Positions 1-64,000 of a stretch of 64,000 nucleotides of DNA are shown here, one piece after another. Each line of letters opens with the position of its first letter. Position 1 is the stretch's first letter. The position numbers were made by a program, and so were the translations under genes. Source of the stretch: Chloroflexota bacterium (GTDB lineage Bacteria; Chloroflexota; Dehalococcoidia; Bin125); assembly GCA_028875225.1 (NCBI GenBank), contig JAPPFB010000029.1:1-64000 (forward strand), given 5' to 3'. Under the pieces are notes generated by a model, which searched no databases, had not been told where the DNA came from, and was given only the letters and a program-made list of their open reading frames with translations.

Positions 1-1
1 C

Positions 2-1675
2 GGGGGCATTAGCGCCCGGCTCGAACGGGGGACACGGCGCCTGCTTCCGCGGCGGCGGGTTTTGTTCGGCCGCCACTGCGACGAGGCGGTGCGCGAGGCG
101 GCGGCGCTCTGGCATCCGCCCTCGGCCGCCGACGAATCGCCGCTCGTGGCCCGCGCCGGCGCCCGCGCGCTGCCGCCTGCGGTCGGCAAACTGGCCGGCG
201 GGGCCGCGGTCGGAACGACCAGCGAGGCCGACCGCGAACCGGTCCACTTTCCCGATGATCTCCTGGGCCGCCATCACCTCTACGTGGCCCGCACCCGGAT
301 GGGCAAGTCGACCCTGATGCGCCACATCGTCGGGCACAAGCTCAGGCGCAAAGCCGAGGGCCTGGACCGCGACGCGATCGTCGTGGTCGACCCGCACGCC
401 GACCTGGTCCAGGCGATCCTGGAGGAGACGCCGGAGGAGCTGGTCGACCAGGTCCGGCTGATCGACCTGGCCGACCCCTCGGGCGCGCCGGGGATCAACC
501 TGCTCGATGCGCGCGTGTTCGCGGACCGCGACCGGACCGCCGACTCGGTCGTCCGGGTCGCCCGCGGGCTGTGGGAGCAGTGGGGACCGAGGATGCAGTC
601 GATCCTCGAACACACGGTCAAGACCCTGCACGAGGCCAACAGTCACCCCTTGACCGAGCCCGACCGCCAGCACACGATCCTGGATGGCCTGCGGCTGCTC
701 ACGGACGACGGGTTCCGGGCCGAGGTGCTGACCCGAGTCTCCGATCCCTACCTCTTGGACTGGTGGGCGCGCGACTTCGGCGGCTGGCGGCGCGAGTACC
801 GGGCCGAGGCGCTGGCCCCGGTCCAGACCCGGCTGAGCTACTACGCCTCCTCCCGCCGCGCCCGCGCGATCCTGGGCCAGCCGCAGTCCACGATCGACCT
901 GCGCAAGACCATCCTCGAGGGCGGCATCCTGCTGGTCTCGACCGCCCAGGGCACAGTCGGCAGGGACGTGGCCGCCCTGGTCGGGGCCTCGCTGCTCAAC
1001 CTGGTCGATTCCGTGATCCGCGAGCAGGAGCGCCTGCCGCAGCACCAGCGCCGCGGCGCGCTGGTCGTGGTCGATGAGATGCAGACCATTCCCGGGGTCG
1101 AGTTCGAGTCCATGCTGGCCGAACTGGGCAAGTACGGGGCTTCGTTCGTGCTCGCCACCCAGAGCCTGGCCAAGCTGGCCGACCTCTCGCCCACCATGCG
1201 CCACACGCTGATGGCCAACGTCGGCTGTCTCTGCGTCTTCCAGGTCTCGGGCGAGGACGCGCGAGACCTGCTCTGGGAACTGGGCCGCGAGCGGGTCTCC
1301 GAAGAAGATGTCGTCTCCCAGCCCGTGCACCACTGCTACGTGCGGGCCACGGTCGGCACGCAGCGGATGCCCGTGTTCTCGATGACCGTGCGCAAGCCCG
1401 ATCCGGGCGACCCGCTGCGCGCTGCGCGCATCCGCGAGGCCGCCTCCGCATACGTCACCTCGGCGCGCGAACTCGAGAGGCAGCAGGCGGAGCGCCAGCG
1501 GGCGGTGACCGAGTTCCGCGAGCAGATGGAAGCCCGGCACAAAGCGGACAGAACGGCACAGCAGCAACAGAAGAAGAAGCAAAAGCCCAAGACCGGCCGG
1601 CCCGAGCCGAAGACACGCGATCGGCAGCACCCCGGTGAGTCCACGCTGGCTGAGCGGGACGGAGGCGAACGATGA
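2..1675 (+). CDS. TraG/VirD4-like conjugative coupling ATPase, 5' end outside window
   Basis: P-loop ATPase of the VirD4/TraG/HerA class, expected to drive DNA through a conjugation channel at the membrane. Counting from a TTG at 62, the Walker A segment is ARTRMGKSTL (residues 76-85; the first Gly of GxxxxGKS is Ala), a DPHADL motif typical of HerA/TraG enzymes is at 110-115, and Walker B is VVVDE at 335-339. The last ~70 residues are a charged Gln/Lys-rich tail. The frame is open to the left edge with no stop, so the true start probably lies outside. Its stop overlaps the next ATG by four bases (ATGA), so the pair is translationally coupled. Family call is firm; the conjugation role is inferred from the neighbour. 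Confidence 0.8.
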   Translation, partial: GGISARLERGTRRLLPRRRVLFGRHCDEAVREAAALWHPPSAADESPLVARAGARALPPAVGKLAGGAAVGTTSEADREPVHFPDDLLGRHHLYVARTRMGKSTLMRHIVGHKLRRKAEGLDRDAIVVVDPHADLVQAILEETPEELVDQVRLIDLADPSGAPGINLLDARVFADRDRTADSVVRVARGLWEQWGPRMQSILEHTVKTLHEANSHPLTEPDRQHTILDGLRLLTDDGFRAEVLTRVSDPYLLDWWARDFGGWRREYRAEALAPVQTRLSYYASSRRARAILGQPQSTIDLRKTILEGGILLVSTAQGTVGRDVAALVGASLLNLVDSVIREQERLPQHQRRGALVVVDEMQTIPGVEFESMLAELGKYGASFVLATQSLAKLADLSPTMRHTLMANVGCLCVFQVSGEDARDLLWELGRERVSEEDVVSQPVHHCYVRATVGTQRMPVFSMTVRKPDPGDPLRAARIREAASAYVTSARELERQQAERQRAVTEFREQMEARHKADRTAQQQQKKKQKPKTGRPEPKTRDRQHPGESTLAERDGGER

Positions 1676-3321
1676 GGTTGTACCCCGGAGACATCGAGCT
1701 GCTCGGGACGGTGGCCCGGATGCCGTTCCTCGACCGGCTGGAACTGGCCTCGCTCTCGGGCCGCTCGCGCGCCGCGGTCTACCAGCGGATCGAACGCTTC
1801 CTCGAGGCCGGTCTGGTCGAATCGGTCGGCCAGGGCTCGGAGCTGGTCACCCCGACACGCCGGTTCTGTCTCACTGGTCAGGGCGTGCGCCGGTTGGCTT
1901 CGGAGGAAGGCCTCCCCGTTGCCCAGCTGTTGCGCACCCGTCCCGTCTCGGAGCAGTGGCGTCGGCTCCTGCTCGAACGCCTGGACGCGGCCGCCGTGAT
2001 CTACCGGCTGGCCGAGCAGGCCGCCCAGTTCGCTTTCCCATTGGGTCTGCGCTGGCTCAGGGCCGCGCCGATGGACGCCCTACTGGAGCTCCCCGGGCAC
2101 CTGCGCGCGGCCGTCGTGCGCCAGGGCCGGACGGCGGACCGTACCGGGTTCGCCAAGCGCATCCGCCGGCTCAAGCAGACCCCCGGTCACGGCGCAGTAC
2201 TCGTGATCTGTCCCGACGAGACCCGCCTTCGCCACGCGCGGCGGCTGGTCGCCGGGCCGCCTGCGATCACGTTCCTCGCGCTCGAGCGCGACATCGCCCT
2301 GGCCGGCGCCGAGGCCGCCGTCTGGCGCGGTCCGACCGGCGCCGCCCAACTCACCCTGCGCGAGGCGCTCGGCTACGCGCTGCCGGCTTCGGGCGCACGG
2401 CCGGAGCGGCCCCTGGTCCGGGTCTCGATGCCCGAACCCCTGGATCCCGGGTGCACCGATGCCTCATGGATGCTGCCGGCCGCGCTCACCACGGCGGAGA
2501 AGCGCGCGCTCGACCTCGTCGGCGATTGGCCCTGGCTCAGGCCGGGCCACCTGGCGGCGTTGCTCGGCGTCGGCCGGCGCCGGCTGACGCAGCTGCTCGG
2601 ACGGCTGGATGAACTGGGCCTGATTACGAGACTCGCACGAGCGGGCGCGCCGCGGCTCGCGCTCTCCGACCGCGGCCTCGCCTACCTGGCCCGCCGCGAC
2701 CGCACCTCGGTCGGGATCGCGCGCAAGCGCTGGAGCCCCGACCCGCGCGGGCCAGGCGACTCGTTCGACTGGCGCAACGTCTCAGGTATCCGCTCGCGCC
2801 AGCTCCTGCGCAACCTGGAGCACACCGAGTCCGTGCACCGGTTCAACTCGCTCCTGGCTCGCCAGGCGCGCGAGCAGGGTGCCCGGCTGGTCCAGCTCGA
2901 CCCGCCCCACCGCGCTTCTCGCTACTTCCGTTCGTTTGAGCGGTTGCGCTCGATCCAACCCGACGCCTACGCGCTGCTGGACACGCCTGAGGGCGAGCGG
3001 GGGTTCTTCCTCGAATGGGAGCGGCGCGCCGTCAGGCCGGCGACAATGGCCGCGCGGCTCGCGCCCTACCTGCGCTACTACGCCACCGGCCGTCCGCTCG
3101 ATGACCACGGCCTCCTGCCCCGCGTGCTGGTCGTGTTCGAGGGCGAACTGGCCGCCGACCACTTCCTCCGCATCGCCGCCGCCGCCGTCGCCCGGGCCGA
3201 GGTGCCCCTGCCGCTGCTAGTCTCGGACCGCCAGAGGCTCGAACAGCACGGTGCCCTGGGCCGCGCCTGGCGCTCCGTCGGGCGCTCGATCGAGCACAGG
3301 GCGCCGCATGGCCTGGACTGA
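1672..3321 (+). CDS. Replication-relaxation family winged-helix protein
   Basis: 549 residues. It has two winged-helix-like segments, at about 5-75 (DRLELASLSGRSRAAVYQRI) and about 280-345 (HLAALLGVGRRRLTQLLGRL). The C-terminal half matches the pattern of the replication-relaxation family: a stretch with IQPDAYALL followed by GFFLEWERRA and APYLRYYATG, about residues 435-480. Members are found on plasmids and integrative elements beside TraG-like ATPases and are thought to bind origin or transfer DNA. That pairing is exactly what is seen here, with a 4-bp gene overlap. The duplicated DNA-binding domain suggests recognition of a long or repeated site. Biochemical activity in this family is poorly defined, so only the family and the element context are claimed. 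Confidence 0.72.
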   Translation: MRLYPGDIELLGTVARMPFLDRLELASLSGRSRAAVYQRIERFLEAGLVESVGQGSELVTPTRRFCLTGQGVRRLASEEGLPVAQLLRTRPVSEQWRRLLLERLDAAAVIYRLAEQAAQFAFPLGLRWLRAAPMDALLELPGHLRAAVVRQGRTADRTGFAKRIRRLKQTPGHGAVLVICPDETRLRHARRLVAGPPAITFLALERDIALAGAEAAVWRGPTGAAQLTLREALGYALPASGARPERPLVRVSMPEPLDPGCTDASWMLPAALTTAEKRALDLVGDWPWLRPGHLAALLGVGRRRLTQLLGRLDELGLITRLARAGAPRLALSDRGLAYLARRDRTSVGIARKRWSPDPRGPGDSFDWRNVSGIRSRQLLRNLEHTESVHRFNSLLARQAREQGARLVQLDPPHRASRYFRSFERLRSIQPDAYALLDTPEGERGFFLEWERRAVRPATMAARLAPYLRYYATGRPLDDHGLLPRVLVVFEGELAADHFLRIAAAAVARAEVPLPLLVSDRQRLEQHGALGRAWRSVGRSIEHRAPHGLD

Positions 3322-3346
3322 GCGTCAGGTCGAGCCAGACTGGCTG

Positions 3347-3712
3347 TTAGGCCGCCCGCTTCGTCTCTTGGGTTTCCTCGCTCGCCCCGCCGCCGCCGCA
3401 CAACCCCGCCCACACATCCTCCCCGAACAGCCGCGCCTGGCGCTCGTCCGCCTCCCCTTCATCTCTTCCGGTCAACAGATACTCCAATAGATCCCGCTCC
3501 GTGGCGAACTCTACGATCGCCAGCATGTGCGCCGCGTCCGGGCGGGTGCCGGCCCGCCAGCGGTAGAGCGAGCGCACGCCGACGCCCAGCTCCCGCGCCA
3601 GCCGCCGCCAGGTGAGACCCGACGCCGCCCGCAGGCGCTCGAGACGCTGCGGGAAGTCGTCGGGAAACTGGGCTCCGTTGGGCCGGTAGGTGGTTGTCCT
3701 GAGTGGATTCAT
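3347..3712 (-). CDS. XRE-type helix-turn-helix protein (copy A)
   Basis: 121 residues with an N-terminal XRE helix-turn-helix at about 20-65: LTWRRLARELGV is the first part of the HTH and SLYRWRAGTRP the recognition helix and turn. The tail is Glu-rich and without recognisable domain. It is the last gene of a three-gene minus-strand unit (4190 to 3347) that converges on the TraG/relaxation operon 25 bp away. Its ATG overlaps the stop of copy B by four bases. Copies A and B align along their length (DF.QRL, GLTW..., LGV..R.L.RWR.G), so they arose by tandem duplication. Likely role: transcriptional control of the element; target unknown. Confidence 0.65.
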   Translation of the reverse strand: MNPLRTTTYRPNGAQFPDDFPQRLERLRAASGLTWRRLARELGVGVRSLYRWRAGTRPDAAHMLAIVEFATERDLLEYLLTGRDEGEADERQARLFGEDVWAGLCGGGGASEETQETKRAA

Positions 3713-4005
3713 CGCGAGCGCTCATCCCGCCGGGACGCGCAGGGGTCGTGGCCCAGCAGTTCGTTGAGTCCACCGGGCAGCTGCGCAGCCAACCGGATCA
3801 GCGAGAGCATCGAGCCGCCCGAGGGGCAGGACCCGCGCCGCCAGCGCAGCAGCTGGCGGTCGTCCACGCCCAGCGCTTCGGCCATCTCTTCCCAGGTCAG
3901 GCCGGCGCGCCGTTTGATCCCGGTCAGCCGCTGGCCGAAATCCCTTGGCAGATGGGCCTCGCCTGGTGCGAACTCCAGTCGTCTCCTCACCCGTCTGCCG
4001 TTCAT
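3709..4005 (-). CDS. XRE-type helix-turn-helix protein (copy B)
   Basis: 98 residues, HTH at about 20-65 (GLTWEEMAEALGVDDRQLLRW). Paralogue of the gene immediately downstream, sharing the conserved W in the first helix, the LGV turn and the RWRRG recognition end. It overlaps both neighbours by four bases, so all three genes are probably translated from one message. Two related but diverged regulators in tandem are reminiscent of the paired repressors that hold integrative elements quiescent; that function is inferred from context only. Confidence 0.62.
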   Translation of the reverse strand: MNGRRVRRRLEFAPGEAHLPRDFGQRLTGIKRRAGLTWEEMAEALGVDDRQLLRWRRGSCPSGGSMLSLIRLAAQLPGGLNELLGHDPCASRRDERSR

Positions 4006-4190
4006 CGCTCGATCGCTCCCTGGGCGCTGCCGCCTGGGTCGGCGCTCGCGCTCTCGGGCTCAGCCTGCGCTGCCGCGGCCTCGGCTGCCTGGCGGGCCAG
4101 GTGGCGCCGCGCGATCATCCGCGCGACGATCCGCAACCCGGCCCGCAGGGTTTGCTGCTCGTCCTCCGTCATCTCCCGCATACGCATCAC
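4002..4190 (-). CDS. Small helical protein at head of XRE operon
   Basis: 62 residues, predicted mostly helical (TEDEQQTLRAGLRIVARMIARR) with an Ala/Glu-rich tail. No family recognised. It is kept because it ends in a 4-bp overlap with the XRE copy B start and because its residue pattern is amphipathic. Several in-frame ATGs lie within the first seven codons, so the start is uncertain. A competing frame, 4254 to 4060, runs through the same DNA; its first 20 codons could be a leader peptide, but the rest is Gly/Pro/Arg-rich and looks like a shadow. Confidence 0.4.
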   Translation of the reverse strand: MMRMREMTEDEQQTLRAGLRIVARMIARRHLARQAAEAAAAQAEPESASADPGGSAQGAIER

Positions 4191-4265
4191 GTCCGTCTCT
4201 CATGTGAACGGGAATCTCAATCAGATCGATGGCCGGCAGGGTCATGACGCACATCTCTTCTTCGG

Positions 4266-4318
4266 TACAAGTGTTCTGTGTTAGGATGAAGGTATCGCTG
4301 TTCTACAAGTGTTGTCAA
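4266..4318 (-). promoter_or_regulatory. Candidate promoter and repeated operator for the XRE operon
   Basis: On the minus strand a perfect TTGACA (4318-4313) stands upstream of a weak -10 region (about 4295-4290, 17-bp spacing). The 10-mer AACACTTGTA occurs twice in the same orientation, at 4313-4304 in the spacer just after the -35 and at 4275-4266, near or after the transcription start. Two identical sites bracketing the -10 fit autoregulation by one of the XRE proteins. Seen directly: the repeats and the -35. Inferred: their function. Confidence 0.4.
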
Positions 4319-4594
4319 TACCTGTTGGAGTGCATCTGTGATGCTGTGGAAAACATATGTCGGCGATGTGCGCATTGGGATGCAGGCCGCGCACCTATCC
4401 GGTCAGCGGCCCGCTCAAGCCGCGGCGGATTGTGCAAACGAGAGCGAGGATGTGGGGCCAAGGCGGCTGCGTACGGAGGTGGGAGGGGCCGCCTCAGGAA
4501 GTTGACTGCTATCAGGGATGCCGGGCGCAATCGGCTCTGCGTCTGCGGTTAGACTACTCCGGCGTGGAGCGTGACCCGGCGCCGGGTGACTGCT
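4319..4594. other. Intergenic region between XRE and Crp/Fnr units
   Basis: About 275 bases with no convincing gene. Short frames here lack ribosome sites and consistent third-position GC. Apart from the operator repeats just to its left, no repeat, RNA gene or hairpin terminator was recognised. Confidence 0.4.
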
Positions 4595-5383
4595 TTACTC
4601 CTCGCCGTTGCCGGCCAGCAGCGGCCGGATCTCGCGGGTGCGCATGTCGAGGAAGGCGTAGTCCTTGAGCAGGTCCACATCCGGCACCAGCACCTCGCCT
4701 CGGAACCGCGCCCCCGGCCGATCGCCCCACCGGATCACCCGCTCCCTGGCCAGTTCGGCCAGGCCGACCGATACGCCCGAGCGCGACATCGTCGTCAGCC
4801 GCGCGATATCTGTCTGGCGCACCGCGATCAGGCGATCGGCACCGTAGTCCCGGTCATCCAGCGCCAGCCGGGAGATCAGCGCCGCCGCTACCCGCGAGCT
4901 GGGCGCTCCGCTGGTCGCGAGCGAGACCCAGTAGTGACGCGCCAGCCGGCGCATCACCAGCTCGTGCATCCGCTCGCGCACGGACGGCAGCTCGTCCACC
5001 ACCCGCGCCATCACGCTCTTCGGAATCCGCACCACGACGGCCTCCGTGATCGCCGAGTAGCTCCCAACCCAGCGCTCGGCGTCCATCAGGAACTCGTGCA
5101 CGCCGATCAGAAACGGCGCTGTCAACTCGGAATGGGGGGATTGCCAGGGGACGGCCGTCCCGTGCTGGACGAAGACCAGGTCCATGAACGGTGCGCCGGA
5201 TTGGATGAAGGGCGAATCGGCGGACGGCTCGATGTAGTCCATCTCCAGCGTCTCGGCGGCGTCCACCAGCACGCGGTCAAGCTCCTCGACCGAGACCGAC
5301 GCGAAGTCGAGGCAGCGGACCAGGCCCTTGGCGAATCCAGAGACGCGAATGGACATCAACCGCCCCGAATGTGTGTTGCTCAT
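4595..5383 (-). CDS. Crp/Fnr-family transcriptional regulator
   Basis: About 262 residues from the chosen ATG. The N-terminal two thirds has the cyclic-nucleotide-binding fold pattern (VFVQHGTAVPW, GVHEFLMDAERWVGSYSAITEAVVVRIPKSV), and the C-terminus has a Crp-type winged helix (VRQTDIARLTTMSRSGVSVG is the helix-turn-helix, then LARERVIRW). No Cys pattern for an Fe-S cluster is visible. A second ATG at 5356 has a better upstream GGGGCGG and may be the true start; a longer frame reaches 5527 but the extra N-terminus does not look like protein. It is a single-gene unit. What it senses and regulates cannot be told from sequence. Confidence 0.72.
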   Translation of the reverse strand: MSNTHSGRLMSIRVSGFAKGLVRCLDFASVSVEELDRVLVDAAETLEMDYIEPSADSPFIQSGAPFMDLVFVQHGTAVPWQSPHSELTAPFLIGVHEFLMDAERWVGSYSAITEAVVVRIPKSVMARVVDELPSVRERMHELVMRRLARHYWVSLATSGAPSSRVAAALISRLALDDRDYGADRLIAVRQTDIARLTTMSRSGVSVGLAELARERVIRWGDRPGARFRGEVLVPDVDLLKDYAFLDMRTREIRPLLAGNGEE

Positions 5384-6333
5384 GTGTACGGTATTCGATC
5401 TCCAAGCCTTCGCGAGGTAAGCCTCGCTCGATCGTTCACAGGGTGCCATCCAACGTCTCTGCCAACTGCCAAGCAATCGGAATCCTCGCCTGACACTGTT
5501 CGAAGCTTGGCTCTCGCAACAACTCACCGTCCGAGAATCTCTAGACTTCGGAGCAGCCTGCCAGGCGATTCCGCGACCCGGCCCCGGGACTCTGCGGCCC
5601 GAGAAGGCAGAACCCGTTGAAGTCTGCGACCCGATATGTGCGCTGGATTAAGCAACGGATGACGCGGCCGAGCAATGTCGAGCTAGCCACTCCGCTGGCG
5701 TTTGAGCTCCATGCGCACTGGTTGATCTTTGCCGTGCCTGAGGCCAGATCAGCGAATCCAACGCGAGGGCAGGGTGACTCGGGCACCTAGTCTGGATGCT
5801 CGACGTGCCGACTCTGAGCCGCAGGAGAATGGCGATCTGGAGACCCTTCGAAATGGACTGAAGCTAGTAGGGTCAGCCATGCCCCTTTTGGTCGACGAGC
5901 TCAGCGCTGCTGTCGGCGAGTTGTTTCGCTTGTATCGCGTGGAGCGGCGGGAGCTCTTGGGGTTATCCGGAAGCACCGAAGTCAGTCTGGAGGTCAGCGA
6001 CTGCAATGGTGTCGTTGTTCCTTGGCGCATCGCGGACCCGCACCCATGGCCAAGAAAGCCCGGGATCTGGAAGCCGCGCTCGCCCGAATCCTCGATTGCG
6101 CAGTTGACTTCAGGATCATTCAGCCGCTCAACAACTCCTGTCTCGCTGGGTCAGTCGAAGAGTCGTGGGCGACCTCACATCCGACATCGAAGCAACGATC
6201 GCTTGAGTGAGAACTTCAACTCGCCGCAGCCAGTCGCTATTCGTCCGCCCGGCCATGGCATCATCCTTCCTCGTCAACGGCAGAGCGGCGCGATAAGCTA
6301 TCGTCATTGATGTACATCAGCGAGGACTTCGCC
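5384..6333. other. Gene-poor region of about 950 bases
   Basis: No well-supported gene. A plus-strand frame (5729-6310) includes a protein-like stretch (LVDELSAAVGELFRLYRVERRELLG) but its second half is Ser/Arg/Pro-rich and no ribosome site is seen; it may be a decayed gene. No tRNA, long repeat or terminator was recognised. The lower coding quality here fits accessory DNA. Confidence 0.35.
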
Positions 6334-6609
6334 ATGACTGTCAGACGATCCGACGCGGAAATCGCCCGCCTCGGCGATGAGATTTACGAGCGCGACATCC
6401 GCTCCCAGATTGCGTCCGACCACTACGGCGAGTACGTCGCCATTGACGTCGACAGCGGCTGCTGGGGAATCTCTGGTGACTTGCTCGAAGCACGGGCGCA
6501 GCTCGACCGTGAACGAGTAGGCCTTGACGCCCACAGCATTTGGTTCGTCCGCGTCGGCTTCCGCACGTTGCGCAGTTTCGGTGGTCGACCAATGCCGCCA
6601 GCGACGTGA
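6334..6609 (+). CDS. Small DUF5678-like partner of the retropepsin-like protein (locus 1)
   Basis: 91 residues from the ATG at 6334, chosen because GAGGA stands seven bases upstream; a longer start at 6307 has no ribosome site. The core reads GEYVAIDVDSGCWGI, then an acidic helix (DLLEARAQL) and a strand ending FRTLRSFGGR. This resembles small proteins in which a W/YVAI..G.V motif is followed by a short helix (DUF5678-like). Its stop codon overlaps the GTG start of the aspartic-protease gene (GTGA). A related pair is present at 43.1-43.9 kb. Function unknown; the fixed pairing suggests a joint role. Confidence 0.55.
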   Translation: MTVRRSDAEIARLGDEIYERDIRSQIASDHYGEYVAIDVDSGCWGISGDLLEARAQLDRERVGLDAHSIWFVRVGFRTLRSFGGRPMPPAT

Positions 6610-6977
6610 TCGTCGGTGCCGTCAACGAGAGAATGGAGGCTATCCTTTCTCTGGATGTCAGCGGACCAGATGGTCGGCAACGAAGCGTTACCGCCCTAAT
6701 CGACACCGGCTACAGTGGATTCCTGACGCTGCCCCCAGACCTCATTCAAACGTTGGAATTGCCCCGCCTAGGAAGAGGTGCCGCGATGCTGGCCGACGGG
6801 ACCGAGGTCGGCTTCGACGTGTACTCCGGCGTGACTGATTGGGACGGCCGACAACGAACGATCCAGATCGATCAAGCAGACACAGCACCGCTTCTCGGCA
6901 TGGCGATGCTGGAGCAGTATGATCTCCACATTGAGATCCGTATAGGCGGTCGCGTTACCATCGCGCCGCAAGCCTGA
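6606..6977 (+). CDS. Retropepsin-like clan AA aspartic protease domain protein (locus 1)
   Basis: 123 residues from a GTG that overlaps the upstream stop. The retropepsin signature ALIDTGYSGFLTLP (D-T-G motif) lies about 35 residues in, followed by a Gly-containing strand pair and the C-terminal hydrophobic motif PLLGMAMLEQYDLHIE. Such single-domain proteins resemble half of a pepsin and act as dimers in retropepsins; whether this one cleaves peptides is unknown. The DTG is intact, so activity is possible. No signal peptide or membrane segment. It is co-translated with the small upstream protein. Confidence 0.68.
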   Translation: MIVGAVNERMEAILSLDVSGPDGRQRSVTALIDTGYSGFLTLPPDLIQTLELPRLGRGAAMLADGTEVGFDVYSGVTDWDGRQRTIQIDQADTAPLLGMAMLEQYDLHIEIRIGGRVTIAPQA

Positions 6978-7158
6978 TCCCGGCGCCACTGAACTGCTCT
7001 CCGAGATAATGCCCTAGCATTTGGGCCTCGTCTCCAAGCTAGCGCTGTCAACCTGGCTCGGATTGCAATCGGACCTTTCCCGACCCCCAGTTTGAGGCTG
7101 CCCTCTACGACTGACTAATCCTCCGCGGCTCTTTCGTGAACGGTGCCCCCATCCGTTC

Positions 7159-7303
7159 GGTCTATGCCCGCCTGCGCGGGGGAACAACGTGTGCGTCTGG
7201 CCGCCGTCGTCCTCATTGGTCCTATCCGCGCGGGGGCGGGGCGCCCACGTCGAGTTCGGGAACGACTTGGTCCAGGGTCTATTCCCGCGTGTGCGGGGGA
7301 ACC
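7159..7303 (-). repeat. Three degenerate CRISPR repeats (old trailer end)
   Basis: Copies of the 28-base array repeat are recognisable at 7159-7186 (about 23 of 28 matching), about 7218-7246 (with an insertion, poorly preserved) and 7276-7303 (about 26 of 28). Their spacing of about 57-60 bases is close to the 61-base period of the intact array. They sit beyond the far, leader-distal end and are separated from it by 428 bases containing a membrane-protein gene. They look like the decayed oldest part of the same array. Confidence 0.7.
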
Positions 7304-7710
7304 GCGATCGTCGCCCCGATGTCGTTGCCGATTTGCTCCGCGCCATTTGACGGATCGACCGGCTTAGTATCGTGCTCCAGGTTGGGGTCGCTGGGCGTGT
7401 GGGCGAAGCTCGGCTCGAGCGGCAGCACGACCGCGCCCAGAAAGCAGAGCACCGCGGCGGCCAGCAACACGCGCGATCTCCGCGCCTGCAGGCGACGGGC
7501 GAACACCACAAATGCCGCGAAGGTGAGCGCGGAGATCGCGAACGAGAGCACCGAGGCTGGCACTACGCCGAGCCAGCGCTGAGCAATCACGTTCGCCAGC
7601 ATGAACACCGACACGAAGAAGAACGAATTCAGCAGCGACTCCCGCGAGAACAGCGGTTGCCGCAATTGTGCGTTGACGTATCGCGCTTCCGATTTCACTT
7701 TGTCCAGCAT
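7279..7710 (-). CDS. Small three-helix membrane protein inside the CRISPR array
   Basis: 143 residues with three predicted membrane helices (LLNSFFFVSVFMLANVIA; VVPASVLSFAISALTFAAFV; VLLAAAVLCFLGAVVLPL) and a soluble, acidic C-terminus. No family recognised. The ATG is 22 bases past the last intact repeat, with GAGAGGGA upstream. The final codons (VPPHTRE) and the TAG stop are read from the degenerate repeat at 7276-7303, so the original C-terminus may have been lost or replaced. It is in the direction of array transcription. It could be an unrelated insert or a CRISPR-associated membrane accessory; sequence alone does not decide. Confidence 0.55.
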   Translation of the reverse strand: MLDKVKSEARYVNAQLRQPLFSRESLLNSFFFVSVFMLANVIAQRWLGVVPASVLSFAISALTFAAFVVFARRLQARRSRVLLAAAVLCFLGAVVLPLEPSFAHTPSDPNLEHDTKPVDPSNGAEQIGNDIGATIAVPPHTRE

Positions 7711-7731
7711 GGTCTCGACCGTCCCTCTCGG

Positions 7732-9588
7732 AGTCTATCCCCGCGCTTGCGGGGGAACCGAGGTGCCGGTGCTGTTTCCTTCGTCCTCCAGCGGTCTATC
7801 CCCGCGCGTGCGGGGGAACCACGTCGTGGTCAGTCATCCAGGAGCGCAGCTCAGGTCTATCCCCGCGCGTGCGGGGAACCTCGTCGCCCAGGCCGGCCCG
7901 CTCGCAGGCGCGCGGTCTATCCCCGCCCGTGCGGGGGAACCTGCTCGCCCTCGACCGTGATGCCCGAGTCGATGGGTCTATCCCCGCGCGTGCGGGGGAA
8001 CCGCGATCTACGACTGGATGTTCCGGCACGCACCGGGTCTATCCCCGCGCGTGCGGGGGAACCGCAGCAGCTCGGTCTGTCGGGTCGTGGTCATGAGGTC
8101 TATCCCCGCGCGTGCGGGGGAACCGGCACCGAGCCGCATCACATCCTGGCAGTGACGGGTCTATCCCCGCGCGTGCGGGGGAACCATGAGATGCAGGTCG
8201 ACGCCCTGGTGGACAGCGGGTCTATCCCCGCGCGTGCGGGGGAACCTTCGATATGGCCGTGTTCGGACGTACGTATCACGGTCTATCCCCGCGCGTGCGG
8301 GGGAACCGTCGACGCGATCGACCGCGCCAACCGCCGCGCCGGTCTATCCCCGCGCGTGCGGGGGAACCGCGCCGACGCCGGCGCAGATCCACACGGCGTA
8401 CGGTCTATCCCCGCGCGTGCGGGGGAACCGTCAGCGACTCCTGCATGAACTGAACCGAGTCGGGTCTATCCCCGCGCGTGCGGGGGAACCACGAACGAGA
8501 GGCTCTGCGCGGCACACATCCTGGGTCTATCCCCGCGCGTGCGGGGGAACCCGGTGACTCCTTACCAGGTGCCAGGCGACCTGAGGTCTATCCCCGCGCG
8601 TGCGGGGGAACCATCGTCAATCGCGACGACGGCAAGGTGGTGGCGGGTCTATCCCCGCGCGTGCGGGGGAACCGAACTCCACCACGCCATCGTTGAACTC
8701 GACCGCGGTCTATCCCCGCGCGTGCGGGGGAACCTACTACGTCCAGCATCAGCTGGTGATCGACCCGGGTCTATCCCCGCGCGTGCGGGGGAACCGGCGT
8801 CCGCTACTTCGAGAGTGACCGCTACTACGGTCTATCCCCGCGCGTGCGGGGGAACCACGTTGTCGCGGCGCGTCAGATGGTCGGACACGGGTCTATCCCC
8901 GCGCGTGCGGGGGAACCGGCACTCACGATATGAGCCCCCAATGAATCCTCGGTCTATCCCCGCGCGTGCGGGGGAACCCTTCGAGGACCAGGAGATCGAC
9001 GGCGTCATCAGGGTCTATCCCCGCGCGTGCGGGGGAACCTGCTCGGCGTCAAGCTGGCGGTACTCTCCGGTGGGTCTATCCCCGCGCGTGCGGGGGAACC
9101 TCTTGCCCGAGCCGGTCGGTGCGCAGATCATGAGGTCTATCCCCGCGCGTGCGGGGGAACCTACTACCACCAGCTCGTCCACCAGCGCGCGACCGGTCTA
9201 TCCCCGCGCGTGCGGGGGAACCACTCCGCCCGACTTCATCGCCTACACCGGCCTGGGTCTATCCCCGCGCGTGCGGGGGAACCGAGAACCCGATCCGCTC
9301 GATTCGGCGTGACCTCGGTCTATCCCCGCGCGTGCGGGGGAACCCCCTCTGGGCTTCCAGACGACTACACCTACTCCGGTCTATCCCCGCGCGTGCGGGG
9401 GAACCGCATCCGTGGGCGCTTCTACTTCCGCAAGGCCCGGTCTATCCCCGCGCGTGCGGGGGAACCTTCGCCGATGCTGCCAACAACGACACATACACGG
9501 GTCTATCCCCGCGCGTGCGGGGGAACCATCCCTCGCGTGTTGAGCGATCAGGAGATGCACGGTCTATCCCCGCGCGTGCGGGGGAACC
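7732..9588 (-). CRISPR. Type I-E CRISPR array, 31 repeats and 30 spacers
   Basis: Repeats of 28 bases, on the plus strand beginning GGTCTATCCCCGC and ending GCGGGGGAACC, start every 61 bases from 7732 to 9561; spacers are 33 bases. Read on the minus strand the repeat has the I-E form, with the 5' end GGTTCCCCC and the 3' handle ATAGACC (compare ATAAACC in Escherichia coli). The leader side is 9588, next to cas2, so spacers near 9560 are newest. Repeats are identical near the leader; variants occur only at the far end: 7732 (two changes), 7854 (one base missing, period 60), 7914 (one change). No duplicated spacers were noticed. Expected product: pre-crRNA cut by Cas6e. Confidence 0.97.
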
Positions 9589-9670
9589 CCTTAAGGTTGA
9601 CGCCTCAAGGGGGCGCCTGATTTCACGCAATCAGGCTGGATTGGGCCTTGACCAGACTCGGTTGGGATGC
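9589..9670 (-). promoter_or_regulatory. Short CRISPR leader with two dyads
   Basis: Only 82 bases separate cas2 from the first repeat. They contain a perfect 7-bp inverted repeat CCTGATT/AATCAGG (9616-9622 and 9629-9635, six-base loop) and an 8-bp palindrome CCTTAAGG (9589-9596) directly touching the first repeat. In I-E systems the leader carries the array promoter and integration-guiding sites; these dyads are candidates. No T-tract follows, so a terminator is unlikely. Confidence 0.5.
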
Positions 9671-9979
9671 TCATTGGCCGGCAGGCTCCGGGCTACGGTA
9701 GCGCACCAGTTGGATCCCATCCGCTTCAACGATCTCCTTTGGTGGCTCGCCGAGGCTCCGAATCCGCTGCCCGCCCGGAGCGCTAGCGTCCCTCCAGGTC
9801 ATGACGATCGAGCCGGTGCCGAGCTCGTAGTACCACCGCGCGACTACTCCCCAGACCCGATCACGGATCCCCTGCGTCATTGCTGGTGAAGTGTAGACGC
9901 CCGGGGCGATCTCCAGCATGACCGAGGCTAGGAAGCCGCGGTAGCGCGCTTCAACGTTGACGGTGACGATGACAGTCAC
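9671..9979 (-). CDS. cas2: Cas2 (type I-E), spacer acquisition
   Basis: 102 residues of the Cas2e subfamily (MTVIVTVNVEARYRGFLASVMLEIAPGVYTS... with GVYTSPAMTQGIRDRVW). In the Cas1-Cas2 integrase it is the structural dimer that measures and holds the prespacer between two Cas1 dimers. The C-terminal tail after ~75 is long enough for the Cas1-binding strand. It is the last cas gene, 27 bases after cas1 and next to the leader, the usual I-E order. No fused exonuclease domain is present, unlike Cas2-DEDDh fusions known in some I-E systems; a stand-alone DEDDh gene lies at the other end of the locus. Confidence 0.93.
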   Translation of the reverse strand: MTVIVTVNVEARYRGFLASVMLEIAPGVYTSPAMTQGIRDRVWGVVARWYYELGTGSIVMTWRDASAPGGQRIRSLGEPPKEIVEADGIQLVRYRSPEPAGQ

Positions 9980-10006
9980 GTGCTTCGCCTCACCGCGGTT
10001 CAGCCG

Positions 10007-10894
10007 TCAGGCGGCTGAGTCGTCCGGGAACAACCCTTTGATCCGCTCGATCATCTTCGGAATCACCCGCTCGCTGCGCAACATGTCACCGGTCGTGCGC
10101 CGCGTTACTCGTTCGATGTTCAATGTCGGATTGTTCGACACCGCCCTAGCCGATTTGAATGCGGCCGGCAGCAGAATCGTGTCGCGGAACAGATCGGCGA
10201 CATCGAGCACAAATGCTTCGCCGCTGTGCTCGTGGATGAAACCGAGCTGTGGAATCGCCCCGATCGCCGTCACGGCGATCGCAGCGGCCGAGGTGACGGC
10301 GACTGAGGCGTGGTTGATCGCCTGATTCGGTAGATCGGCCGCCAGCGGATTCGAGCGATCGTAGCGGCGTCCCAGCCAGTCGATCCCGAATCGCTCGGCG
10401 ACCAATCGGTAGGTGCGTTTCATCCGTGCGCCTTCGATCCCGCGCAAGGCGTCGAGGTTGCGCTTGGGCAGCACTTCACCCAGGCGCAGCGCATACATTC
10501 GGCGAGCGACCTCAATTCGTTCGCCGTCAGCATCGCTCCAGGCTCGCATCTGCCGCCGGGCGACTTCGGAGGTGTCAGGACCGATCTGTGGCGCGGTGTA
10601 GCAGCGTACGCCATCCTCGCCGACCGCGATCAAGGCGGTGCCGTGTCGGGCCAACAGGCGCAGAGCGTCATGGCTCACTGTGGAACCGGGACCGAGCAGG
10701 ATCATGGAGAGTGATTGGAAGGGGATGCCGTACTCTCCGGCCTCCAGCGGACTCTGGTCGTCAGCGTCGGCCTTGCGCAGAAATCGCAGGGTTCCGTCGC
10801 GCACGGTCAATGCACCGCGCGAGAGCCACAGCAATCCGTGCCGATTGGCGTGCGGCACTCTCGCTGTTTCCAGCCCTAGTCTGCCCTTCAGCAC
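10007..10894 (-). CDS. cas1: Cas1 (type I-E) integrase
   Basis: 295 residues, usual length for Cas1e. Metal ligands expected for the family are visible: Glu in RGIEGARMK, His in GFIHEHSGEAFVLDVADLF and Asp in the same segment. The start is a GTG at 10894 with a strong GGAGGTGA six bases upstream. It joins prespacers into the leader end of the array with Cas2. A 177-base gap separates it from cas6e, so the adaptation pair may have its own promoter there. Confidence 0.96.
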   Translation of the reverse strand: MLKGRLGLETARVPHANRHGLLWLSRGALTVRDGTLRFLRKADADDQSPLEAGEYGIPFQSLSMILLGPGSTVSHDALRLLARHGTALIAVGEDGVRCYTAPQIGPDTSEVARRQMRAWSDADGERIEVARRMYALRLGEVLPKRNLDALRGIEGARMKRTYRLVAERFGIDWLGRRYDRSNPLAADLPNQAINHASVAVTSAAAIAVTAIGAIPQLGFIHEHSGEAFVLDVADLFRDTILLPAAFKSARAVSNNPTLNIERVTRRTTGDMLRSERVIPKMIERIKGLFPDDSAA

Positions 10895-11071
10895 TGGTCA
10901 CCTCCAGCCTCATGGCAGGGAGCGGCAGGCTGCGCTTGTCGCGCTACCGCCGCTCCAGCATTCAAGCCGACCAATCCTATTCGGACTCTTCTGGTGTTAA
11001 GTCGGCGGACCGTTGCTGTCCACGTTCACCTGTGTGCAGGCTAGCCCCAGCCGGATCGGACGACACCACTG
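10895..11071 (-). other. Gap between cas6e and cas1
   Basis: 177 bases without a gene, the only sizeable gap in the cas operon. It holds the cas1 ribosome site at its minus-strand end. An internal promoter for cas1-cas2 is plausible but no clear -35/-10 pair was identified. Confidence 0.3.
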
Positions 11072-11839
11072 TCAGCGGCTCGCCGGACGCAGCAACAGCA
11101 TCCCATAGCCATATGCGCGATGACGACCGACCCCACGGGCTAACAGTTTGGCGAACGCGTCCGGGTCGATGATTGTCAATGTGCCGCGCATCACTGCTTC
11201 CGGGCCTTCGCTATGCCGGCTTCTCGGTTTGTACTGCGACCGCAGGCGCCGAAATGACACCATCTGTGTGTGTTCCGGATCTAGTTGCGCGCCACCGCGC
11301 CGGTCGAGTTCTTGCGACAGCCAGTCGATGTAGACCGCTTCCCGATCGCGGGGTATCTCCCCAGTGGGATGCTGCAGTGCTTTAGTCTGGAAGGCATCGC
11401 GCTCGCCAGCGCCGATCCCCTCGGCGTCGCCTGAGCGTCGGATGACGGGTCGGACTCGAGCCTCGAATCCGACCCGCACTCCCGACCGCCAAGTCTCCGG
11501 CATCGGCTTGCTCTGGATCATTGCCGGAGGGATCGCCCGGATCTGGAGGGGGTCAGCACAGATCGCTCCCTGTTCCTGAAGCGCGGCGGCATCCGCCCGC
11601 CCGTAGCCGTAGAGCACGCCCAGGCGAGCGCTGCGCGGGACGATCAGGCGAAACGGTTTCGGAGCCAAGTCCCCAAAGCACTCCGTCAACAAGGCGTGCA
11701 TCGCGCGATCCATGTCCTCGATCCGGCGCGAACCCATCCAGCGGTGAAGCTCGTGTAGGTGGACGTCGGCCCGGATCATCTGGAGCGCCCTCGCTACTGG
11801 ATCGCTAAGTGGGGTAGACATGGACAGCCGCTCAACCAT
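11072..11839 (-). CDS. cas6e: Cas6e (CasE) crRNA endoribonuclease
   Basis: About 255 residues. The N-terminus has the Cas6e pattern with a conserved His (DVHLHELHRWM, candidate catalytic residue), and the C-terminus the Gly-rich RNA-binding loop (LLARGVGRHRAYGYGMLLLRP). It cuts the pre-crRNA at the repeat hairpin, leaving the ATAGACC-type 5' handle, and stays in Cascade. The start chosen is the ATG at 11839, overlapping the cas5 stop; an ATG six codons on (11821) is also possible. A longer frame to 11959 lies wholly within cas5 and is rejected. Confidence 0.93.
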   Translation of the reverse strand: MVERLSMSTPLSDPVARALQMIRADVHLHELHRWMGSRRIEDMDRAMHALLTECFGDLAPKPFRLIVPRSARLGVLYGYGRADAAALQEQGAICADPLQIRAIPPAMIQSKPMPETWRSGVRVGFEARVRPVIRRSGDAEGIGAGERDAFQTKALQHPTGEIPRDREAVYIDWLSQELDRRGGAQLDPEHTQMVSFRRLRSQYKPRSRHSEGPEAVMRGTLTIIDPDAFAKLLARGVGRHRAYGYGMLLLRPASR

Positions 11840-12596
11840 TCCTGTCCACGGGTGTCTGAGGGGCAGTGAACGCAGCCCGCTCAATCTCGCCCTCACAGAC
11901 CATGCGACCGCCGCCGTGCAGACCCGAGCTGGCCCAGTTGCGCTGATCGGTGAGCGCATAGGTCCGCGTCACGGTCACGTCGCCTTGTGGCTCGCTCAGC
12001 GGCCAGAGCGCCGAGATCGTTTCTCCGCTTGATCCGGGCTCGAACAGGGGAATGGAATACAGGGCGGCGAACGCGGTGTCTGCCTCGCAGAAGCCAGCGA
12101 AGACCGCCTCTGATGGCAAACACGGCTTGCGACCAATGAACAGGGGTCGCGCCGGTTGCTGGAGGGCGACAGCCACCTGATCGAGGTTCGGCGGCTCGTC
12201 CACTGGTTCCAACCGGAACGCGACCGTGACCAGCATGTCGGCGAGGTAGTCGCGATAACGCAAGTGCGGCGCGTCGAACGTTGCTGATCCTCCCGCGCGA
12301 CCCTCAGGTGCTCCGCGCGTGGTCCAACTCCTGTCGTTCTTATCCAGTTGCGCGGTCTGGAAGTCCTGAATCGACGCCCTGCCCGCCGGCTCGCGGTCGA
12401 TCCGCACGGCGAACACCAGCCGGTCCTGCAAGCGCTGGTGCGGGTCTCGCTCAACTCGCCGCCAACCCAGGGCGTTGGCTAGCAGTCCCGTCAGCATGGA
12501 AGCGGCCGGGAAACGGCGAGTGACGCCAAGGTTGTCGACGGTCTCGCCACCGAAGGACATCAACGGACTCTCCAGGCGCAAAGCGATATGGCGCAT
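11832..12596 (-). CDS. cas5: Cas5e (CasD) Cascade subunit
   Basis: 254 residues. The start MRHIALRLESPLMSFGGETVDN with FPAASMLTGLLANALGW is the typical Cas5e RAMP opening. It caps the 5' handle of the crRNA in Cascade and contacts Cse1. It follows cas7 by three bases and overlaps cas6e. No catalytic role is expected because Cas6e is present. Confidence 0.94.
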   Translation of the reverse strand: MRHIALRLESPLMSFGGETVDNLGVTRRFPAASMLTGLLANALGWRRVERDPHQRLQDRLVFAVRIDREPAGRASIQDFQTAQLDKNDRSWTTRGAPEGRAGGSATFDAPHLRYRDYLADMLVTVAFRLEPVDEPPNLDQVAVALQQPARPLFIGRKPCLPSEAVFAGFCEADTAFAALYSIPLFEPGSSGETISALWPLSEPQGDVTVTRTYALTDQRNWASSGLHGGGRMVCEGEIERAAFTAPQTPVDRNG

Positions 12597-12599
12597 CGG

Positions 12600-13775
12600 C
12601 TATTCCGCAGTACCGTGGCGAACGACGCTCGCCGCCCAGGCGGCGAGTTCGTCCAGATCGACCCGCTCGGCCCCGGCACCATCGAAGTCGTCGACCGACA
12701 TCAGACGCCGCCGCTCGTGCGTTCCGTACGCCGTGTCAACACGGTCGAGTTGTGCGGCGAGGGCGGACACTGCGACGTCCAACCGAGGCGCGACCGGATC
12801 ACGGAAGGCATTGGCCAGACTGCGCGGCTGTCGCGAGCCGGCCTCGAGCAGCATCAGATCCGCATAACTGTACGGCGCGGTTGAGCCGCGCTTGGCCCCG
12901 GGCGAGACGGTCGCAATCAGATGAATCAGCCGTTCGGCGACATCGGCGGCCAGTTCACGATCGGCGTCGATCCAGTCGCTCGCCGCACATCCCTCCAGGT
13001 TGGAGACGAGGCCTGGCAGATCGACGACGACATAGCCATAGAACAGCCCCGCCGTCAGTTCCATGTCGCCGATATGCGCAGCGCCGGCATCTTCATCGTC
13101 CGCTTGCAGGTCGTCGACGACCGAGAAGTAGTCGCTCTCGCTCTCCTCCTGATGCACCGTGAAGGCGTGAGCCACATGCACGGCCGCGTCGATGTTGGCG
13201 GCCGGATCGGAGGTGACCATACGGCCGAACAAGGCTCCCTCGACGCCGCCGGGGAGTCTGGCTCGATCGCGATACGCGCGGAAGTTCGCGCCTTCGCCCG
13301 CTCGCGCCTGAAAGAGTTGCTTCGCTGCATCGCCGGCCGCCTTGGCGTCGTCTGGATGCGCAACGAGGATTTCCGTCGCCCGGGTATGCAGGTACTCGAC
13401 TTCGGGCAACCCCAACAGCAACGGCTGACGACCGCGCTCCGTCGTGCCGCTGTCGCCGTAGACACCGACGTTGAACGCCGCTTCTACCGCATCGAGTACC
13501 TCTGCTTCGGCTTGCGCCGCGTCGCGCAGCGGGGCAATCACCCGTCGCTCGACGACGTTGCGCGACCGGATGGCCAAGCCGTCGCTGGTGGCATGGCGGA
13601 TCGCAAAGTCATCCTCCGCCGTGCGCCAGTGGCGCTTGAGGCACTGCGAGGAGATGCGGGTTCTGATCGTATTGCCGAACGGCATACGCTTGGCCAGGCC
13701 GCTGTCGTCGCGGTTGATCAGCGCGGCCGGATACGAGTGCAGACTGTGCACCTGCAAGAATCGGGTGTTGGTCAC
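12600..13775 (-). CDS. cas7: Cas7e (CasC/Cse4) Cascade backbone
   Basis: 391 residues, normal for the family. Opens with FLQVHSLHSYPAALINRDDSG and KRMPFGNTIRTRISSQCLKRHWR, the hallmark Cas7e N-terminus, and later has GLFYGYVVVDLPGLVSNL. Six copies form the helical backbone on the crRNA in Escherichia coli Cascade. It lies 24 bases after cse2 and 3 before cas5, so expression is coupled with the effector genes. Confidence 0.95.
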   Translation of the reverse strand: MTNTRFLQVHSLHSYPAALINRDDSGLAKRMPFGNTIRTRISSQCLKRHWRTAEDDFAIRHATSDGLAIRSRNVVERRVIAPLRDAAQAEAEVLDAVEAAFNVGVYGDSGTTERGRQPLLLGLPEVEYLHTRATEILVAHPDDAKAAGDAAKQLFQARAGEGANFRAYRDRARLPGGVEGALFGRMVTSDPAANIDAAVHVAHAFTVHQEESESDYFSVVDDLQADDEDAGAAHIGDMELTAGLFYGYVVVDLPGLVSNLEGCAASDWIDADRELAADVAERLIHLIATVSPGAKRGSTAPYSYADLMLLEAGSRQPRSLANAFRDPVAPRLDVAVSALAAQLDRVDTAYGTHERRRLMSVDDFDGAGAERVDLDELAAWAASVVRHGTAE

Positions 13776-13799
13776 GTTCGTCTCCTCATTCGCAGTCCG

Positions 13800-14408
13800 T
13801 TATTGGCCAGCCGACTCTGCAGATTGTCGTTCAGCCCGGAACTCGGCGCGGAAGTAGTCGCGGGCGATCCGTTGGCGAGCGCCCTCCGAGCCCGCCTGAT
13901 CAAACCCGTCTAGCAGGATCAATCGCGCCATCTCGCGCCAGTCGAACGCGACGCCGCCGGAGCCGAGCATCCGGAACATCCGGGCCAGCAGGACCTGCAA
14001 GACATCTCCGCGGGCGGCCAAGAGACGATTCAGTCGCAACTCGCTATAGAACCCGGATTCGCCGGATGATTCACTGCCGAACAACGCGGAGCCAACAGAT
14101 GTCTGCGGGTCGTGAGCGCTCGATGCCGCCCGATCAGGCGCCGACGTGGGCGTCATCAGCGCGATCCCGTGGATGATCAACGCCCACTTGCGTTCGACCT
14201 CTTGAGCGCCGAGGAGGTCGTAGCGAGCCGCCAAGCGCCAGAAGGCGGGAGCGTCTTGGCCGCTGCCCGGCGACATCCGCCGCAGCGCGGCGAGATCACC
14301 GCGCGGAAAGTCCTCGCGAGCCAGGCGCACGGCGATGCGAACGGCGGTTCCTGCCCAGCTCAGGCCGCCGTCGGTGCTCTTGACGGGAGATTCAGTCGTG
14401 GTCGTCAT
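13800..14408 (-). CDS. cse2: Cse2 (CasB) Cascade small subunit
   Basis: About 202 residues from the ATG at 14408 (MTTTTESPVKST), which overlaps the end of cse1 by 17 bases. The segment DLAALRRMSPGSGQDAPAFWRLAARY and the helical C-terminus (VAFDWREMARLILLDG, ARDYFRAEF) match CasB. Two copies stabilise the displaced strand in the R-loop. The longer frame to 14570 reads through cse1 and is not used. Confidence 0.92.
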   Translation of the reverse strand: MTTTTESPVKSTDGGLSWAGTAVRIAVRLAREDFPRGDLAALRRMSPGSGQDAPAFWRLAARYDLLGAQEVERKWALIIHGIALMTPTSAPDRAASSAHDPQTSVGSALFGSESSGESGFYSELRLNRLLAARGDVLQVLLARMFRMLGSGGVAFDWREMARLILLDGFDQAGSEGARQRIARDYFRAEFRAERQSAESAGQ

Positions 14409-15975
14409 CGCCTGTCTCCGTGAACAGGAATGGCAGTCCGCTATTGGAGCGCAGCCGTCCTTCCAACAGCGATTCCGCCCGTGTTCGCGCCCGATAACGG
14501 TGAACCGACCGACAAGGAAGTGTGTCGCACGCATCTCGCAGTAGTTCGCGAGCGCTGTTGAACACGCCACGCAGCCATTCGTTGTGGATCGACTCGCGCT
14601 GTGAGTCGGACGCTTCGAACTCCTCCTGGAGCGCGGCGAAGAAATTCGCGTCGACGATCTCGTCCAACCGATTCAGCCACGGGCGGGCGCGCTCGCGGGT
14701 TTCGGGGCTGGCGTTGTCGGCCTCGCCGCTGCTCAGGAACGTCTGAATCGCGTGGCTGAGGATGCGTTGGACCCTTCCAACTTGCTCGATACGTCCCTTG
14801 GCAATCTCGCCGATGTCTTGAGTACTCAGCGCATTGCCCATCGCTCGGATCGTCTTGTAGCGCAGCGGCACGATTCGCTCGTGATAGCCCTCAGTTTTGC
14901 CCTGGCCGCGGACCATCGCCCTGGCGACGAGGCACATCGATTCCGTCGAGCGCGCCTCGGCCTCGGTCGGGCGCAGCAAGATCGGCTGACGCCAATCAGC
15001 CGATGTCAGGTACTCGGTCACGCGCTTGTAGGTGAACCCGCCGCCGGCGAGCGTCAGCGACTTCTCTTCCTTGAGGTTGATCGGAGTCCACGGGTCACCG
15101 GTTCTGCCACTCAGTTGCTTCGCTTCGATTCGCGCCGCTTTCGACGTAGCGCGCTGGACCGAAAGGGAGCGATCCGGACCCGTCCGCACTCGGATCCGTC
15201 GACACACCTCGATGTAGAGCGGTTCCAGTTGGTTCGGCAACAGCGACTGCGCCTTCAGCCCGTCCCACGGCCTGGTCCAAACCAGCGCGAGGTCCCCACC
15301 ACCCGCAGGCGATTCAGCCAGCATCTCCGCTCGGCGAGCAAGCAGTGTCTGAATGTCGCGTCTGACGTGGGTGCCGGGACCTCCGAGCGGAGCCAGAGAG
15401 AAGACTGGACGGTTGCCCAATCCTGCGTTCATTCGCGAGATTCCGTAGTTGCCCGCGCCACCAAACCCCTCCATGGTCTGTAGGGTGATCAGCGCGAAGA
15501 ACCAATCGTCAACTCCTGCCTCCTCCGCGACTGCGCACTTGACATCGTGATTCTTCGCGGTGACGAGCATGTCCAACTCGTCCGCAGTTGCGACGACCGT
15601 CTTGTAATCCGTGATTAGATCCACCGACGTCGCCGGAGGTTGCAGGAACGCCGGCTGAGTAAAGTCGTCAACCACCAAGCGCCAGGGCGCATCGTCCTCG
15701 TACTCCGCGGTGAGCTCTCGAATCAGCGACCGCCAATCGTCCGGCGAGGCGGGCGGCTCGCCGACCACTCCGGCCCGTTGCATCGCGATTGCGCCTAACT
15801 GAACCAGAAACGCATGCCAGGCGTGGCGTTGGTGCGGGCGCAGCGCCGGAAACGACGCCACCTCGTCCGCCATCAACGCCGCGTAGACTTCTGGCAGCGA
15901 CGCCGCACCGCGCTCACCTCTCACCGAATCAAAGCGAATCAGCGGCTCAGTCAAAAGGTTGAACACCGAAGCCAC
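14392..15975 (-). CDS. cse1: Cse1 (CasA/Cas8e) Cascade large subunit
   Basis: 527 residues, usual length. It begins FNLLTEPLIRFDSVRG and includes FPALRPHQRHAWHAFLVQLGAIAM, both characteristic of CasA, with the DWFFALITLQTMEGFGGAGNYGISRM region. Cse1 reads the PAM, locks the R-loop and recruits Cas3. It starts 39 bases after cas3, giving the classic I-E order. Confidence 0.95.
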   Translation of the reverse strand: MASVFNLLTEPLIRFDSVRGERGAASLPEVYAALMADEVASFPALRPHQRHAWHAFLVQLGAIAMQRAGVVGEPPASPDDWRSLIRELTAEYEDDAPWRLVVDDFTQPAFLQPPATSVDLITDYKTVVATADELDMLVTAKNHDVKCAVAEEAGVDDWFFALITLQTMEGFGGAGNYGISRMNAGLGNRPVFSLAPLGGPGTHVRRDIQTLLARRAEMLAESPAGGGDLALVWTRPWDGLKAQSLLPNQLEPLYIEVCRRIRVRTGPDRSLSVQRATSKAARIEAKQLSGRTGDPWTPINLKEEKSLTLAGGGFTYKRVTEYLTSADWRQPILLRPTEAEARSTESMCLVARAMVRGQGKTEGYHERIVPLRYKTIRAMGNALSTQDIGEIAKGRIEQVGRVQRILSHAIQTFLSSGEADNASPETRERARPWLNRLDEIVDANFFAALQEEFEASDSQRESIHNEWLRGVFNSARELLRDACDTLPCRSVHRYRARTRAESLLEGRLRSNSGLPFLFTETGDDDHD

Positions 15976-16014
15976 TCCGGGGCAACTCTGGCTCGCGTGG
16001 GCCGGATGCTGGGA

Positions 16015-18708
16015 TCATTGGGACGCAGGTTCTCTCCGCAGACCGAAGCGATCGTACCTGAAGATGCGGTTAGCGACACGGAACGTGAACCCATCCGCAT
16101 CGGGATCTGCCGATGCAGGGGCGTCTGCCCAGGAGTCGCCGAGCCAGCGCCGCGGGACGGAGATATGCGCGATCGGGCCCGAGTCAAATGGACTCCGCTG
16201 TGGAGGATCTAGATCAAACTCGATCGCTTCGTCGCCCAGGCGCGTGCGAATCCGCTCTTCCAACGATCCAAACAGCACTTCACGATTGTCGCGGCAGAAC
16301 GCAGCCTCGCGGCGGACAACCACATTGCGCGCGCTCAGTCCCTCTGCCAGCGTTCCACCTTCAAGCTGGTTGGCATGCGTGCGCCAGTCATCGCCCAACT
16401 CCGCAACGAGGGCCTCCAGCGCCTCTGGGTGCGTGGCTCGCTCCACTAGTTCCCGGTTCATGCGTGGGATCGTCCATTCTGGATGCCGAACAACAAGCCG
16501 GCGGGTCGCTTCAAGGATGCGAAGGTCCTCGTACACGTACTGGCCGAGGCCGTTGACGCCCCGCTTCAGCAACGGCGATAGATTACACGTGCCCGGCGTG
16601 AGGACGACGCAGGCCGGCCGACGCTGAGCCGCTGGTCGGTCGTCTCGCGGATGACGGTGAAGTCTGCCGATCCGTTGCAAGAGTACATCCAGCGGACAGA
16701 GATCGGTGATCAGCAGATCGGCGTCGATGTCCAAGGACTGCTCCAGCGTCTGCGTCCCGACCACGATCACGCCGCCCTGGGACCGAACGCGGCCCAGTCG
16801 AGCCTCAACTTCCCGATCGAGCAGCGCGCGATCGCCTGGTACGAAGCGACCATGATGGAGCGTGACTGTCCCGCCACAGCTGAAGAGCGGCGACTCCGCC
16901 TGTCCGGAGGCGGCATTCTCGACCGCTTGCTGTGTGCGGACGGCATAATCTACCGTGTTGCGCACAAGCAGCACCTTCGCCCCGACGCTGGCAGCGTCGA
17001 GGGAGAGCTGGGCCACGCGCTCGAACTGCTCCATCAACGGCTGGGTATCGATCCGGACTGTCTTCTCGCGCCCGTTCTCTCCGACGCCCAGGACCTCTTC
17101 GGATGAATCCCAGGGAACGCTCACGGCCGGGTACGGAGCGCGAATCGCTTCCTCCAGCGGCAGATCGCTCGCGCCGGGAGTTGCTCCGGCCGTCAGCCAG
17201 CTTCGCCTCGCGGTCGAACCCAGGGTGGCCGACATCAACACCGCATATCCGCCTGCACCAAGGTGAGCCTCAAGCAACGCTCGCAGGATCGCGCCCATGT
17301 AGGAATCAGAAGCGTGCACCTCGTCCACGATCAGCAAATTGCGGGCCAGGCACGCGGCCCGCATATGTGAGTGTTTTACTTTGAGCGCCGCCAGCATCGC
17401 CTGATCTATGGTTCCGACTGCGATCTGTGCGGCCAGGTACCGTTTCGGGCGCTCCGCGGCCCATCGACGACCCGGGAGTGCGTCGTCAAGCGCCTGGTCC
17501 CACCAGACCCGGTAGTCCTGCAGCCTTTCTCTCCCGTCACCAGCTTCATGCGAGTACCCGGGAACGGCCAGAACCACGTCGGGCCGATGGCCGTCGGGGA
17601 ATGCGGAGTCGACGAAGCGACGCACGCGCCCATGAATCTGAGTCGCCGCTGAGCGGGTCGGGAGAGCGAAGTAGAGGCCGTCCACCAGTTCGGCCTCATA
17701 CATTCGCAAGAACCGCCAGAGCGCTGCCTCCGTCTTGCCCGAGCCGGTCTCGGACTCGATCACGATCAACCGCTCTTGCAACGCCGTCCCGAGCGCAGCT
17801 TGCCGCTGAATGGCATTCGCAGACCCATCGACAATCCTGAACAACTCAGCGAATCCGGGCAGTGCGTCTCGATCATGAACGGCGAGGCGCTGTTCCGAGA
17901 TGTCTAACCCGGTCTCAGCGATCGCTGCTTGCGCCTGCGCTCGTGCACGACTGATATACCCGTCCGTCGGCTCGTCATCGAACGGAAACCAGCCTTCGTT
18001 CGAGCCGATCCAATCCGCCAGTGTGCAGAGGCCAAGAAACATGTGCTGGAAGGCGGTGGCCTCGGGCAACGGAGCCGCGGCTCGGTCCCAGGCCGCCGGA
18101 AACCACTCCTTCAGCAACGATCCGATGCGGCGCGTGTACTGTTCCGGGTCGAGCCGTCCAAGGGGACGCCAGATTGTTGGGTTCCGCTGGCGTTCGCCTT
18201 CAAGCTGCAGCGGCAGTCCATGATGGGAAAGCGCCGCGACCAGCAGATCGCTGACCACTTCGCCGTCACGCGCGTCCCACTGGGTCAGTTCGTCCCATCC
18301 CAGCGCGTCGAAGAACCACAACGCTGAGTCTGCGTCGTCGCCGATCAGCACCGGAGCGAGGTCGAGCGTGTGGCCGGCTCGCCGCGGCCGCAGGTTCGAC
18401 AGGTCCGCATCCCGCCAAACCTGTGCCTGAAAGCCCAGATTGACCTTGCCGATATCGTGCAACGCCGCGAATACGCATAGCCTCGCTGTCGTCGCCGCAT
18501 CCAGATCTGTCAGGCCCGCCGTGCGTGCCAAGCGTCGGCGGATTGTGGGCTGGCGCAGCAGAGCCTCCAGGCACGCACCCACATCGGCAAGATGGTGTTC
18601 AAGCAGGTGAATTCGCTCCGGTCCCCGCGCTCGCTGAGGTCGCGCCTTTGCCCAGAACTGATCCAGATACCGAGGCCGCCCAGTGGTTGGCAACTCGTCG
18701 TTCGACAT
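16015..18708 (-). CDS. cas3: Cas3 HD nuclease-helicase
   Basis: 897 residues with both domains fused in the usual order. HD nuclease: H at LLEHHLADV (about 35-42), HD at 84-85 (ALHDIGK), HH at 162-163 (SHHG). Helicase: Walker A ESETGSGKTE (318-327), DEVH at 462-465, SAT motif LMSATLG, motif VI QRIGRLHRH. All catalytic residues appear intact, so interference should be possible. It is the first gene of the cas operon; the 90-base gap to the divergent exonuclease gene must hold the operon promoter. It degrades the target strand after Cascade recruits it. Confidence 0.96.
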   Translation of the reverse strand: MSNDELPTTGRPRYLDQFWAKARPQRARGPERIHLLEHHLADVGACLEALLRQPTIRRRLARTAGLTDLDAATTARLCVFAALHDIGKVNLGFQAQVWRDADLSNLRPRRAGHTLDLAPVLIGDDADSALWFFDALGWDELTQWDARDGEVVSDLLVAALSHHGLPLQLEGERQRNPTIWRPLGRLDPEQYTRRIGSLLKEWFPAAWDRAAAPLPEATAFQHMFLGLCTLADWIGSNEGWFPFDDEPTDGYISRARAQAQAAIAETGLDISEQRLAVHDRDALPGFAELFRIVDGSANAIQRQAALGTALQERLIVIESETGSGKTEAALWRFLRMYEAELVDGLYFALPTRSAATQIHGRVRRFVDSAFPDGHRPDVVLAVPGYSHEAGDGRERLQDYRVWWDQALDDALPGRRWAAERPKRYLAAQIAVGTIDQAMLAALKVKHSHMRAACLARNLLIVDEVHASDSYMGAILRALLEAHLGAGGYAVLMSATLGSTARRSWLTAGATPGASDLPLEEAIRAPYPAVSVPWDSSEEVLGVGENGREKTVRIDTQPLMEQFERVAQLSLDAASVGAKVLLVRNTVDYAVRTQQAVENAASGQAESPLFSCGGTVTLHHGRFVPGDRALLDREVEARLGRVRSQGGVIVVGTQTLEQSLDIDADLLITDLCPLDVLLQRIGRLHRHPRDDRPAAQRRPACVVLTPGTCNLSPLLKRGVNGLGQYVYEDLRILEATRRLVVRHPEWTIPRMNRELVERATHPEALEALVAELGDDWRTHANQLEGGTLAEGLSARNVVVRREAAFCRDNREVLFGSLEERIRTRLGDEAIEFDLDPPQRSPFDSGPIAHISVPRRWLGDSWADAPASADPDADGFTFRVANRIFRYDRFGLRREPASQ

Positions 18709-18749
18709 CGCGGTCGCTCCTCCACGCCTCCACGATTCGGCGGAACTAG

Positions 18750-19343
<594 letters not shown>

Positions 19344-19912
19344 CTACTCTGGCAGAGTTCGGCATCATGCCATCCGGTGACCTGCGTCTTTCGCGTGGGC
19401 CACTCGTCTAGGAGGAAGAAGATCGCCGCGATCAGCGGGATTCCGCGCGAAGACGACTTTGCGCCTGGTGTTGGATGACACAAGGCTGTCTCGGGATCAC
19501 CCTTGACTTCTGGGTTACAAGCGCGTTCAGAGCGACGTGCATAGTCGAACGGACAGCGTGGCTCCTTCTGGCCCTCCGAAACTCGAGCGTCCCCATCGAA
19601 GCCTCACCCATTGAGCGCACCTTTAGCGGGTACCGCTACCTAGCAGACCCAACTGACCGAAACAAGCTCCTTTACCCCTAAGCCACCACAAAGCACTCGA
19701 ATCTGGTGTCTTCTCGCGTCGCTGCTCACGTTGAGTCATGTCTAAAGGTCGGAGCCTAGTCGGGGGAGCGACCGTGTCCGGTTGCACATGAACCCGCGTC
19801 GAGTCAGCTACCATGTTTCGAACACACAACTGGACCACGAGGTTCGGCTGCGCGGGCTGTGCGTCACTCAGCATGCAGAGTCGACCAGCGGCGAGAAGTC
19901 GAGGAGTATCCG
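19344..19912. other. Gap of about 570 bases before the recombinase
   Basis: No supported gene. A 68-residue plus-strand frame (19475-19681) has no family resemblance and no clear ribosome site. The region upstream of serine recombinase genes in integrated elements often contains regulatory or attachment DNA, but no repeat that could be an attachment core was recognised by eye. Confidence 0.3.
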
Positions 19913-21553
19913 ATGAACGAATCAAATGATGTGACGACGGCTGCCCTGTATGCACGCGTCTCCAGTGACCGCCAAGATGTCGACCTCTCGGTCGCTGCGC
20001 AGCTCCGAGCTTTGCGGGAGTATGCCGAACGCAACGGCTATCTCGTGGTGCGCGAGTACATTGACGAAGCCGAATCCGGCCGAGTTGCGGACCGACCGCA
20101 GTTCCGGAAGATGCTGGATGAGGCGAGCCACTCCGACGCACCCTTCCAGGAAATCCTGGTCTGGAAGTTCTCCCGCTTCACCCGCAAACGCGAGCATGCG
20201 GTCGCGTTCAAATCCATGTTGCGCCGGCGCGGCATCCGCGTCACCTCGATCACCGAGCACGCTGACGACACACCCACCGGAAAGCTGATGGAGGCGATCA
20301 TCGAGAGCGTGGACGAGTTCTACTCCGAGAACCTCGCTCAAGAAGTGACTCGAGGAATGCGGGAAGCCGCCTCGCGTGGGTTCTTTCTGAGTTCGAAAGC
20401 GCCGTTCGGCTACCGACGAATCAAGGTCCAGGATGGTGCCAAGGAGCGGCCGACGTTGGAAGTCAATCCAGGCGCCGGTCCGATCGTCAAGGAGATCTTC
20501 GAGAAGTCTCTGCGCGGTGTCGGCTTGAAAGAGATCGCGGCCGATCTGAACCAACGCGGCGTCACCAACAAGGGCAAACGCTGGCAGCGCACAGGCCTCC
20601 ACTATGTGCTGACCAACGAGGCGTACACGGGGACCGCGGTCTGGGGCAAGACCACAACCAGCGACAGGGAGCCGGAGCCAGTTCGGGCGGAAGGCGCGTG
20701 GGAGGCGTTGGTCTCGCGTGAGATGTTCGACGCAGTCCAGAGTGGCCTGGAGGAGCGGGCGCCCAAGAAGCGGCACCCGGCGCGGGTCGGAAGCAAGTTC
20801 CTGCTCAGCGGACTGCTGCGCTGCGGGGTCTGCGGCAAGCCCTACACCGGCCAGGGGGCGAAGAGCGGCAAGTTCTCCTACTACGTTTGCGGCACCCTGC
20901 TGCGCGAGGGCTCCGGGTCATGCACCGCGCGCTATCTGAACGCGGAGCGGGTGGAGTCGTGCATCGTCGACACTATTCGCGGGCGGATTCTCAATGACCA
21001 GACGATCACGGAGTTGGTCGTGCTGGTCGCCGAGGAGATCGACTCATTGGCCGGCGAGCTCGGTGGCCAGTTGCACGCGGTCGAGGCCGAACTGGCTGAT
21101 GTCCGCAGTCGGCTCGACCGACTCTATGAAGCGCTGGAGACGACGGATCTGACGATGCAGGCGCTCTCGCCGCGCATCCTCAAGCTGCGCCAGCGCGAGG
21201 ACCAGCTCGCAGGAGCGCAGGAAGATGCGGCGCGTCAGTTGCAGCAGCGCAGAGCCGACCTGCCGTCTACGGCGGAAATCGGCGAGTACGTCTCAGACTT
21301 CCGCGAGTTCCTCGCCGAGGGCAGCATTCCCGAGCGCAAAGCACTGATTCGCAACTTCGTCGAGTCAATCGAGGTCGACGACCGAGATGCGATTCTGACG
21401 TACACGATCCCCATGCCATCGGACGGTGTGACAAAGGAAAGAACGCCGGTTCTCGATTTCGTCCAGTCCGGCCCACCACACGCCAATCTGGGTCAGACTT
21501 TGGTCCCGATCCCACGAGGGATGGTCTGTTTGGATGTCGTTACGTTTGCATGA
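19913..21553 (+). CDS. Large serine recombinase (integrase)
   Basis: 546 residues from the ATG at 19913, which has GAGGAG seven bases upstream. N-terminal resolvase domain: AALYARVSSDRQ contains the nucleophile Ser and Arg, EYIDEAESG and VWKFSRFTRKREHA follow. Then a recombinase domain (FGYRRIKV, GLKEIAADLNQRGVTNKG, YVLTNEAYTG), a zinc ribbon (LRCGVCGKPY ... YYVCGTLL ... GSC) and a coiled coil (about 390-460). All large-serine-integrase parts are present. Its last 14 bases overlap the end of the convergent VOC gene. Such integrases lie at one end of the element they move, so this probably marks the right boundary of the accessory region. Confidence 0.9.
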   Translation: MNESNDVTTAALYARVSSDRQDVDLSVAAQLRALREYAERNGYLVVREYIDEAESGRVADRPQFRKMLDEASHSDAPFQEILVWKFSRFTRKREHAVAFKSMLRRRGIRVTSITEHADDTPTGKLMEAIIESVDEFYSENLAQEVTRGMREAASRGFFLSSKAPFGYRRIKVQDGAKERPTLEVNPGAGPIVKEIFEKSLRGVGLKEIAADLNQRGVTNKGKRWQRTGLHYVLTNEAYTGTAVWGKTTTSDREPEPVRAEGAWEALVSREMFDAVQSGLEERAPKKRHPARVGSKFLLSGLLRCGVCGKPYTGQGAKSGKFSYYVCGTLLREGSGSCTARYLNAERVESCIVDTIRGRILNDQTITELVVLVAEEIDSLAGELGGQLHAVEAELADVRSRLDRLYEALETTDLTMQALSPRILKLRQREDQLAGAQEDAARQLQQRRADLPSTAEIGEYVSDFREFLAEGSIPERKALIRNFVESIEVDDRDAILTYTIPMPSDGVTKERTPVLDFVQSGPPHANLGQTLVPIPRGMVCLDVVTFA

Positions 21554-21923
21554 GCTGAATCAGGTTGCCGCAGGTGTCGTCAAAGATCGCGATCGTGACG
21601 TTGCCCATATCTGTTGGCTCCATCGTGAACGCAACGCCGAGTGATTTCAGTTTCGCGTGCTCTGCGTGGATGTCCGTCACGCTAAAGGACGCTGCCGGAA
21701 TCCCCTGGTCGAAAATCCCCCTCTGATACGTCTGGGCGACCGGGTTCTCATTTGGTTCAAGCAGGAGCTCGGTCCCATCGGGGTCCTCGGGCGAGACGAC
21801 AGTGAGCCATTTGAACTCGCCCACGGGAACGTCCTGCTTCTTCACAAAGCCGAGGATCTCGGTGTAAAACCTCAGAGCTTCGTTCTGGTCGCTGACGAAG
21901 ACGCCGGTGAGTGTAATCTGCAT
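21540..21923 (-). CDS. VOC/glyoxalase-fold protein
   Basis: 127 residues from the ATG at 21923, with GAGGCGAG upstream. The pattern TGVFVSDQNEALRFYTEILGF and the C-terminal VAFTMEPTDMGNVTIAIFDDTCGNLIQL mark a vicinal-oxygen-chelate protein of the small lyase/bleomycin-resistance type; the His/Glu/Gln metal positions are not all obvious. The substrate is unknown. In many bacteria an ArsR-type gene precedes this kind of VOC protein; here only a damaged ArsR frame precedes it. Its 3' end overlaps the serine recombinase. Confidence 0.75.
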   Translation of the reverse strand: MQITLTGVFVSDQNEALRFYTEILGFVKKQDVPVGEFKWLTVVSPEDPDGTELLLEPNENPVAQTYQRGIFDQGIPAASFSVTDIHAEHAKLKSLGVAFTMEPTDMGNVTIAIFDDTCGNLIQLMQT

Positions 21924-22166
21924 ATCTCGCCTCTTCTTCCGTTCATGGTGTCGCTTGAGCGATCGGTCCTTGACAGCCTGGAGGGCCTCATTGATCGAGA
22001 CAGGCTTCAAACACATGCCGCGTTTCTTTGAGCTTACGAGCTCAGGCTGTTTCAGGAGATCAACGTGCCTGGCCAGGGCCTGCCGAGAGTCGGCGACATC
22101 ATGCCGCACGACCACGCGCGCCGTGAGCTCGTCCAGCATCAGCCTCCGTATGGGGTCCGAGAACAT
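21924..22166 (-). pseudogene. Damaged ArsR-type regulator fused in frame ahead of the VOC gene
   Basis: The frame reads MFSDPIRRLMLDELTAR, typical of the first helices of ArsR regulators, then jumps to DSRQALARHVDLLKQPELV, the recognition helix and wing. The middle helix normally lying between (about 15-20 residues) is missing. The tail ends KRHHERKKRR and runs without a stop into the VOC protein. Best explained as an internal in-frame deletion plus loss of the stop; a functional ArsR-VOC fusion is less likely because the helix-turn-helix is incomplete. Confidence 0.45.
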
Positions 22167-22244
22167 GCGCGCAATTCGACTTCATCGCCCGTCAAGAGCG
22201 TCGCAGCGGTACCAAGGTCAAGAAGAACGGCCGGCCGAGGGGCG

Positions 22245-25200
22245 CTACTCGCTTCGGTCCTTGCGGCGTTCCTCATACAGCCCCAGCGCGTGCAACGGAA
22301 AGTATTGGCGATAGAGCACGTAGTCCAGGAGCGCCGTGCGAAAGAACACGCCGGCCATGTCCTGCCTGGGCCATGTCCCATCAGGGTTCTGCGTGTCGAT
22401 CAGATAGCGGATGCCGCGCGAGATCGCCGTCCAGTCCGAGTCGCCGGCCTCGAGCAATGCAATCAATGCCCACGCCGTCTGGATGACCTGACTCTCGTCG
22501 TGGGCGACGTACTGGCCAGTCATGCAGCCGCTGTGGTGTTCTCCCCATCCACCGTCATCGCGCTGGCGATCCAGCAGCCAGCGACAGGCCAAATGCAGCG
22601 CCGGGTCGCCCGGCCGGGCTCCGCCGGCGACCAGGCCTCGGATCCCGAAAAACGTGCCGTATATGTACTGAACTCCCCAGACGCCGCGCCAGGAACCGTC
22701 ACTCGCCTGATTTCGTCGCAGCCAGGCGTCGGCCCGAGTCATCGCCCGTCTCGTTGGCGCATCGATGCTCTCCGGGGAGTGTTCCTGAGCAGCGGCGAGC
22801 GCTGCGAGACATGAGGCGGTGCATTCAACGAAGGAATGCTCCGTCATCGACTCGCCGAACATCTCGGCCGGGTTGATCCGTTCGAGGTCGATCGCGGAAC
22901 GTTGCGATTCGTAGCTGCCGAACCCGCCGTCGCGATTCTGACCACGCAGCATGAAGCGGGCCGCGTCGCGCAGCGCCGCCGGACCGATCGCCGACCGATC
23001 GGCGGCGACAATCCCGAGCACGGCTTCCGCCGTGCAATCCGTCACCGGCCAGCCATGCCACCGTTCGGCGAAGCACCAACCGCCCTGTGGGTCGTTTCGG
23101 TAGGCCTCTCGGAATCCGGGGAAGCTGGCGTCGATCTGCTGCTCGCTTAGGTAGGCGGCTCCGCGCTGGAGCGCGTCGGATGCGCCGGAGACCTCGGGCG
23201 TCAGCGACAGCGCCTGGAGGGCGAATCCCGTGTCCCATGAAGCGCTTCTGGCGCCGGTCATGCGGGCGCCGCCGTCGTCATCTTCCCAGAACCAGCGGTC
23301 GAGCTGCTCGAGCGCGCGCTGGAAGTCGGCGTCGCCAGGATCGTGGAGCCAGAGGGCCATGACGTTGAGCAGACCGCTGACCGGAGAGATGCTCGTGTGG
23401 TCGGTCGAGTTCAGCTCCCACTTGATCTGACTGATCAGTGCCTCCATCGACCGCGCGCGCCAATGTCTGCTGTGGAACCGTTCGACGAGTTGCGCGCCTC
23501 GATACAGCAGGCGCAGCCAGGTCGTCGGCTGTGCGAACAGGTCCGCCTCTCGCAGGTGACTGCGATGGGCAGAAAAATCGATGCTCTCGAAGCCCTCGGG
23601 GTACAGCTCCTCGCGCAGAGAAGCGATCACTGGCGTGACGGGCGCCTGGAAACGGCGGGAGTATGTCGCGGCCATCGCCATGTAGATCAGCCGGGTGTGG
23701 CAATACCAGTTCGAGGGGTGCAGCGGCAAACTGAGAGGCAGGCTCCAGAGTTCGGGGAGCACGGGATGAATGCCTCGCCAGTCGTAGAGGTTGAGGAGCG
23801 CCAACCAGAACTTTCCCCAGCTTGGGATGCCCAGCACGCCCTCGGCCTGCAAGAATCGGCGCGCCGGCTCGATCAGCGGATCTTCCCGCTCGACGCCTAG
23901 CAACCGTGCCGCCACATAGACCAGTGTCGTGACGAACAGGTACGGCTGCGAGTGATCGTGTAGCCCCCAGGTGCCATCAGGGAAGCGGGACTGCTCGAAG
24001 TAGCGCAGTAGCCGCCGCCGCCGATCTGGGCCGATCGGATGCCCGATGATGTGGTGCAGCAAGACCCACTGCGCGGTGATCATTGGACACCAGACCATCT
24101 CGCCTTCCCAACGACCCTCGTCATCCTGCAGTTCCAGCAGTCGTGCGGCGGCCCGTTGCAAGGCCGAACTCGCATCGGGCGAGACAGTCCTTCCCTGTCG
24201 CGGTTCTTCGGTTCGAGGCGAGAGTGATGACCCGGATGGCATTGAGGTCAAGAAGGCGCGGGCGAGGGCTTCCGTGGGGCGTTCGTTCTCCGTTCCGCCC
24301 GCACGTCTGACGTTGTAGAGGTGCCAGGCGGCTCGCAGGAGCCAGGCAAGTCGGTTGCTCAATCCACGAGCGATGTCGCGGTAACGGCGCCAGGCCAGCC
24401 GGTTGAGCGACTTGGGGACGGTTGCCCGATGGGCCCAGAGCACCGTCGTAATGAACTCCCGGCTCAAGCTGCGGATCGAAGTGTCATCACAGCCCAGCAA
24501 CCTCATGGTGCGGCCGCGCACTCCAGAGCTGGCCCGCCAGCGGCTGTACATCGCCTGGCGGAGCGCGGCGCCTTCGGCCCGCGGATCGGCGAAGACCTCA
24601 TAGAGTCCCATCGCCAGGAGCTCGGGAACTCGCGTGGCCTCAAAGCGGTGGTTTCTGAAGTCACTGAACTTCTCGCCCTCGGCTAACGCGAAGGCGTCAC
24701 CGAAGCCGAGCGTGATTCCGGTCGCGGTCAACGGATGGTAGTGTCCCGCGGCATCTCCGATCAGCACTCGACGTGAGGTTCCGTAGGTCAGTCGCGGACT
24801 AATCACATTGGCTGCCGCCTGCATCCCTTGCTCGGACCAGGCGTCGACGAACGCTGAGCGAAGCGACTCCGGCACCCAGCGGGCGTACGAGTCCGAGAGC
24901 AGACCCTTCCACTCATGCGGAGAGTGGTCCAGCGGGATATCGATGACCGCGCGGACTCGGTCCTCGCTCAATCCATACAGCAGCATCGGACCAGGGGCGC
25001 CGCTGACCACGTGCCCGTAACCCTCGAAGGGCAAGCTCACCCCGTTCAGCGTCAGTCCAACCATTCGTGAACAGGTCCTCGTGCGGGTTGGTATTCCCAG
25101 CGATCGCCGGACGATGGAAGAACGTCCATCCGCGCCCACGATTCGTTCAGCGAGCACAGTGCGGCTCTTGCCGTTCTGGGTAAACGTGATTCGTCCGTCT

Positions 25201-25601
25201 TCGACGGTGCGCACGCGGGCGTGAAGCAGCAGGTCGACGCCCGGATCGTCGCCGGCTACCTGGCGCAGGTGCGAGACCAGCGCCTCATGTTCGCAGACCA
25301 GACTGCGCATTCCGTCGGAGTACGGGAGCAAGATTGGCTCGTCACCGTCTTCCGGTAGCACGGCGAATCCTTCGCCCGAGTTGCTCGGTACAGCTCCCTC
25401 GACGGAAATGCCCAGCTCATCCAAGACCTGCACGGCCGGGGGATGCAGCCACTCGCCGGCCAGTCGTTTGGACGCAGAGGGGTTTGCTTCAAACAGGGCG
25501 ACTCGATATCCCTTGCGCGCATGGGCGATGGCGCACACACAGCCGACCGGACCGGCGCCGACAATGGCCACGTCGTAGCGTCCATCGGCCGCGCCGTTCA
25601 C
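22245..25601 (-). CDS. Squalene monooxygenase - oxidosqualene cyclase fusion
   Basis: One uninterrupted frame (about 1118 residues from a GTG at 25601 that overlaps the CYP51 stop as GTGA; an ATG at 25670 gives 1141, numbering used here). Residues 31-~460 are a group A FAD monooxygenase of squalene-epoxidase type: Rossmann VGAGPVG (37-43), GEWLHPPAVQVLDELG, ADG (180-182) and GDAAGHYHPLTATGIT (305-320), matching the GD...HPLT..G.T signature. Residues ~500-1141 are an oxidosqualene cyclase: HPSNWYCH (651-658), the protonating DCTAE (878-882) rather than the DxDD of squalene-hopene cyclases, and repeated QW motifs (QDDEGRW, QASDGSWRGVWG, QRDDGGWGE, QNPDGTW). A Pro/Ser/Arg-rich linker joins them. 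It would epoxidise squalene and fold it into a sterol skeleton. It is last in the sterol operon. Families are certain; product is inferred. Confidence 0.9.
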   Translation of the reverse strand: MNGAADGRYDVAIVGAGPVGCVCAIAHARKGYRVALFEANPSASKRLAGEWLHPPAVQVLDELGISVEGAVPSNSGEGFAVLPEDGDEPILLPYSDGMRSLVCEHEALVSHLRQVAGDDPGVDLLLHARVRTVEDGRITFTQNGKSRTVLAERIVGADGRSSIVRRSLGIPTRTRTCSRMVGLTLNGVSLPFEGYGHVVSGAPGPMLLYGLSEDRVRAVIDIPLDHSPHEWKGLLSDSYARWVPESLRSAFVDAWSEQGMQAAANVISPRLTYGTSRRVLIGDAAGHYHPLTATGITLGFGDAFALAEGEKFSDFRNHRFEATRVPELLAMGLYEVFADPRAEGAALRQAMYSRWRASSGVRGRTMRLLGCDDTSIRSLSREFITTVLWAHRATVPKSLNRLAWRRYRDIARGLSNRLAWLLRAAWHLYNVRRAGGTENERPTEALARAFLTSMPSGSSLSPRTEEPRQGRTVSPDASSALQRAAARLLELQDDEGRWEGEMVWCPMITAQWVLLHHIIGHPIGPDRRRRLLRYFEQSRFPDGTWGLHDHSQPYLFVTTLVYVAARLLGVEREDPLIEPARRFLQAEGVLGIPSWGKFWLALLNLYDWRGIHPVLPELWSLPLSLPLHPSNWYCHTRLIYMAMAATYSRRFQAPVTPVIASLREELYPEGFESIDFSAHRSHLREADLFAQPTTWLRLLYRGAQLVERFHSRHWRARSMEALISQIKWELNSTDHTSISPVSGLLNVMALWLHDPGDADFQRALEQLDRWFWEDDDGGARMTGARSASWDTGFALQALSLTPEVSGASDALQRGAAYLSEQQIDASFPGFREAYRNDPQGGWCFAERWHGWPVTDCTAEAVLGIVAADRSAIGPAALRDAARFMLRGQNRDGGFGSYESQRSAIDLERINPAEMFGESMTEHSFVECTASCLAALAAAQEHSPESIDAPTRRAMTRADAWLRRNQASDGSWRGVWGVQYIYGTFFGIRGLVAGGARPGDPALHLACRWLLDRQRDDGGWGEHHSGCMTGQYVAHDESQVIQTAWALIALLEAGDSDWTAISRGIRYLIDTQNPDGTWPRQDMAGVFFRTALLDYVLYRQYFPLHALGLYEERRKDRSE

Positions 25602-26986
25602 CGGAAGACTCTGCCCTGCGTTCTGCGTCGATAGCGGAGCCGGCAAGGAGTCTCGGGACCGGTCACCCAACTGCCGTAGTTGGGCTCAGGGAATTCTGTC
25701 TCCAGGCTGAAGTCGAATCGATCGAGTAACACTGTCCAGATTGCCTTCACCTGCATTTCAGCGAAGTGCTTACCCATGCAACGATGCTTGCCGCCGCCAA
25801 AGCCGATCAATGTGTAGGGGTGCTGTTTGTCCTCGCGAGCCGGCGGGCTAAAGCGGTCCGGGTCGAAGCGATCGGGGTCGGCGAACAGATGGGGCAAGCG
25901 GTGGGAGACGGCAGGCGAAACCATGGCCAGGCTTCCGGCGGGCACGACATGATCCCCGTAACGCATTGGTTGGAGCACCTTGCGAATCAGGATGATCAAC
26001 GGAGGATGAAGCCGCTCACACTCCCGGACGGCATGTTCCATGGTGATCTGTCGCTTCAAGCCCTCCAGATCCATGCTTCCGTTCTCGCCATAGACAACCT
26101 GTGTCTCGTCACGGACTCGCTCTGCGTAGGAGGAAGCCCGCAAGAGTTCCAGGCCGGTCCAGGTTGCGAGCACCGCGCTGGTGTGTTGGCCCGCAAACAG
26201 CACGGTGAGGAGAATTCCGGTGATCTCGTCGTCATCCAGCGGTCGGTGATCGCTGTACCTGGCATCCATGAGCGACTGCATGAAGTCGTCGGGATTGGCC
26301 CCTGCGCGCCGTCGCGCCGTCATGATCCGGCTGAAGAGTTCTGCCACCTGCACGCGCGCCCGATCGCGGCTGCGATGCGCCGGAGTCGGAAGCCTGGGCA
26401 GGAAAAACCCCAGGGTGTTGATGCCTTTCTGCAGATCGTGGTACGCGTCAGCAAACCCGGTATCCACCTGGTCCCGGACTTCCTGACCGATCAGGCTGCG
26501 GCTGGCGATCTTGACGGTGAGCTCGTTCATCGCGGCCGGTAGATTGAACACGCCTTCATCGCCCAGGGAGTCGGCAAGCAGCGAGGTTTCTTCGAACATG
26601 ATCCGAGCGAACTTCTGCATTGCGGCTTCCCTGAGGGCCGGATAGAGAAAGCCAAGTTGCTCGTCCATCACCTGCGGGGCGACGTCGTAGGCCACGCCTC
26701 GACCGAAAATGGGCACCGTGAACTGGTAGACGTCCTTGGCGTTGAGTTGGTCCTCGGGCGCACTGAAGAACGCATCGTGCGCATCGGGCCCGGTGAACAG
26801 TACAAATCGGCGCGGACCCAATCGAAAACGGTAGAGATCACCCAGCTCGCGCCAGCCGCGGCTCAGCATGGCTACGGGGTCACGCTGAAATTCCAACAGA
26901 TGTCCCAGCAGCGGCGCTCCTCCGTCGAGGTCCGGGATATCCCGCGTCTCGCGCGCAGCCGGTGGATCGCTAGCCAGTCGAACCAT
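25598..26986 (-). CDS. cyp51: CYP51 sterol 14-alpha-demethylase
   Basis: 462 residues, soluble bacterial length without N-terminal anchor. The B'-helix signature YQFTVPIFGRGVAYD (87-101) is diagnostic for CYP51; the I helix has AGQHTSAVLATWTG (265-278), the ExxR motif is ECER (322-325), and the haem loop is FGGGKHRCMGKHFAE with Cys 403. It removes the 14-alpha methyl group of lanosterol-type sterols in three oxidations. No redox partner gene is in the cluster. It overlaps the fusion gene by four bases and follows the reductase by 31, so it is cotranscribed with both. Confidence 0.93.
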   Translation of the reverse strand: MVRLASDPPAARETRDIPDLDGGAPLLGHLLEFQRDPVAMLSRGWRELGDLYRFRLGPRRFVLFTGPDAHDAFFSAPEDQLNAKDVYQFTVPIFGRGVAYDVAPQVMDEQLGFLYPALREAAMQKFARIMFEETSLLADSLGDEGVFNLPAAMNELTVKIASRSLIGQEVRDQVDTGFADAYHDLQKGINTLGFFLPRLPTPAHRSRDRARVQVAELFSRIMTARRRAGANPDDFMQSLMDARYSDHRPLDDDEITGILLTVLFAGQHTSAVLATWTGLELLRASSYAERVRDETQVVYGENGSMDLEGLKRQITMEHAVRECERLHPPLIILIRKVLQPMRYGDHVVPAGSLAMVSPAVSHRLPHLFADPDRFDPDRFSPPAREDKQHPYTLIGFGGGKHRCMGKHFAEMQVKAIWTVLLDRFDFSLETEFPEPNYGSWVTGPETPCRLRYRRRTQGRVFR

Positions 26987-27017
26987 TGCTGTCCTCGGAC
27001 GGTCTATTGCATCGACC

Positions 27018-28115
27018 CTAGTAGACCCGCGGGATCAATGCATAGGGTACCCGCTGGGTGTAGCGCTCCCAGAGGTCGCCGTACTTGGTCCGGCAGCGAC
27101 GGTCATCGCGCCTGGCGCGATGCCAGAGCAATGCCGTCAACCAGACCGGCAAGATGAACGGGATCCATGACGAGAACGCTGTCGTGAGCGCAAACGCAAA
27201 GTACACGCAGATTTCGCCCGAGTAGTTCAAGTGCCGACCGACGCCCCAGAATCCCGAAACCAGCAGACGCCCGTCAAGAGACTCGGCGGGCCGCCCCCAG
27301 ATTGACGCATCTGCTCTCTGCTTGAACCGGTGCTTTTGTTCGTTTGCTCCGCGAAACATACAAAAGCCAACCACGAACAGCAAACAGATCGCCGCTGCTG
27401 CCGCAGCAGGCAGCGAGTTTGATCCATCCAACAACCACCAGCCAGCCAAACAGTAGAAGAACGGCACCAGCACATAGTCGCCCCAGGCCAGCATCCAGCC
27501 AAACCGTTCGGCAACGATGTCCCAGGTGTAGATCATTCCGTACTCAAACTGGAAGTAGTTCAGCACGTACACGAACGTGAACACCTGATAGAGCATCATC
27601 CCTAACGACAGTTCACCGCGGGTGTCGTATTGGACCACGGCAAACGATACATTGAACAGCGCCAGGGCGATCAATGAGGGTCGATAGCTGAACAGCTTCA
27701 GGTCGACTCCGAACCAGCTGGGATTGAGCTGGCGGCCAAAAAACACTCCACGCCAGAGCCCGGTTGATTCGCTTCCGAGGCGGGACGCCTGCCAGTACAG
27801 ACCGGCCGAGAGCGCAAAGGCAAACACGTTGGCCACGATGAACAGCTCGGCAAAATGGGAGTGAATCACGGAGAGCGAGAACAGGCCGAAGACGTCAGCG
27901 AGCACTGCGAACAGCAGAACGATCAGGAAGAGCGCGAGCCCGTTGAGATTGTAGGTACGGGCGACACCATCCTCATCGGGTCTGCCCACCGCCCGCCGTC
28001 CCGGCAGCCAGCGTGAACCCAGCATCAACAGGCTGACGAAGACCAGGAAGATTGCCGCGGCTTCCCACAGATGCTGGCCGGACACCGTCGTCCAGGCTGA
28101 CGGGATCTCAGGCAT
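27018..28115 (-). CDS. Sterol reductase of the ERG4/ERG24 (C14-reductase) family
   Basis: 365 residues, eight to ten membrane helices. Family blocks are clear: FFGRQLNPSWFGVDLKLFSYRPSL (compare GRELNPR in eukaryotic enzymes), FEYGMIYTWDIVAERFGWML followed by GDYVLVPFFY, and the C-terminal LLVSGFWGVGRHLNYSGE with RRDDRRCRTKYGDLWERY, the NADPH-binding end. Next to CYP51, reduction of the delta-14 bond left by 14-demethylation is the likely job; delta-7 or delta-24(28) reduction by relatives cannot be excluded. Its ATG lies inside the end of sdmA (8-bp overlap), so translation is coupled. Confidence 0.9.
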   Translation of the reverse strand: MPEIPSAWTTVSGQHLWEAAAIFLVFVSLLMLGSRWLPGRRAVGRPDEDGVARTYNLNGLALFLIVLLFAVLADVFGLFSLSVIHSHFAELFIVANVFAFALSAGLYWQASRLGSESTGLWRGVFFGRQLNPSWFGVDLKLFSYRPSLIALALFNVSFAVVQYDTRGELSLGMMLYQVFTFVYVLNYFQFEYGMIYTWDIVAERFGWMLAWGDYVLVPFFYCLAGWWLLDGSNSLPAAAAAAICLLFVVGFCMFRGANEQKHRFKQRADASIWGRPAESLDGRLLVSGFWGVGRHLNYSGEICVYFAFALTTAFSSWIPFILPVWLTALLWHRARRDDRRCRTKYGDLWERYTQRVPYALIPRVY

Positions 28116-29217
28116 CGCTCTGGCGCGCGGCGTCCTCGCGGTCCAGGTATTCTCGCCACTTGCGGACGGTCACCTGCTGAAAGGAACGGACCACCGGATT
28201 GACTTCGATCGGAGCGGCGTCCCAGTTTCGCTCGTAGCCCGTCTGTTCCGCCTCCACCGCCCAGCGATCCTGGGAGAGCAAGGGGCCGATCAACATGCGG
28301 TTCGCGAGCCGCAGGACGGTCGTCATGGCCCAGCGAGGGATGCGCACTGGCAGCAGGGGGATCTTGAGCGACCTGAAATAGAAGAGGAAGAACGTCCGCG
28401 TCGTGCGCTCGTCAATCGGCAGCACGAAGAGCCAATGCTTGATCTCGTCATCGGTGTTCGACCGCTGATAGGGATACTCGTAGCAGAGTTCCATGTGATT
28501 GGTGTTGAGACGACCGTGGTCGACGAATTTTCCGGAGATGCGTCCGCGGCCGACTCGCGTCTCGTAGGCAAGATGCACGTTGTCGCCGACGGTTTCGTGA
28601 CGGGTGAGCGTGGCGCCATCGAACGGACGGTACTGACGGTGCAGATAGGCGTGTGAGAAATCGCTCACGTTGTCGATGATGATTGAGTGGTGCGCCTCGA
28701 GGTCGAATCTGAGTGGGACGCATGCCCAGCGTCCGGGGCCTTCGAGCTCGGGGATCTCCGGGATCCGTCGCTGCTCGGCTAACTCCGGATCGCCCGGAAA
28801 GATCCAGACGAGGCCGTATCTCACCTGCACCGGATAACTGCGCACCGAGAGTCGCGGGACCTGCTTGCGTCCGAACAGATCGGGAATCTCGACGACGTGG
28901 CCGTCTTCGTCGTATTCCCAGCCGTGATACCCGCAGACCAGATGGCAACCCTCGACTTCGCCCAGAGAGAGCTTGATCTGGCGGTGCAGGCAGCGATTCT
29001 CCATCGCGTGAAACGAGCCGTCTTCCGACCGAAATAGCGCGATTGATTGCTTCCAGAACACGACCTCGGTCACCGTGCCCGGCTTGACCTTGCGGACCTC
29101 CTCGACGGCGTACCAGTAGTCAGGGTTCATTCCGGCGGCGCGCGCCTGTTGGCGGAGGTTGTCGGCATTCGCCAGACTGGGCGGGCGGGCGGTTGGCGAC
29201 TCGATTTCGACGCTCAT
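28108..29217 (-). CDS. sdmA: Rieske oxygenase, SdmA-like sterol C4-demethylase component
   Basis: 369 residues from the ATG at 29217 (GAGGATC upstream). Rieske cluster ligands C76-x-H78 (NRCLHRQ) and C95-x2-H98 (CGYHGW); the mononuclear iron site is NVSDFSHAYLH with D186, H189 and H193. SdmA of Methylococcus capsulatus, a Rieske oxygenase, oxidises the 4-methyl group of sterols, and this gene stands beside an SdmB-like dehydrogenase in a sterol operon, so the same role is inferred. By domain alone it could also be a ketosteroid hydroxylase or cholesterol-7-desaturase-like enzyme. No ferredoxin reductase gene is nearby. Confidence 0.75.
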   Translation of the reverse strand: MSVEIESPTARPPSLANADNLRQQARAAGMNPDYWYAVEEVRKVKPGTVTEVVFWKQSIALFRSEDGSFHAMENRCLHRQIKLSLGEVEGCHLVCGYHGWEYDEDGHVVEIPDLFGRKQVPRLSVRSYPVQVRYGLVWIFPGDPELAEQRRIPEIPELEGPGRWACVPLRFDLEAHHSIIIDNVSDFSHAYLHRQYRPFDGATLTRHETVGDNVHLAYETRVGRGRISGKFVDHGRLNTNHMELCYEYPYQRSNTDDEIKHWLFVLPIDERTTRTFFLFYFRSLKIPLLPVRIPRWAMTTVLRLANRMLIGPLLSQDRWAVEAEQTGYERNWDAAPIEVNPVVRSFQQVTVRKWREYLDREDAARQSDA

Positions 29218-29263
29218 GTCCGTTGATCCTCGGGAGTTGCGCGGGTGTCTCCGATTGGCATGA

Positions 29264-30358
29264 CTAGCCGCCTGCCGCGACTGCTGTTTCGGGTCGCCTG
29301 GCGTTCGGATTGGTAATCGCGTTGCGTTCATAGTGAAACGCGTAGGCGTCCTCGACCGCGGAGCGGATCGTTGTTGGCTGAAAGCCCAACTCCTCTTTCG
29401 CCTTGCTGGTATCGGCGTGACGGCACTGCTGCAATAGCCGGATCGCTCCGGGCGTGAATCGCTGGGGATAGCTCGGCCAAAAGCGGCTGAGCGTGTAGCT
29501 CGCGACTTCCGAGAACGGCAGCATCAGTCCCAGCGGGATCTGCCGGCGCGGTCGCTTGACCCCCGACACCGCCTGGAAGTGGTCCAGCATGTCGGAGATG
29601 GTCTGGTAGGCGGAACTGAAGATGTACTTCTGCCCCGAGCGCCCGCGCTCCATGCAGAGCAGATGGCCCTGCACGATGTCTGCCGCCGCGACAAATTCGA
29701 ACCCGCCGTCGACGTAGGCGTGGAGCTTGCGATTGGCGAAGTCGCAGAGCGTCCGTCCCATTCTCGAGGGGAAGAAGTCATTGCCCCCGACGACCGCGCA
29801 GGACGTGGCGATGACCACCTCCTGACCGCCAGCCGCCGCATGCCAACACTCGGTCTCGACCATCGCCTTGCTGCGTTCATAGGGCATCGTCCGTTCCATC
29901 GGATAGAACGGCATTGACTCCTGGGTGGGAGCAGATGTGTCGTCCAGGTCATAGCCGACTGCGCTGAACGATCCCGTCACCACCACTTTCCCGGCATCCG
30001 CCTCTCGAGCTGCCTGGAGCACATTGCGTGTGCCGAGAACATTCGTCTCATAGACATCCCGTCGATGGGCGTCGTTGCCGTCGATGGTCGAAACCATTGC
30101 CGCGACGTGAAAGACGCCGTGACAACCCGTCAGCGCCTGTCGGGTGGCGTCGAGGTCTCGAATATCGCCGTAGACGCGTTCGACGTCGAGCCCCTCCACT
30201 GCCTCGTTGTTGTCCTCGGTTCTCAACATCACCCTGACCGGAGTGCCGTCATCGAGCAGTGTGCGAACCAGATTTGCCCCGACGTGCCCGGCGGCACCGG
30301 TGAGGAACACGGGCGGCCGCGATGTGCCGGAGAGACTTTCGGATAACGGTGAGGCCAT
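29264..30358 (-). CDS. sdmB: 3-beta-hydroxysteroid dehydrogenase/decarboxylase, SdmB-like
   Basis: 364 residues, extended SDR fold. NAD(P) motif TGAAGHVG (20-27), catalytic YERSK (Tyr160, Lys164) with an upstream Ser in VVTGSFSAVG. The 3-beta-HSD/sterol-4-carboxylate dehydrogenase subfamily is indicated by YETNVLGTRNVLQAAREA. With the Rieske oxygenase it would oxidise and decarboxylate the C4-carboxyl intermediate, as SdmB does in Methylococcus capsulatus. It is first in the operon; GGGAG stands seven bases before the ATG at 30358, so the promoter must lie under or inside the N-terminal part of the divergent gene. Confidence 0.82.
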   Translation of the reverse strand: MASPLSESLSGTSRPPVFLTGAAGHVGANLVRTLLDDGTPVRVMLRTEDNNEAVEGLDVERVYGDIRDLDATRQALTGCHGVFHVAAMVSTIDGNDAHRRDVYETNVLGTRNVLQAAREADAGKVVVTGSFSAVGYDLDDTSAPTQESMPFYPMERTMPYERSKAMVETECWHAAAGGQEVVIATSCAVVGGNDFFPSRMGRTLCDFANRKLHAYVDGGFEFVAAADIVQGHLLCMERGRSGQKYIFSSAYQTISDMLDHFQAVSGVKRPRRQIPLGLMLPFSEVASYTLSRFWPSYPQRFTPGAIRLLQQCRHADTSKAKEELGFQPTTIRSAVEDAYAFHYERNAITNPNARRPETAVAAGG

Positions 30359-30378
30359 ATAGCTCCCACATTACGCAA

Positions 30379-31263
30379 ATGGCGGCGAATCAGGAGAATG
30401 AGGCAACCGTAATCGGTGGCCGTCGGAGTTGCAATATCACGCCACGCTCTGCATTCCCGGAGCGGTGGGATCGCTATGATGCACATCTGATCCGACCGGG
30501 CCTGTTGGTGCAACACGTATCGCGAGGGAAGTCACCAGGTTTGAGCAGCGCGGGCGAGCGTACAGACGGGTGGGGCGTGCCGGCGGGTCTGCTCGCGGTC
30601 CTTGCGATCGTGCTTCTGGCCGTTCCCGGCGTGGTCTCCCGATATGCGCTGCATGAGAATCTGAACGCGTTCCATTTCCTGTTCTGTCTGTTTTTCTCGA
30701 CCAATCTGGTGATCTCCTACTGGGAGATGTGCCTGTTTTTCCGCAGGGACGAGATCGAATCGCGTCTCGAGCATTGGCGCCGGCGCCAGGATGACTCAGG
30801 TCGGACTCCGGCCGTCGAGTTCCTGACCACCAGAGTGCCACTGAAGCGGATGCTCTCTCCGACCGTCTGGGCGGACGTCTGGGCGACATACTCAATGTTC
30901 GATTCGGCGTATGCCGATCGCAACACGTACGGGTTCAACATCGACATCGCCAACGGATTCACCACACCCGTAACGACGGTGTTTCTCTACGCGGCCTACA
31001 CGGCTGGGGAGGTTCCGGCAATTGCGACCGGCATCATTGGCGCCATGCTGTTCTGGCAGTGGACCTACGCGTCAACCCTGTACCTGGTCAGCTTTTTCGT
31101 CGGAGGGAAGCAACGCCGCGTGACGACGCGTGAGTTCTACGTCTACATCTTCGGCCCCAACGCCATCTGGATCCTGATCCCGATCGTCGGCCTCTACGTC
31201 TCCATCCGCCTGATCCTCGACGGCGACTACAGCGTGTTGGGGATCGAGCCCCTGTTGCCCTGA
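30379..31263 (+). CDS. Five-helix membrane protein, distantly EXPERA/EBP-like
   Basis: Up to 294 residues with five hydrophobic segments. The block WADVWATYSMFDSAYADRN, the third helix, and the last helix FGPNAIWILIPIVGLY resemble the order of motifs in emopamil-binding protein (delta8-delta7 sterol isomerase), including the N-A-x-W pair. In an ungapped comparison, though, the catalytic His and Glu of EBP helix 2 are Asn and Ser, and the later Glu is Asp, so isomerase activity is doubtful. It is divergent from sdmB. The ATG at 30379 has no ribosome site; a TTG at 30541 preceded by AGGGAAG leaves room for a shared promoter and may be the true start. Confidence 0.45.
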   Translation: MAANQENEATVIGGRRSCNITPRSAFPERWDRYDAHLIRPGLLVQHVSRGKSPGLSSAGERTDGWGVPAGLLAVLAIVLLAVPGVVSRYALHENLNAFHFLFCLFFSTNLVISYWEMCLFFRRDEIESRLEHWRRRQDDSGRTPAVEFLTTRVPLKRMLSPTVWADVWATYSMFDSAYADRNTYGFNIDIANGFTTPVTTVFLYAAYTAGEVPAIATGIIGAMLFWQWTYASTLYLVSFFVGGKQRRVTTREFYVYIFGPNAIWILIPIVGLYVSIRLILDGDYSVLGIEPLLP

Positions 31264-31286
31264 TGCTCCGATTCTGAGCCTTCCGA

Positions 31287-31321
31287 CCCCCTCTCCCCGA
31301 GGGAGAGGGTTGGGGTGAGGG
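31287..31321. repeat. Palindromic CCCTCTCCC...GGGAGAGGG repeat
   Basis: Reads CCCCTCTCCCCGAGGGAGAG and continues GGTTGGGGTGAGGG. The inner part is an inverted repeat. Two further copies in opposite orientation lie at 45923-46036. Elements of this sequence are widespread in intergenic regions of many high-GC bacteria. Here it sits between two convergent genes and could act as a transcriptional terminator. Confidence 0.75.
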
Positions 31322-31335
31322 CCCCGCTCGACGCG

Positions 31336-33567
31336 CTACTCGAAGGGCATCGGATCCAGGAACCGATCCAGCACGTTGCGCGTCATGCGCGAGACGTTGT
31401 TGTCGTGATCGTTGTGGAACAGCGCGGAGCTCCAGCCGATGGAGCCGGTCGAGAACACCGCGCCGCCGCGCGGCGTCTCGAAGAAGACCACGTCGGCATG
31501 CACCTGGGGGTCGTCCTGACCGCCGATCGAGAGCAGCATGTGACCGATGTCCTCGTTGACGCGGATGTAGCAGTCGGTGTGCTGCTCGGAAGTCGCGACG
31601 GTCAGCGCATGCGGCGGCGTGCCGTAGGCGCGGCTGGCGGAGTCCAGTTCAAGCCCGGCGGCGCCGCCGCCAATCAGTCCGAAGTCGCCGATGATCTCGT
31701 CGTCGATGCCCTCGAAGATGAATGCGGCGCGCGGGTCGTGGCTGTCGTCGGTACGTCGGAAGTAAGAGGAGTGGTCGAATCCCTGGGCGATGAATCCGTT
31801 GCCGACCAGTGACTGCGGCGTGCGTCCGGCGCGCCACCAGAGACCGCCGTATTCGCCGGTGAAGGCCATGTAGTACTCGCCCGGCTCGCTGGCCCAGGAG
31901 CGGGAGCCGTCCTCGGTCCGCCGCATTTCCATCGCCCCGGGCTTGTCGTCGCGGTAGGCGACGCGCCAGTAGAAGCCGTTGCCGCCCATGTACATCAACC
32001 GGCCGCCGCGCTGCGTGAAGGCGTGCACGGCGTCCCACATGTTCGTGGAGTAGTACTCAGGGTGGCTGCAGGTCATGACGCATGAATAGCGCTCGAGGAG
32101 AGAGACGCCGTCCTGGTGCATGTCCTCGTCGGTGATCACGTCGAAGGGGATGCCCTGCGCCTCGAGCCACTCGACCAGGTGCATGTCGGCACTGAGCTGC
32201 CAGAGCCAGGGATGAGTGGGGCGGATGTTGATCAGCGGACGCAGACGCGAGGAGTAGCAAACGCCGGTGCCGTCGTTGTGGTTGTCGTACATCGAGTTGC
32301 CGTACTCGGGATGGCGGTTGAGGTAGCGCTCCTCGGGAGAGACGACATGCAGGCGGTTGGACAGCAACTCGTTGCCGGCCTCAATGCCGCCTCGGGAGTT
32401 GCCGTAGGCCATGTAGCTGGCCGTGGGGATCAGTAGCGCCAGCGACGCGGTCGCACGATCACGCGGTGGACGCACGATGAAGGTGATGTGGTCTTCCTGG
32501 TCGGCCGCCGTCAGCCGGGCGGCGTAGAGCCCGCTCGGCGTATCGGCGGGGACTTCGAGCTCGAAGTCAACGTCCCACTCGCAGTCGTAGAGCGAGTCGT
32601 CGAGGAAATGGATCGCGGCATATTGGTCGGGCGCGTGGTTGAAGTCCAGCTCGTCGCCGGTCCAGTTGGAGCCGCGCACGGCGCGGATCGGGAGGTTGAC
32701 CAGCGTCCCGTGAGCGCGATTGGGGGAGATGTCGATGATCTCGTCGGTCTCGAATGCCTGGCCGAAGTCCCAGGCGGCGCAGATATCGGTCCGCAGGTCG
32801 ACGGGAACCGGTCCCGAGCGCAGAGCCTCGATCTCACTTCCCTCCAGGACCCTGGAAGCGACGACCGGACGCTCGATGCGACCGTTGAAGATCATCTCGC
32901 CGACAGGCTTTCCGCGGGCCTCCTCGCGGCTGGCCGCGGCGATCAGCAGCGGCGCATTGCAGCCGACGACGGCGGTCGCCTCGCTGGAGTGCCGGGCTAC
33001 GCCGCTCGATGTGTCGAGGGCGTACGAGTCGAGCAGCTGTTGGCGCAGATGCACGTCGCCGCTGGCGGAGTCGTAGGTGGCACTGACCAGGTACCACTCG
33101 CGGGCGACAAACGGTTGGCCAAGCGCGTACTCCTGAAGTCCGCCCCGACCGTCGCCGAGCTGCAGGACGAGGCCGTCGGAAGGATCGGTCCAGAGGGCGA
33201 ATCCGCGACCGGCTTCGACGTCCATCTTGGAGATCAAGCAGGCTCGGCGAAGGGCGGGGAGCGTGGGGAAGATGGCGGCCTGGAGGGAGAGATCGGCGAG
33301 CGCGCTGAAGGCGGGGCCGTCGGGCGCCACGGCATAGGAGCCGCAGTAGGTCTCCTGTGTGCGGCCCGGATACTCGCCGCTCACTGAAGTGGGCAGGAGT
33401 TCATCGCGGTAGCCGGGACCGTCGGGCTGGCGGTCGCCGGAGATCAGGCGGACGATGTCGGCCTGATAGCGGTCGACGCCCGGCTCGCAGCTGACCATGA
33501 AGCGGATACGTTCGCCGGGGGCGACGCTGATCTCGTCGCTGTAGCCCGCGATCTTCTTCTCGAGCAT
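31336..33567 (-). CDS. N,N-dimethylformamidase large (beta) subunit-like amidohydrolase
   Basis: 743 residues, close to the known enzyme's large subunit. A LamG/concanavalin-like segment occupies about 80-260 (EWYLVSATYDSASGDVHL), a beta-rich linker about 330-370, and the C-terminal domain carries TCSHPEYYS with His502 and Glu504, matching the HxE iron ligands described in dimethylformamidase. The family hydrolyses formamides; the real substrate here may be another small amide. The gene follows a small-subunit gene by 22 bases, as in the known enzyme. No signal peptide, so it is cytoplasmic. Confidence 0.78.
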   Translation of the reverse strand: MLEKKIAGYSDEISVAPGERIRFMVSCEPGVDRYQADIVRLISGDRQPDGPGYRDELLPTSVSGEYPGRTQETYCGSYAVAPDGPAFSALADLSLQAAIFPTLPALRRACLISKMDVEAGRGFALWTDPSDGLVLQLGDGRGGLQEYALGQPFVAREWYLVSATYDSASGDVHLRQQLLDSYALDTSSGVARHSSEATAVVGCNAPLLIAAASREEARGKPVGEMIFNGRIERPVVASRVLEGSEIEALRSGPVPVDLRTDICAAWDFGQAFETDEIIDISPNRAHGTLVNLPIRAVRGSNWTGDELDFNHAPDQYAAIHFLDDSLYDCEWDVDFELEVPADTPSGLYAARLTAADQEDHITFIVRPPRDRATASLALLIPTASYMAYGNSRGGIEAGNELLSNRLHVVSPEERYLNRHPEYGNSMYDNHNDGTGVCYSSRLRPLINIRPTHPWLWQLSADMHLVEWLEAQGIPFDVITDEDMHQDGVSLLERYSCVMTCSHPEYYSTNMWDAVHAFTQRGGRLMYMGGNGFYWRVAYRDDKPGAMEMRRTEDGSRSWASEPGEYYMAFTGEYGGLWWRAGRTPQSLVGNGFIAQGFDHSSYFRRTDDSHDPRAAFIFEGIDDEIIGDFGLIGGGAAGLELDSASRAYGTPPHALTVATSEQHTDCYIRVNEDIGHMLLSIGGQDDPQVHADVVFFETPRGGAVFSTGSIGWSSALFHNDHDNNVSRMTRNVLDRFLDPMPFE

Positions 33568-33589
33568 GGATTCTTCTCTCGGGCTTGCC

Positions 33590-33904
33590 TCAATCGAGGA
33601 CGAGCGGGGTTCCGGTGATCAGTTCCCAGCGCATCTTGAAGACCGCTCGCTCGGCGTCTTCGAGCGACGTGAAGACCTGGTCTTCGAGCAGGGTGACATC
33701 CACACCGCGTTGTCCGGAGAGCTGCGCAAGGCCCCACTCCTGGTACGGAACGCGGGTGACCAGGACATAACGGCCGGCCGCCTCGGTGTCGCGCATGCGC
33801 GTCACGATGCGCTGCAGCGCCGCGCTATGTGGACCCATGGGGTTGGCCATGAACTCGCGTGCGAGATCGGTGCGGCCTGGATCGATCGGATATTGAGATG
33901 GCAT
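33590..33904 (-). CDS. N,N-dimethylformamidase small (alpha) subunit-like protein
   Basis: 104 residues from the ATG at 33904 (GAGGGTG five bases upstream). The pattern FMANPMGPHSAALQRIVTRM, then GRYVLVTRVPYQEWGLAQL and VFTSLEDAERAVFKMRWE follows the small subunit of dimethylformamidase, in which an ANP.G...LQR stretch is followed by YxxYTxREW-like strands and an EEAxxAVF end. It would cap and stabilise the large subunit. Gene order small-large and the 22-base gap support the pairing. Similarity is from memory of the family, so moderate confidence. Confidence 0.62.
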   Translation of the reverse strand: MPSQYPIDPGRTDLAREFMANPMGPHSAALQRIVTRMRDTEAAGRYVLVTRVPYQEWGLAQLSGQRGVDVTLLEDQVFTSLEDAERAVFKMRWELITGTPLVLD

Positions 33905-34024
33905 CGGCACCCTCGTGGGTTCGCTGGCGCAGTCTAGGCTCGCCGCCAAACGGTTGCAATCCGCAGGTTTGAGTCAGCGGGCGAGTCGACTCAAGTTCCC
34001 GCCGGATTGAGGGCGCGTTCAACG

Positions 34025-35263
34025 TTACTCATCGTTTCGGAGGTTGGGTCGAATCTCTTCCAGGAATCGGGCGAGGTCGGCGATCGCTTCCGGCAGTCTC
34101 GGTCCGAAGCCGAGCAGATAGAGGTCGGGCATTGAAATCACGTGCTGTCCCCGGCCGGCTTGCGTCTCGGCCATGCCAGGGATCTCGAGGAGGCCCTCAA
34201 CACCGCCGACCACCTCGAGCCCCCGATCCATGACCAGGTAGACATCGGGGTCGGCGGCGACCAGCGCTTCGGGCGTCAGCTGTTGCCAGCCAACGATGCC
34301 GGCCTCGGCAGCGGCGTCGACACCGCCGGCCGCTTCGATGATCGTCTGCGCCTCATTGCCTGCTCCGGAGACCAACTGCAGGCCGCCGCGTCTGATGTAG
34401 ATGTGCAACACCCGCAGCGGGCTATCAGTTGCCGCAGCCGCCAGCACAGCCTCAAGGCGGCTCTGGACGTCCAGGGCCATCGCTTCGGCCCGCTCCGAGA
34501 GCCCAAGTGCGCCGCCGATGAGGCGGAACTTGATTTGCGGCGCGTCGAGCCCGGTGAGTTCATCGAGAATCAACACCTCGACTCCGGCCTGCTCTAACTG
34601 CTCGAGCACTTCCGGCGGACCGGCCATGGCGCTGCCGATGATCAGCGTGGGCTCCAGGTTGAGAATCGCCTCGACGTTGAGCGAGCCGGCGAAGCCAAGG
34701 TTGGGCAGCTCTTCGGCCTCGTGCGGGTAGATCGAACTTGCGTCGCGGGCGACCAGGAACTCCTGGGCGCCCAGCGCATAGACGATTTCGGTGATGTCGC
34801 CGAAGAGCGAGATCAGGCGGGTTCCCTCGGGCACCGCCTCCGCCGCAACCTGCTGCACTGCTTGCTGTTGTAGTGCATTCGGCTGTGCGGCAGTGGCCTG
34901 TTGCGAAGACTCGTCCTGGTTCGGGCCGTCACCACCGGGTTCTGCAGAATTGGCGGGATCCGCCGCGGATTGTGGTTGCTGTTGTTGTGAATGCGCTTGC
35001 CGGTCGGCTTGCTGTTCTTCTTGCTGTACTTGCTGTTGAGGCTGTGCTTGCGCATTGGCGGTGTTGCCGTCTTGCTGCTCTTCCGCCTGGTCGGCGAGAC
35101 GAGGCTGAGCTGACGGTTCGTTGGCCTGCTGTTGGAGCGGTTGTGGAGCGGCGGCCGGTTGCTGTGTTGAATCGTTATCGCCGCATCCGACCACGAACAG
35201 CGCAGTCGCCGACATCAAGCCGAGCAGCAGACCGACGCGGACGCTCCGACTGACGAGACTCAT
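34025..35263 (-). CDS. HmuT/BtuF-like periplasmic-type binding lipoprotein with Gln-rich linker
   Basis: About 412 residues from the ATG at 35263. Signal with lipobox LFVVGCGD, then about 110 residues of Gln/Ala/Pro-rich linker, then a class III binding fold: RLISLFGDITEIVYALGAQEFLVARDASS, NVEAILNLEPTLIIGS and the long central helix, as in haemin, cobalamin and siderophore receptors. The short QLVSGAGNEAQTIIEAAGGVDAA block favours the haemin type. It should deliver ligand to an ABC permease, but none is adjacent. The very long linker is unusual for the family and would hold the receptor well off the membrane. Confidence 0.78.
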   Translation of the reverse strand: MSLVSRSVRVGLLLGLMSATALFVVGCGDNDSTQQPAAAPQPLQQQANEPSAQPRLADQAEEQQDGNTANAQAQPQQQVQQEEQQADRQAHSQQQQPQSAADPANSAEPGGDGPNQDESSQQATAAQPNALQQQAVQQVAAEAVPEGTRLISLFGDITEIVYALGAQEFLVARDASSIYPHEAEELPNLGFAGSLNVEAILNLEPTLIIGSAMAGPPEVLEQLEQAGVEVLILDELTGLDAPQIKFRLIGGALGLSERAEAMALDVQSRLEAVLAAAATDSPLRVLHIYIRRGGLQLVSGAGNEAQTIIEAAGGVDAAAEAGIVGWQQLTPEALVAADPDVYLVMDRGLEVVGGVEGLLEIPGMAETQAGRGQHVISMPDLYLLGFGPRLPEAIADLARFLEEIRPNLRNDE

Positions 35264-35902
35264 CCTTGGGCCTTTCCTTCGTGATGACACTCTCAGTCGT
35301 CAGCGACAGCCTCTGGTGTATCACGAATGGTGACAACAGCGAAGAATCCGACCTTGCGCGGCGAGGTTCTCGACCTGGCTCACGCAATCGCGGCCTGCCT
35401 GAGCTCCGTGAAAGCAAGCCGGGCCTGGCTTGAGCATTTGAGGGACGCTACCCGAGCTCCCGAACGCCGTTCCGGGAAGTGAGCGGGGATTTGGCGCGGG
35501 GTTGGCCCGGTTCTGTGCGAGTCCTCAGTGTTTTGCCGGCGATCAGGTTCGACGTGTGGTCGATGTTGTTCGGATTTGTTCGATGGTGTTCGAACCTGTG
35601 CGGGATTGGACGCCTATGGACGCATGTGGACGGCGAGGTGCGGGTGTGTTTCGGTCGATGCAGCGGGGCAATCCGATCGATCTCGCGTTCGGTGATGTTC
35701 GTCCAGAACATCGTATACGAACATAGGTGCGGATCTCGATGTTCGCAGGTGGCCCGTACTACCGGCAGCTCAACATCGATCCCGAGGTCGACCTCGCCAC
35801 CCGGGCGCAGGGCGTTGGATCCAAGCCCTGGATTCTCCCGGCGCCTGAGTGATGACCCAGCAGAGGCGGTGCTAGCCTGCGCGTCCGCGAACGGAGGGAC
35901 AA
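35264..35902. other. Long intergenic region with phased motif array
   Basis: 640 bases between divergent genes. No convincing gene: the frames crossing it have poor codon pattern. Its main content is the 10-bp-phased array at 35547-35652 described separately, followed by more GTTCG/CGAAC copies (35687, 35697, 35719, 35741). The proline dehydrogenase ribosome site GGAGGGA is at its right end. Confidence 0.5.
35547..35652 (+). repeat. Helically phased GNNCG motif array
   Basis: A five-base motif recurs at 35547, 35558, 35568, 35578, 35588, 35598, 35608, 35618, 35628, 35638 and 35648. The copies read GTTCG, GGTCG, GTTCG, GTTCG, GTTCG, GTGCG, GGACG, GGACG, GGACG, GTGCG and GTTTCG. The step is 10 bases (once 11), one turn of the DNA helix, and not a multiple of three, so amino-acid repetition cannot explain it. 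It may be a cooperative protein-binding array. Confidence 0.6.
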
Positions 35903-36832
35903 GTGCTGCGGCCCGGACTGATCTGGCTGTCGAAACAGGAGTGGGCGGAGCGCAGCGCGCGTGCCGCCGGTGTCGAACGTCTGCTGGTACGCCGCTTCGT
36001 CGCGGGCGACACGCGACATGATGCGCTCGGGGTGGCGCAGCAGGTTTCGCGGAGTAGCGATGGCGTTGCCGGAGCCAATGCGAAGTTCTCATTCCTTGGT
36101 GAGGCGGTTACCGATCCGGCCGAGGCCGATCAGGCGGTGGCCGAGTACTGCGCGCTGGCCGCGGCCATTGGCGATGGCACCGACCTGAATGCGCGGGTCG
36201 GGGTCAAGCCGACTCTGCTGGGACTGGGCATTTCCTATCAGACTGCCGAGCGGGGACTGCTGGCGATCGTGGAGACCGCAGCGGAGCACGGTGTGCGGGT
36301 TGAGCTGGACATGGAAACTTCGGACACCGTAGACGCCACGCTGGCGTTGTATCGGTCGGCCACGGGGAAGTCGGAGTTGACCGGGGTTGCGCTTCAGTCG
36401 TACTTGCGGCGCACACCGAACGACGCGCAGGCGCTGATCGACGACGGCATCGCGCGCGTACGGCTGGTCAAGGGCGCCTATAGCGAACCGAGCCGCGTCG
36501 CGTACGGCGACACTCATGCGATTCGGCGGGCGTATACCGACCTGTTGGAGCTGCTCTGGAATGCAGGCGCGGATGTCGGCGTCGCGACGCACGATCCGGT
36601 ACTGCATCGAGCGGCGCGGCGGCTGGCCGCTGATCGGCCAGGCGACGGATACTGGGAGTTTCAGATGCTCTACGGGGTGCGGCCCGAGCTGGGAGCGGCG
36701 ATGCGGGCGCGCGGCGAACGGCTGCGCCTCAGCATCCCCTACGGCGAGCGCTGGTATCCGTATCTGATGCGCCGGATCGCGGAGCGTCCGGCGAACGCGC
36801 TGTTCGCCCTGCGCGCGGTGGTCGGCCGCTAG
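35903..36832 (+). CDS. Proline dehydrogenase (FAD)
   Basis: 309 residues, the monofunctional size. Diagnostic blocks: GVALQSYLRRTPNDA, RVRLVKGAYSEP, and the C-terminal RLRLSIPYGERWYPYLMRRIAERPAN, whose Arg pair binds the proline carboxylate. TIM-barrel enzyme oxidising proline to pyrroline-5-carboxylate with electrons passed to the quinone pool. Start is GTG at 35903 with GGAGGGA five bases upstream. No P5C dehydrogenase gene is adjacent. It is a single-gene unit next to the phased motif array. Confidence 0.92.
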   Translation: MLRPGLIWLSKQEWAERSARAAGVERLLVRRFVAGDTRHDALGVAQQVSRSSDGVAGANAKFSFLGEAVTDPAEADQAVAEYCALAAAIGDGTDLNARVGVKPTLLGLGISYQTAERGLLAIVETAAEHGVRVELDMETSDTVDATLALYRSATGKSELTGVALQSYLRRTPNDAQALIDDGIARVRLVKGAYSEPSRVAYGDTHAIRRAYTDLLELLWNAGADVGVATHDPVLHRAARRLAADRPGDGYWEFQMLYGVRPELGAAMRARGERLRLSIPYGERWYPYLMRRIAERPANALFALRAVVGR

Positions 36833-37043
36833 CCAGTCGTCTTGCCGGGCGGTTCGCCAGGCAGTTGCGCTGGGCGCATGCCCAGCGTCGTATTCGCTCC
36901 CGGCCACGGTTCGGTCATGCGCTGGATTCTCGGGCAACTACTTGACGGAATGTGGGAGCGTTCTACCCGCTAGCATGACTGCACAGCGGCTCGTGTGCGA
37001 ATCAACCGGGCAGCGTACACAGTTGTCACTACGGTGTAGGCAC

Positions 37044-38381
37044 ATGAAGCGGACGTCTGCGTACAGGCTGCCTCCATTGACCGGTTCCGGGAGTCTCAGG
37101 CGTGCCCTCCGCCGAGCGCTCCTTCGTGTCACCCGGCGCGAAGAGGGCCGCGGCGCTCCTGATTCCGGCGACCGGGTTCAGGCGATTGTGGGCTGGGTTG
37201 ATGAGTTGCTGGAATGCAACCCGAACGACAACTACGTCATCGCCAGGATGTCAATCTGGGGTCGATGGATCCTCTGGGCAGCCGCGTTGGCATATTGGCT
37301 GTCGCGGCCCGATTTCACGATCAGCGGGAACGAGGCGCTGGCAGTGCTGGTCGTGGCGCTCGCCGTTACCAATGCCGGGTTCCATTGGCGACTGCTCTCG
37401 AAGCGACCCATTACTTCCAGTTGGTTCCTGACGTTCAGCGCTATCGACGCGGCCGTGATCATGGCCGCCATCTGTACCGAGAGCGTGTTTCAGCCGTTCG
37501 TGTATCTGGGTCTGTTCCCGGCGCTCGCGAGCGTATCCGTGGCCTTTACTTCGTTCACGTTCTGCGTGCTGTGGACGTCATTGATCACGGGAGGGTATGC
37601 CGGAGCCACGCTGGGAGTCGCGGCCAGCGCGGGACTGGAGACGCCGGACGCGGCGACGCTGGTGGCGCAGATCCTGATGATGTTTGCCGTAACGTTCATC
37701 GTCAATATGGTGACCGGATATGAGCGAACCGAACGGCTGAAAGCACTGGAGCGCGAGCGCGAACTGCACCGTGAACGGATTGAGCTATCGCAACAGATCC
37801 ATGACACCTCAGCGCAGTCTGCGTACATGATTGGTCTGGGCATCGACAACGCGCTCGCGCTGGCGGAGGAAGGCCCGCTGGATCTGCAGCGCACCTTGTC
37901 GGCAACGTCGGAACTCTCCAAGGCGGCGATGTGGGAACTACGCCAGCCCATCGACATCGGACTGATCTGGGAGGGTCAGGAACTCTCCCAGGTGCTTGGC
38001 GCGCACGCGCGCAACTTCACGACCATTACCTCGGTTCCGGCCGAGATGGTGCAGACTGGTACGGAACCCAAGCTCGACCCGCAGCAACGGGCCCGAATCA
38101 TGTCGATCGCGCACAATGCCCTGACGAACGCACATCGCCACTCCGGGGCGTCATCCGTAGTGATCAAGCTGGAATTTGCCGCTGACCGGATATGTCTCTC
38201 AGTGGTGGACGATGGGATCGGGTTGCCCGACAATTATCACGAACGGGGACACGGATTCAGAAACATGCGCACCGAGGCAGAGCGACTAGGCGGCGTGTTG
38301 GAGGTTGAGTCAGGTGGCCCCGGGGCAGGCACCAGTGTGACCTGCCACATTCCATTCAGCCAACCCAGGACAGGTGATTGA
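37044..38381 (+). CDS. NarL-type membrane sensor histidine kinase
   Basis: About 445 residues from the ATG at 37044; frames reaching 36942 add codons with unusual usage and are less likely. Four to six membrane helices between about 65 and 215, no obvious large sensory domain, then a coiled stretch (ERTERLKALERERELHRERIELS) and the dimerisation box QQIHDTSAQSAYMI with the phosphoacceptor His. The ATPase has an N box (AHNALTNAHRHSG) and G boxes (VVDDGIGLPDN, GHGFRNM). Its stop overlaps the response-regulator gene by eight bases, a clear pair. The signal is unknown; a membrane-embedded sensor without extracellular loop suggests membrane or intracellular cues. Confidence 0.85.
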   Translation: MKRTSAYRLPPLTGSGSLRRALRRALLRVTRREEGRGAPDSGDRVQAIVGWVDELLECNPNDNYVIARMSIWGRWILWAAALAYWLSRPDFTISGNEALAVLVVALAVTNAGFHWRLLSKRPITSSWFLTFSAIDAAVIMAAICTESVFQPFVYLGLFPALASVSVAFTSFTFCVLWTSLITGGYAGATLGVAASAGLETPDAATLVAQILMMFAVTFIVNMVTGYERTERLKALERERELHRERIELSQQIHDTSAQSAYMIGLGIDNALALAEEGPLDLQRTLSATSELSKAAMWELRQPIDIGLIWEGQELSQVLGAHARNFTTITSVPAEMVQTGTEPKLDPQQRARIMSIAHNALTNAHRHSGASSVVIKLEFAADRICLSVVDDGIGLPDNYHERGHGFRNMRTEAERLGGVLEVESGGPGAGTSVTCHIPFSQPRTGD

Positions 38382-39057
38382 GATGACCACCACGAAGCAG
38401 ATTCGAGTGATGATCGTTGACGACCACGCGATTGTGAGGGACGGCCTACAGCTGGTCCTGGAACAGGCCGGCGATATGACGGTGGTTGGCCAGGCCTTCG
38501 ACGGGGAAGAGGCGCTGCAGGTGGCGCAAGAGGTTCAACCTGATGTTGTGGTTATGGACCTGATCATGCCGAACAAGGACGGCGTTGCGGCCTGCAGTGA
38601 AATCATGCAAGCGCTACCGAAGACCCGGGTGCTGGTCTTGACCGCCTCGACAGCGGACGATGCGATCATGAACGCATTGGCGGCGGGCGCCACCGGCTAT
38701 CTGCAGAAATATTCGGGCCGCGACGACTTGCTGACAGCTGTGCGCGACGCCGCCGCCGGTCGCTCGCGAATCCCGGTCGATATGGTCCGAAAGGCACTGG
38801 AGTCAGTACGCGACGCGCCGTCGCGCAGCGACCAGCAATCGCCCGATGTGTTGACCGCCCGTGAACGGGACGTGCTCAGGCTGTTCGCTCAGGGCAATTC
38901 GTACGCCGAGGTGGCAGGGATCATCGGCAACAGCCCGATCACCGTGCGAAACACGATCTACCGAATCGAACAGAAACTCGGCGTGACCACGAAGCAAGAG
39001 ATCGTCGTCTGGGCAGTGCGGCACGGACTGCTCGATGACGATGCCGAGGAAGACTGA
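38374..39057 (+). CDS. NarL/LuxR-family response regulator
   Basis: 227 residues. Receiver domain with the acidic pair DDH near residue 17, phosphoacceptor Asp in VVMDLIMPNKDG and Lys in GYLQKYSG; LuxR-type helix-turn-helix at the C-terminus (LTARERDVLRLFAQGNSYAE ... TVRNTIYRIEQKLGV). Start chosen at 38374 so that it overlaps the kinase. Partner of the upstream kinase; target genes unknown. Confidence 0.92.
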   Translation: MIEMTTTKQIRVMIVDDHAIVRDGLQLVLEQAGDMTVVGQAFDGEEALQVAQEVQPDVVVMDLIMPNKDGVAACSEIMQALPKTRVLVLTASTADDAIMNALAAGATGYLQKYSGRDDLLTAVRDAAAGRSRIPVDMVRKALESVRDAPSRSDQQSPDVLTARERDVLRLFAQGNSYAEVAGIIGNSPITVRNTIYRIEQKLGVTTKQEIVVWAVRHGLLDDDAEED

Positions 39058-39110
39058 GCGTCAGCGTTGATCGATCGGAGAGCCGAGCCAGGAATGATCG
39101 GGAATCCGGC

Positions 39111-39434
39111 TCAGTCCCCGCTCCAGTAGCGCTGATCCGAGGGGAACACCGTCGATGTTCGCGTGATCTCAATATCGCCGTCGAGCGTATCGGCGGCGGC
39201 CGACCAGACCGCGTAGTGGGGCGCAGCGCGATGCGCGTCGAGCGCGGCTTCGTTCTCATAGACCTCGTAGAAGTAATAGGTCAGATCGTCCGACCCATCC
39301 TGCAGCACGTTGAAGCGGTAACAGCCCGGCTCGTCTCGTTCGGAGCCCAGACAGTCGACCTCGATCGCGTGGAGAAATCTCTCGCGGCCTTCCGGCTTGA
39401 CCTTCACCTTGACCCAGATCGCGATGTTGCTCAT
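39111..39434 (-). CDS. Antibiotic-biosynthesis-monooxygenase-fold (ABM) protein
   Basis: 107 residues from the ATG at 39434 with GGAGTG upstream. It has the dimeric ferredoxin-like ABM pattern: AIWVKVKVKPEGRERFLHAI, GCYRFNVLQDG, YFYEVYENEAALDAHRAAPHY. Such proteins include quinone monooxygenases (YgiN) and autoinducer-2-degrading LsrG; many have unknown substrates. It is a lone gene convergent with the response regulator. Cytoplasmic. Confidence 0.8.
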   Translation of the reverse strand: MSNIAIWVKVKVKPEGRERFLHAIEVDCLGSERDEPGCYRFNVLQDGSDDLTYYFYEVYENEAALDAHRAAPHYAVWSAAADTLDGDIEITRTSTVFPSDQRYWSGD

Positions 39435-39541
39435 CAGATTCACTCCACTCCCCACTGTTGCGGCGACGCATTTGCCGAGTGCAGGTTACCCCTGAGTAGT
39501 AGCTTGGTGCTGTCCACATTCACATTCGATAGGTGCAGACG

Positions 39542-40585
39542 ATGAGCAAGCTCTCCGAGGACCGAAGGATTGACCCCAGGATCAAGGCGCTCTTTGGCGG
39601 TTTCGATTTGCCAGCTGCAGCGGACGTCGCAAGCCGCGAGGAGCTGATCGCACGGTCGAACAGCGAAGAGGCCCGCGCACAGTTCGAGGGGCTGCAGGCG
39701 TTCCTGGGCATGAGCGACACGGAAGAGATTGCACCCTCGGCCGGGCTGACGGTGACGACCGAGACCTTCACCTCGTCGCCGGATGGCAACACGGTCAACA
39801 TTCAGTACATCCGCCCCCAGAACGGCGCGCAGTCCGATGGCCCGCTGCCCTGCGTGTACTACATCCACGGCGGTGGGATGGCGCAGATGTCGTGCTATGA
39901 CCCCAACTACCGGGCCTGGGGGCGGATCATCGCGCAGAACGGCGTCGCCGTCGCAATGGTCGACTTCCGCAATAGCGTTGTGGCCTCGTCGGCGCCTGAG
40001 GTTGAGCCCTATCCAGCCGGGTTGAACGATTGCGTGTCGGGCTTGAAGTGGGTCGCGGAGCAGGCGGACGCGCTGGGCATTGACGCCTCGCGGATTGTGA
40101 TCGCGGGCGAGAGCGGCGGCGGCAACCTGACCCTGGCCACGGGGATGAAGCTGCTGCGCGACGGCGACATCGGCCTGATCCAGGGCCTGTACGCGCTCTG
40201 CCCGTTCATCGCCGGGAGCTGGCCGCGGGACGATCTGCCGTCCACCATCGAGAACAACGGCATCCTGCTCAACCTGCACCACAACAACGGAAGGATGGGG
40301 TATGGGATCGAGGCCTTCGAGGCGGAAGATCCCCTAGCCTGGCCGCTGTTCGCATCATCGGAAGACGTGATCGGCCTGCCGCCGACCACGATCTCGGTGA
40401 ATGAGTGCGACCCGTTGCGGGACGAGGGGATCGCCTTCTACCGGCTTCTGCTCGAATCGGGCGTGCCGGCCCGCTGCCGCCAGGTCATGGGCACGGTCCA
40501 CGGGACAGAGGTGTTCCCTATCGCCTGCCCGGACGTCTCGCGCGACACCGCCCGCGATCTGGCGGCGCTGGCCGTGGGTAACTGA
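39542..40585 (+). CDS. Alpha/beta hydrolase of the hormone-sensitive-lipase family
   Basis: About 347 residues from the ATG at 39542 (AGGT upstream; a GTG three codons earlier is possible). Oxyanion-hole motif YYIHGGGMAQM and nucleophile elbow GESGGGN identify the HSL/GDXG family of carboxylesterases; the acidic residue is likely in VNECDPLRDEG and the His in GTVHGTEVF, though that His context is not typical. Substrate unknown; such enzymes cleave short acyl esters. A long N-terminal lid (first ~75 residues) covers the core. Confidence 0.85.
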   Translation: MSKLSEDRRIDPRIKALFGGFDLPAAADVASREELIARSNSEEARAQFEGLQAFLGMSDTEEIAPSAGLTVTTETFTSSPDGNTVNIQYIRPQNGAQSDGPLPCVYYIHGGGMAQMSCYDPNYRAWGRIIAQNGVAVAMVDFRNSVVASSAPEVEPYPAGLNDCVSGLKWVAEQADALGIDASRIVIAGESGGGNLTLATGMKLLRDGDIGLIQGLYALCPFIAGSWPRDDLPSTIENNGILLNLHHNNGRMGYGIEAFEAEDPLAWPLFASSEDVIGLPPTTISVNECDPLRDEGIAFYRLLLESGVPARCRQVMGTVHGTEVFPIACPDVSRDTARDLAALAVGN

Positions 40586-40606
40586 ACGTCTCGAGCAGGG
40601 CAGGAG

Positions 40607-41419
40607 CTAGAACGGCTTGTCGCCCTTGACGGTGACTCGGATGCCGCTTCTCGACTCGGGGTAGTAGTCCCAGATCGCCATGTGCTGGGTGCAGCGGTTG
40701 TCCCACAGCGCGACCGAGTGCGCATCCCACTTGAAGCGGCACTGGAAATTGACGTTCTTGACGTGTTCGAAGAGGAAGCCGAGAAGAGCGTCGCTTTCTT
40801 CGATCGGCAGGCCGTTGATTCGCTTGGTGAAGCTCGAGTTGACGAACAACGCCTTGCGACCGGTGACCGGATGCGTCCGCGCAATCGGGTGAACGGCGCG
40901 CGGCGATTCGCGCTGAGGTTTGTGGTCGCCGTATTGACCGGAGTAGTCGGATGCATGGAGCGCGGTCAGCGGCTCGAGCAGCGTCTGCATCTGCGGCGAG
41001 AGGCCATCCCAGGCGGCGTACATGTTTGACCAGCACGTGTCGCCGCCCTGGCTGGGAATGCTGTGGATGTGCAGGATCGACGCCATCGGCGGCTCCTCGT
41101 CGGCGGAGACGTCGGAGTGCCAGCGTTCGCCATTGTTGCGGAACGAGTCTTTGTCGGTGTGAATCCGCATCAGCTCGGGGTTGCCGTGCTCATAGGGCGC
41201 GGCGGGATGAATGTGAAGGTCGCCAAACATCCGCCCGAAGCTCAGGTGCTGATCGGGCGACATCGGCTGGTCGCGGAAAAAGAGCACCAGGTGCTGCATC
41301 CAGGCGTCGTGGATGAACTGGAAGGTCTCTTCATCAATGGGCTGAGTCAGGTCGACGCCGTGTACGGTGGCGCCGATCGTCGGGGTGAGCGGTTCAATCG
41401 AGATCGCGGATGTCGTCAT
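40607..41419 (-). CDS. TauD/TfdA-family Fe(II)/2-oxoglutarate dioxygenase
   Basis: 270 residues. Facial triad: WHSDVS (His and Asp) and the distal His in CTQHMAIWDY; Arg for 2-oxoglutarate in SRSGIRVTV. Opening IEPLTPTIGATVHGVDLTQP and LVLFFRDQPMSPDQHLSFGR are typical. The family releases sulfite from taurine or cleaves aryloxyacetates; the substrate here is not predictable, and no sulfonate transporter is adjacent. Convergent with the hydrolase gene. Confidence 0.9.
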   Translation of the reverse strand: MTTSAISIEPLTPTIGATVHGVDLTQPIDEETFQFIHDAWMQHLVLFFRDQPMSPDQHLSFGRMFGDLHIHPAAPYEHGNPELMRIHTDKDSFRNNGERWHSDVSADEEPPMASILHIHSIPSQGGDTCWSNMYAAWDGLSPQMQTLLEPLTALHASDYSGQYGDHKPQRESPRAVHPIARTHPVTGRKALFVNSSFTKRINGLPIEESDALLGFLFEHVKNVNFQCRFKWDAHSVALWDNRCTQHMAIWDYYPESRSGIRVTVKGDKPF

Positions 41420-41516
41420 GTCCAGGCTCCACAGATTCGGCTATGGCTGCTGCGTGTGTTGAGTCGAAGATAACGCGGCCCCTGCGCGATACTCACGAGA
41501 GCGCTTGGAGCACATG

Positions 41517-43142
41517 ATGTCTGAACTAAACAGTGGTCAGCGAGAAGCCGTCTGGCAGCCGGAGATTGAGCAGATTGCTCGGCGGCGCGAGCTGGCTCGC
41601 CAGATGGGTGGCGACGACCGAGTCCAGGAACAACATGATCGCGGCAACCTGACCGTCCGCGAGCGGATCGGAATGCTCACCGACGACGGGTCATTCCGTG
41701 AGCGCGGCATCCTGTCGGGCGCGGGCTACTACGACGAGTCGGGCGAGCTCGTGGGATTCCATCCCTCGGCCACGGTGACAGGAACGGCGAAGATCGCTGG
41801 TCGGCCAGTCGCCGTCTCGGGCGGCGATTTCACGGCCCGGCCGCGCAGTGGTTCGAAGGCCGAGCGCAGTCACGGCGGCAAGGTTCGGATCCACAGCGGG
41901 GGCGACAAATCGGGCCACATCGAGTCGTTGGCGATCGAACTCAAGATTCCCATGATTCGGCTGATTGACGGCTTCGGCGCCGATATTCGCGCAACCGCCG
42001 AGATGGGCCGCACCTACTTGCCGGAGCTGTACTGGCCTCAACGCTGGGGCAAGCTGATGGCCGAAGTCCCAGTCGTCTCGGCCGCGCTGGGATCAGTGGC
42101 CGGCCTACCGGCGGCCGAGGTGCCGGCGTCGCACTTCTCGGTAATGGTCCGCGGGTCGTCGCAGGTGTTTGCCGGCGGACCACCGCTGGTCGAGCGATCG
42201 ATGGGCGAGAAGCTGACCAAGGAGGAGCTCGGCGGCTACGAGGTGCACGCGCGAAGCAGCGGCGTGGTCGACAACGACGCCGCCGACGAGGCCGACGCCA
42301 TCTCGCAGATCCAGCAGTTCCTGTCTTACCTACCGACGAACGTCCACCAACTGCCGCCGGTGATCGATTGCGACGACCCGGTCGACCGCCGTGACGACAG
42401 ACTCGCGTCTGTCGTCCCGAAGCATCGCAATCGCGGCTACAACGTCCGCCGAATGCTGGAGATGGTCGTCGACCAGGGGTCGTTCTTCGAGATCGGGCGC
42501 TACTTCGGCCGTTCGCAGGTGACCGGATTGGCGCGCATCGGCGGCATGCCGATCGGCGTGTTGGCCAACGATCCGATGCATTACGGCGGGGCGATGAGCG
42601 CCAAGGAGGCGCGCAAGTTCGAGAAGTTTGTCGACCTCTGCGACGTCTTTCACCTGCCCATCGTCAACTTCGCCGATCAGCCCGGCTTCCTGATCGGCCG
42701 TCCGGGCGAAGGCGCGGGCACGCTGCGCGCTGGCGTCAAGGCGGCGGCCGCGATCAACGACTCACAGGTGCCCTGGGCGACGGTCGTGGTCCGCCGCCTG
42801 TATGGAGTCGCCGGTGGCGCGCACCAGGACTTCAGCCGCTTCTGCTTCCGCTTCGCCTGGCCCTCGGGCGAGTGGGGCTCGCTGCCGATCGAGGGAGGCG
42901 TCGCCGCGGCGTATCGCCGCGAAATCGAGGCGGCCGAAGATCCGATCGCGCATCGAACCGCGATCGAGGACCGGCTGATAGCGCTGCGCGATCCGTTCGC
43001 CGCGGCGGAGGCGTTCGCCGTAGAAGATATTGTCGATCCGAGGGAGACTCGGCCCATGCTGGCCGAGTGGCTCGGGATGGCGTACGAGACAGAATTGCCG
43101 AGTCAGCTAGGCATTCGGGTGAGGTACGGAATGCGCCCCTGA
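41517..43142 (+). CDS. Acyl-CoA carboxylase carboxyltransferase (PccB/MmdA-like)
   Basis: 541 residues from the ATG at 41517 (GGAG six bases upstream). Two crotonase-like halves of the carboxyltransferase: the N-terminal part with RGNLTVRERI and GGDFTARPRSGSKAERSHGGK, the C-terminal with GYNVRRMLEMVVDQGSFFEIG and FADQPGFLIGRPGEGAGTLR. The family moves carboxyl from biotin to propionyl-, acetyl- or methylcrotonyl-CoA, or decarboxylates methylmalonyl-CoA. No biotin carboxylase or carrier gene is next to it, so the partner must be elsewhere. Acyl specificity not assigned. Confidence 0.88.
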   Translation: MSELNSGQREAVWQPEIEQIARRRELARQMGGDDRVQEQHDRGNLTVRERIGMLTDDGSFRERGILSGAGYYDESGELVGFHPSATVTGTAKIAGRPVAVSGGDFTARPRSGSKAERSHGGKVRIHSGGDKSGHIESLAIELKIPMIRLIDGFGADIRATAEMGRTYLPELYWPQRWGKLMAEVPVVSAALGSVAGLPAAEVPASHFSVMVRGSSQVFAGGPPLVERSMGEKLTKEELGGYEVHARSSGVVDNDAADEADAISQIQQFLSYLPTNVHQLPPVIDCDDPVDRRDDRLASVVPKHRNRGYNVRRMLEMVVDQGSFFEIGRYFGRSQVTGLARIGGMPIGVLANDPMHYGGAMSAKEARKFEKFVDLCDVFHLPIVNFADQPGFLIGRPGEGAGTLRAGVKAAAAINDSQVPWATVVVRRLYGVAGGAHQDFSRFCFRFAWPSGEWGSLPIEGGVAAAYRREIEAAEDPIAHRTAIEDRLIALRDPFAAAEAFAVEDIVDPRETRPMLAEWLGMAYETELPSQLGIRVRYGMRP

Positions 43143-43145
43143 GCG

Positions 43146-43637
43146 CTACTCGTGGTCGGGTCGGATCAACGAGACAGTGTTCTCGATGTAGCTGAGGTGG
43201 AAGTCTCCGGGTCGAATGGCGTCACGACCGAGGATCGAAGGCAAGCCCCACCCTCCCTGGCTGCTGAACTCCACCTCTGGCGGTTCCGCGATCCAGATTC
43301 TCTTCCGAAGCGCGACATCACTCCCTAGCTGATCCTCTAAGTGCAGGACTACGTCAAGAGGCAACGCGACAAATCTCCCATCTCCGACGCCCTCGATCCT
43401 GAGTGCTTCCGATCCGCCTTGGAAATCGAGTTGAAAGTACTCGTCGCCAAGCAGGTGGTATGCGTCGCGTGGCATGACTGTGGTCACGTCCGACCCGGTG
43501 TCGATCAGAAAGTCGATGGGGAACTCGCGACCGGCGTACTCCACAGTCCCTGAGACGAACGGAGCGGGATCGTCGTATTCGACATATGGACTTAGCGGAT
43601 TTGAGAACCCAAGCCATCCATCGATTTGCCTGGTCAT
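43146..43637 (-). CDS. Retropepsin-like aspartic protease domain protein (locus 2)
   Basis: 163 residues. DFLIDTGSDVTTVMP carries the DTG motif, followed by strands and the C-terminal SILGRDAIRPGDFHLSYIE, a clan AA fold. It differs from locus 1 in a longer N-terminus and an acidic insert near 110-130 but shares order and the coupled upstream partner. The start ATG overlaps the stop of the small gene (ATGA). Catalytic Asp present; substrate unknown. Confidence 0.68.
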   Translation of the reverse strand: MTRQIDGWLGFSNPLSPYVEYDDPAPFVSGTVEYAGREFPIDFLIDTGSDVTTVMPRDAYHLLGDEYFQLDFQGGSEALRIEGVGDGRFVALPLDVVLHLEDQLGSDVALRKRIWIAEPPEVEFSSQGGWGLPSILGRDAIRPGDFHLSYIENTVSLIRPDHE

Positions 43638-43939
43638 CCTCGTCGAAACACACTCGTGATCAGCGGTCGCTGGGGCAGTGTCAAGGTGTTGACCCAGTAG
43701 GAACAGCCTCTTGTAAAGTCGTCCAGTTCGTTCATGTGAGCGATCAGGTCCTTGCCATCTTCAAATCCCACAACCCGGTCGCCTCCGTAGATTGCAATCC
43801 AGTGACGAGGAAACTGATCGCTGATGGCGTCTTTGTTCGCACGAAAGTGATCTTTGTTCGCCTGGCGTTCTTGTCGGGATTGCGTCGGCGTCCAGCCTGA
43901 GGTTGGGCGAGTGCCGATCGGTCTTGATTCGGTCGTCAT
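43634..43939 (-). CDS. Small DUF5678-like partner of the retropepsin-like protein (locus 2)
   Basis: 101 residues. Charged N-terminal half, then HWIAIYGGDRVVGFEDGKDLIAHMNEL, the same W-(I/V)-A-I...G..V...dl..a...L pattern seen in the partner at 6.3 kb, and a final strand around SYWVNTLTLPQRPLI. Overlaps the protease gene by four bases. Function unknown; repeated pairing with a DTG protease suggests substrate, inhibitor or regulator. Confidence 0.5.
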   Translation of the reverse strand: MTTESRPIGTRPTSGWTPTQSRQERQANKDHFRANKDAISDQFPRHWIAIYGGDRVVGFEDGKDLIAHMNELDDFTRGCSYWVNTLTLPQRPLITSVFRRG

Positions 43940-44041
43940 CGTCGTCCTCCAGTGATCATTCTACCGACCTGTCCGCCCGCCCTGCGCTGACAATCCGCTA
44001 TCTTTGACGCGCAAACCAGCGCGTTGGTGAAGGGAACGATC

Positions 44042-45904
44042 ATGGCACTTGGCGGCTTTGCGAATCGTGTGGCTCGAATCAATCTGACCGACCGCAGCGT
44101 CTCCTACGAAGGCATCAACGAGGACGACGCGCGCAAGTACATCGGCGCTCGAGGACTGGGCGTCAAGTATCTGCTCGACAACGGTCCGGAAACCGACCCG
44201 ACCTCGCCGGACAACATGCTGGCACTGGTCAACGGTCCGATGACGGGCACCGAGGTGACGATGTCGGGGCGTCTGGCGTTCGTGACCAAGTCCCCACTGA
44301 CCGGCACCGTGACCGACTCGCACATGGGCGGCTGGTCCGCGGCGCGTCTGCGCTGGGCCGGCTTCGACGCCCTCCTGATTACCGGCAAGGCCGACTCTCC
44401 TGTCTACCTCGAAGTCGAGGACGGCGCGGTCGAGATCAAGGACGCCTCCGATATCTGGGGCAAGGGCATCCACGACACCGTCGCGCATTTCGGCTCCGAC
44501 AGTGGCAACAAGACCGATGTCTCGGTGATGTCGATCGGCCAGGCCGGCGAAAACGGCGTGCTCTTCGCCTCGTTCCTCAACGAGGACGACCGCGCAGCCG
44601 GCCGCGGCGGCACCGGCGCGGTCGCCGGCATGAAGAATCTGAAGTGCGTGGTCGTACGCGGAACCCGTGACGGCCGCTGGCGGCCCGAACAGGGCGAGGC
44701 GCGGCAGAAGTTCCGCGAGGCCCAGGGCGCTCACCTCAAGCTGATCATGGAATCGCCGGTCACGGCGCCGTCCTCGGTCAATGACGACGGCACGCTCAAG
44801 GATGGCTCGGGCGCGCTCTCGGCGTTCGGGACCAACGTGCTGATGAACGCCGTCAATTCGATCGGCGGCCTGGGCACGAAGAACTCGCAGCTCACGCAGA
44901 CCACCCCGGAGGCCGCTGACGCAGTCTCCGGCGAGACGATGCGCAACGAGTACCTGACAGCCGAGCCGACCTGTCACGCCTGCCCTGTCGCCTGCAAGAA
45001 GGAAGTCGAAATCACCGAGGGCCCGCACGCCGGGCTGAAGATGGAATCGTTCGAGTACGAGCCGGCCTGGTCGCTCGGCGCCAACTGCGGCAACGACGAC
45101 CCGGCCGTGATCGCCAAGGTCATTGACCAGTGCAACGACTACGGCATGGACGCGATTGAGATCGGCAACGTGATCTCGATGTACATGGAGGCCTCGGAAC
45201 GCGGTTACGTGGATACGCCGCTCGACTGGGGCGACGGCGCGGGCATGGTCCGCGTAACCGAAGAGATGGCGATGGGTTCATCGTCAATCGGCCAGACGCT
45301 GGGCCAGGGCACCGCCAAGGCGGCCGCCGCCTGGGGCCACTCCGAAATCTCGATGACCGTCAAGGGCCAGGCGGTGCCGGCCTACGACCCGCGCGGCATC
45401 AAGGGCGAGGGTCTGGGCTACGCCACCTCCAACCGGGGCGCCTGCCACCTGCGCGGCTACACACCGGCCTCCGAGCTGCTCGGCATCCCGGTCAAGACCG
45501 ACCCGCTGGACTGGGATGGCAAGGGTCCGCTTCTGAAGATCTTCCAGGACCTCCACGCCTTCTCCGACTCGCTCGACCTCTGCAAGTTCTCGGCCTTCGC
45601 GGTCGGCGCGCCCGAGTACGCAGCGCTCTACGAGAACGTGGTCGGCCTGCCGATGTCCGAGGAGGACGTCATGGTCGCCGGCGAGCGCATCTACAACCTC
45701 GAGCGTCACTTCAACAACCTGGCCGGATTCGACGGCAGCGACGACTCGCTGCCCGAGCGTTTCCTCACCGAACCCGCGAGCGGTCCGGCGGAGGGCCACA
45801 TCTGCGAACTCGACCAGATGAAGGAGCAATACTACGAGGCGCGCGGCTGGGACGACGGCGTCGTCGGCGAAGCCAAGCTGCGTGAGCTCGAGATCATCTC
45901 CTAG
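44042..45904 (+). CDS. Aldehyde ferredoxin oxidoreductase family (tungsten-pterin) enzyme
   Basis: 620 residues from the ATG at 44042, with GAAGGGA upstream. Family blocks: ARKYIGARGLGVKYLL, the pterin-binding GPMTGTEVTMSGRLAFVTKSP, DSHMGGWSAARLRWAG and GRGGTGAVAGMKNLK. The 4Fe-4S ligands are in CHACPVACKK plus a distal Cys in DLCKFSAF. Expected cofactors: tungsten bis-pterin and one cluster; activity: oxidation of an aldehyde with ferredoxin or another carrier, or the reverse. A MoaD-like gene follows, a common companion supplying pterin sulfur. The aldehyde is not predictable. Confidence 0.93.
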   Translation: MALGGFANRVARINLTDRSVSYEGINEDDARKYIGARGLGVKYLLDNGPETDPTSPDNMLALVNGPMTGTEVTMSGRLAFVTKSPLTGTVTDSHMGGWSAARLRWAGFDALLITGKADSPVYLEVEDGAVEIKDASDIWGKGIHDTVAHFGSDSGNKTDVSVMSIGQAGENGVLFASFLNEDDRAAGRGGTGAVAGMKNLKCVVVRGTRDGRWRPEQGEARQKFREAQGAHLKLIMESPVTAPSSVNDDGTLKDGSGALSAFGTNVLMNAVNSIGGLGTKNSQLTQTTPEAADAVSGETMRNEYLTAEPTCHACPVACKKEVEITEGPHAGLKMESFEYEPAWSLGANCGNDDPAVIAKVIDQCNDYGMDAIEIGNVISMYMEASERGYVDTPLDWGDGAGMVRVTEEMAMGSSSIGQTLGQGTAKAAAAWGHSEISMTVKGQAVPAYDPRGIKGEGLGYATSNRGACHLRGYTPASELLGIPVKTDPLDWDGKGPLLKIFQDLHAFSDSLDLCKFSAFAVGAPEYAALYENVVGLPMSEEDVMVAGERIYNLERHFNNLAGFDGSDDSLPERFLTEPASGPAEGHICELDQMKEQYYEARGWDDGVVGEAKLRELEIIS

Positions 45905-45922
45905 GAAGCAATATCCGGAGGG

Positions 45923-46036
45923 CCGTCACCCTAACCCTCTCCCTCAGGGAGAAGGGATTGGAGTTCGCAATCTCTCGGGTGTTGGCTCCTCTTTCTGACT
46001 CCCTCTCCCTCTGGGAGAGGGTTGGGGTGAGGGCCC
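45923..46036. repeat. Pair of inverted CCCTCTCCC-type palindromic repeats
   Basis: One copy at about 45923-45956 (CACCCTAACCCTCTCCCTC) and one in opposite orientation at about 45998-46036 (GGGAGAGGGTTGGGGTGAGG), around 40 bases apart, like a bacterial interspersed mosaic element. The same sequence is found at 31287-31321. It lies between AOR and MoaD genes, where it may stabilise or attenuate the message. Confidence 0.75.
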
Positions 46037-46046
46037 CGGTACATCC

Positions 46047-46322
46047 ATGCAAATCCGCTTCTACGCGACGCTGCGACCGCTGGTAGGCGGTCGCAGCGTC
46101 GATCTGTCCGACCCACCCGACACGGTCAGCGGCATCCTCGAGCGGCTCGCCTGCGAGTACGAAGGCTTGCACGATCAGCTCTTCGACGAGGACGGCACAG
46201 TCCGCCGCTTCGTCGCGATCATGGTCGACGGCCGAGACATCCGCCACATCGACGGCCTCCAGAGCCGTGTCAGCCCCGATAGCGAACTGGACATCTTCCC
46301 GCCGGTTGCCGGAGGGATTTGA
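46047..46322 (+). CDS. MoaD/ThiS-like ubiquitin-fold sulfur carrier
   Basis: 91 residues: MQIRFYATLRPLVGG, a beta-grasp core, VMVDGRDIRHIDGL-like turn (IMVDGRDIRHIDG), and the end ELDIFPPVAGGI. The near-terminal Gly-Gly is the thiocarboxylate site; the extra Ile would need removal or be tolerated, as in several AOR-linked MoaD proteins. It follows the AOR gene and probably supplies dithiolene sulfur for the tungsten pterin. The next gene begins three bases later. Confidence 0.85.
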   Translation: MQIRFYATLRPLVGGRSVDLSDPPDTVSGILERLACEYEGLHDQLFDEDGTVRRFVAIMVDGRDIRHIDGLQSRVSPDSELDIFPPVAGGI

Positions 46323-46325
46323 GCA

Positions 46326-46724
46326 ATGGGCGCAGGCCGGAGTCGCCGCGTCCTGATCCGCCAAGCCTGCATCGCCGGACTATCGGCCGCCATCCTCTCC
46401 GGAATTGTCGTAGCGCTTGCCTGGGGACTCCTGTCGGGTGAAGCGTTTGAGTCCAGACGCTATGAGCAGTCGGAAGAAGCGCTGGATCAAGCGCGTCTGC
46501 GAGCCGCAGCCGCGCACTGGGGCCGCCAGATCGGATCACTGAATGGAAGGGAGGCGGCCGCGGCTGAGCTAGACGGTCTGCTGCGCAATGGCAGCTACAA
46601 CGAGGGCGAGACGCTTGGCTATGGCTATTCGTGGAACCAAACCATCGCACTAGGTCTAGAGAAGTCGTCGCGTCAGTCCTATGAGGGTGAGCCGGGCACG
46701 CAGTGGATCGAGCTTCGTCGGTGA
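46326..46724 (+). CDS. Unknown membrane-anchored protein, module A copy 1
   Basis: 132 residues: one N-terminal membrane helix (QACIAGLSAAILSGIVVALAWGLL) and a helical soluble tail with AELDGLLRNGSYNEG and SWNQTIALGLEKS. No family recognised. ATG at 46326 has GGAGGG upstream and starts three bases after the MoaD stop. It overlaps the next gene as GTGA. It aligns with the gene at 47222 (LL..G....G....Y..(S/A)WNQ.I...LE), so the four-gene stretch is a tandem duplication. Confidence 0.55.
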   Translation: MGAGRSRRVLIRQACIAGLSAAILSGIVVALAWGLLSGEAFESRRYEQSEEALDQARLRAAAAHWGRQIGSLNGREAAAAELDGLLRNGSYNEGETLGYGYSWNQTIALGLEKSSRQSYEGEPGTQWIELRR

Positions 46725-47194
46725 TTCGCGGTCCGCGCTACCGTCCGCCATTGCACTTCCCCACGGGAGGGCGAGTGCCGCTGCCTGATTTTGACCCGTC
46801 CAAGGTGTCGAACTGGCTTGGATGGCACACCATCATCTCGATAGTGATTGGACTGGCGATGCCGCCCGTGATTGCCTTGGCGTCCGGCATGTTCGCCAAT
46901 CCGCCAGAACTCGATTACTCGGTCGAGGCGGCCAAAGCGGCATACCCAGAGGTCTACCAGCGCCACTATGCAGAGAACGCGGAGATTGCTCGAACTGACT
47001 TTCTCGTCGGATCAGCGACCGATAGCGCCGAAGGCTCTGCGCCCTGGTCGGACGGCGTCCGCGAGGGTTGGCGTCGAGGCCGAATCGAGGCGATTGACGC
47101 CATGCGCGACGCATTGGCAACGACGGATCTGCCTGAAGACGCCTTCGAGTACGAGATACTCGAAAACATCGCGCAAGGCCGGTTGGATCGCTAG
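46721..47194 (+). CDS. Unknown membrane-anchored protein, module B copy 1
   Basis: 157 residues from a GTG overlapping the previous stop. One membrane helix (WHTIISIVIGLAMPPVIALASGM), then a helical tail with GVREGWRRGRIEAIDAMRDAL and LPEDAFEYEILENI. Related to the protein at 47602, which has FRIGWTEGWNDALTAMREAA and LPEGYTEFRVLDSL at matching places. Unknown function; no catalytic motif. Confidence 0.55.
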   Translation: MIRGPRYRPPLHFPTGGRVPLPDFDPSKVSNWLGWHTIISIVIGLAMPPVIALASGMFANPPELDYSVEAAKAAYPEVYQRHYAENAEIARTDFLVGSATDSAEGSAPWSDGVREGWRRGRIEAIDAMRDALATTDLPEDAFEYEILENIAQGRLDR

Positions 47195-47221
47195 CGGCCA
47201 GTTCACGTATACGCTCCAGGA

Positions 47222-47605
47222 ATGCGTTTGCTCCGGTACGACCTGCCGCGCCAGGTGCTGATCGCGTTTCTGGCCGCCATGGCGGTGACGGCGGCCATCG
47301 GCTGGCTGATTTCCGTTCTCGATCAGGTGACGCCGGAAGAGATCGCCAAGTCGGAGGTGCGCGGCGCGCGAGAGGGACGGATTGATGGTTACGAGGCGGC
47401 GTTCGAGCGAGGTCGCCTCGGCGGCGCCGGGCGCGCGGCGCTCGACCTGGAAGAGTTGTTGACTTCGGGTGAACCCGAGGATGGGTATCGCACCGCATAC
47501 GAATTCGCCTGGAATCAAGCGATCGACACGGCATTGGAGCGGGCCAAGCGCGACAAGCTGGAGGTGATGTCGGCCTTCGAGTCGTGGGAAGCGCTCAGGC
47601 GATGA
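47222..47605 (+). CDS. Unknown membrane-anchored protein, module A copy 2
   Basis: 127 residues: helix VLIAFLAAMAVTAAIGWLISVL, then EVRGAREGRIDGYEAAFERGRLGG, DLEELLTSGEPEDGY and FAWNQAIDTALERAK. Paralogue of the 46326 gene. The alternating Gly/aromatic/charged pattern (YEAAFERGR) recurs in all four proteins. Overlaps the following gene by four bases. Confidence 0.55.
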   Translation: MRLLRYDLPRQVLIAFLAAMAVTAAIGWLISVLDQVTPEEIAKSEVRGAREGRIDGYEAAFERGRLGGAGRAALDLEELLTSGEPEDGYRTAYEFAWNQAIDTALERAKRDKLEVMSAFESWEALRR

Positions 47606-48060
47606 GCGAGCGACAACGCCGCCTCGAAGGTTGGGGGACCGAGGACCGCGAACTCTCGTGGTGGCGTCGCGGCTACGACCCAATCGGTCGCCATACCATG
47701 GTGGCCACTGTCTTAGGCGTGCTGATCGCCGCGCTGATCGGCGCAACCGCTGACCCGTTCAATCTTCGCACCGCAGACGATCTGCGCCGCGCCGAAGCGA
47801 CCGCCTATGAGATCGCCTTCTCCGACATTCAAGAGGAGGGATACGCCGCCGGCGTGCCCTTCGGCGAGGTTCAGCACTTGGGCTCGCAAATTGTCGAGCA
47901 GGGAGCCGGCGGCGATTCCAGCTATGGACAACACTTCCGAATCGGCTGGACCGAGGGCTGGAACGACGCCTTGACGGCCATGCGCGAAGCGGCAGTCACA
48001 GAGGGGTTGCCGGAGGGATACACCGAGTTCCGGGTGTTGGATTCGCTGCCGCGTCGTTGA
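47602..48060 (+). CDS. Unknown membrane-anchored protein, module B copy 2
   Basis: 152 residues from the ATG at 47602 (ATGA overlap). Short basic N-terminus, one membrane helix (TMVATVLGVLIAALIGATA), then AYEIAFSDIQEEGYAAG and the C-terminal HFRIGWTEGWNDALTAMREAA. Paralogue of the 46721 gene. Ends the apparent AOR-MoaD-ABAB unit. Function unknown. Confidence 0.55.
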   Translation: MSERQRRLEGWGTEDRELSWWRRGYDPIGRHTMVATVLGVLIAALIGATADPFNLRTADDLRRAEATAYEIAFSDIQEEGYAAGVPFGEVQHLGSQIVEQGAGGDSSYGQHFRIGWTEGWNDALTAMREAAVTEGLPEGYTEFRVLDSLPRR

Positions 48061-48125
48061 AACCTGTTGTCACCCGCGACGCAGTCTGAGGCCGACCACC
48101 AATGCGGCCGAGGCATACTGAATCC

Positions 48126-49598
48126 ATGCCACGGATTCTGATCATGGGTGCGAGCGGGTATGTCGGCGGCCACCTGGCGCCTCGGCTGGCGTCCGAGGGA
48201 TTCCAGGTCAGGGCGGCGGCGCGGCGAATCGATGCATTGCGGGCTCGAAGTTGGGATGCCGTGGAATGTGTCCATGCCGATGCGCTCGATCCGGCTTCAC
48301 TGGGCGATGTGCTTGATGGAATCGATATCGTCTACTACCTCGTGCATTCGATGGCGTCAGGAGGGAGCTTCTCCGACCTCGATCGCCAGGCGGCTGCGAA
48401 TGTTCGCGATGCGGCCATGCAGGCAGGCGTCACGCGGATTATCTATCTCGGCGGTCTGCAGCCGATCGACGGAGCGTCGCCGCACCTTGCTTCGCGCCGG
48501 GAGACCGGGGAGGTGCTGCGATCCGGCACGGTGCCGATAACCGAATTGCGGGCCGGGATCGTCGTTGGCCCCGGTTCGGCCGCCTTCGAGGTGATCCGCG
48601 ACCTCGTCTATCACCTGCCGGTGATGCTGGCGCCGCGCTGGGTCAGTTCCTGCAGCCAACCGATCGCGCTCGACGACTTACTCGACTACCTGGTTGGGTT
48701 GTTGCGCCTTGAGGACGACGGCGCGACGCACATCTACGACGCCGTCGGTCCCGAGACGCTCTCCTACGGAGACCTGCTGCGCCAGTTCGGCGAGGTCGTG
48801 GACCGCTCCGTTCGTATTGTGCCCTTGCCGGTGCTCACGCCCCGGCTGTCGTCCTACTGGCTGGATCTGGTCACGTCGGTGCCGGCGAGCATCGCCCGAC
48901 CATTGATCGACGGCCTCAAGCACGATCTCATCTCGCAGCGGCCGCACGAGCTGCAGGAACTGATTCCCATCCGCCAACGCTCCTACCGAGAAGCCGTCGA
49001 GCAGGCCTTGCAGCAGGAGGAAGCCGCCGAACTGACGATCCGCTGGACCGAAGGCGGCTTCCGCTACCGCCGACAGCGCCACGACGTCTCCTGGTACGAC
49101 AAATCCGTGCACGTCTCCGTGCAGAGCGAGCGCTCGGCAGAGGAAGTCTGGCGCGACATCAGCTCAATCGGCGGAGATCGTGGCTGGTACTTCGCGACCT
49201 GGATCTGGAAGCTGCGAGGTCTGATCGATCGCGCAATCGGCGGCGTCGGCATGCGTCGCGGCCGGCGGCATCCCACCGAACTGCGCGTCGACGATCCCCT
49301 CGACTTCTGGCGCGTAGCGTCAGTCGAATCCGGGCGCAGCCTGACCCTGGTCGCGGAAATGAAACTGCCCGGCTCTGCCGTGCTTGAGTTGTCGGTGGAA
49401 CCCCGTGATGCCGGTTCGGTCGCAAGGCTCCAGGCGCACTTCCACCCGGCGGGCGTGCTGGGCCTGTTCTACTGGTTCGGACTCTGGCCGATCCACATGG
49501 TGATGTTCCGGCGACTCGCCCAAGTGTTGGCGACAGGTCCTACGCGCCGCGCAAGCGAGGATCGAGCACGTCCCGCAGCGCGTCCCCGAGCAGATTGA
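48126..49598 (+). CDS. Atypical SDR with C-terminal DUF2867 domain
   Basis: 490 residues from the ATG at 48126. N-terminal NAD(P)-binding domain (ILIMGASGYVGGHLAPRLA) of the NmrA/atypical SDR type, with YYLVHSMASGG and YLGGLQP; no clear YxxxK. From about 320 a second domain (VHVSVQSERSAEEVWRDISSIGGDRGWYFATWIWKLRGLID) matches DUF2867, often fused to such SDRs. The role is not established; similar proteins are annotated as nucleoside-diphosphate-sugar epimerases. Its last 59 bases overlap the convergent permease gene. Confidence 0.82.
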   Translation: MPRILIMGASGYVGGHLAPRLASEGFQVRAAARRIDALRARSWDAVECVHADALDPASLGDVLDGIDIVYYLVHSMASGGSFSDLDRQAAANVRDAAMQAGVTRIIYLGGLQPIDGASPHLASRRETGEVLRSGTVPITELRAGIVVGPGSAAFEVIRDLVYHLPVMLAPRWVSSCSQPIALDDLLDYLVGLLRLEDDGATHIYDAVGPETLSYGDLLRQFGEVVDRSVRIVPLPVLTPRLSSYWLDLVTSVPASIARPLIDGLKHDLISQRPHELQELIPIRQRSYREAVEQALQQEEAAELTIRWTEGGFRYRRQRHDVSWYDKSVHVSVQSERSAEEVWRDISSIGGDRGWYFATWIWKLRGLIDRAIGGVGMRRGRRHPTELRVDDPLDFWRVASVESGRSLTLVAEMKLPGSAVLELSVEPRDAGSVARLQAHFHPAGVLGLFYWFGLWPIHMVMFRRLAQVLATGPTRRASEDRARPAARPRAD

Positions 49599-50520
49599 AG
49601 CCCAACACAATCATCATGATTGCCCCGCCGGCGAAGACCGTCTGCCACGGATGCAGGTCGAGCGACCCACGTCCGGCTTGGACCATCTGACCCCAACTGG
49701 GAATGCCCTGCGGCCCCGCGCCGAGGAAGGAGATCGAAGCCTCGGCCAGGATGTAGGCCCCGATGCCGATGCTGAAGGCAATGATCAGCACGGCGACGCA
49801 GTTGGGCAGCACGTGGCGAATCATGATCCGCAGGTCGCTTGCGCCGACGACGCGCGCGGCCAGCACGAACTCGCTCTCACGCACCTGGAGCACCGCCGAC
49901 CGAATCAGCCGTGTCGTAATTGCCAGGCCCGCCACTCCGAGCCATAAGACCACATTCAGAACGGAACGCTCCGTGATCTGTGTGAAGACGAGCACCAGCA
50001 CCAGGAACGGGATCGCCTGCAGCATGTCGACAATCCGCTGGATCAGCAGATCGACGATCCCGGCGTAGTAGGCCGAGATCATCCCGATGATCAGACCGCC
50101 CACCACGGCGATCACCGACGCGCCCAGGCCCACGATCAGGCTCAGCCGAGAGCCGTGAATGACCTGCGACCAGATGTCGCGGCCGAACTTGTCGGTGCCG
50201 AACCAGTGACCGCCGCCAGGCTCTTCAAACTGCGAGACCAGGACCGGCGAACCGATATCCGGGTTGCGGGCCAACTCCAGCGTGCTGGGGTTCGCCTTGT
50301 AGTCGGGATTCGGCGTCTCGAAGATCTCGTCTGGGTCGTGGCGCTGGATCACTGTCGCCAGCAGGGCGACCGCGATGAAGACCACCACCACGACCAGTCC
50401 GGAACCGCCAAGCGGTTTGCCCTTCATGAACCTGCCCAGGGAGACCATCGCGCTGCCGGCTCGCTCTAACGGCGTCGGGTCGCGGAGCGGGACGACAGTG
50501 GGGTCAACAATCTGACTCAT
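49540..50520 (-). CDS. Peptide/nickel-type ABC permease (DppC-like)
   Basis: 326 residues, about six helices. N-terminal TM then the family segment HWFGTDKFGRDIWSQVIHGSRLSL and the EAA loop EFVLAARVVGASDLRIMIRHVLPN that contacts the ATPase; ends GFNLLGDALRDVLDPRLRG. Second permease of the importer, 12 bases after the DppB-like gene. No ATPase gene follows in the window. Substrate may be an oligopeptide or another small solute. Confidence 0.92.
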   Translation of the reverse strand: MSQIVDPTVVPLRDPTPLERAGSAMVSLGRFMKGKPLGGSGLVVVVVFIAVALLATVIQRHDPDEIFETPNPDYKANPSTLELARNPDIGSPVLVSQFEEPGGGHWFGTDKFGRDIWSQVIHGSRLSLIVGLGASVIAVVGGLIIGMISAYYAGIVDLLIQRIVDMLQAIPFLVLVLVFTQITERSVLNVVLWLGVAGLAITTRLIRSAVLQVRESEFVLAARVVGASDLRIMIRHVLPNCVAVLIIAFSIGIGAYILAEASISFLGAGPQGIPSWGQMVQAGRGSLDLHPWQTVFAGGAIMMIVLGFNLLGDALRDVLDPRLRGA

Positions 50521-50532
50521 GAGCGTCCTTCT

Positions 50533-51489
50533 CTACGACAGCCGGATGCGTGGGTCGATCACGCCATACATGATGTCGACCACCAGGTTGGTGAGCACGG
50601 TGAAGACCGCGATGATCAGCACGACCGACTGGAACACGGGATTGTCGCGCGCAAACAGCGCGGTCAGCACCTTGTTGCCGATCCCCGGGATGTTGAACAT
50701 GTTCTCAAGAATCACCTGGGAACCGATGATCGTGGCGATCGTGACGCCCATCACGGTCAGCACCGGCAAGAGCGCGTTGCGCAGCGCGTGTCGCGTAATC
50801 ACGACCGATTCACGCAGACCCTTGGCCCGGGCCGTGCGAACGTAATCCTGGCGCAAGACCTCGAGCATCTGAGAACGCAGCAAGCGCATGGTCGTCGCCG
50901 TGCCGGCGAAGCCTCCGGCGAACATCGGGATCAGATACCAGGTGATCGCGTTCCCCGGATCCTCCCACAGATGCGGTTGTCCAATCACGTCGATCAGGAA
51001 CAAATCCCACTGCAACACCACCAGCGAGGCGATCGCCGCCGTCCAGAAGACCGGGGCCGCCAGAGCGAGGATTGCCAGCCCGCGCAGGCTGTAATCGAGC
51101 GCCTTGTCCTGGAAGATCGCCGAGATCAGCCCCACCGGGATGGCGACGGAGAATCCGACAATCATGATCAGCACGCCGAGCTCGATCGAGTAGGGCAGAG
51201 ACCGCCCGATCTCGTACCAGACCGTGTTTTGAGTCAGGAACGAATCGCCAAGATCTAGCCGAACCGTGTCCCACAGCCAGTTGGCGTATTGCTCGCCGAT
51301 CGGTTTGTCCAGCCCGAGATCGGCCCGGCGCTGGGCAATGTTGTCGGCCGAGGCGCTGCCCGCGTCCAATCCGAGTGACGCCGTGGCAAAGTCGCCCGGC
51401 AACACCCGAATCGCGAAGAACGAGAACGTGCCGACCAGGAAGACGACGAAGACCGCGCCGAGGATTCTGCGGATGATGTAGGCCTGCAT
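50533..51489 (-). CDS. Peptide/nickel-type ABC permease (DppB-like)
   Basis: 318 residues from the ATG at 51489 (AGGTGAGG upstream). MQAYIIRRILGAVFVVFLVGTFSFFAIRVLPGD is the classic DppB opening; EAA loop DYVRTARAKGLRESVVITRHALRNALLPV; ends LVDIMYGVIDPRIRLS. It lies 122 bases after the binding-protein gene, with a strong hairpin in the gap, and pairs with the next permease. Confidence 0.93.
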   Translation of the reverse strand: MQAYIIRRILGAVFVVFLVGTFSFFAIRVLPGDFATASLGLDAGSASADNIAQRRADLGLDKPIGEQYANWLWDTVRLDLGDSFLTQNTVWYEIGRSLPYSIELGVLIMIVGFSVAIPVGLISAIFQDKALDYSLRGLAILALAAPVFWTAAIASLVVLQWDLFLIDVIGQPHLWEDPGNAITWYLIPMFAGGFAGTATTMRLLRSQMLEVLRQDYVRTARAKGLRESVVITRHALRNALLPVLTVMGVTIATIIGSQVILENMFNIPGIGNKVLTALFARDNPVFQSVVLIIAVFTVLTNLVVDIMYGVIDPRIRLS

Positions 51490-51562
51490 TGCCTCACCTG
51501 TCACCCCGGTCACACGGGGCGGCCGACTCGAAGTCTAACTGGATGGCGCGAAGCGAGCGCCT

Positions 51563-51595
51563 GCCCCGGCGAGCGCAGTCCGCGCTCACCGGGGC
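51563..51595 (-). terminator. Strong hairpin between binding-protein and permease genes
   Basis: Arms of 14 bases (51563-51576 and 51582-51595; GCCCCGG on one side, CCGGGGC on the other) with one mismatch and a five-base loop. No T-tract follows, so it is more likely a message-stabilising or attenuating hairpin that lets the binding protein be made in excess over the permeases. Confidence 0.55.
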
Positions 51596-51611
51596 TGTGC
51601 TTCAGCTCGGA

Positions 51612-53612
51612 TCAGAGCGGCGTCGGCTCCGGAGCCTGGCGGTCGGAGGCTGACGGGTCGTCGAGATCGAGGTAGTGCTCCATCGCCTGGAGACTGACGG
51701 CGAGGAAGTTCCAGCCCTCTTCGTCCGTCTTCTTCTCGATCTTGTTGTAGTTGTAGCCGATCCACGGGTAGATGTAGTTGTAGCAAATGCTCCGGCCAAA
51801 CTGCCCGCGCTCCATCACGTAATCCTGCACATCGCGGATCATCTGGAATGCGGTGTCGTAGTCCAGCTCCTGCTTCGCCGCGATCAGCGTCTCGTCGATG
51901 TACGGATCGGAGACGTCCCAGTAGTTGGAGCCCGCGCCCGTGGTGAACGCGCCAATCATGTCGGCCCGCGCGTCGGGGATCTCGATGTTCGGGATCCAGC
52001 TGAAGAACGGGTCGAAGTCCTTGTTGATCCAGGACGGGATGATCTCCAGGTACGGCTTGGTGATCCCGTTGAACTGATCGGTGTCGAAGGCCTGGTTGAA
52101 CATCTCGGCGATGATCCCCGGCGTCGCCGACCAGGCGGCGCGTGAGGCCCACAGCTCCGAGGTCACCCAGTCGATCTGCCCGAGTTCGGGCCCGCCGGCC
52201 GCGTTCCACAGCGCGCGCGCCTCTTCGATGTCGGCGTCCTTGTCGACGCGGTACCCGGGGATGGTCTCGAGGTCTTCCTGCGAAATCGCCCAGGCTTCCT
52301 GCATCCACGAGACCGGACCCGAGACCTTGCCCAGGCCGTTGTGCAGCTGCTGAATCAGCTGGCGCCGGTTGATGGCCAGGTCGATGGCCCGCGTCAGACG
52401 CAGGTCATTCCACGGAGCCTTGTTCGACGGCGTGAAGATCGCCACCGTGTTGGCCACGCCCTGGAAGGTCAGGTAGGTCTCGTCGATCAGGTCGTCGTGA
52501 ATCGCCAGGATCGTGTTCGGATCCGGGTCGGTCATCGAGTCGACCTGCTTCTGCTCGAACGCGATCCGGTAGGCGTTGGGGTCCTGGAAGGTCTGCACCC
52601 AGACCCAGCCATCCAGGTACGGCTTGTCTGGATTCCCGTAGAAGTCGGGATTGCGCAGAGCCGCGATGCCCTCGCCCGGGTCCCAGCGGGTCAGGATGTT
52701 GGGTCCGGTGCCAATCACCTTGGACGCGTCGACCTCGGTGTACTGATCCTCGGTCCCGCCCACCAGTTCCGGCTGATTGATCAGGTTGAACTCGTTGGCA
52801 AACCCCTGGACGAAGGTGGCGTCCGGCTCGACCAGGTTTAGCGTGACGCTGTTGTCGGCCTGATCGATCGTGGACACGCCGCCCCAGTAGGCGGAGCGCC
52901 CAAAGTTGCCCGCCTCTTCACCGCTCTCGAGCAGCTTGTTGCGCTGCCGGTCGATGTTCCAGACGATGTCCTGGGTGGTCAATGCACGACCGGGCGCAGC
53001 CGCCGGGTGACTCGCGCCGGGACCCTCGGAGTGCCACGACACGCCATCGCGCAGGTTCAGCACGACGGTCGTCGAATCGGGCAGCTCCCAGGTCTCCGCG
53101 AGGTCGCCCACGAGATCACCGGTGTCGGGATTCGCGAAACGCAGGATCTTGGACTGCACCCGCGCCAGCACCTGAAGAACCGGCGATGCGACCGTGCGCT
53201 GCGCGTCGTAGGTCTCGTACACGTTGGCCGATTGTTCTACGATCCAGCCGCCGTACTTCTTGGTCGACGCGACCGCCGCCTGCTGTTGCGCCGCCTGCTG
53301 TTCGGCCTGTTCGTCGGCCGTCTGTTCCTGGGCCTCCTGTTGGGCGGCCTGTTGCGCAGCCTGCTGCTGATCCTGTTGCTGCATGGCCTGCTGCTGTTGC
53401 TGCTGCATGGCCTGCTGTTCGGCCTGCTGCTGCATGGCCTGCTGCTGTTGCTGGACCTGCGCCGCGGCCTGCTGGCCGTCGTCGTCATCGTCGCCGCAAC
53501 CGACCAGCGCCAGTCCGGCCGCGCCAACGCCGGCCCGAGCCGATGCGCGCAGAATCCCGCGCCGACTCATCCGTTTCCGGCCCATGCGTTGCCAGTAGGA
53601 ACGCTCGCTCAT
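51612..53612 (-). CDS. Peptide-type ABC transporter binding lipoprotein with Tat-like signal and poly-Gln linker
   Basis: 666 residues from the ATG at 53612 (AGGAGG eight bases upstream). Signal SRRGILRASARAGVGAAGLALVGC has twin Arg and a lipobox. Then about 85 residues almost wholly Gln/Ala (QQQQQAMQQQAEQQAMQQ and similar), then a type C/family 5 binding fold (TYDAQRTVASPVLQVL, VVLNLRDGVSWH, PSNKAPWNDLRLTRAIDLAINRRQL). It feeds the permeases downstream. The Tat-like signal suggests export folded; the Gln linker is unusual and low in complexity at DNA level (53260-53470). Confidence 0.88.
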   Translation of the reverse strand: MSERSYWQRMGRKRMSRRGILRASARAGVGAAGLALVGCGDDDDDGQQAAAQVQQQQQAMQQQAEQQAMQQQQQQAMQQQDQQQAAQQAAQQEAQEQTADEQAEQQAAQQQAAVASTKKYGGWIVEQSANVYETYDAQRTVASPVLQVLARVQSKILRFANPDTGDLVGDLAETWELPDSTTVVLNLRDGVSWHSEGPGASHPAAAPGRALTTQDIVWNIDRQRNKLLESGEEAGNFGRSAYWGGVSTIDQADNSVTLNLVEPDATFVQGFANEFNLINQPELVGGTEDQYTEVDASKVIGTGPNILTRWDPGEGIAALRNPDFYGNPDKPYLDGWVWVQTFQDPNAYRIAFEQKQVDSMTDPDPNTILAIHDDLIDETYLTFQGVANTVAIFTPSNKAPWNDLRLTRAIDLAINRRQLIQQLHNGLGKVSGPVSWMQEAWAISQEDLETIPGYRVDKDADIEEARALWNAAGGPELGQIDWVTSELWASRAAWSATPGIIAEMFNQAFDTDQFNGITKPYLEIIPSWINKDFDPFFSWIPNIEIPDARADMIGAFTTGAGSNYWDVSDPYIDETLIAAKQELDYDTAFQMIRDVQDYVMERGQFGRSICYNYIYPWIGYNYNKIEKKTDEEGWNFLAVSLQAMEHYLDLDDPSASDRQAPEPTPL

Positions 53613-53730
53613 CGTTGTCCTCCTGTGCTCAGCCTCCGCCCCGCCGACGGATTTGCTGGTACCGCGCAACGATACATGAGAACCGGGCTACCGTAACGCA
53701 GTTGTCACGCGCATCCGAAGGATTGTCTCG

Positions 53731-54048
53731 ATGCCCAGAGCAGTGAGAGAACTGACCCTGCGCGCCGTGCCGATCTGGTTGCTGCGTCAGTACCTGGAAC
53801 AGCTCGGCGCCGTCGACGTGGAGCCGCCTCCACCCGGTCCGACCGATCCCGACGGCGTCGTCACCCCCGACGGCGCAATGGCCGGCGACGACTGGACCGT
53901 CCTCTGGCGCACCGAGCAGCGCCCCATGCATCCGCGCCTGCCGACCAAAATGGACGAGCACTACTTCGTCTTCACCGCCGAGACGGAGGAGGCGCTCGAA
54001 ACACTGATCGACCGCTTCATGCTCAAAGCCCAGCGCGGCGGCGGCTAG
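53731..54048 (+). CDS. Small protein ending in RGGG, possibly DUF1952-like
   Basis: 105 residues. Starts RAVRELTLRAVPIWLLRQYLEQLGAVDV, has a Pro-rich middle and ends ETEEALETLIDRFMLKAQRGGG. A similar small domain (DUF1952, once linked to MoaD-like proteins in Thermus) has the same opening and end as far as I recall, but this is not certain. The C-terminal Gly-Gly recalls ubiquitin-like sulfur carriers. Divergent from the binding-protein gene. Function unknown. Confidence 0.55.
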   Translation: MPRAVRELTLRAVPIWLLRQYLEQLGAVDVEPPPPGPTDPDGVVTPDGAMAGDDWTVLWRTEQRPMHPRLPTKMDEHYFVFTAETEEALETLIDRFMLKAQRGGG

Positions 54049-54682
54049 CGCGCACTTGCCTCCACATCACGATTTAGCATCGCGTTCGACTTTGCTCCAT
54101 GAGACTGCACTCCCGGGGGAGACCACCAATCAGAGTTGGCCTCGCGATGGCGGGGCTGCGCAACGAACAGGTACAGGTCGACACTGGCAAGCTCGCGACA
54201 CACCGCCCCCCGGCATCTCCGTGAATCGCCTCATATCGATCGAGTCTTGCTTCGACCCGAACATGCCAACACGCCCGGTTCGGCATATGCTCAGAACGTA
54301 TGTGCATGAACAGTCAGGAGGGGCTCACAATGACATCGATCGCTCATCATCCGCCTGTTCGCCTCTCAGATCTCGGAATCCCGGCACGCCAACGCCATTC
54401 GGGCGCCGAACAGGACCGAACAGGTCCGAACGGAATTCTTCAGTCCAACCCGAAAAAACCTGAAAAAACCCGAAACTCCTGGATCACGTTCTTCAGGCTA
54501 TTGCTGAACATCGTTCCCGTTTCCGCCGCGGAAAAAATTTCTCTCGAAAACCTGAACGTCCAGAATCTCCGAAACATCCGACCACCCTGAACGGCGTCGG
54601 CTAGGCTGTGGCAATCGCTCGGAATAACCGTCGGCCGGCAGACCTATCATGGCGCTGATAGCCACAGCTCCTGGAGGCAGCC
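54049..54682. other. Long intergenic region with phased CGAAC and A-tract motifs
   Basis: 634 bases. Frames here (for example 54300-54590) show no family and poor codon pattern. It contains CGAAC at 54407, 54417 and 54427 (10-bp steps) and A6 tracts at 54453-54458 and 54463-54468 also 10 bases apart, then further GAA-rich repeats to about 54585. AT content rises sharply. GGAGGC before the next ATG is at its right end. Confidence 0.5.
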
Positions 54683-55900
54683 ATGCCTGGACCGCTTGAC
54701 GGCGTACGAGTTTTTGATCTGACCCTCTGGATGGTCGGCCCCTGGGCGTCCACTCAGCTCGGCGCCCTCGGCGCGGATGTGATCCACATCGAGCAGCCGT
54801 CAATCGATCCCCGCACCCTCGGAGCCGGCGTGCCGCCGACCATCAATGGCACTTCGATCGGCTACATGACCTGGAACCAGAACAAGCGCGGGCTGTTCCT
54901 CGATCTCAAGTCGGCCGCCGACCGGCAGACCGCATACGAGCTGCTGCAAACCTGCGACGTGTTTCTGATCAACATGCGTCCCGGCGCGGCTGAGCGCATG
55001 GGCGTCGGCTACGAACAGGTCAAGGCGGTCAATCCCGACATCATCTACACCGCGATCACCGGTTGGGGCGAAGTGGGGCCGATGCGCGACAAGCCCGGCG
55101 CCGACGTCCAGGCGCAGTACTTCACCGGCTTCTGGTCGGTCAGCGGAGCGGAAGGCGGCCGTCCCGAGGTCTACCGGCACATGGCCCAGATCGACGCCAC
55201 CACCGGCAACGTCGCCGCACAGGCCGTGCTCATGGGACTATTGGCGCGCAAGCGGACCGGCCAGGGACAGCGAATCCACGTCGGCATGTTGCGCGCCGGC
55301 ATGGCCCTGCAAAGCGGCCGTATCGCCGAGAATCTCAGCACCGGAGCACTGCATCAGCCGCAGGGCTCGGCCGCGTTCGCCACCGCGCCCGATCAGGCCC
55401 TTCAGTGTCAGTGGGGCGACTGGATTGGTATCTCAGTTACCAGCGAGGACGAATGGCAGCGCTTCGCCGCCGTCATGCGCGCGTCGGAGGCGGAGGTTGA
55501 CGGGATCGACGAACTGGCAACCGATCCGCGTTGGAGCACCAACCGCGACCGCGTCGCCCGGCGCATCGAATTGGCGGACATCCTCCAGGCCGGATTCCTC
55601 CAGCGTCCCAGGCATTACTGGATGCTGCGCCTCAGCGCGGCGGGCATCCCCTGCGGCTACCCGATCTCGTTCGAGACGCTGCAGCACCACGCCCAGGCCA
55701 TAGAGAATCAGTACCTGCGCGAGGTCGAGACCTCAGGCTGGGGCAATGTCTGGACCGGCGGCGCGCCCTGGGAGTTTTCAACCACCCCTGCTAGATGGTT
55801 TGGCGCCTGTCTGCCCGGCGAGCACACCGGCGAGATCCTCGACGAGCTGGCCGCGCAGAGAGCGACAGCCGACGAACCCACGCCGGTGATCGGCGACTAG
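54683..55900 (+). CDS. CaiB/BaiF family III CoA-transferase (copy 1)
   Basis: 405 residues. Starts MPGPLDGVRVFDLTLWMVGPWASTQLGALGADVIHIEQP, a standard family III opening; then WNQNKRGLFLDLKS and NMRPGAAERMGVGYEQVKAVNPDIIYTAITGWGEVGPM. The catalytic Asp expected about residue 165-175 is in YRHMAQIDATTGNVAAQAVLMG, after which the second lobe follows. The family moves CoA between acids. Followed one base later by a second such gene; the two probably form a heterodimer or serve one pathway. Confidence 0.9.
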   Translation: MPGPLDGVRVFDLTLWMVGPWASTQLGALGADVIHIEQPSIDPRTLGAGVPPTINGTSIGYMTWNQNKRGLFLDLKSAADRQTAYELLQTCDVFLINMRPGAAERMGVGYEQVKAVNPDIIYTAITGWGEVGPMRDKPGADVQAQYFTGFWSVSGAEGGRPEVYRHMAQIDATTGNVAAQAVLMGLLARKRTGQGQRIHVGMLRAGMALQSGRIAENLSTGALHQPQGSAAFATAPDQALQCQWGDWIGISVTSEDEWQRFAAVMRASEAEVDGIDELATDPRWSTNRDRVARRIELADILQAGFLQRPRHYWMLRLSAAGIPCGYPISFETLQHHAQAIENQYLREVETSGWGNVWTGGAPWEFSTTPARWFGACLPGEHTGEILDELAAQRATADEPTPVIGD

Positions 55901-55901
55901 T

Positions 55902-57068
55902 GTGCCCGGTCCACTCGACGGATATCGCGTCATCGAAATCGCCGAAGGAGTCGCTGGGCCGCACACCGCCATGTCGCTGGGCGACGCCGGAGCGGACGTG
56001 ATCAAAATCGAGCCGCCGCAGGGAGACCGGTCGCGCGGCTGGGCCCCGTCTCTTAACGGTGATTCGCCCGTCTTCCGAACCCTCAATCGGAGCAAGCGCG
56101 GAATCGTGCTCGACTGGTCGTCCGAGCAAGACATCGAGACTGCCCGCCGCCTCCTCACGCAGGCCGACGTCGCCGTCGTCGACAAGTACGGCTTGCCCCC
56201 GGAACTGGGCTGGGAACAACTCAATGCCCCCGGGCTCGTCTACTGCGCCATCTCCGGCTTCGGACCCAGGGGACCTTGGGCTGATCATCCGATTTCGGAG
56301 ATTGGAACCCAGATGGCCAGCGAGGCCACATCGTCGCTCGGCAACCTGGGCGAGCCGCCGGTGCGGCATGGTAGCGACATCGGCTCCGTCTTCGCGGCCA
56401 ACAACGCCATCCAAGCGATCTGCGGCGCCCTCTACGCTCGCGACGACAGCGATCCGTCAAACCCCACTGGCGGCCAGCGAGTCGAGGTTTCCCTCTTCGG
56501 CAGCCTGATCGCGATGCGCTCAACGTTGTGGGTGGCGCTCTCAAACCCCGACGAATGGTGGGGCTTCCACCTCGACAGCTACGTCAAGCCGCCTGATCAC
56601 GGCTACCAGTGCCGTGACCTGCCGATCTACTTCTCCCTGGCCCGGATCCGAGGCGAGGCATTTGAGTCGTTGATCGATGAACTGGACATGGCCTGGGCGC
56701 GCGATCATCCCGACTACGACATGCTCCGCACCGACGGCGCAGGCGGCGCCGGTCGCTACGCCGCCGAACTCAAACCGCTCTGGGAACGAGGCTTCGCCAA
56801 CTTCGACGCCGACCAGGTAATGGAAATCGTCGAGCGCCACGGAGGCTGGGCCTTCCCCATGCACGACTACGAGCGCCTGAGCCAGGATCCACAGGTCGCA
56901 GCGGTCGAAGCCATCATCGACCTCGAACAGTCCGACGGCCCCATCATGCGCCAGGTCGCCCCACCCTGGGACTTCGAGGGAACCCCCGTCTCCACCCCCA
57001 CCCGCCCTTCGCCGGGACTCGGCGAGCATCAGGAAGAGGTGCTAACCGAGTTGGAGTCGCTAGGATGA
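55902..57068 (+). CDS. CaiB/BaiF family III CoA-transferase (copy 2)
   Basis: 388 residues from a GTG at 55902, one base after the first copy's stop. VIEIAEGVAGPHTAMSLGDAGADVIKIEPPQGDRSRGW and TLNRSKRGIVLDWSS mark the family. The segment around the usual Asp reads GSDIGSVFAANNAIQAICGALYARD, so an Asp is present. Shorter and more diverged than copy 1, sharing the PGPLDG start. Acid substrate unknown. Confidence 0.9.
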   Translation: MPGPLDGYRVIEIAEGVAGPHTAMSLGDAGADVIKIEPPQGDRSRGWAPSLNGDSPVFRTLNRSKRGIVLDWSSEQDIETARRLLTQADVAVVDKYGLPPELGWEQLNAPGLVYCAISGFGPRGPWADHPISEIGTQMASEATSSLGNLGEPPVRHGSDIGSVFAANNAIQAICGALYARDDSDPSNPTGGQRVEVSLFGSLIAMRSTLWVALSNPDEWWGFHLDSYVKPPDHGYQCRDLPIYFSLARIRGEAFESLIDELDMAWARDHPDYDMLRTDGAGGAGRYAAELKPLWERGFANFDADQVMEIVERHGGWAFPMHDYERLSQDPQVAAVEAIIDLEQSDGPIMRQVAPPWDFEGTPVSTPTRPSPGLGEHQEEVLTELESLG

Positions 57069-57112
57069 AATCATCAGGGAAATGAGGACCGCCGAGAGCA
57101 GCGAGGATTGAG

Positions 57113-57244
57113 ATGGCGACTGCAAAGGACCACAAAGGAACTGTTGACAAGTCCGCGAAAGCCGGGCGTGAGAAGCCACCAACCCAAGCAACCCAACCTC
57201 GTCGTCGTCCCCTTCCACGCACCATCCACAAAAATGGTGCATGA
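57113..57244 (+). CDS. Possible 43-residue basic protein
   Basis: ATG at 57113 with GCGAGGA upstream opens a short frame MATAKDHKGTVDKSAKAGRE..., rich in Lys, Arg and Pro and ending in KNGA. It could be a tiny nucleic-acid-binding protein or chance. A 7-bp inverted repeat GCACCAT/ATGGTGC (57219-57225 and 57234-57240) lies at its end. Weak call. Confidence 0.25.
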   Translation: MATAKDHKGTVDKSAKAGREKPPTQATQPRRRPLPRTIHKNGA

Positions 57245-57297
57245 CCTATATCTGTTCCAAGAAGGTAGATTCGAGACGCTGAATCCAGTTGGTACCC

Positions 57298-57807
57298 CTA
57301 CGAGCTCGCAATGGTTGCGGCGAACAGGAGGATGAGTTGTGCTGCCACCGCAAATAAGGATCTCGTGAGCCAACGTGCCTTTGCACGTATCGTGCGTTCA
57401 TTGAGTATGAAGTCTTCAACATGCGACTCCAGCGCGGCGTCTTCCAATTCTTGTCTTGACGTGCCCGCATAGTTCTCACGGATGGCTTGCATTTCCAGTC
57501 CCGTGCCGGTCTCTCTGAGCCAGTAGGCGAATCCCAGCAGAATCCAGGCGACCAGCGAAGCAGAAACTGCCATCAGAGTCAGAAGCGCGGCTGGGGAAGC
57601 TTCAAGCCTGAGGTTTCCAAGAAAGCCGCTCAGAGCGAACACACCAGCGCTCGCGGTGAAGAGGGCGGCGATCTTGACGTCGTAGTTCCTTACCTGCGCG
57701 AGTTGCTCCTGAACACGCTGACGTGCTTCCTGAAGTAAGAATGCTCGCGCTTCCGCTTCGAAGTCGCGTGCTGGCCAACCTGACTCGAGCGGCAGTTGGT
57801 CGGGCAC
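57298..57807 (-). CDS. Unknown membrane protein with three helices
   Basis: 169 residues from a GTG at 57807. Long amphipathic N-terminal helix (EARAFLLQEARQRVQEQLAQVRNYD), a hairpin of two membrane helices (about 45-105), a connecting soluble helix and a C-terminal helix (FAVAAQLILLFAATIASS). It begins six bases after the DUF35 gene, so could be the last gene of that operon, but no ribosome site is obvious. The layout is loosely like small effector membrane proteins of defence systems; no cyclase or sensor gene is adjacent, so no such role is claimed. Confidence 0.55.
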   Translation of the reverse strand: MPDQLPLESGWPARDFEAEARAFLLQEARQRVQEQLAQVRNYDVKIAALFTASAGVFALSGFLGNLRLEASPAALLTLMAVSASLVAWILLGFAYWLRETGTGLEMQAIRENYAGTSRQELEDAALESHVEDFILNERTIRAKARWLTRSLFAVAAQLILLFAATIASS

Positions 57808-57813
57808 GAGAAG

Positions 57814-58254
57814 CTATGTGCTCGCCGGGCGAAAGACCGGCAGCGTGATCTCGTCATTGACCTTGCGGAAATCGACCTCGACTGCCAGGTCGCAACTGAC
57901 GTCCTGGTCCTCGATCTCGACCAGGGTGGAGTACATGTATGGACCCTCTTCGAGCTTGATCAGCGCGACCGTGTAGGGGTACTCATCGGGCGACCAGCCG
58001 GGGAAGTACTTCTGCCACATGCGGATCCAGGACCAGACGGTGCCGTGCCCGGAGATCGGCCGCCACTCCCAGTCGTCCTGGAGACAGCGCGGGCAGGCCT
58101 CGGCCGGCGGGAACCAGGGCAGATCGCAGATGTTGCAGAACTGGATCTGCAGCACGCCCTCGCGGCAGCCGTCCCAGAAGGGCTTGGTCAACTCGAGCAC
58201 CGGCGGCAGCGGCTTCTCGTAACTGAGTTCCGGAGTTGGTGACTCGGTCGTCAT
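57814..58254 (-). CDS. DUF35 zinc-ribbon/OB-fold acyl-CoA-associated protein
   Basis: 146 residues. Rubredoxin-like zinc ribbon C-N-I-C ... C-P-R-C (QFCNICDLPWFPPAEACPRC), then an OB fold (GHGTVWSWIRMWQKYFPGW, PYTVALIKLEEGPYMYSTLVE). Such proteins bind thiolase-like partners and acyl-CoA, as ChsH2 DUF35 does with Ltp2 in steroid side-chain cleavage. Its ATG overlaps the thiolase stop by one base (TGATG), so the two are made together. Confidence 0.88.
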   Translation of the reverse strand: MTTESPTPELSYEKPLPPVLELTKPFWDGCREGVLQIQFCNICDLPWFPPAEACPRCLQDDWEWRPISGHGTVWSWIRMWQKYFPGWSPDEYPYTVALIKLEEGPYMYSTLVEIEDQDVSCDLAVEVDFRKVNDEITLPVFRPAST

Positions 58255-59429
58255 CAGTTGTCCCGCTTCAATATGTGTCCGGTCGCCAGCGGCGCGGCGC
58301 AGGCGTACAGGCCGTACTGCGCGTCGTCCACCTGGCGCTCACCGCAATCCTGCCTCAGTTGTCGCACGGCTTCGACGTGTAGCGCCCAGCCCTGCATATA
58401 GGACTCGCTGGTGTGCCCGCCGCCGGTGTTGAGCGGGAGCTCGCCATGCAGTCCGATCCGCTCAGGCGTAATCCAGTCGCCGCCCTCGCCCGGTTCGCAG
58501 AAGCCCATGCCCTCGAGCGTGAACAGCATCGTCGGGGTGAAATTGTCGTAGAGCTGTGCGAATGCCAGGTCCTCGCGTTGAGCCTCCGAGTGCGCGAAGA
58601 GGTCGTCCGCGATCTGCGACATCGGCTCGTGCCAAAAGTCGTCGGCAACATAGACCGGCGTGATGTCCGACGCCTGCGAGGTCGCGTGGATCAGCACTGG
58701 CGTGTGCTGGAGGTCGCGGGCGCGCTCGGCCGACGTCACGATGAAGCAGACGCCGCCGTCGTTGATCAGGCAGTAGTCGAACAGGCAGAGCGGTTCGGCG
58801 ATGTAGCGCGCGCCATGGTAATCGTCCATCGTGATCGGCCGCTGCATGACCGCGTTGGGATTGAGCGCCGCATTGGCGCGGTTGGAGATAGCGAGGTGCG
58901 CCAGCGGCTCGGTCGTGGTGCCGTAGCGGTACTGATGGCGGCGGAACATCAACGACGTCACCGCGCCGGGCGATGTCATCCCGTAAGGCGCCTCGAACAT
59001 CGCCTGCGTCGAAATGCCGCGGCTCTCACCGCCGTACCTGGCCCCCGCTGAGCGTCCGTTGTTGCCGTAGATGCAGGCCACTACGTCGGCCATGCCGTTG
59101 GCCACGGCCAGCGCTGCGTACTGCAAGGCAATCCCTGACTGACGCCCCTCGCCCGGCAACACGTTGACGAACCGAGGATGGCGCAGACCGATCATCTCGC
59201 ACATGCGGCCATAGTGCGGGAGCCGCGAGACGATCACGCCATCGACGTCGGTGCGCTTGAGCCCGGCGTCTCTGAGTGCTTCGCGGAACGCGATCAGTCC
59301 CAACTCGTATGCCGATCGCTCCGGGTCCAGGTCGCGGTAGATGGCGCCAAACTCGGTCGTGCCGACGCCGACGATTGCCGTCTTGTCCCGGAGGTTGCGA
59401 AGATCGCTGCGGTCGGGTTGGTTGGCCAT
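58254..59429 (-). CDS. Thiolase-fold (lipid-transfer/Ltp-type) protein, likely non-canonical
   Basis: 391 residues. Starts RDKTAIVGVGTTEFGAIYRD, typical for the SCP2-thiolase/Ltp group; the C-terminal loop is NTGGGHTSESYMQGW. Where thiolases have the nucleophilic Cys the sequence is GEGRQSGIALQYAALAVANG, without Cys. With an adjoining DUF35 gene this points to an Ltp2-like aldolase or a carrier function rather than thiolysis. It lies within an operon with LUD proteins and an amidohydrolase. Substrate unknown. Confidence 0.85.
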   Translation of the reverse strand: MANQPDRSDLRNLRDKTAIVGVGTTEFGAIYRDLDPERSAYELGLIAFREALRDAGLKRTDVDGVIVSRLPHYGRMCEMIGLRHPRFVNVLPGEGRQSGIALQYAALAVANGMADVVACIYGNNGRSAGARYGGESRGISTQAMFEAPYGMTSPGAVTSLMFRRHQYRYGTTTEPLAHLAISNRANAALNPNAVMQRPITMDDYHGARYIAEPLCLFDYCLINDGGVCFIVTSAERARDLQHTPVLIHATSQASDITPVYVADDFWHEPMSQIADDLFAHSEAQREDLAFAQLYDNFTPTMLFTLEGMGFCEPGEGGDWITPERIGLHGELPLNTGGGHTSESYMQGWALHVEAVRQLRQDCGERQVDDAQYGLYACAAPLATGHILKRDN

Positions 59430-59446
59430 GCGGCGAGTCTAGGGTG

Positions 59447-60361
59447 TCAGTTCAACCCCAGAACCGGGCGGGCGTTCTCAGCCAGCACCTGGTCCAGTTC
59501 ACGATCAGTCAGGCCGCTGCGCAGGAGTTGCAGCACCTGCGGCTTCTGATCGGCGCCCGGAGCGTCCGAGCCGAACAGTACCCGCTCCACGCCCAGCGTT
59601 CGAATCAGCCGCGCGGCATCTTCCAGGGCGCACGCTCGGCGTCCGTCACGGCAGGTGAAGTGCCCGTCGTCGAAACCGCCCGCGGTGTCAAAGATGACCT
59701 GAGGGAACCGCTTGGCGATGTCGATCCGCTGGTCCCAGTACGCGCCCGGCATATGAGCCATGATGAACTGCAGCCGGGGAAAGCGTTCGAACACGGGGAT
59801 GAAGTGGTCGGGCATCCCGTAGACGTCTTCGCCGGGGCCGCCGCGCAACGCTCCGGTGTCGCTCAGAATCGGCAGACCCAGCTCTTCCAGACGCGCGTAG
59901 AGAGGCATCATGCGCTCGTCGGCAGGGAAGTATCGACCCAGACCGGGATGCATCTTGACGCCTCGCGCGCCCAGGGCGACGCCGCGCTCGAGCTCTTCCA
60001 TCAGCAGGTCGGTCTCGACCCAGGTGCCGATGTCGCAGCAGAGGAACGTCCGAATGCGGGGATCTTCAGCTTGCCGGCCAAGAGTCCATGAATTGAAGCT
60101 GCGCACCCGATCGTGCAGCATCGCCAGCAGTTCTTCGGCCGTCGCCTCTGGCCGACGCTGCCGTTGCTGCTCGAACATCTCCGGCACGACCATGTAGTTC
60201 AGCCCGACGATCGCTTCGACGTTGTTGCGGGTCATGTACTCGCCGCAGGCGTCGCCGTTGGCCCAGCGCCATTCCAGCGGCAGGCCGCGTCTGGGAAAGA
60301 CGATTGCCTCCTGCTCAGGCGTTCGGCAGAGGTGGACGTGGACATCGATCACTTTCGGCAT
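59447..60361 (-). CDS. Amidohydrolase-2 family metal-dependent hydrolase
   Basis: 304 residues. N-terminal VIDVHVHLCRTP supplies the HxH metal ligands; GVKMHPGLGRYFP the next His; FIMAHMPGAYW a further His; FGSDAPGADQ the metal-binding Asp. This is the family of decarboxylating or ester/lactone-hydrolysing TIM barrels (ACMSD-like, 4-oxalomesaconate-type). It starts nine bases after the LutBA gene and ends 17 before the thiolase. Confidence 0.88.
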   Translation of the reverse strand: MPKVIDVHVHLCRTPEQEAIVFPRRGLPLEWRWANGDACGEYMTRNNVEAIVGLNYMVVPEMFEQQRQRRPEATAEELLAMLHDRVRSFNSWTLGRQAEDPRIRTFLCCDIGTWVETDLLMEELERGVALGARGVKMHPGLGRYFPADERMMPLYARLEELGLPILSDTGALRGGPGEDVYGMPDHFIPVFERFPRLQFIMAHMPGAYWDQRIDIAKRFPQVIFDTAGGFDDGHFTCRDGRRACALEDAARLIRTLGVERVLFGSDAPGADQKPQVLQLLRSGLTDRELDQVLAENARPVLGLN

Positions 60362-60370
60362 AGGTTCACC

Positions 60371-62572
60371 TCATAGATTCTTCGGCAGTCGGGCGGCAAG
60401 GAAGTCGGCGTAGTGCAGGGTCTGATGGCTGGCGCCGCCGGCATTGGCGCCGGCCCGGAGATGGATGACGCAACCCGGATTGTTGGTGATCAACTTGTCG
60501 CATCCCGATTCGGCCACGCAAGCCAGTTTGCGCTCGAGAATGCCCGCCCCAACCTCAGGCGCGGCGAGCGACGTCAGCCCACCGAAGCCACAACAGACGT
60601 CCGGTTCCTCAAGCGGTTTCGCGGTCTCACCAGTCAGGCGCTCAACGAGCTGATCAATCCGAGCGCCCGCATCATTGCGATTTGACGCCTGGCAGAATCG
60701 ATGCGCCGACCAGGAGTTGCTGCCGCCGTTGCTGAGGCAAGCGTCGGGGAGTCGCCCCGGACCATCGAGCCAGTCAGCGAGGTCATGGACGCGCTCACTG
60801 ACTGCTGCGGCACGTTCCAGCCACTCCGGATCGTCACTGAACAGACGCGGCCAGTGCTCCTGCATGGAGATGACGCAGCTTGGCGCTGGAGTGACAATCT
60901 GATGCTCGCTACCTTCGAGCGTTTCGATCGTCTGTCGAGCCATGCGCCGGGCGGTCGCCCAGTCGCCAGCGTCGAAGGCGGGGAGTCCGCAGCAATGCTG
61001 CGATTGAGGCAGGTTGACAGCAGCCCCGCCGGCCTCGATCAGCCTGGCAGCGGAGTCCACGGCGGAGGGCAGCAACCGGTCGGCGAGACATTGCGCAAAC
61101 AGGTCGACGGTTCGACCCGCGGAAGGCGACTCTGACAGGGGATTCACGGGCGGACGGCTCTTGATCAGCGTCTGACCGCTGCGCAGCGGCAAGGCAGGCA
61201 CTGACCGCCAGCGCAGGCGACCCGGCAACGGCAGGCGGAGGTGGTCGCGATGGACGAGGCCGACCAGCCTCGCCAGACCCGACCCGGCAGCGGCAATTCC
61301 CATCAGGTTGTGGAACAGCCGCGGCCTGGCCCACAGTCTCAGCGCGACCCGTTCCCAGAGTGGCGCGTGTCCCGACTCGTGGGCCCGGTGGCGTACTTCG
61401 AGGATTTGCTTCGGCAGCGGGATGTCGACCGGGCACACGGTCTGACAGGCGCCGCAGGAGACGCAGAGACCCTGGGGTCCGGCGGCCTCCTCGATGCTGT
61501 GGTGGAAGGTGGTGTTCACCAGTCCAATGGCGCCGGTATAGATGTGGCCAAAGGTGTGTCCCCCGACGATCTGGTAGGGCGGACAGACATTGGCGCAGGC
61601 TCCGCAGCGGATGCAGCGCAGGGCATCTCCGATGACGTCGCTGTCGCGCATGGCGCGGCGGCCGTTGTCGAGCAGGATGATGTGCATCTCCTTGCCCGGC
61701 TGCGCTCCCGTAATGCAGGTCGTGTAGGTGCTCAATGTTTGCGCGGTGGCCGAGCGAGGCAGCAGCTGCAGCTGGCGCTCGGCGTCGGCCCAGGTGGGAA
61801 TCAGCTTCTCGATCCCGGCGGTAACGAAGTGCACGTCGGGCAACGAAGTCGCCAGGCGCATATTGCCCTCGTTGGTCACGACCATGATGCTGCCGGTCTC
61901 GGCGACGAGGGCATTGGCGCCGGTCAGTCCGGCGCCGGCCGAGAGGTAGTGACGGCGCAGGCCGTCGCGAGCGCTGGCGACCATCGCCGGGATGTCGTCG
62001 GGATCAAACTCGCGGCCCAGTTCCTCGCCCAGGATCTCGGCGACGTATTGCCGTTTCTGGTGGATTGCCGGCATGACCAGGTGCGATGGCCGCTCTTCGG
62101 CGAGTTGGAGCAGCCATTCGCCGAGGTCGGTCTCGATCGCCGTAATCCCTCGTTGCTCCAATTCGTGATTAAGCTCGATCTCCTCGGAGACCATCGACTT
62201 GCTCTTGACAACCAGGTCGATGCCGCGCGACTTGCACACACCAGCGATGTAGTCGACCGCCTCCTGGGCCGTTGACAGCTCGACCACGGTCGCGCCGGCA
62301 GCTTCAGCGTTGCTACGAAACTCGGCGATGTACTCGTCCAACCGCTCGAGCACCGAGTCCTTGACTGCGGCAAAGTCTCGTCGCAGTTCGTCGAAGGACT
62401 GTTCAGTGCGCTGCTCCAGCCGCCGGACCTGCGCATCGCGGCTCTCTCGCCAGGAACGTTGGAAGTCGAGCAGTCGCGGTTTGAGATCCGGATCGCTCAG
62501 CGAGCGTCGGTATCGCGTCTTGAAGGGAGCGGTCGACGCGCTCACGCGAGCACCGCCACGGTCATGCGACAT
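60371..62572 (-). CDS. LutB-LutA fusion: LUD domain, two 4Fe-4S motifs and CCG domains
   Basis: 733 residues. About 1-310 is a LUD domain (VVKSKSMVSEEIELNHELEQ, AGAGLTGANALVAETGSI), 320-400 two ferredoxin motifs (CIRCGACANVCPP; CVSCGACQTVCPVD), then a C-terminal LutA/GlpC-like part with two CCG motifs (SQHCCGLPAFDAGDW and EPDVCCGFGGLTSL). In Bacillus, LutA and LutB are separate subunits of lactate oxidase with LutC. Here B and A are one chain and LutC is the upstream gene. Start ATG 62572 or GTG 62545 (GTGA overlap with lutC). Electron donor may be lactate or another 2-hydroxyacid. Confidence 0.88.
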   Translation of the reverse strand: MSHDRGGARVSASTAPFKTRYRRSLSDPDLKPRLLDFQRSWRESRDAQVRRLEQRTEQSFDELRRDFAAVKDSVLERLDEYIAEFRSNAEAAGATVVELSTAQEAVDYIAGVCKSRGIDLVVKSKSMVSEEIELNHELEQRGITAIETDLGEWLLQLAEERPSHLVMPAIHQKRQYVAEILGEELGREFDPDDIPAMVASARDGLRRHYLSAGAGLTGANALVAETGSIMVVTNEGNMRLATSLPDVHFVTAGIEKLIPTWADAERQLQLLPRSATAQTLSTYTTCITGAQPGKEMHIILLDNGRRAMRDSDVIGDALRCIRCGACANVCPPYQIVGGHTFGHIYTGAIGLVNTTFHHSIEEAAGPQGLCVSCGACQTVCPVDIPLPKQILEVRHRAHESGHAPLWERVALRLWARPRLFHNLMGIAAAGSGLARLVGLVHRDHLRLPLPGRLRWRSVPALPLRSGQTLIKSRPPVNPLSESPSAGRTVDLFAQCLADRLLPSAVDSAARLIEAGGAAVNLPQSQHCCGLPAFDAGDWATARRMARQTIETLEGSEHQIVTPAPSCVISMQEHWPRLFSDDPEWLERAAAVSERVHDLADWLDGPGRLPDACLSNGGSNSWSAHRFCQASNRNDAGARIDQLVERLTGETAKPLEEPDVCCGFGGLTSLAAPEVGAGILERKLACVAESGCDKLITNNPGCVIHLRAGANAGGASHQTLHYADFLAARLPKNL

Positions 62573-63051
62573 GGTCCTTGCACACCGATCGTGAGCGAGC
62601 GTTCAATGTCGGCCGTACGAGACGGTCCGGTGACAAACGTTGCGTAGGCGGCCGCTCGCGGTTGCTGGGCGAGCCAGCGAAATCCGTCGGCCAGTTCTTC
62701 CACGATGTCCGCTTCCGACACGGCGACAATCAGATGCCTGGTCAGCAGCGAGACCGCCCGATCACGCGGAGTTGGCTCGATTAGTAGTACTGATCCGGTC
62801 TCGGCGACTGCCAGGGTTGCGACTGTGATACCGACTGATCGATCAGCAATCGAACGTAACGGTTCCGAATCATCCGGCAGCTCCCCGCGTTGTAACTGTT
62901 CATACGCAATTGGAGAGACGACAGGCGTCTCGTCGCTGAGCCCGACGGCGTGCTCCCAGACGTCATCCCACGACGTGCACTGAACCAGATCGCCCTGGGC
63001 CGCCTGCAGGCCGTCAGCGAAGAGGGCGATGCGGTCGCCGAGGGTGATCAT
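62542..63051 (-). CDS. lutC: LutC-like LUD domain protein
   Basis: 169 residues. Short LUD protein with the usual GITVATLAVAETGSVLLIEPTPRDRAVSLLTRHLIV block, the nucleotide/lactate-utilisation signature. Together with the following LutBA fusion it should form the Lut-type oxidase. Overlap between the two frames is 4-31 bases depending on the start used. First gene of the operon; divergent from the acyl-CoA dehydrogenase with 86 bases between. Confidence 0.85.
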   Translation of the reverse strand: MITLGDRIALFADGLQAAQGDLVQCTSWDDVWEHAVGLSDETPVVSPIAYEQLQRGELPDDSEPLRSIADRSVGITVATLAVAETGSVLLIEPTPRDRAVSLLTRHLIVAVSEADIVEELADGFRWLAQQPRAAAYATFVTGPSRTADIERSLTIGVQGPCRMTVAVLA

Positions 63052-63137
63052 GCGCCGAGTCTAGCAGCCGACCCGGTCTGGGACTGTATGCTCAGGACGG
63101 ACCGACTGTGCGAACCGAGCGGGATGGAGTGCGAGCG

Positions 63138-64000
63138 ATGATTGAACTGTCGGAATCGCAACGGTTGATTCAACAGACGGTACGTGAATTCGCTCGCGCC
63201 GAGATTGATCCAATTGCGGACGATATTGATCGCGAAGATCGATTCCCTCGACACCTGTGGCCGATGCTGGGAGAACTCGGTCTGTTAGGCGTCACGATCG
63301 ACGAACAGTATGGCGGTTCGAACGCCGGTCTGTTGGCCGGTGTGATTGCTACGGAAGAGATCGCGCGCGCCAGCGCATCAGTAGCATTGTCATACGGTGC
63401 ACACGCCAACCTGTGCGCCAACAACATTGCGGCCAACGCGAGCGAAGCACAGAAAGAACAGTATCTTCCCGGACTCTGCGACGGTACGCAAATTGGCGCG
63501 CTGGCGCTGACCGAACCCGAAGCCGGCTCCGATGCGATGGGTATCCGAACAACAGCGGTCCGTGACGGCGATGTGTATCGGCTCAACGGCTCAAAGATGT
63601 TCATCACCAACGGATCGGTCGCCGATACGTTGGTGTTGTACGCCAAGACCGATCCAGAGGCCGGCTCGAAAGGCGTCACCGCATTCATCGTCGAATCCGG
63701 ATTCGAAGGCTTCAGCGTTGGTCAGGTGCTGGACAAAGTCGGTCACCGCGGATCGCCCACGGCGGAGTTGATCCTGGAGGACTGCATTGTGCCGGCGTCG
63801 AATGTGTTGCGCGGCGAGGGCGCGGGCGCGGGCGTGATGATGCAAGGCCTGGCGGTCGAGCGCGCCTTCCTGGCCGGAGAGCCGCTGGGCATCGCCCAGG
63901 CGGCACTGGACGAAGCCGTCGAGTATGCGCGCAATCGCAGGCAGTTCGGACAGCGGATCGGTGACTTCCAGCTGATCCAGGCAATGCTCGCCGACATGTA
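63138..64000 (+). CDS. Acyl-CoA dehydrogenase, isovaleryl-CoA-type, 3' end outside window
   Basis: 287 codons seen, open at the right edge. ATG at 63138 (MIELSESQRLIQQTVREFA). Substrate/FAD loops: ALALTEPEAGSDAMGIRT and MFITNGSVADTLVLYAKT. The segment MMQGLAVERAFLAGEPLGIAQAALDEAVEYARNRRQFGQRIGDFQLIQ closely resembles isovaleryl-CoA dehydrogenase, in which the catalytic Glu sits in this helix (L-x-x-E-R), rather than near residue 376 as in most family members. Flavoprotein of beta-oxidation or leucine degradation; electrons go to ETF. Confidence 0.93.
   Translation, partial: MIELSESQRLIQQTVREFARAEIDPIADDIDREDRFPRHLWPMLGELGLLGVTIDEQYGGSNAGLLAGVIATEEIARASASVALSYGAHANLCANNIAANASEAQKEQYLPGLCDGTQIGALALTEPEAGSDAMGIRTTAVRDGDVYRLNGSKMFITNGSVADTLVLYAKTDPEAGSKGVTAFIVESGFEGFSVGQVLDKVGHRGSPTAELILEDCIVPASNVLRGEGAGAGVMMQGLAVERAFLAGEPLGIAQAALDEAVEYARNRRQFGQRIGDFQLIQAMLADM

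Follow-up and report, generated by a model that had tools for sequence, protein, structure and literature searches.

A His-less EXPERA-like membrane protein beside bacterial sterol gene clusters, a candidate sterol-nucleus isomerase

The window analyzed here, a stretch of 64,000 nucleotides from a Chloroflexota bacterium, carries next to its sterol gene cluster a gene (X; 30541..31263, plus strand) for an EXPERA-like membrane protein of 240 amino acids and five helices, detected by a weak PF05241 match, its predicted fold, and a profile-profile test. The protein most likely represents a new bacterial EXPERA subfamily with a sterol pocket like that of the emopamil-binding protein (EBP) and would act as a sterol-nucleus isomerase, with Delta8 to Delta7 isomerization as the first choice; we put the probability of this reading at about one half, and infer the isomerase activity from genomic context and residues. 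The similarity of X to EXPERA proteins exceeds that of all controls; the pocket aromatics W114, Y117, Y124, and W210, the residue N207, and the acids D121, D135, and E62 are conserved; and the gene is linked to sterol genes in several arrangements across phyla. The subfamily is apparently centered on sponge symbionts, whose sterol pathway may find in X its missing double-bond-shifting step.

The sequence-only reading had equated the gene with positions 30359-31263, part of a 313-codon open frame, but its start was wrong: in-frame stops occur 5' of position 30541 in many relatives, and the TTG start codon at 30541 (GTG in locus L017) is kept in nine loci, which together place the start at 30541. 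The 313-residue frame was ruled out as the gene on the same grounds. GAGGGA stands 11 bases before the start codon. X and the neighboring SdmB-like gene are divergently transcribed from a 182-bp intergenic region, which contains a TCGCTATGATGCAC-like block conserved in nine related loci; this block could hold the -10 element of X, with TATGAT (30475..30480, plus strand) as a possible candidate, and a scan of the region upstream of X for consensus promoters gave no match. X had been placed at the head of the sterol operon; it does adjoin the head of the cluster, but since it is divergently transcribed, on the other strand, it stands beside the cluster and not inside the operon. On its other side, X has a convergent neighbor (31336-33567) that encodes a DMFA2_C (N,N-dimethylformamidase beta-like) protein; only three close relatives have this gene in the vicinity of the cluster, and it is probably unrelated to sterols.

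The cluster itself runs on the minus strand and comprises, in order away from X, genes for an SdmB-like SDR of C4 demethylation, the first gene of the divergent cluster (29264..30358; NF052578 at E 6e-88, below cut-off), an SdmA-like Rieske oxygenase of uncertain start (28108..29331; NF052579 at E 6e-123, below cut-off), a C14 sterol reductase of the ERG24 type (27018..28115; PF01222 above cut-off), a cytochrome P450 (25598..26986; PF00067 above cut-off), and a fused squalene epoxidase/oxidosqualene cyclase (22245..25670; PF08491, PF13243, and PF13249 above cut-off, TIGR03463 at E 4e-224, below its cut-off). The final 68 bases of the SdmB-like gene are shared with the SdmA-like open reading frame (28108-29331), which probably starts at a codon further inside. 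The best solved relative of the C14 reductase is a Delta14-sterol reductase (4quv, E 1e-67). The P450 is presumed to be CYP51 from its place in the cluster; the available portions of the report on published sponge-symbiont clusters show CYP51 in the same position (PMC9531527). Elsewhere in the window's genome, a second ERG4/ERG24-family reductase (L099:8718-9812, contig C17) has 41% identity to a reductase that adjoins X in Bryobacterales and may catalyze Delta7, Delta24(28), or another reduction; two sterol methyltransferase genes (L101:7781-9856 and L103:7927-10094) each adjoin a KshA-like Rieske oxygenase gene, and there are four Sterol_MT_C matches in total.

Sterol clusters of sponge symbionts are already known (Mohanty et al., 2020, PMC7074536; Kelly et al., 2022, PMC9531527; Brown et al., 2023, PMC10070321); as far as the available parts of these papers go, the clusters of Ircinia symbionts (CSG; PMC9531527) and the msb locus of a Melophlus symbiont (PMC7074536) contain the same SDR, Rieske oxygenase, C14 reductase, CYP51, and epoxidase/cyclase as the window, often with a sterol methyltransferase (SMT). 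In the accessible portions of the three accounts no isomerase is described for these clusters, and the word "isomerase" is absent from the available text of Brown et al. (2023); since the cluster reports, to that extent, name no C-8 isomerase, the pathway on paper ends at a Delta8 sterol. For the msb locus, the available text notes genes at both ends that are unlike sterol genes (Mohanty et al., 2020).

By sequence, the relationship of X to EXPERA proteins is distant. Among curated families X had no match above cut-off in Pfam and no match at all in NCBIfam; the trimmed protein had PF05241 (EXPERA/EBP) as its sole match, at E 0.021 and 15.6 bits against a cut-off of 25.7, and this match is colinear, with residues 113-220 of X on profile positions 5-112 of 113. 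Across an alignment of 49 X sequences (A1), PF05241 was the best weak match in 26 of 49 relatives and any other family in two at most (24,736 models), and the lowest PF05241 E-value was 0.0051. Because EBP had been named beforehand, the chance of this one pairing can be set near 1e-6 (E divided by 24,736 models). In a PF05241 scan of the window's genome X was the only match; scores of its size were also seen on unrelated frames in other genomes. In profile-profile comparison, by which the EXPERA superfamily was defined, X scored 31-33 over 118 columns with a two-sequence template (human EBP, verified against PDB 6oht, and an EBP-like protein of Planktothrix), whereas the controls reached 20.8 (best of 66 families), 20.2 (reversed profile), and 22.9 (best of 60 local column shuffles). 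Against a TMEM97-like profile, X scored 24.6 over 17 columns, compared to 31.1 over 118 columns for EBP; identification of X as a TMEM97-type EXPERA protein was ruled out by this score and by motif spacing. A PDB sequence search with the X profile gave no EBP match, and PF04622 (the ERG2/sigma-1 receptor isomerase family) had no match in X. In the HMM comparison with EXPERA and EBP suggested in the sequence-only reading, PF05241 is the weak top family, its match below cut-off, and the profile-profile score beats its controls.

The AlphaFold2 model of X built with alignment A1 (pLDDT 85, pTM 0.82) has the five long helices that had been anticipated, at residues 15-38, 43-67, 130-155, 160-187, and 196-227, the last one broken at 205-207. 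When this model was compared to 350,542 PDB chains in Foldseek, human EBP came first (8w0r; probability 1.00, TM 0.52/0.57, rmsd 8.7) and a second EBP structure sixth (6oht; probability 0.80), and all other listed matches had probabilities of at most 0.12; a viral structure library gave no match. A poorer replicate model, with a Latescibacterota member as its seed (pTM 0.70, the last two helices of low confidence), had no EBP among its Foldseek matches, with the consequence that the fold evidence amounts to one model. The structural comparison with EBP therefore came out in favor of the proposed kinship in the better model, but not in the weaker one. The kinship as a whole survives the condition that was to have counted against it, namely the absence of any EXPERA match together with an unrelated fold: a weak PF05241 match exists and the better model is nearest to human EBP, although the second model is not. 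That X is a five-helix protein unrelated to EBP, similar by chance or by convergent use of W, Y, N, and W residues, would agree with the lack of any family above threshold, the PDB sequence search without EBP, and the replicate model that missed it; yet independent tests of sequence and fold concur, and the invariant residues of X coincide with functional residues of EBP, so this explanation appears very improbable.

These coincidences become evident when X is set against the 11 major determinants of EBP known from alanine scanning (PMC4263179), nine of which were placed alike by three MAFFT modes. Six are identical in all three modes (EBP = X: W101 = W114, Y104 = Y117, D108 = D121, Y111 = Y124, N193 = N207, W196 = W210); W114, Y117, D121, N207, and W210 are invariant in the 49 X sequences, and position 124 is Y in 43 and F in six. 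The codons of W114-x2-Y117-x3-D121-x2-Y124 occupy 30880..30912 and those of N207-x2-W210 31159..31170 (both plus strand), the latter alignment also recovered by hhalign. The two motifs singled out from the sequence, D-S-x-Y (D121-S-A-Y124) after a helix with W and Y (W114, Y117) and N-A-x-W in the last helix (N207-W210), are thus genuinely present and conserved. An acidic residue at EBP position 108 is the most conserved feature of the EXPERA superfamily (PMC4263179), and it is found in X as the invariant D121; the superfamily is further marked by a core of four helices and by an acid at EBP position 80, for which E62 is the candidate in X. Three determinants are altered: E122 and T125 of EBP are replaced by D135 and N138, invariant in all 49 (codons 30943..30954, plus strand; three modes), and R110 is lost (Ala/Ser). 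EBP Glu122 itself is therefore not found in X; the change to Asp135 is conservative, and its spacing is that of E122, 14 residues after the EXPERA Asp.

The catalytic His76 of EBP has no counterpart in X; Ile or Asn occupies the possible positions, and no invariant His occurs anywhere in the 49 sequences. The second transmembrane helix (TM2) carries N55, C59, and E62 on one helix face (N55 to E62, codons 30703..30726, plus strand; the conserved counterpart of the EBP H76/E80 stretch, in uncertain register), and E62 is invariant, in the helix that holds E80 in EBP. An alignment of TM2 only places W61-E62 on the W-E of the Planktothrix protein (the E80 equivalent by its H-x3-E) in all three modes, and N55 opposite human H76 in one. 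Global hhalign and whole-length MAFFT alignments left TM2 unaligned, even for the Planktothrix protein; the equation of E62 with E80 consequently depends on the TM2-only alignment, by which E62 is probably at the E80 position. In either register, the sequences indicate that His76 is gone and an invariant Glu is kept in the helix. The earlier statement that the catalytic His and Glu are unmatched thus holds for His76, but E122 is represented by an invariant Asp at the same spacing, and E62 lies in the E80 helix.

The combined motif W-x2-Y-x3-D-x13-[DE]-x2-[TNS]-x55-85-N-x2-W occurs in human EBP, in the Planktothrix protein, and in 49/49 X sequences, and with the same fixed spacing it was absent from all 16 TMEM97-like proteins, from every non-relative among the 767 open reading frames of X loci, and from all 400,000 shuffles; these counts describe specificity and are not a P-value, since the motif was defined after the alignment had been seen. 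EBP, the 3beta-hydroxysteroid Delta8,Delta7-isomerase (PF05241; 6oht, 8w0r), also resembles X in its five helices and similar length (230 amino acids compared to 240), and shares with it the W-x2-Y-x3-D-x2-Y motif, the acid 14 residues after the EXPERA Asp, the N-x2-W of the last helix, and the sterol pathway context. In contrast to EBP, X lacks His76, has Asp for Glu122 and Asn for Thr125, has lost Arg110, falls below the Pfam cut-off, and is longer by approximately 31 residues in the segment from TM2 to the horizontal helix. The Planktothrix agardhii "emopamil-binding family protein" (plasmid p2, L089:5797-6519), also of 240 amino acids, has the motif spacing of X and a TM2 W-E; unlike X, it keeps the H-x3-E, Glu, and Thr of EBP, and its neighbors are three Rieske proteins and a carbamoyltransferase, without a sterol cyclase cluster.

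In the mechanism proposed for EBP, His76 protonates C9, Trp196 stabilizes the C8 cation, and Glu80 (with Glu122) takes off the C7 proton (PMC6549186). X keeps the aromatic gate, the cation-stabilizing N/W pair, and one acid each in TM2 and TM3, but not the His, and is most simply read as an isomerase whose proton relay has been rewired. With the CYP51 step, C14 reduction, and C4 demethylation completed, X would meet a Delta8 sterol as its substrate; one of the two acids in TM2 and TM3 (E62 or D135) would protonate the ring olefin, W210 and N207 would stabilize the C8 cation as W196 and N193 do in EBP, and the partner acid would remove the neighboring proton, with the role of His76 falling to N55, N138, or Q173 plus water, or to a shorter relay. 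Since a Delta8 substrate is expected and the searches turned up no further protein of the EXPERA or ERG2 type, Delta8 to Delta7 is the first choice, with 8(14) as the main alternative. Several points count against this best explanation, namely the absence of His76, the PF05241 score below cut-off, a fold match from one model, the uncertain TM2 register, a cyclase in only 17 of 49 genomes, and Gemmatimonadota loci that mostly have no sterol neighbor. The earlier choice between a diverged isomerase, a transporter, and something novel is narrowed by context and residues, which favor a protein that acts on the sterol nucleus and, in the simplest case, is an isomerase.

The alternative regiochemistry, in which an EXPERA isomerase would convert Delta8 or Delta7 to Delta8(14), or Delta7 to Delta8 on host sterols, is unlikely, although the altered proton relay (His lost, Glu replaced by Asp) would be compatible with it. 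Sterols unsaturated at 8(14) have been reported from sponges, dinoflagellates, and methanotrophs; one study (PMC13277303) lists those of sponges and suggests C-8 isomerase orthologs as their possible source in eukaryotes, which lends this regiochemistry some plausibility, as do the second ERG4/ERG24-family reductase and the KshA-type Rieske oxygenase that lie near X in Bryobacterales. Yet the simplest step to follow C14 reduction is Delta8 to Delta7, and in methanotrophs the 8(14) task falls to 8,14-Bsr, an unrelated NTF2 protein. Like X, 8,14-Bsr was once a hypothetical protein beside bacterial sterol genes, and it shifts a ring double bond (PMC13277303); in contrast to X, an EXPERA membrane protein in a cluster with a normal C14 reductase, it has a soluble NTF2 fold and both reduces and isomerizes.

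The neighborhoods of X differ among genomes. X adjoins SdmB in Chloroflexota loci, is found past the cyclase, flanked by a sterol methyltransferase gene, in two loci (L052, L059), adjoins the cyclase in Nitrospirales (L064), and adjoins SMT in Latescibacterota (L049, L056, L058). In Bryobacterales/Terriglobia (L050, L051, L054, L062) it shares its surroundings with a DUF1295 protein, a KshA-type Rieske oxygenase, and a second ERG4/ERG24-family reductase, joined in the majority of these loci by a sulfotransferase and SDRs; by its gene content this neighborhood looks like a sterol-remodeling or sulfation cluster. A DUF1214 protein also belongs to this neighborhood, which lies at about 6-16 kb of each of the four loci and is partly present in L061, and in four of these remodeling-type genomes the cyclase search gave only a match at the level of hopene cyclases. 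One genome (G385) has two copies of X, one near each kind of neighborhood (L052, L061). In L023, X is directly beside a second ERG4/ERG24 reductase; the sterol cluster at this locus (L023:6232-12436) ends inside CYP51, with C14 reductase, SdmA, SdmB, and X kept, and no sterol cyclase was found in this genome. Most Gemmatimonadota loci have no recognized sterol neighbor of X.

Within the window's family, X is present in 12/12 genomes with a cyclase and 3/8 without (hypergeometric P ~0.004). Across X-bearing genomes, Sterol_MT_C methyltransferases (46/50) and ERG4/ERG24 reductases (36/50) are frequent and oxidosqualene cyclases (17/49, drafts) are not, so that X goes with sterol modification in a wider sense, beyond synthesis de novo; where a symbiont has no cyclase, X would act on sterols from the host or from other symbionts, alongside methyltransferases and the second ERG4/ERG24-family reductase. 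Canonical EBP was found in 0/49 X-bearing genomes and ERG2 (PF04622) in 0/50, a search in which the controls gave no match either.

The essential role of His76 in EBP, and the majority of X genomes without a cyclase, make non-catalytic sterol binding the main rival: X would retain the EXPERA fold without being an enzyme, and would serve in sterol binding, trafficking, or regulation, delivering or presenting sterols to the enzymes of the cluster. Its separate, divergent transcription is in accord with such a role, and the EXPERA families TMEM97 and TM6SF2 provide a precedent, as we know of no demonstrated isomerase activity in either. However, the acids known from the EBP active site and its cation-stabilizing N/W pair do not vary in X, and the motif spacing of X is that of EBP and not of TMEM97-like proteins; we consider a non-catalytic X rather doubtful, and the isomerase remains the preferred reading.

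When 84,980 species genomes were scanned for close relatives, 52 loci were obtained from at least eight phyla, as labeled in the records (Chloroflexota, Gemmatimonadota, Pseudomonadota, Acidobacteriota, Latescibacterota, Rhodothermota, Binatota, and Nitrospirota); several loci titled Gammaproteobacteria appear to be Gemmatimonadota, since a class search centered on one of them gave Gemmatimonadales genomes. The X tree needs four phylum changes for Gemmatimonadota, three for Acidobacteriota, and two for Pseudomonadota, which fits horizontal transfer, although mislabeled or mixed bins would give a similar result. Most carriers are presumably sponge symbionts, because bin prefixes (RHO, COS, IRC, and perhaps APA) agree with the hosts Rhopaloeides, Coscinoderma, Ircinia, and Aplysina of a demosponge MAG study (PMC8163846); the records do not state this origin. 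In 400 Chloroflexota genomes searched for bridging families, X was found only in its own family and in one genome of another; short matches within frames of 565-609 residues in this set look spurious and were rejected. Chloroflexota families without X contain 16 clear TMEM97-like EXPERA proteins (L070-L085); these TMEM97/MAC30-like proteins resemble X in their EXPERA affiliation and an N-x2-W-like last helix, but they come from genomes of other families, none of the 16 has the EBP-type motif, and X does not have their spacing. No canonical EBP was found in 394 genomes of the class of genome G372, the search for bacterial EBPs gave only one EBP-like protein, the plasmid-borne one of Planktothrix, and human EBP had no match in viral contigs.

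Bacterial C-8 isomerase homologs have been mentioned for Calothrix (PMC10202945) and Methylotuvimicrobium (PMC13277303). X should not be filed as EBP, because the catalytic residue that was looked for is absent; the most fitting description is a new EXPERA subfamily without the catalytic His, as far as the openly readable literature shows, and an earlier annotation of X may exist. It provides a directly testable candidate gene for the missing C-8 isomerase step and, if this assignment is true, a second line of EXPERA sterol proteins in bacteria, its active site altered. More tentatively, and with less confidence than the isomerase reading itself, a His-independent isomerase may have spread horizontally among symbionts of many phyla, whether they make sterols or only remodel them, and may set the Delta7 or Delta8(14) double bond of unusual sponge sterols. 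The finding bears on the question of who makes and edits demosponge sterols, which matters for the use of sterane fossils as animal biomarkers.
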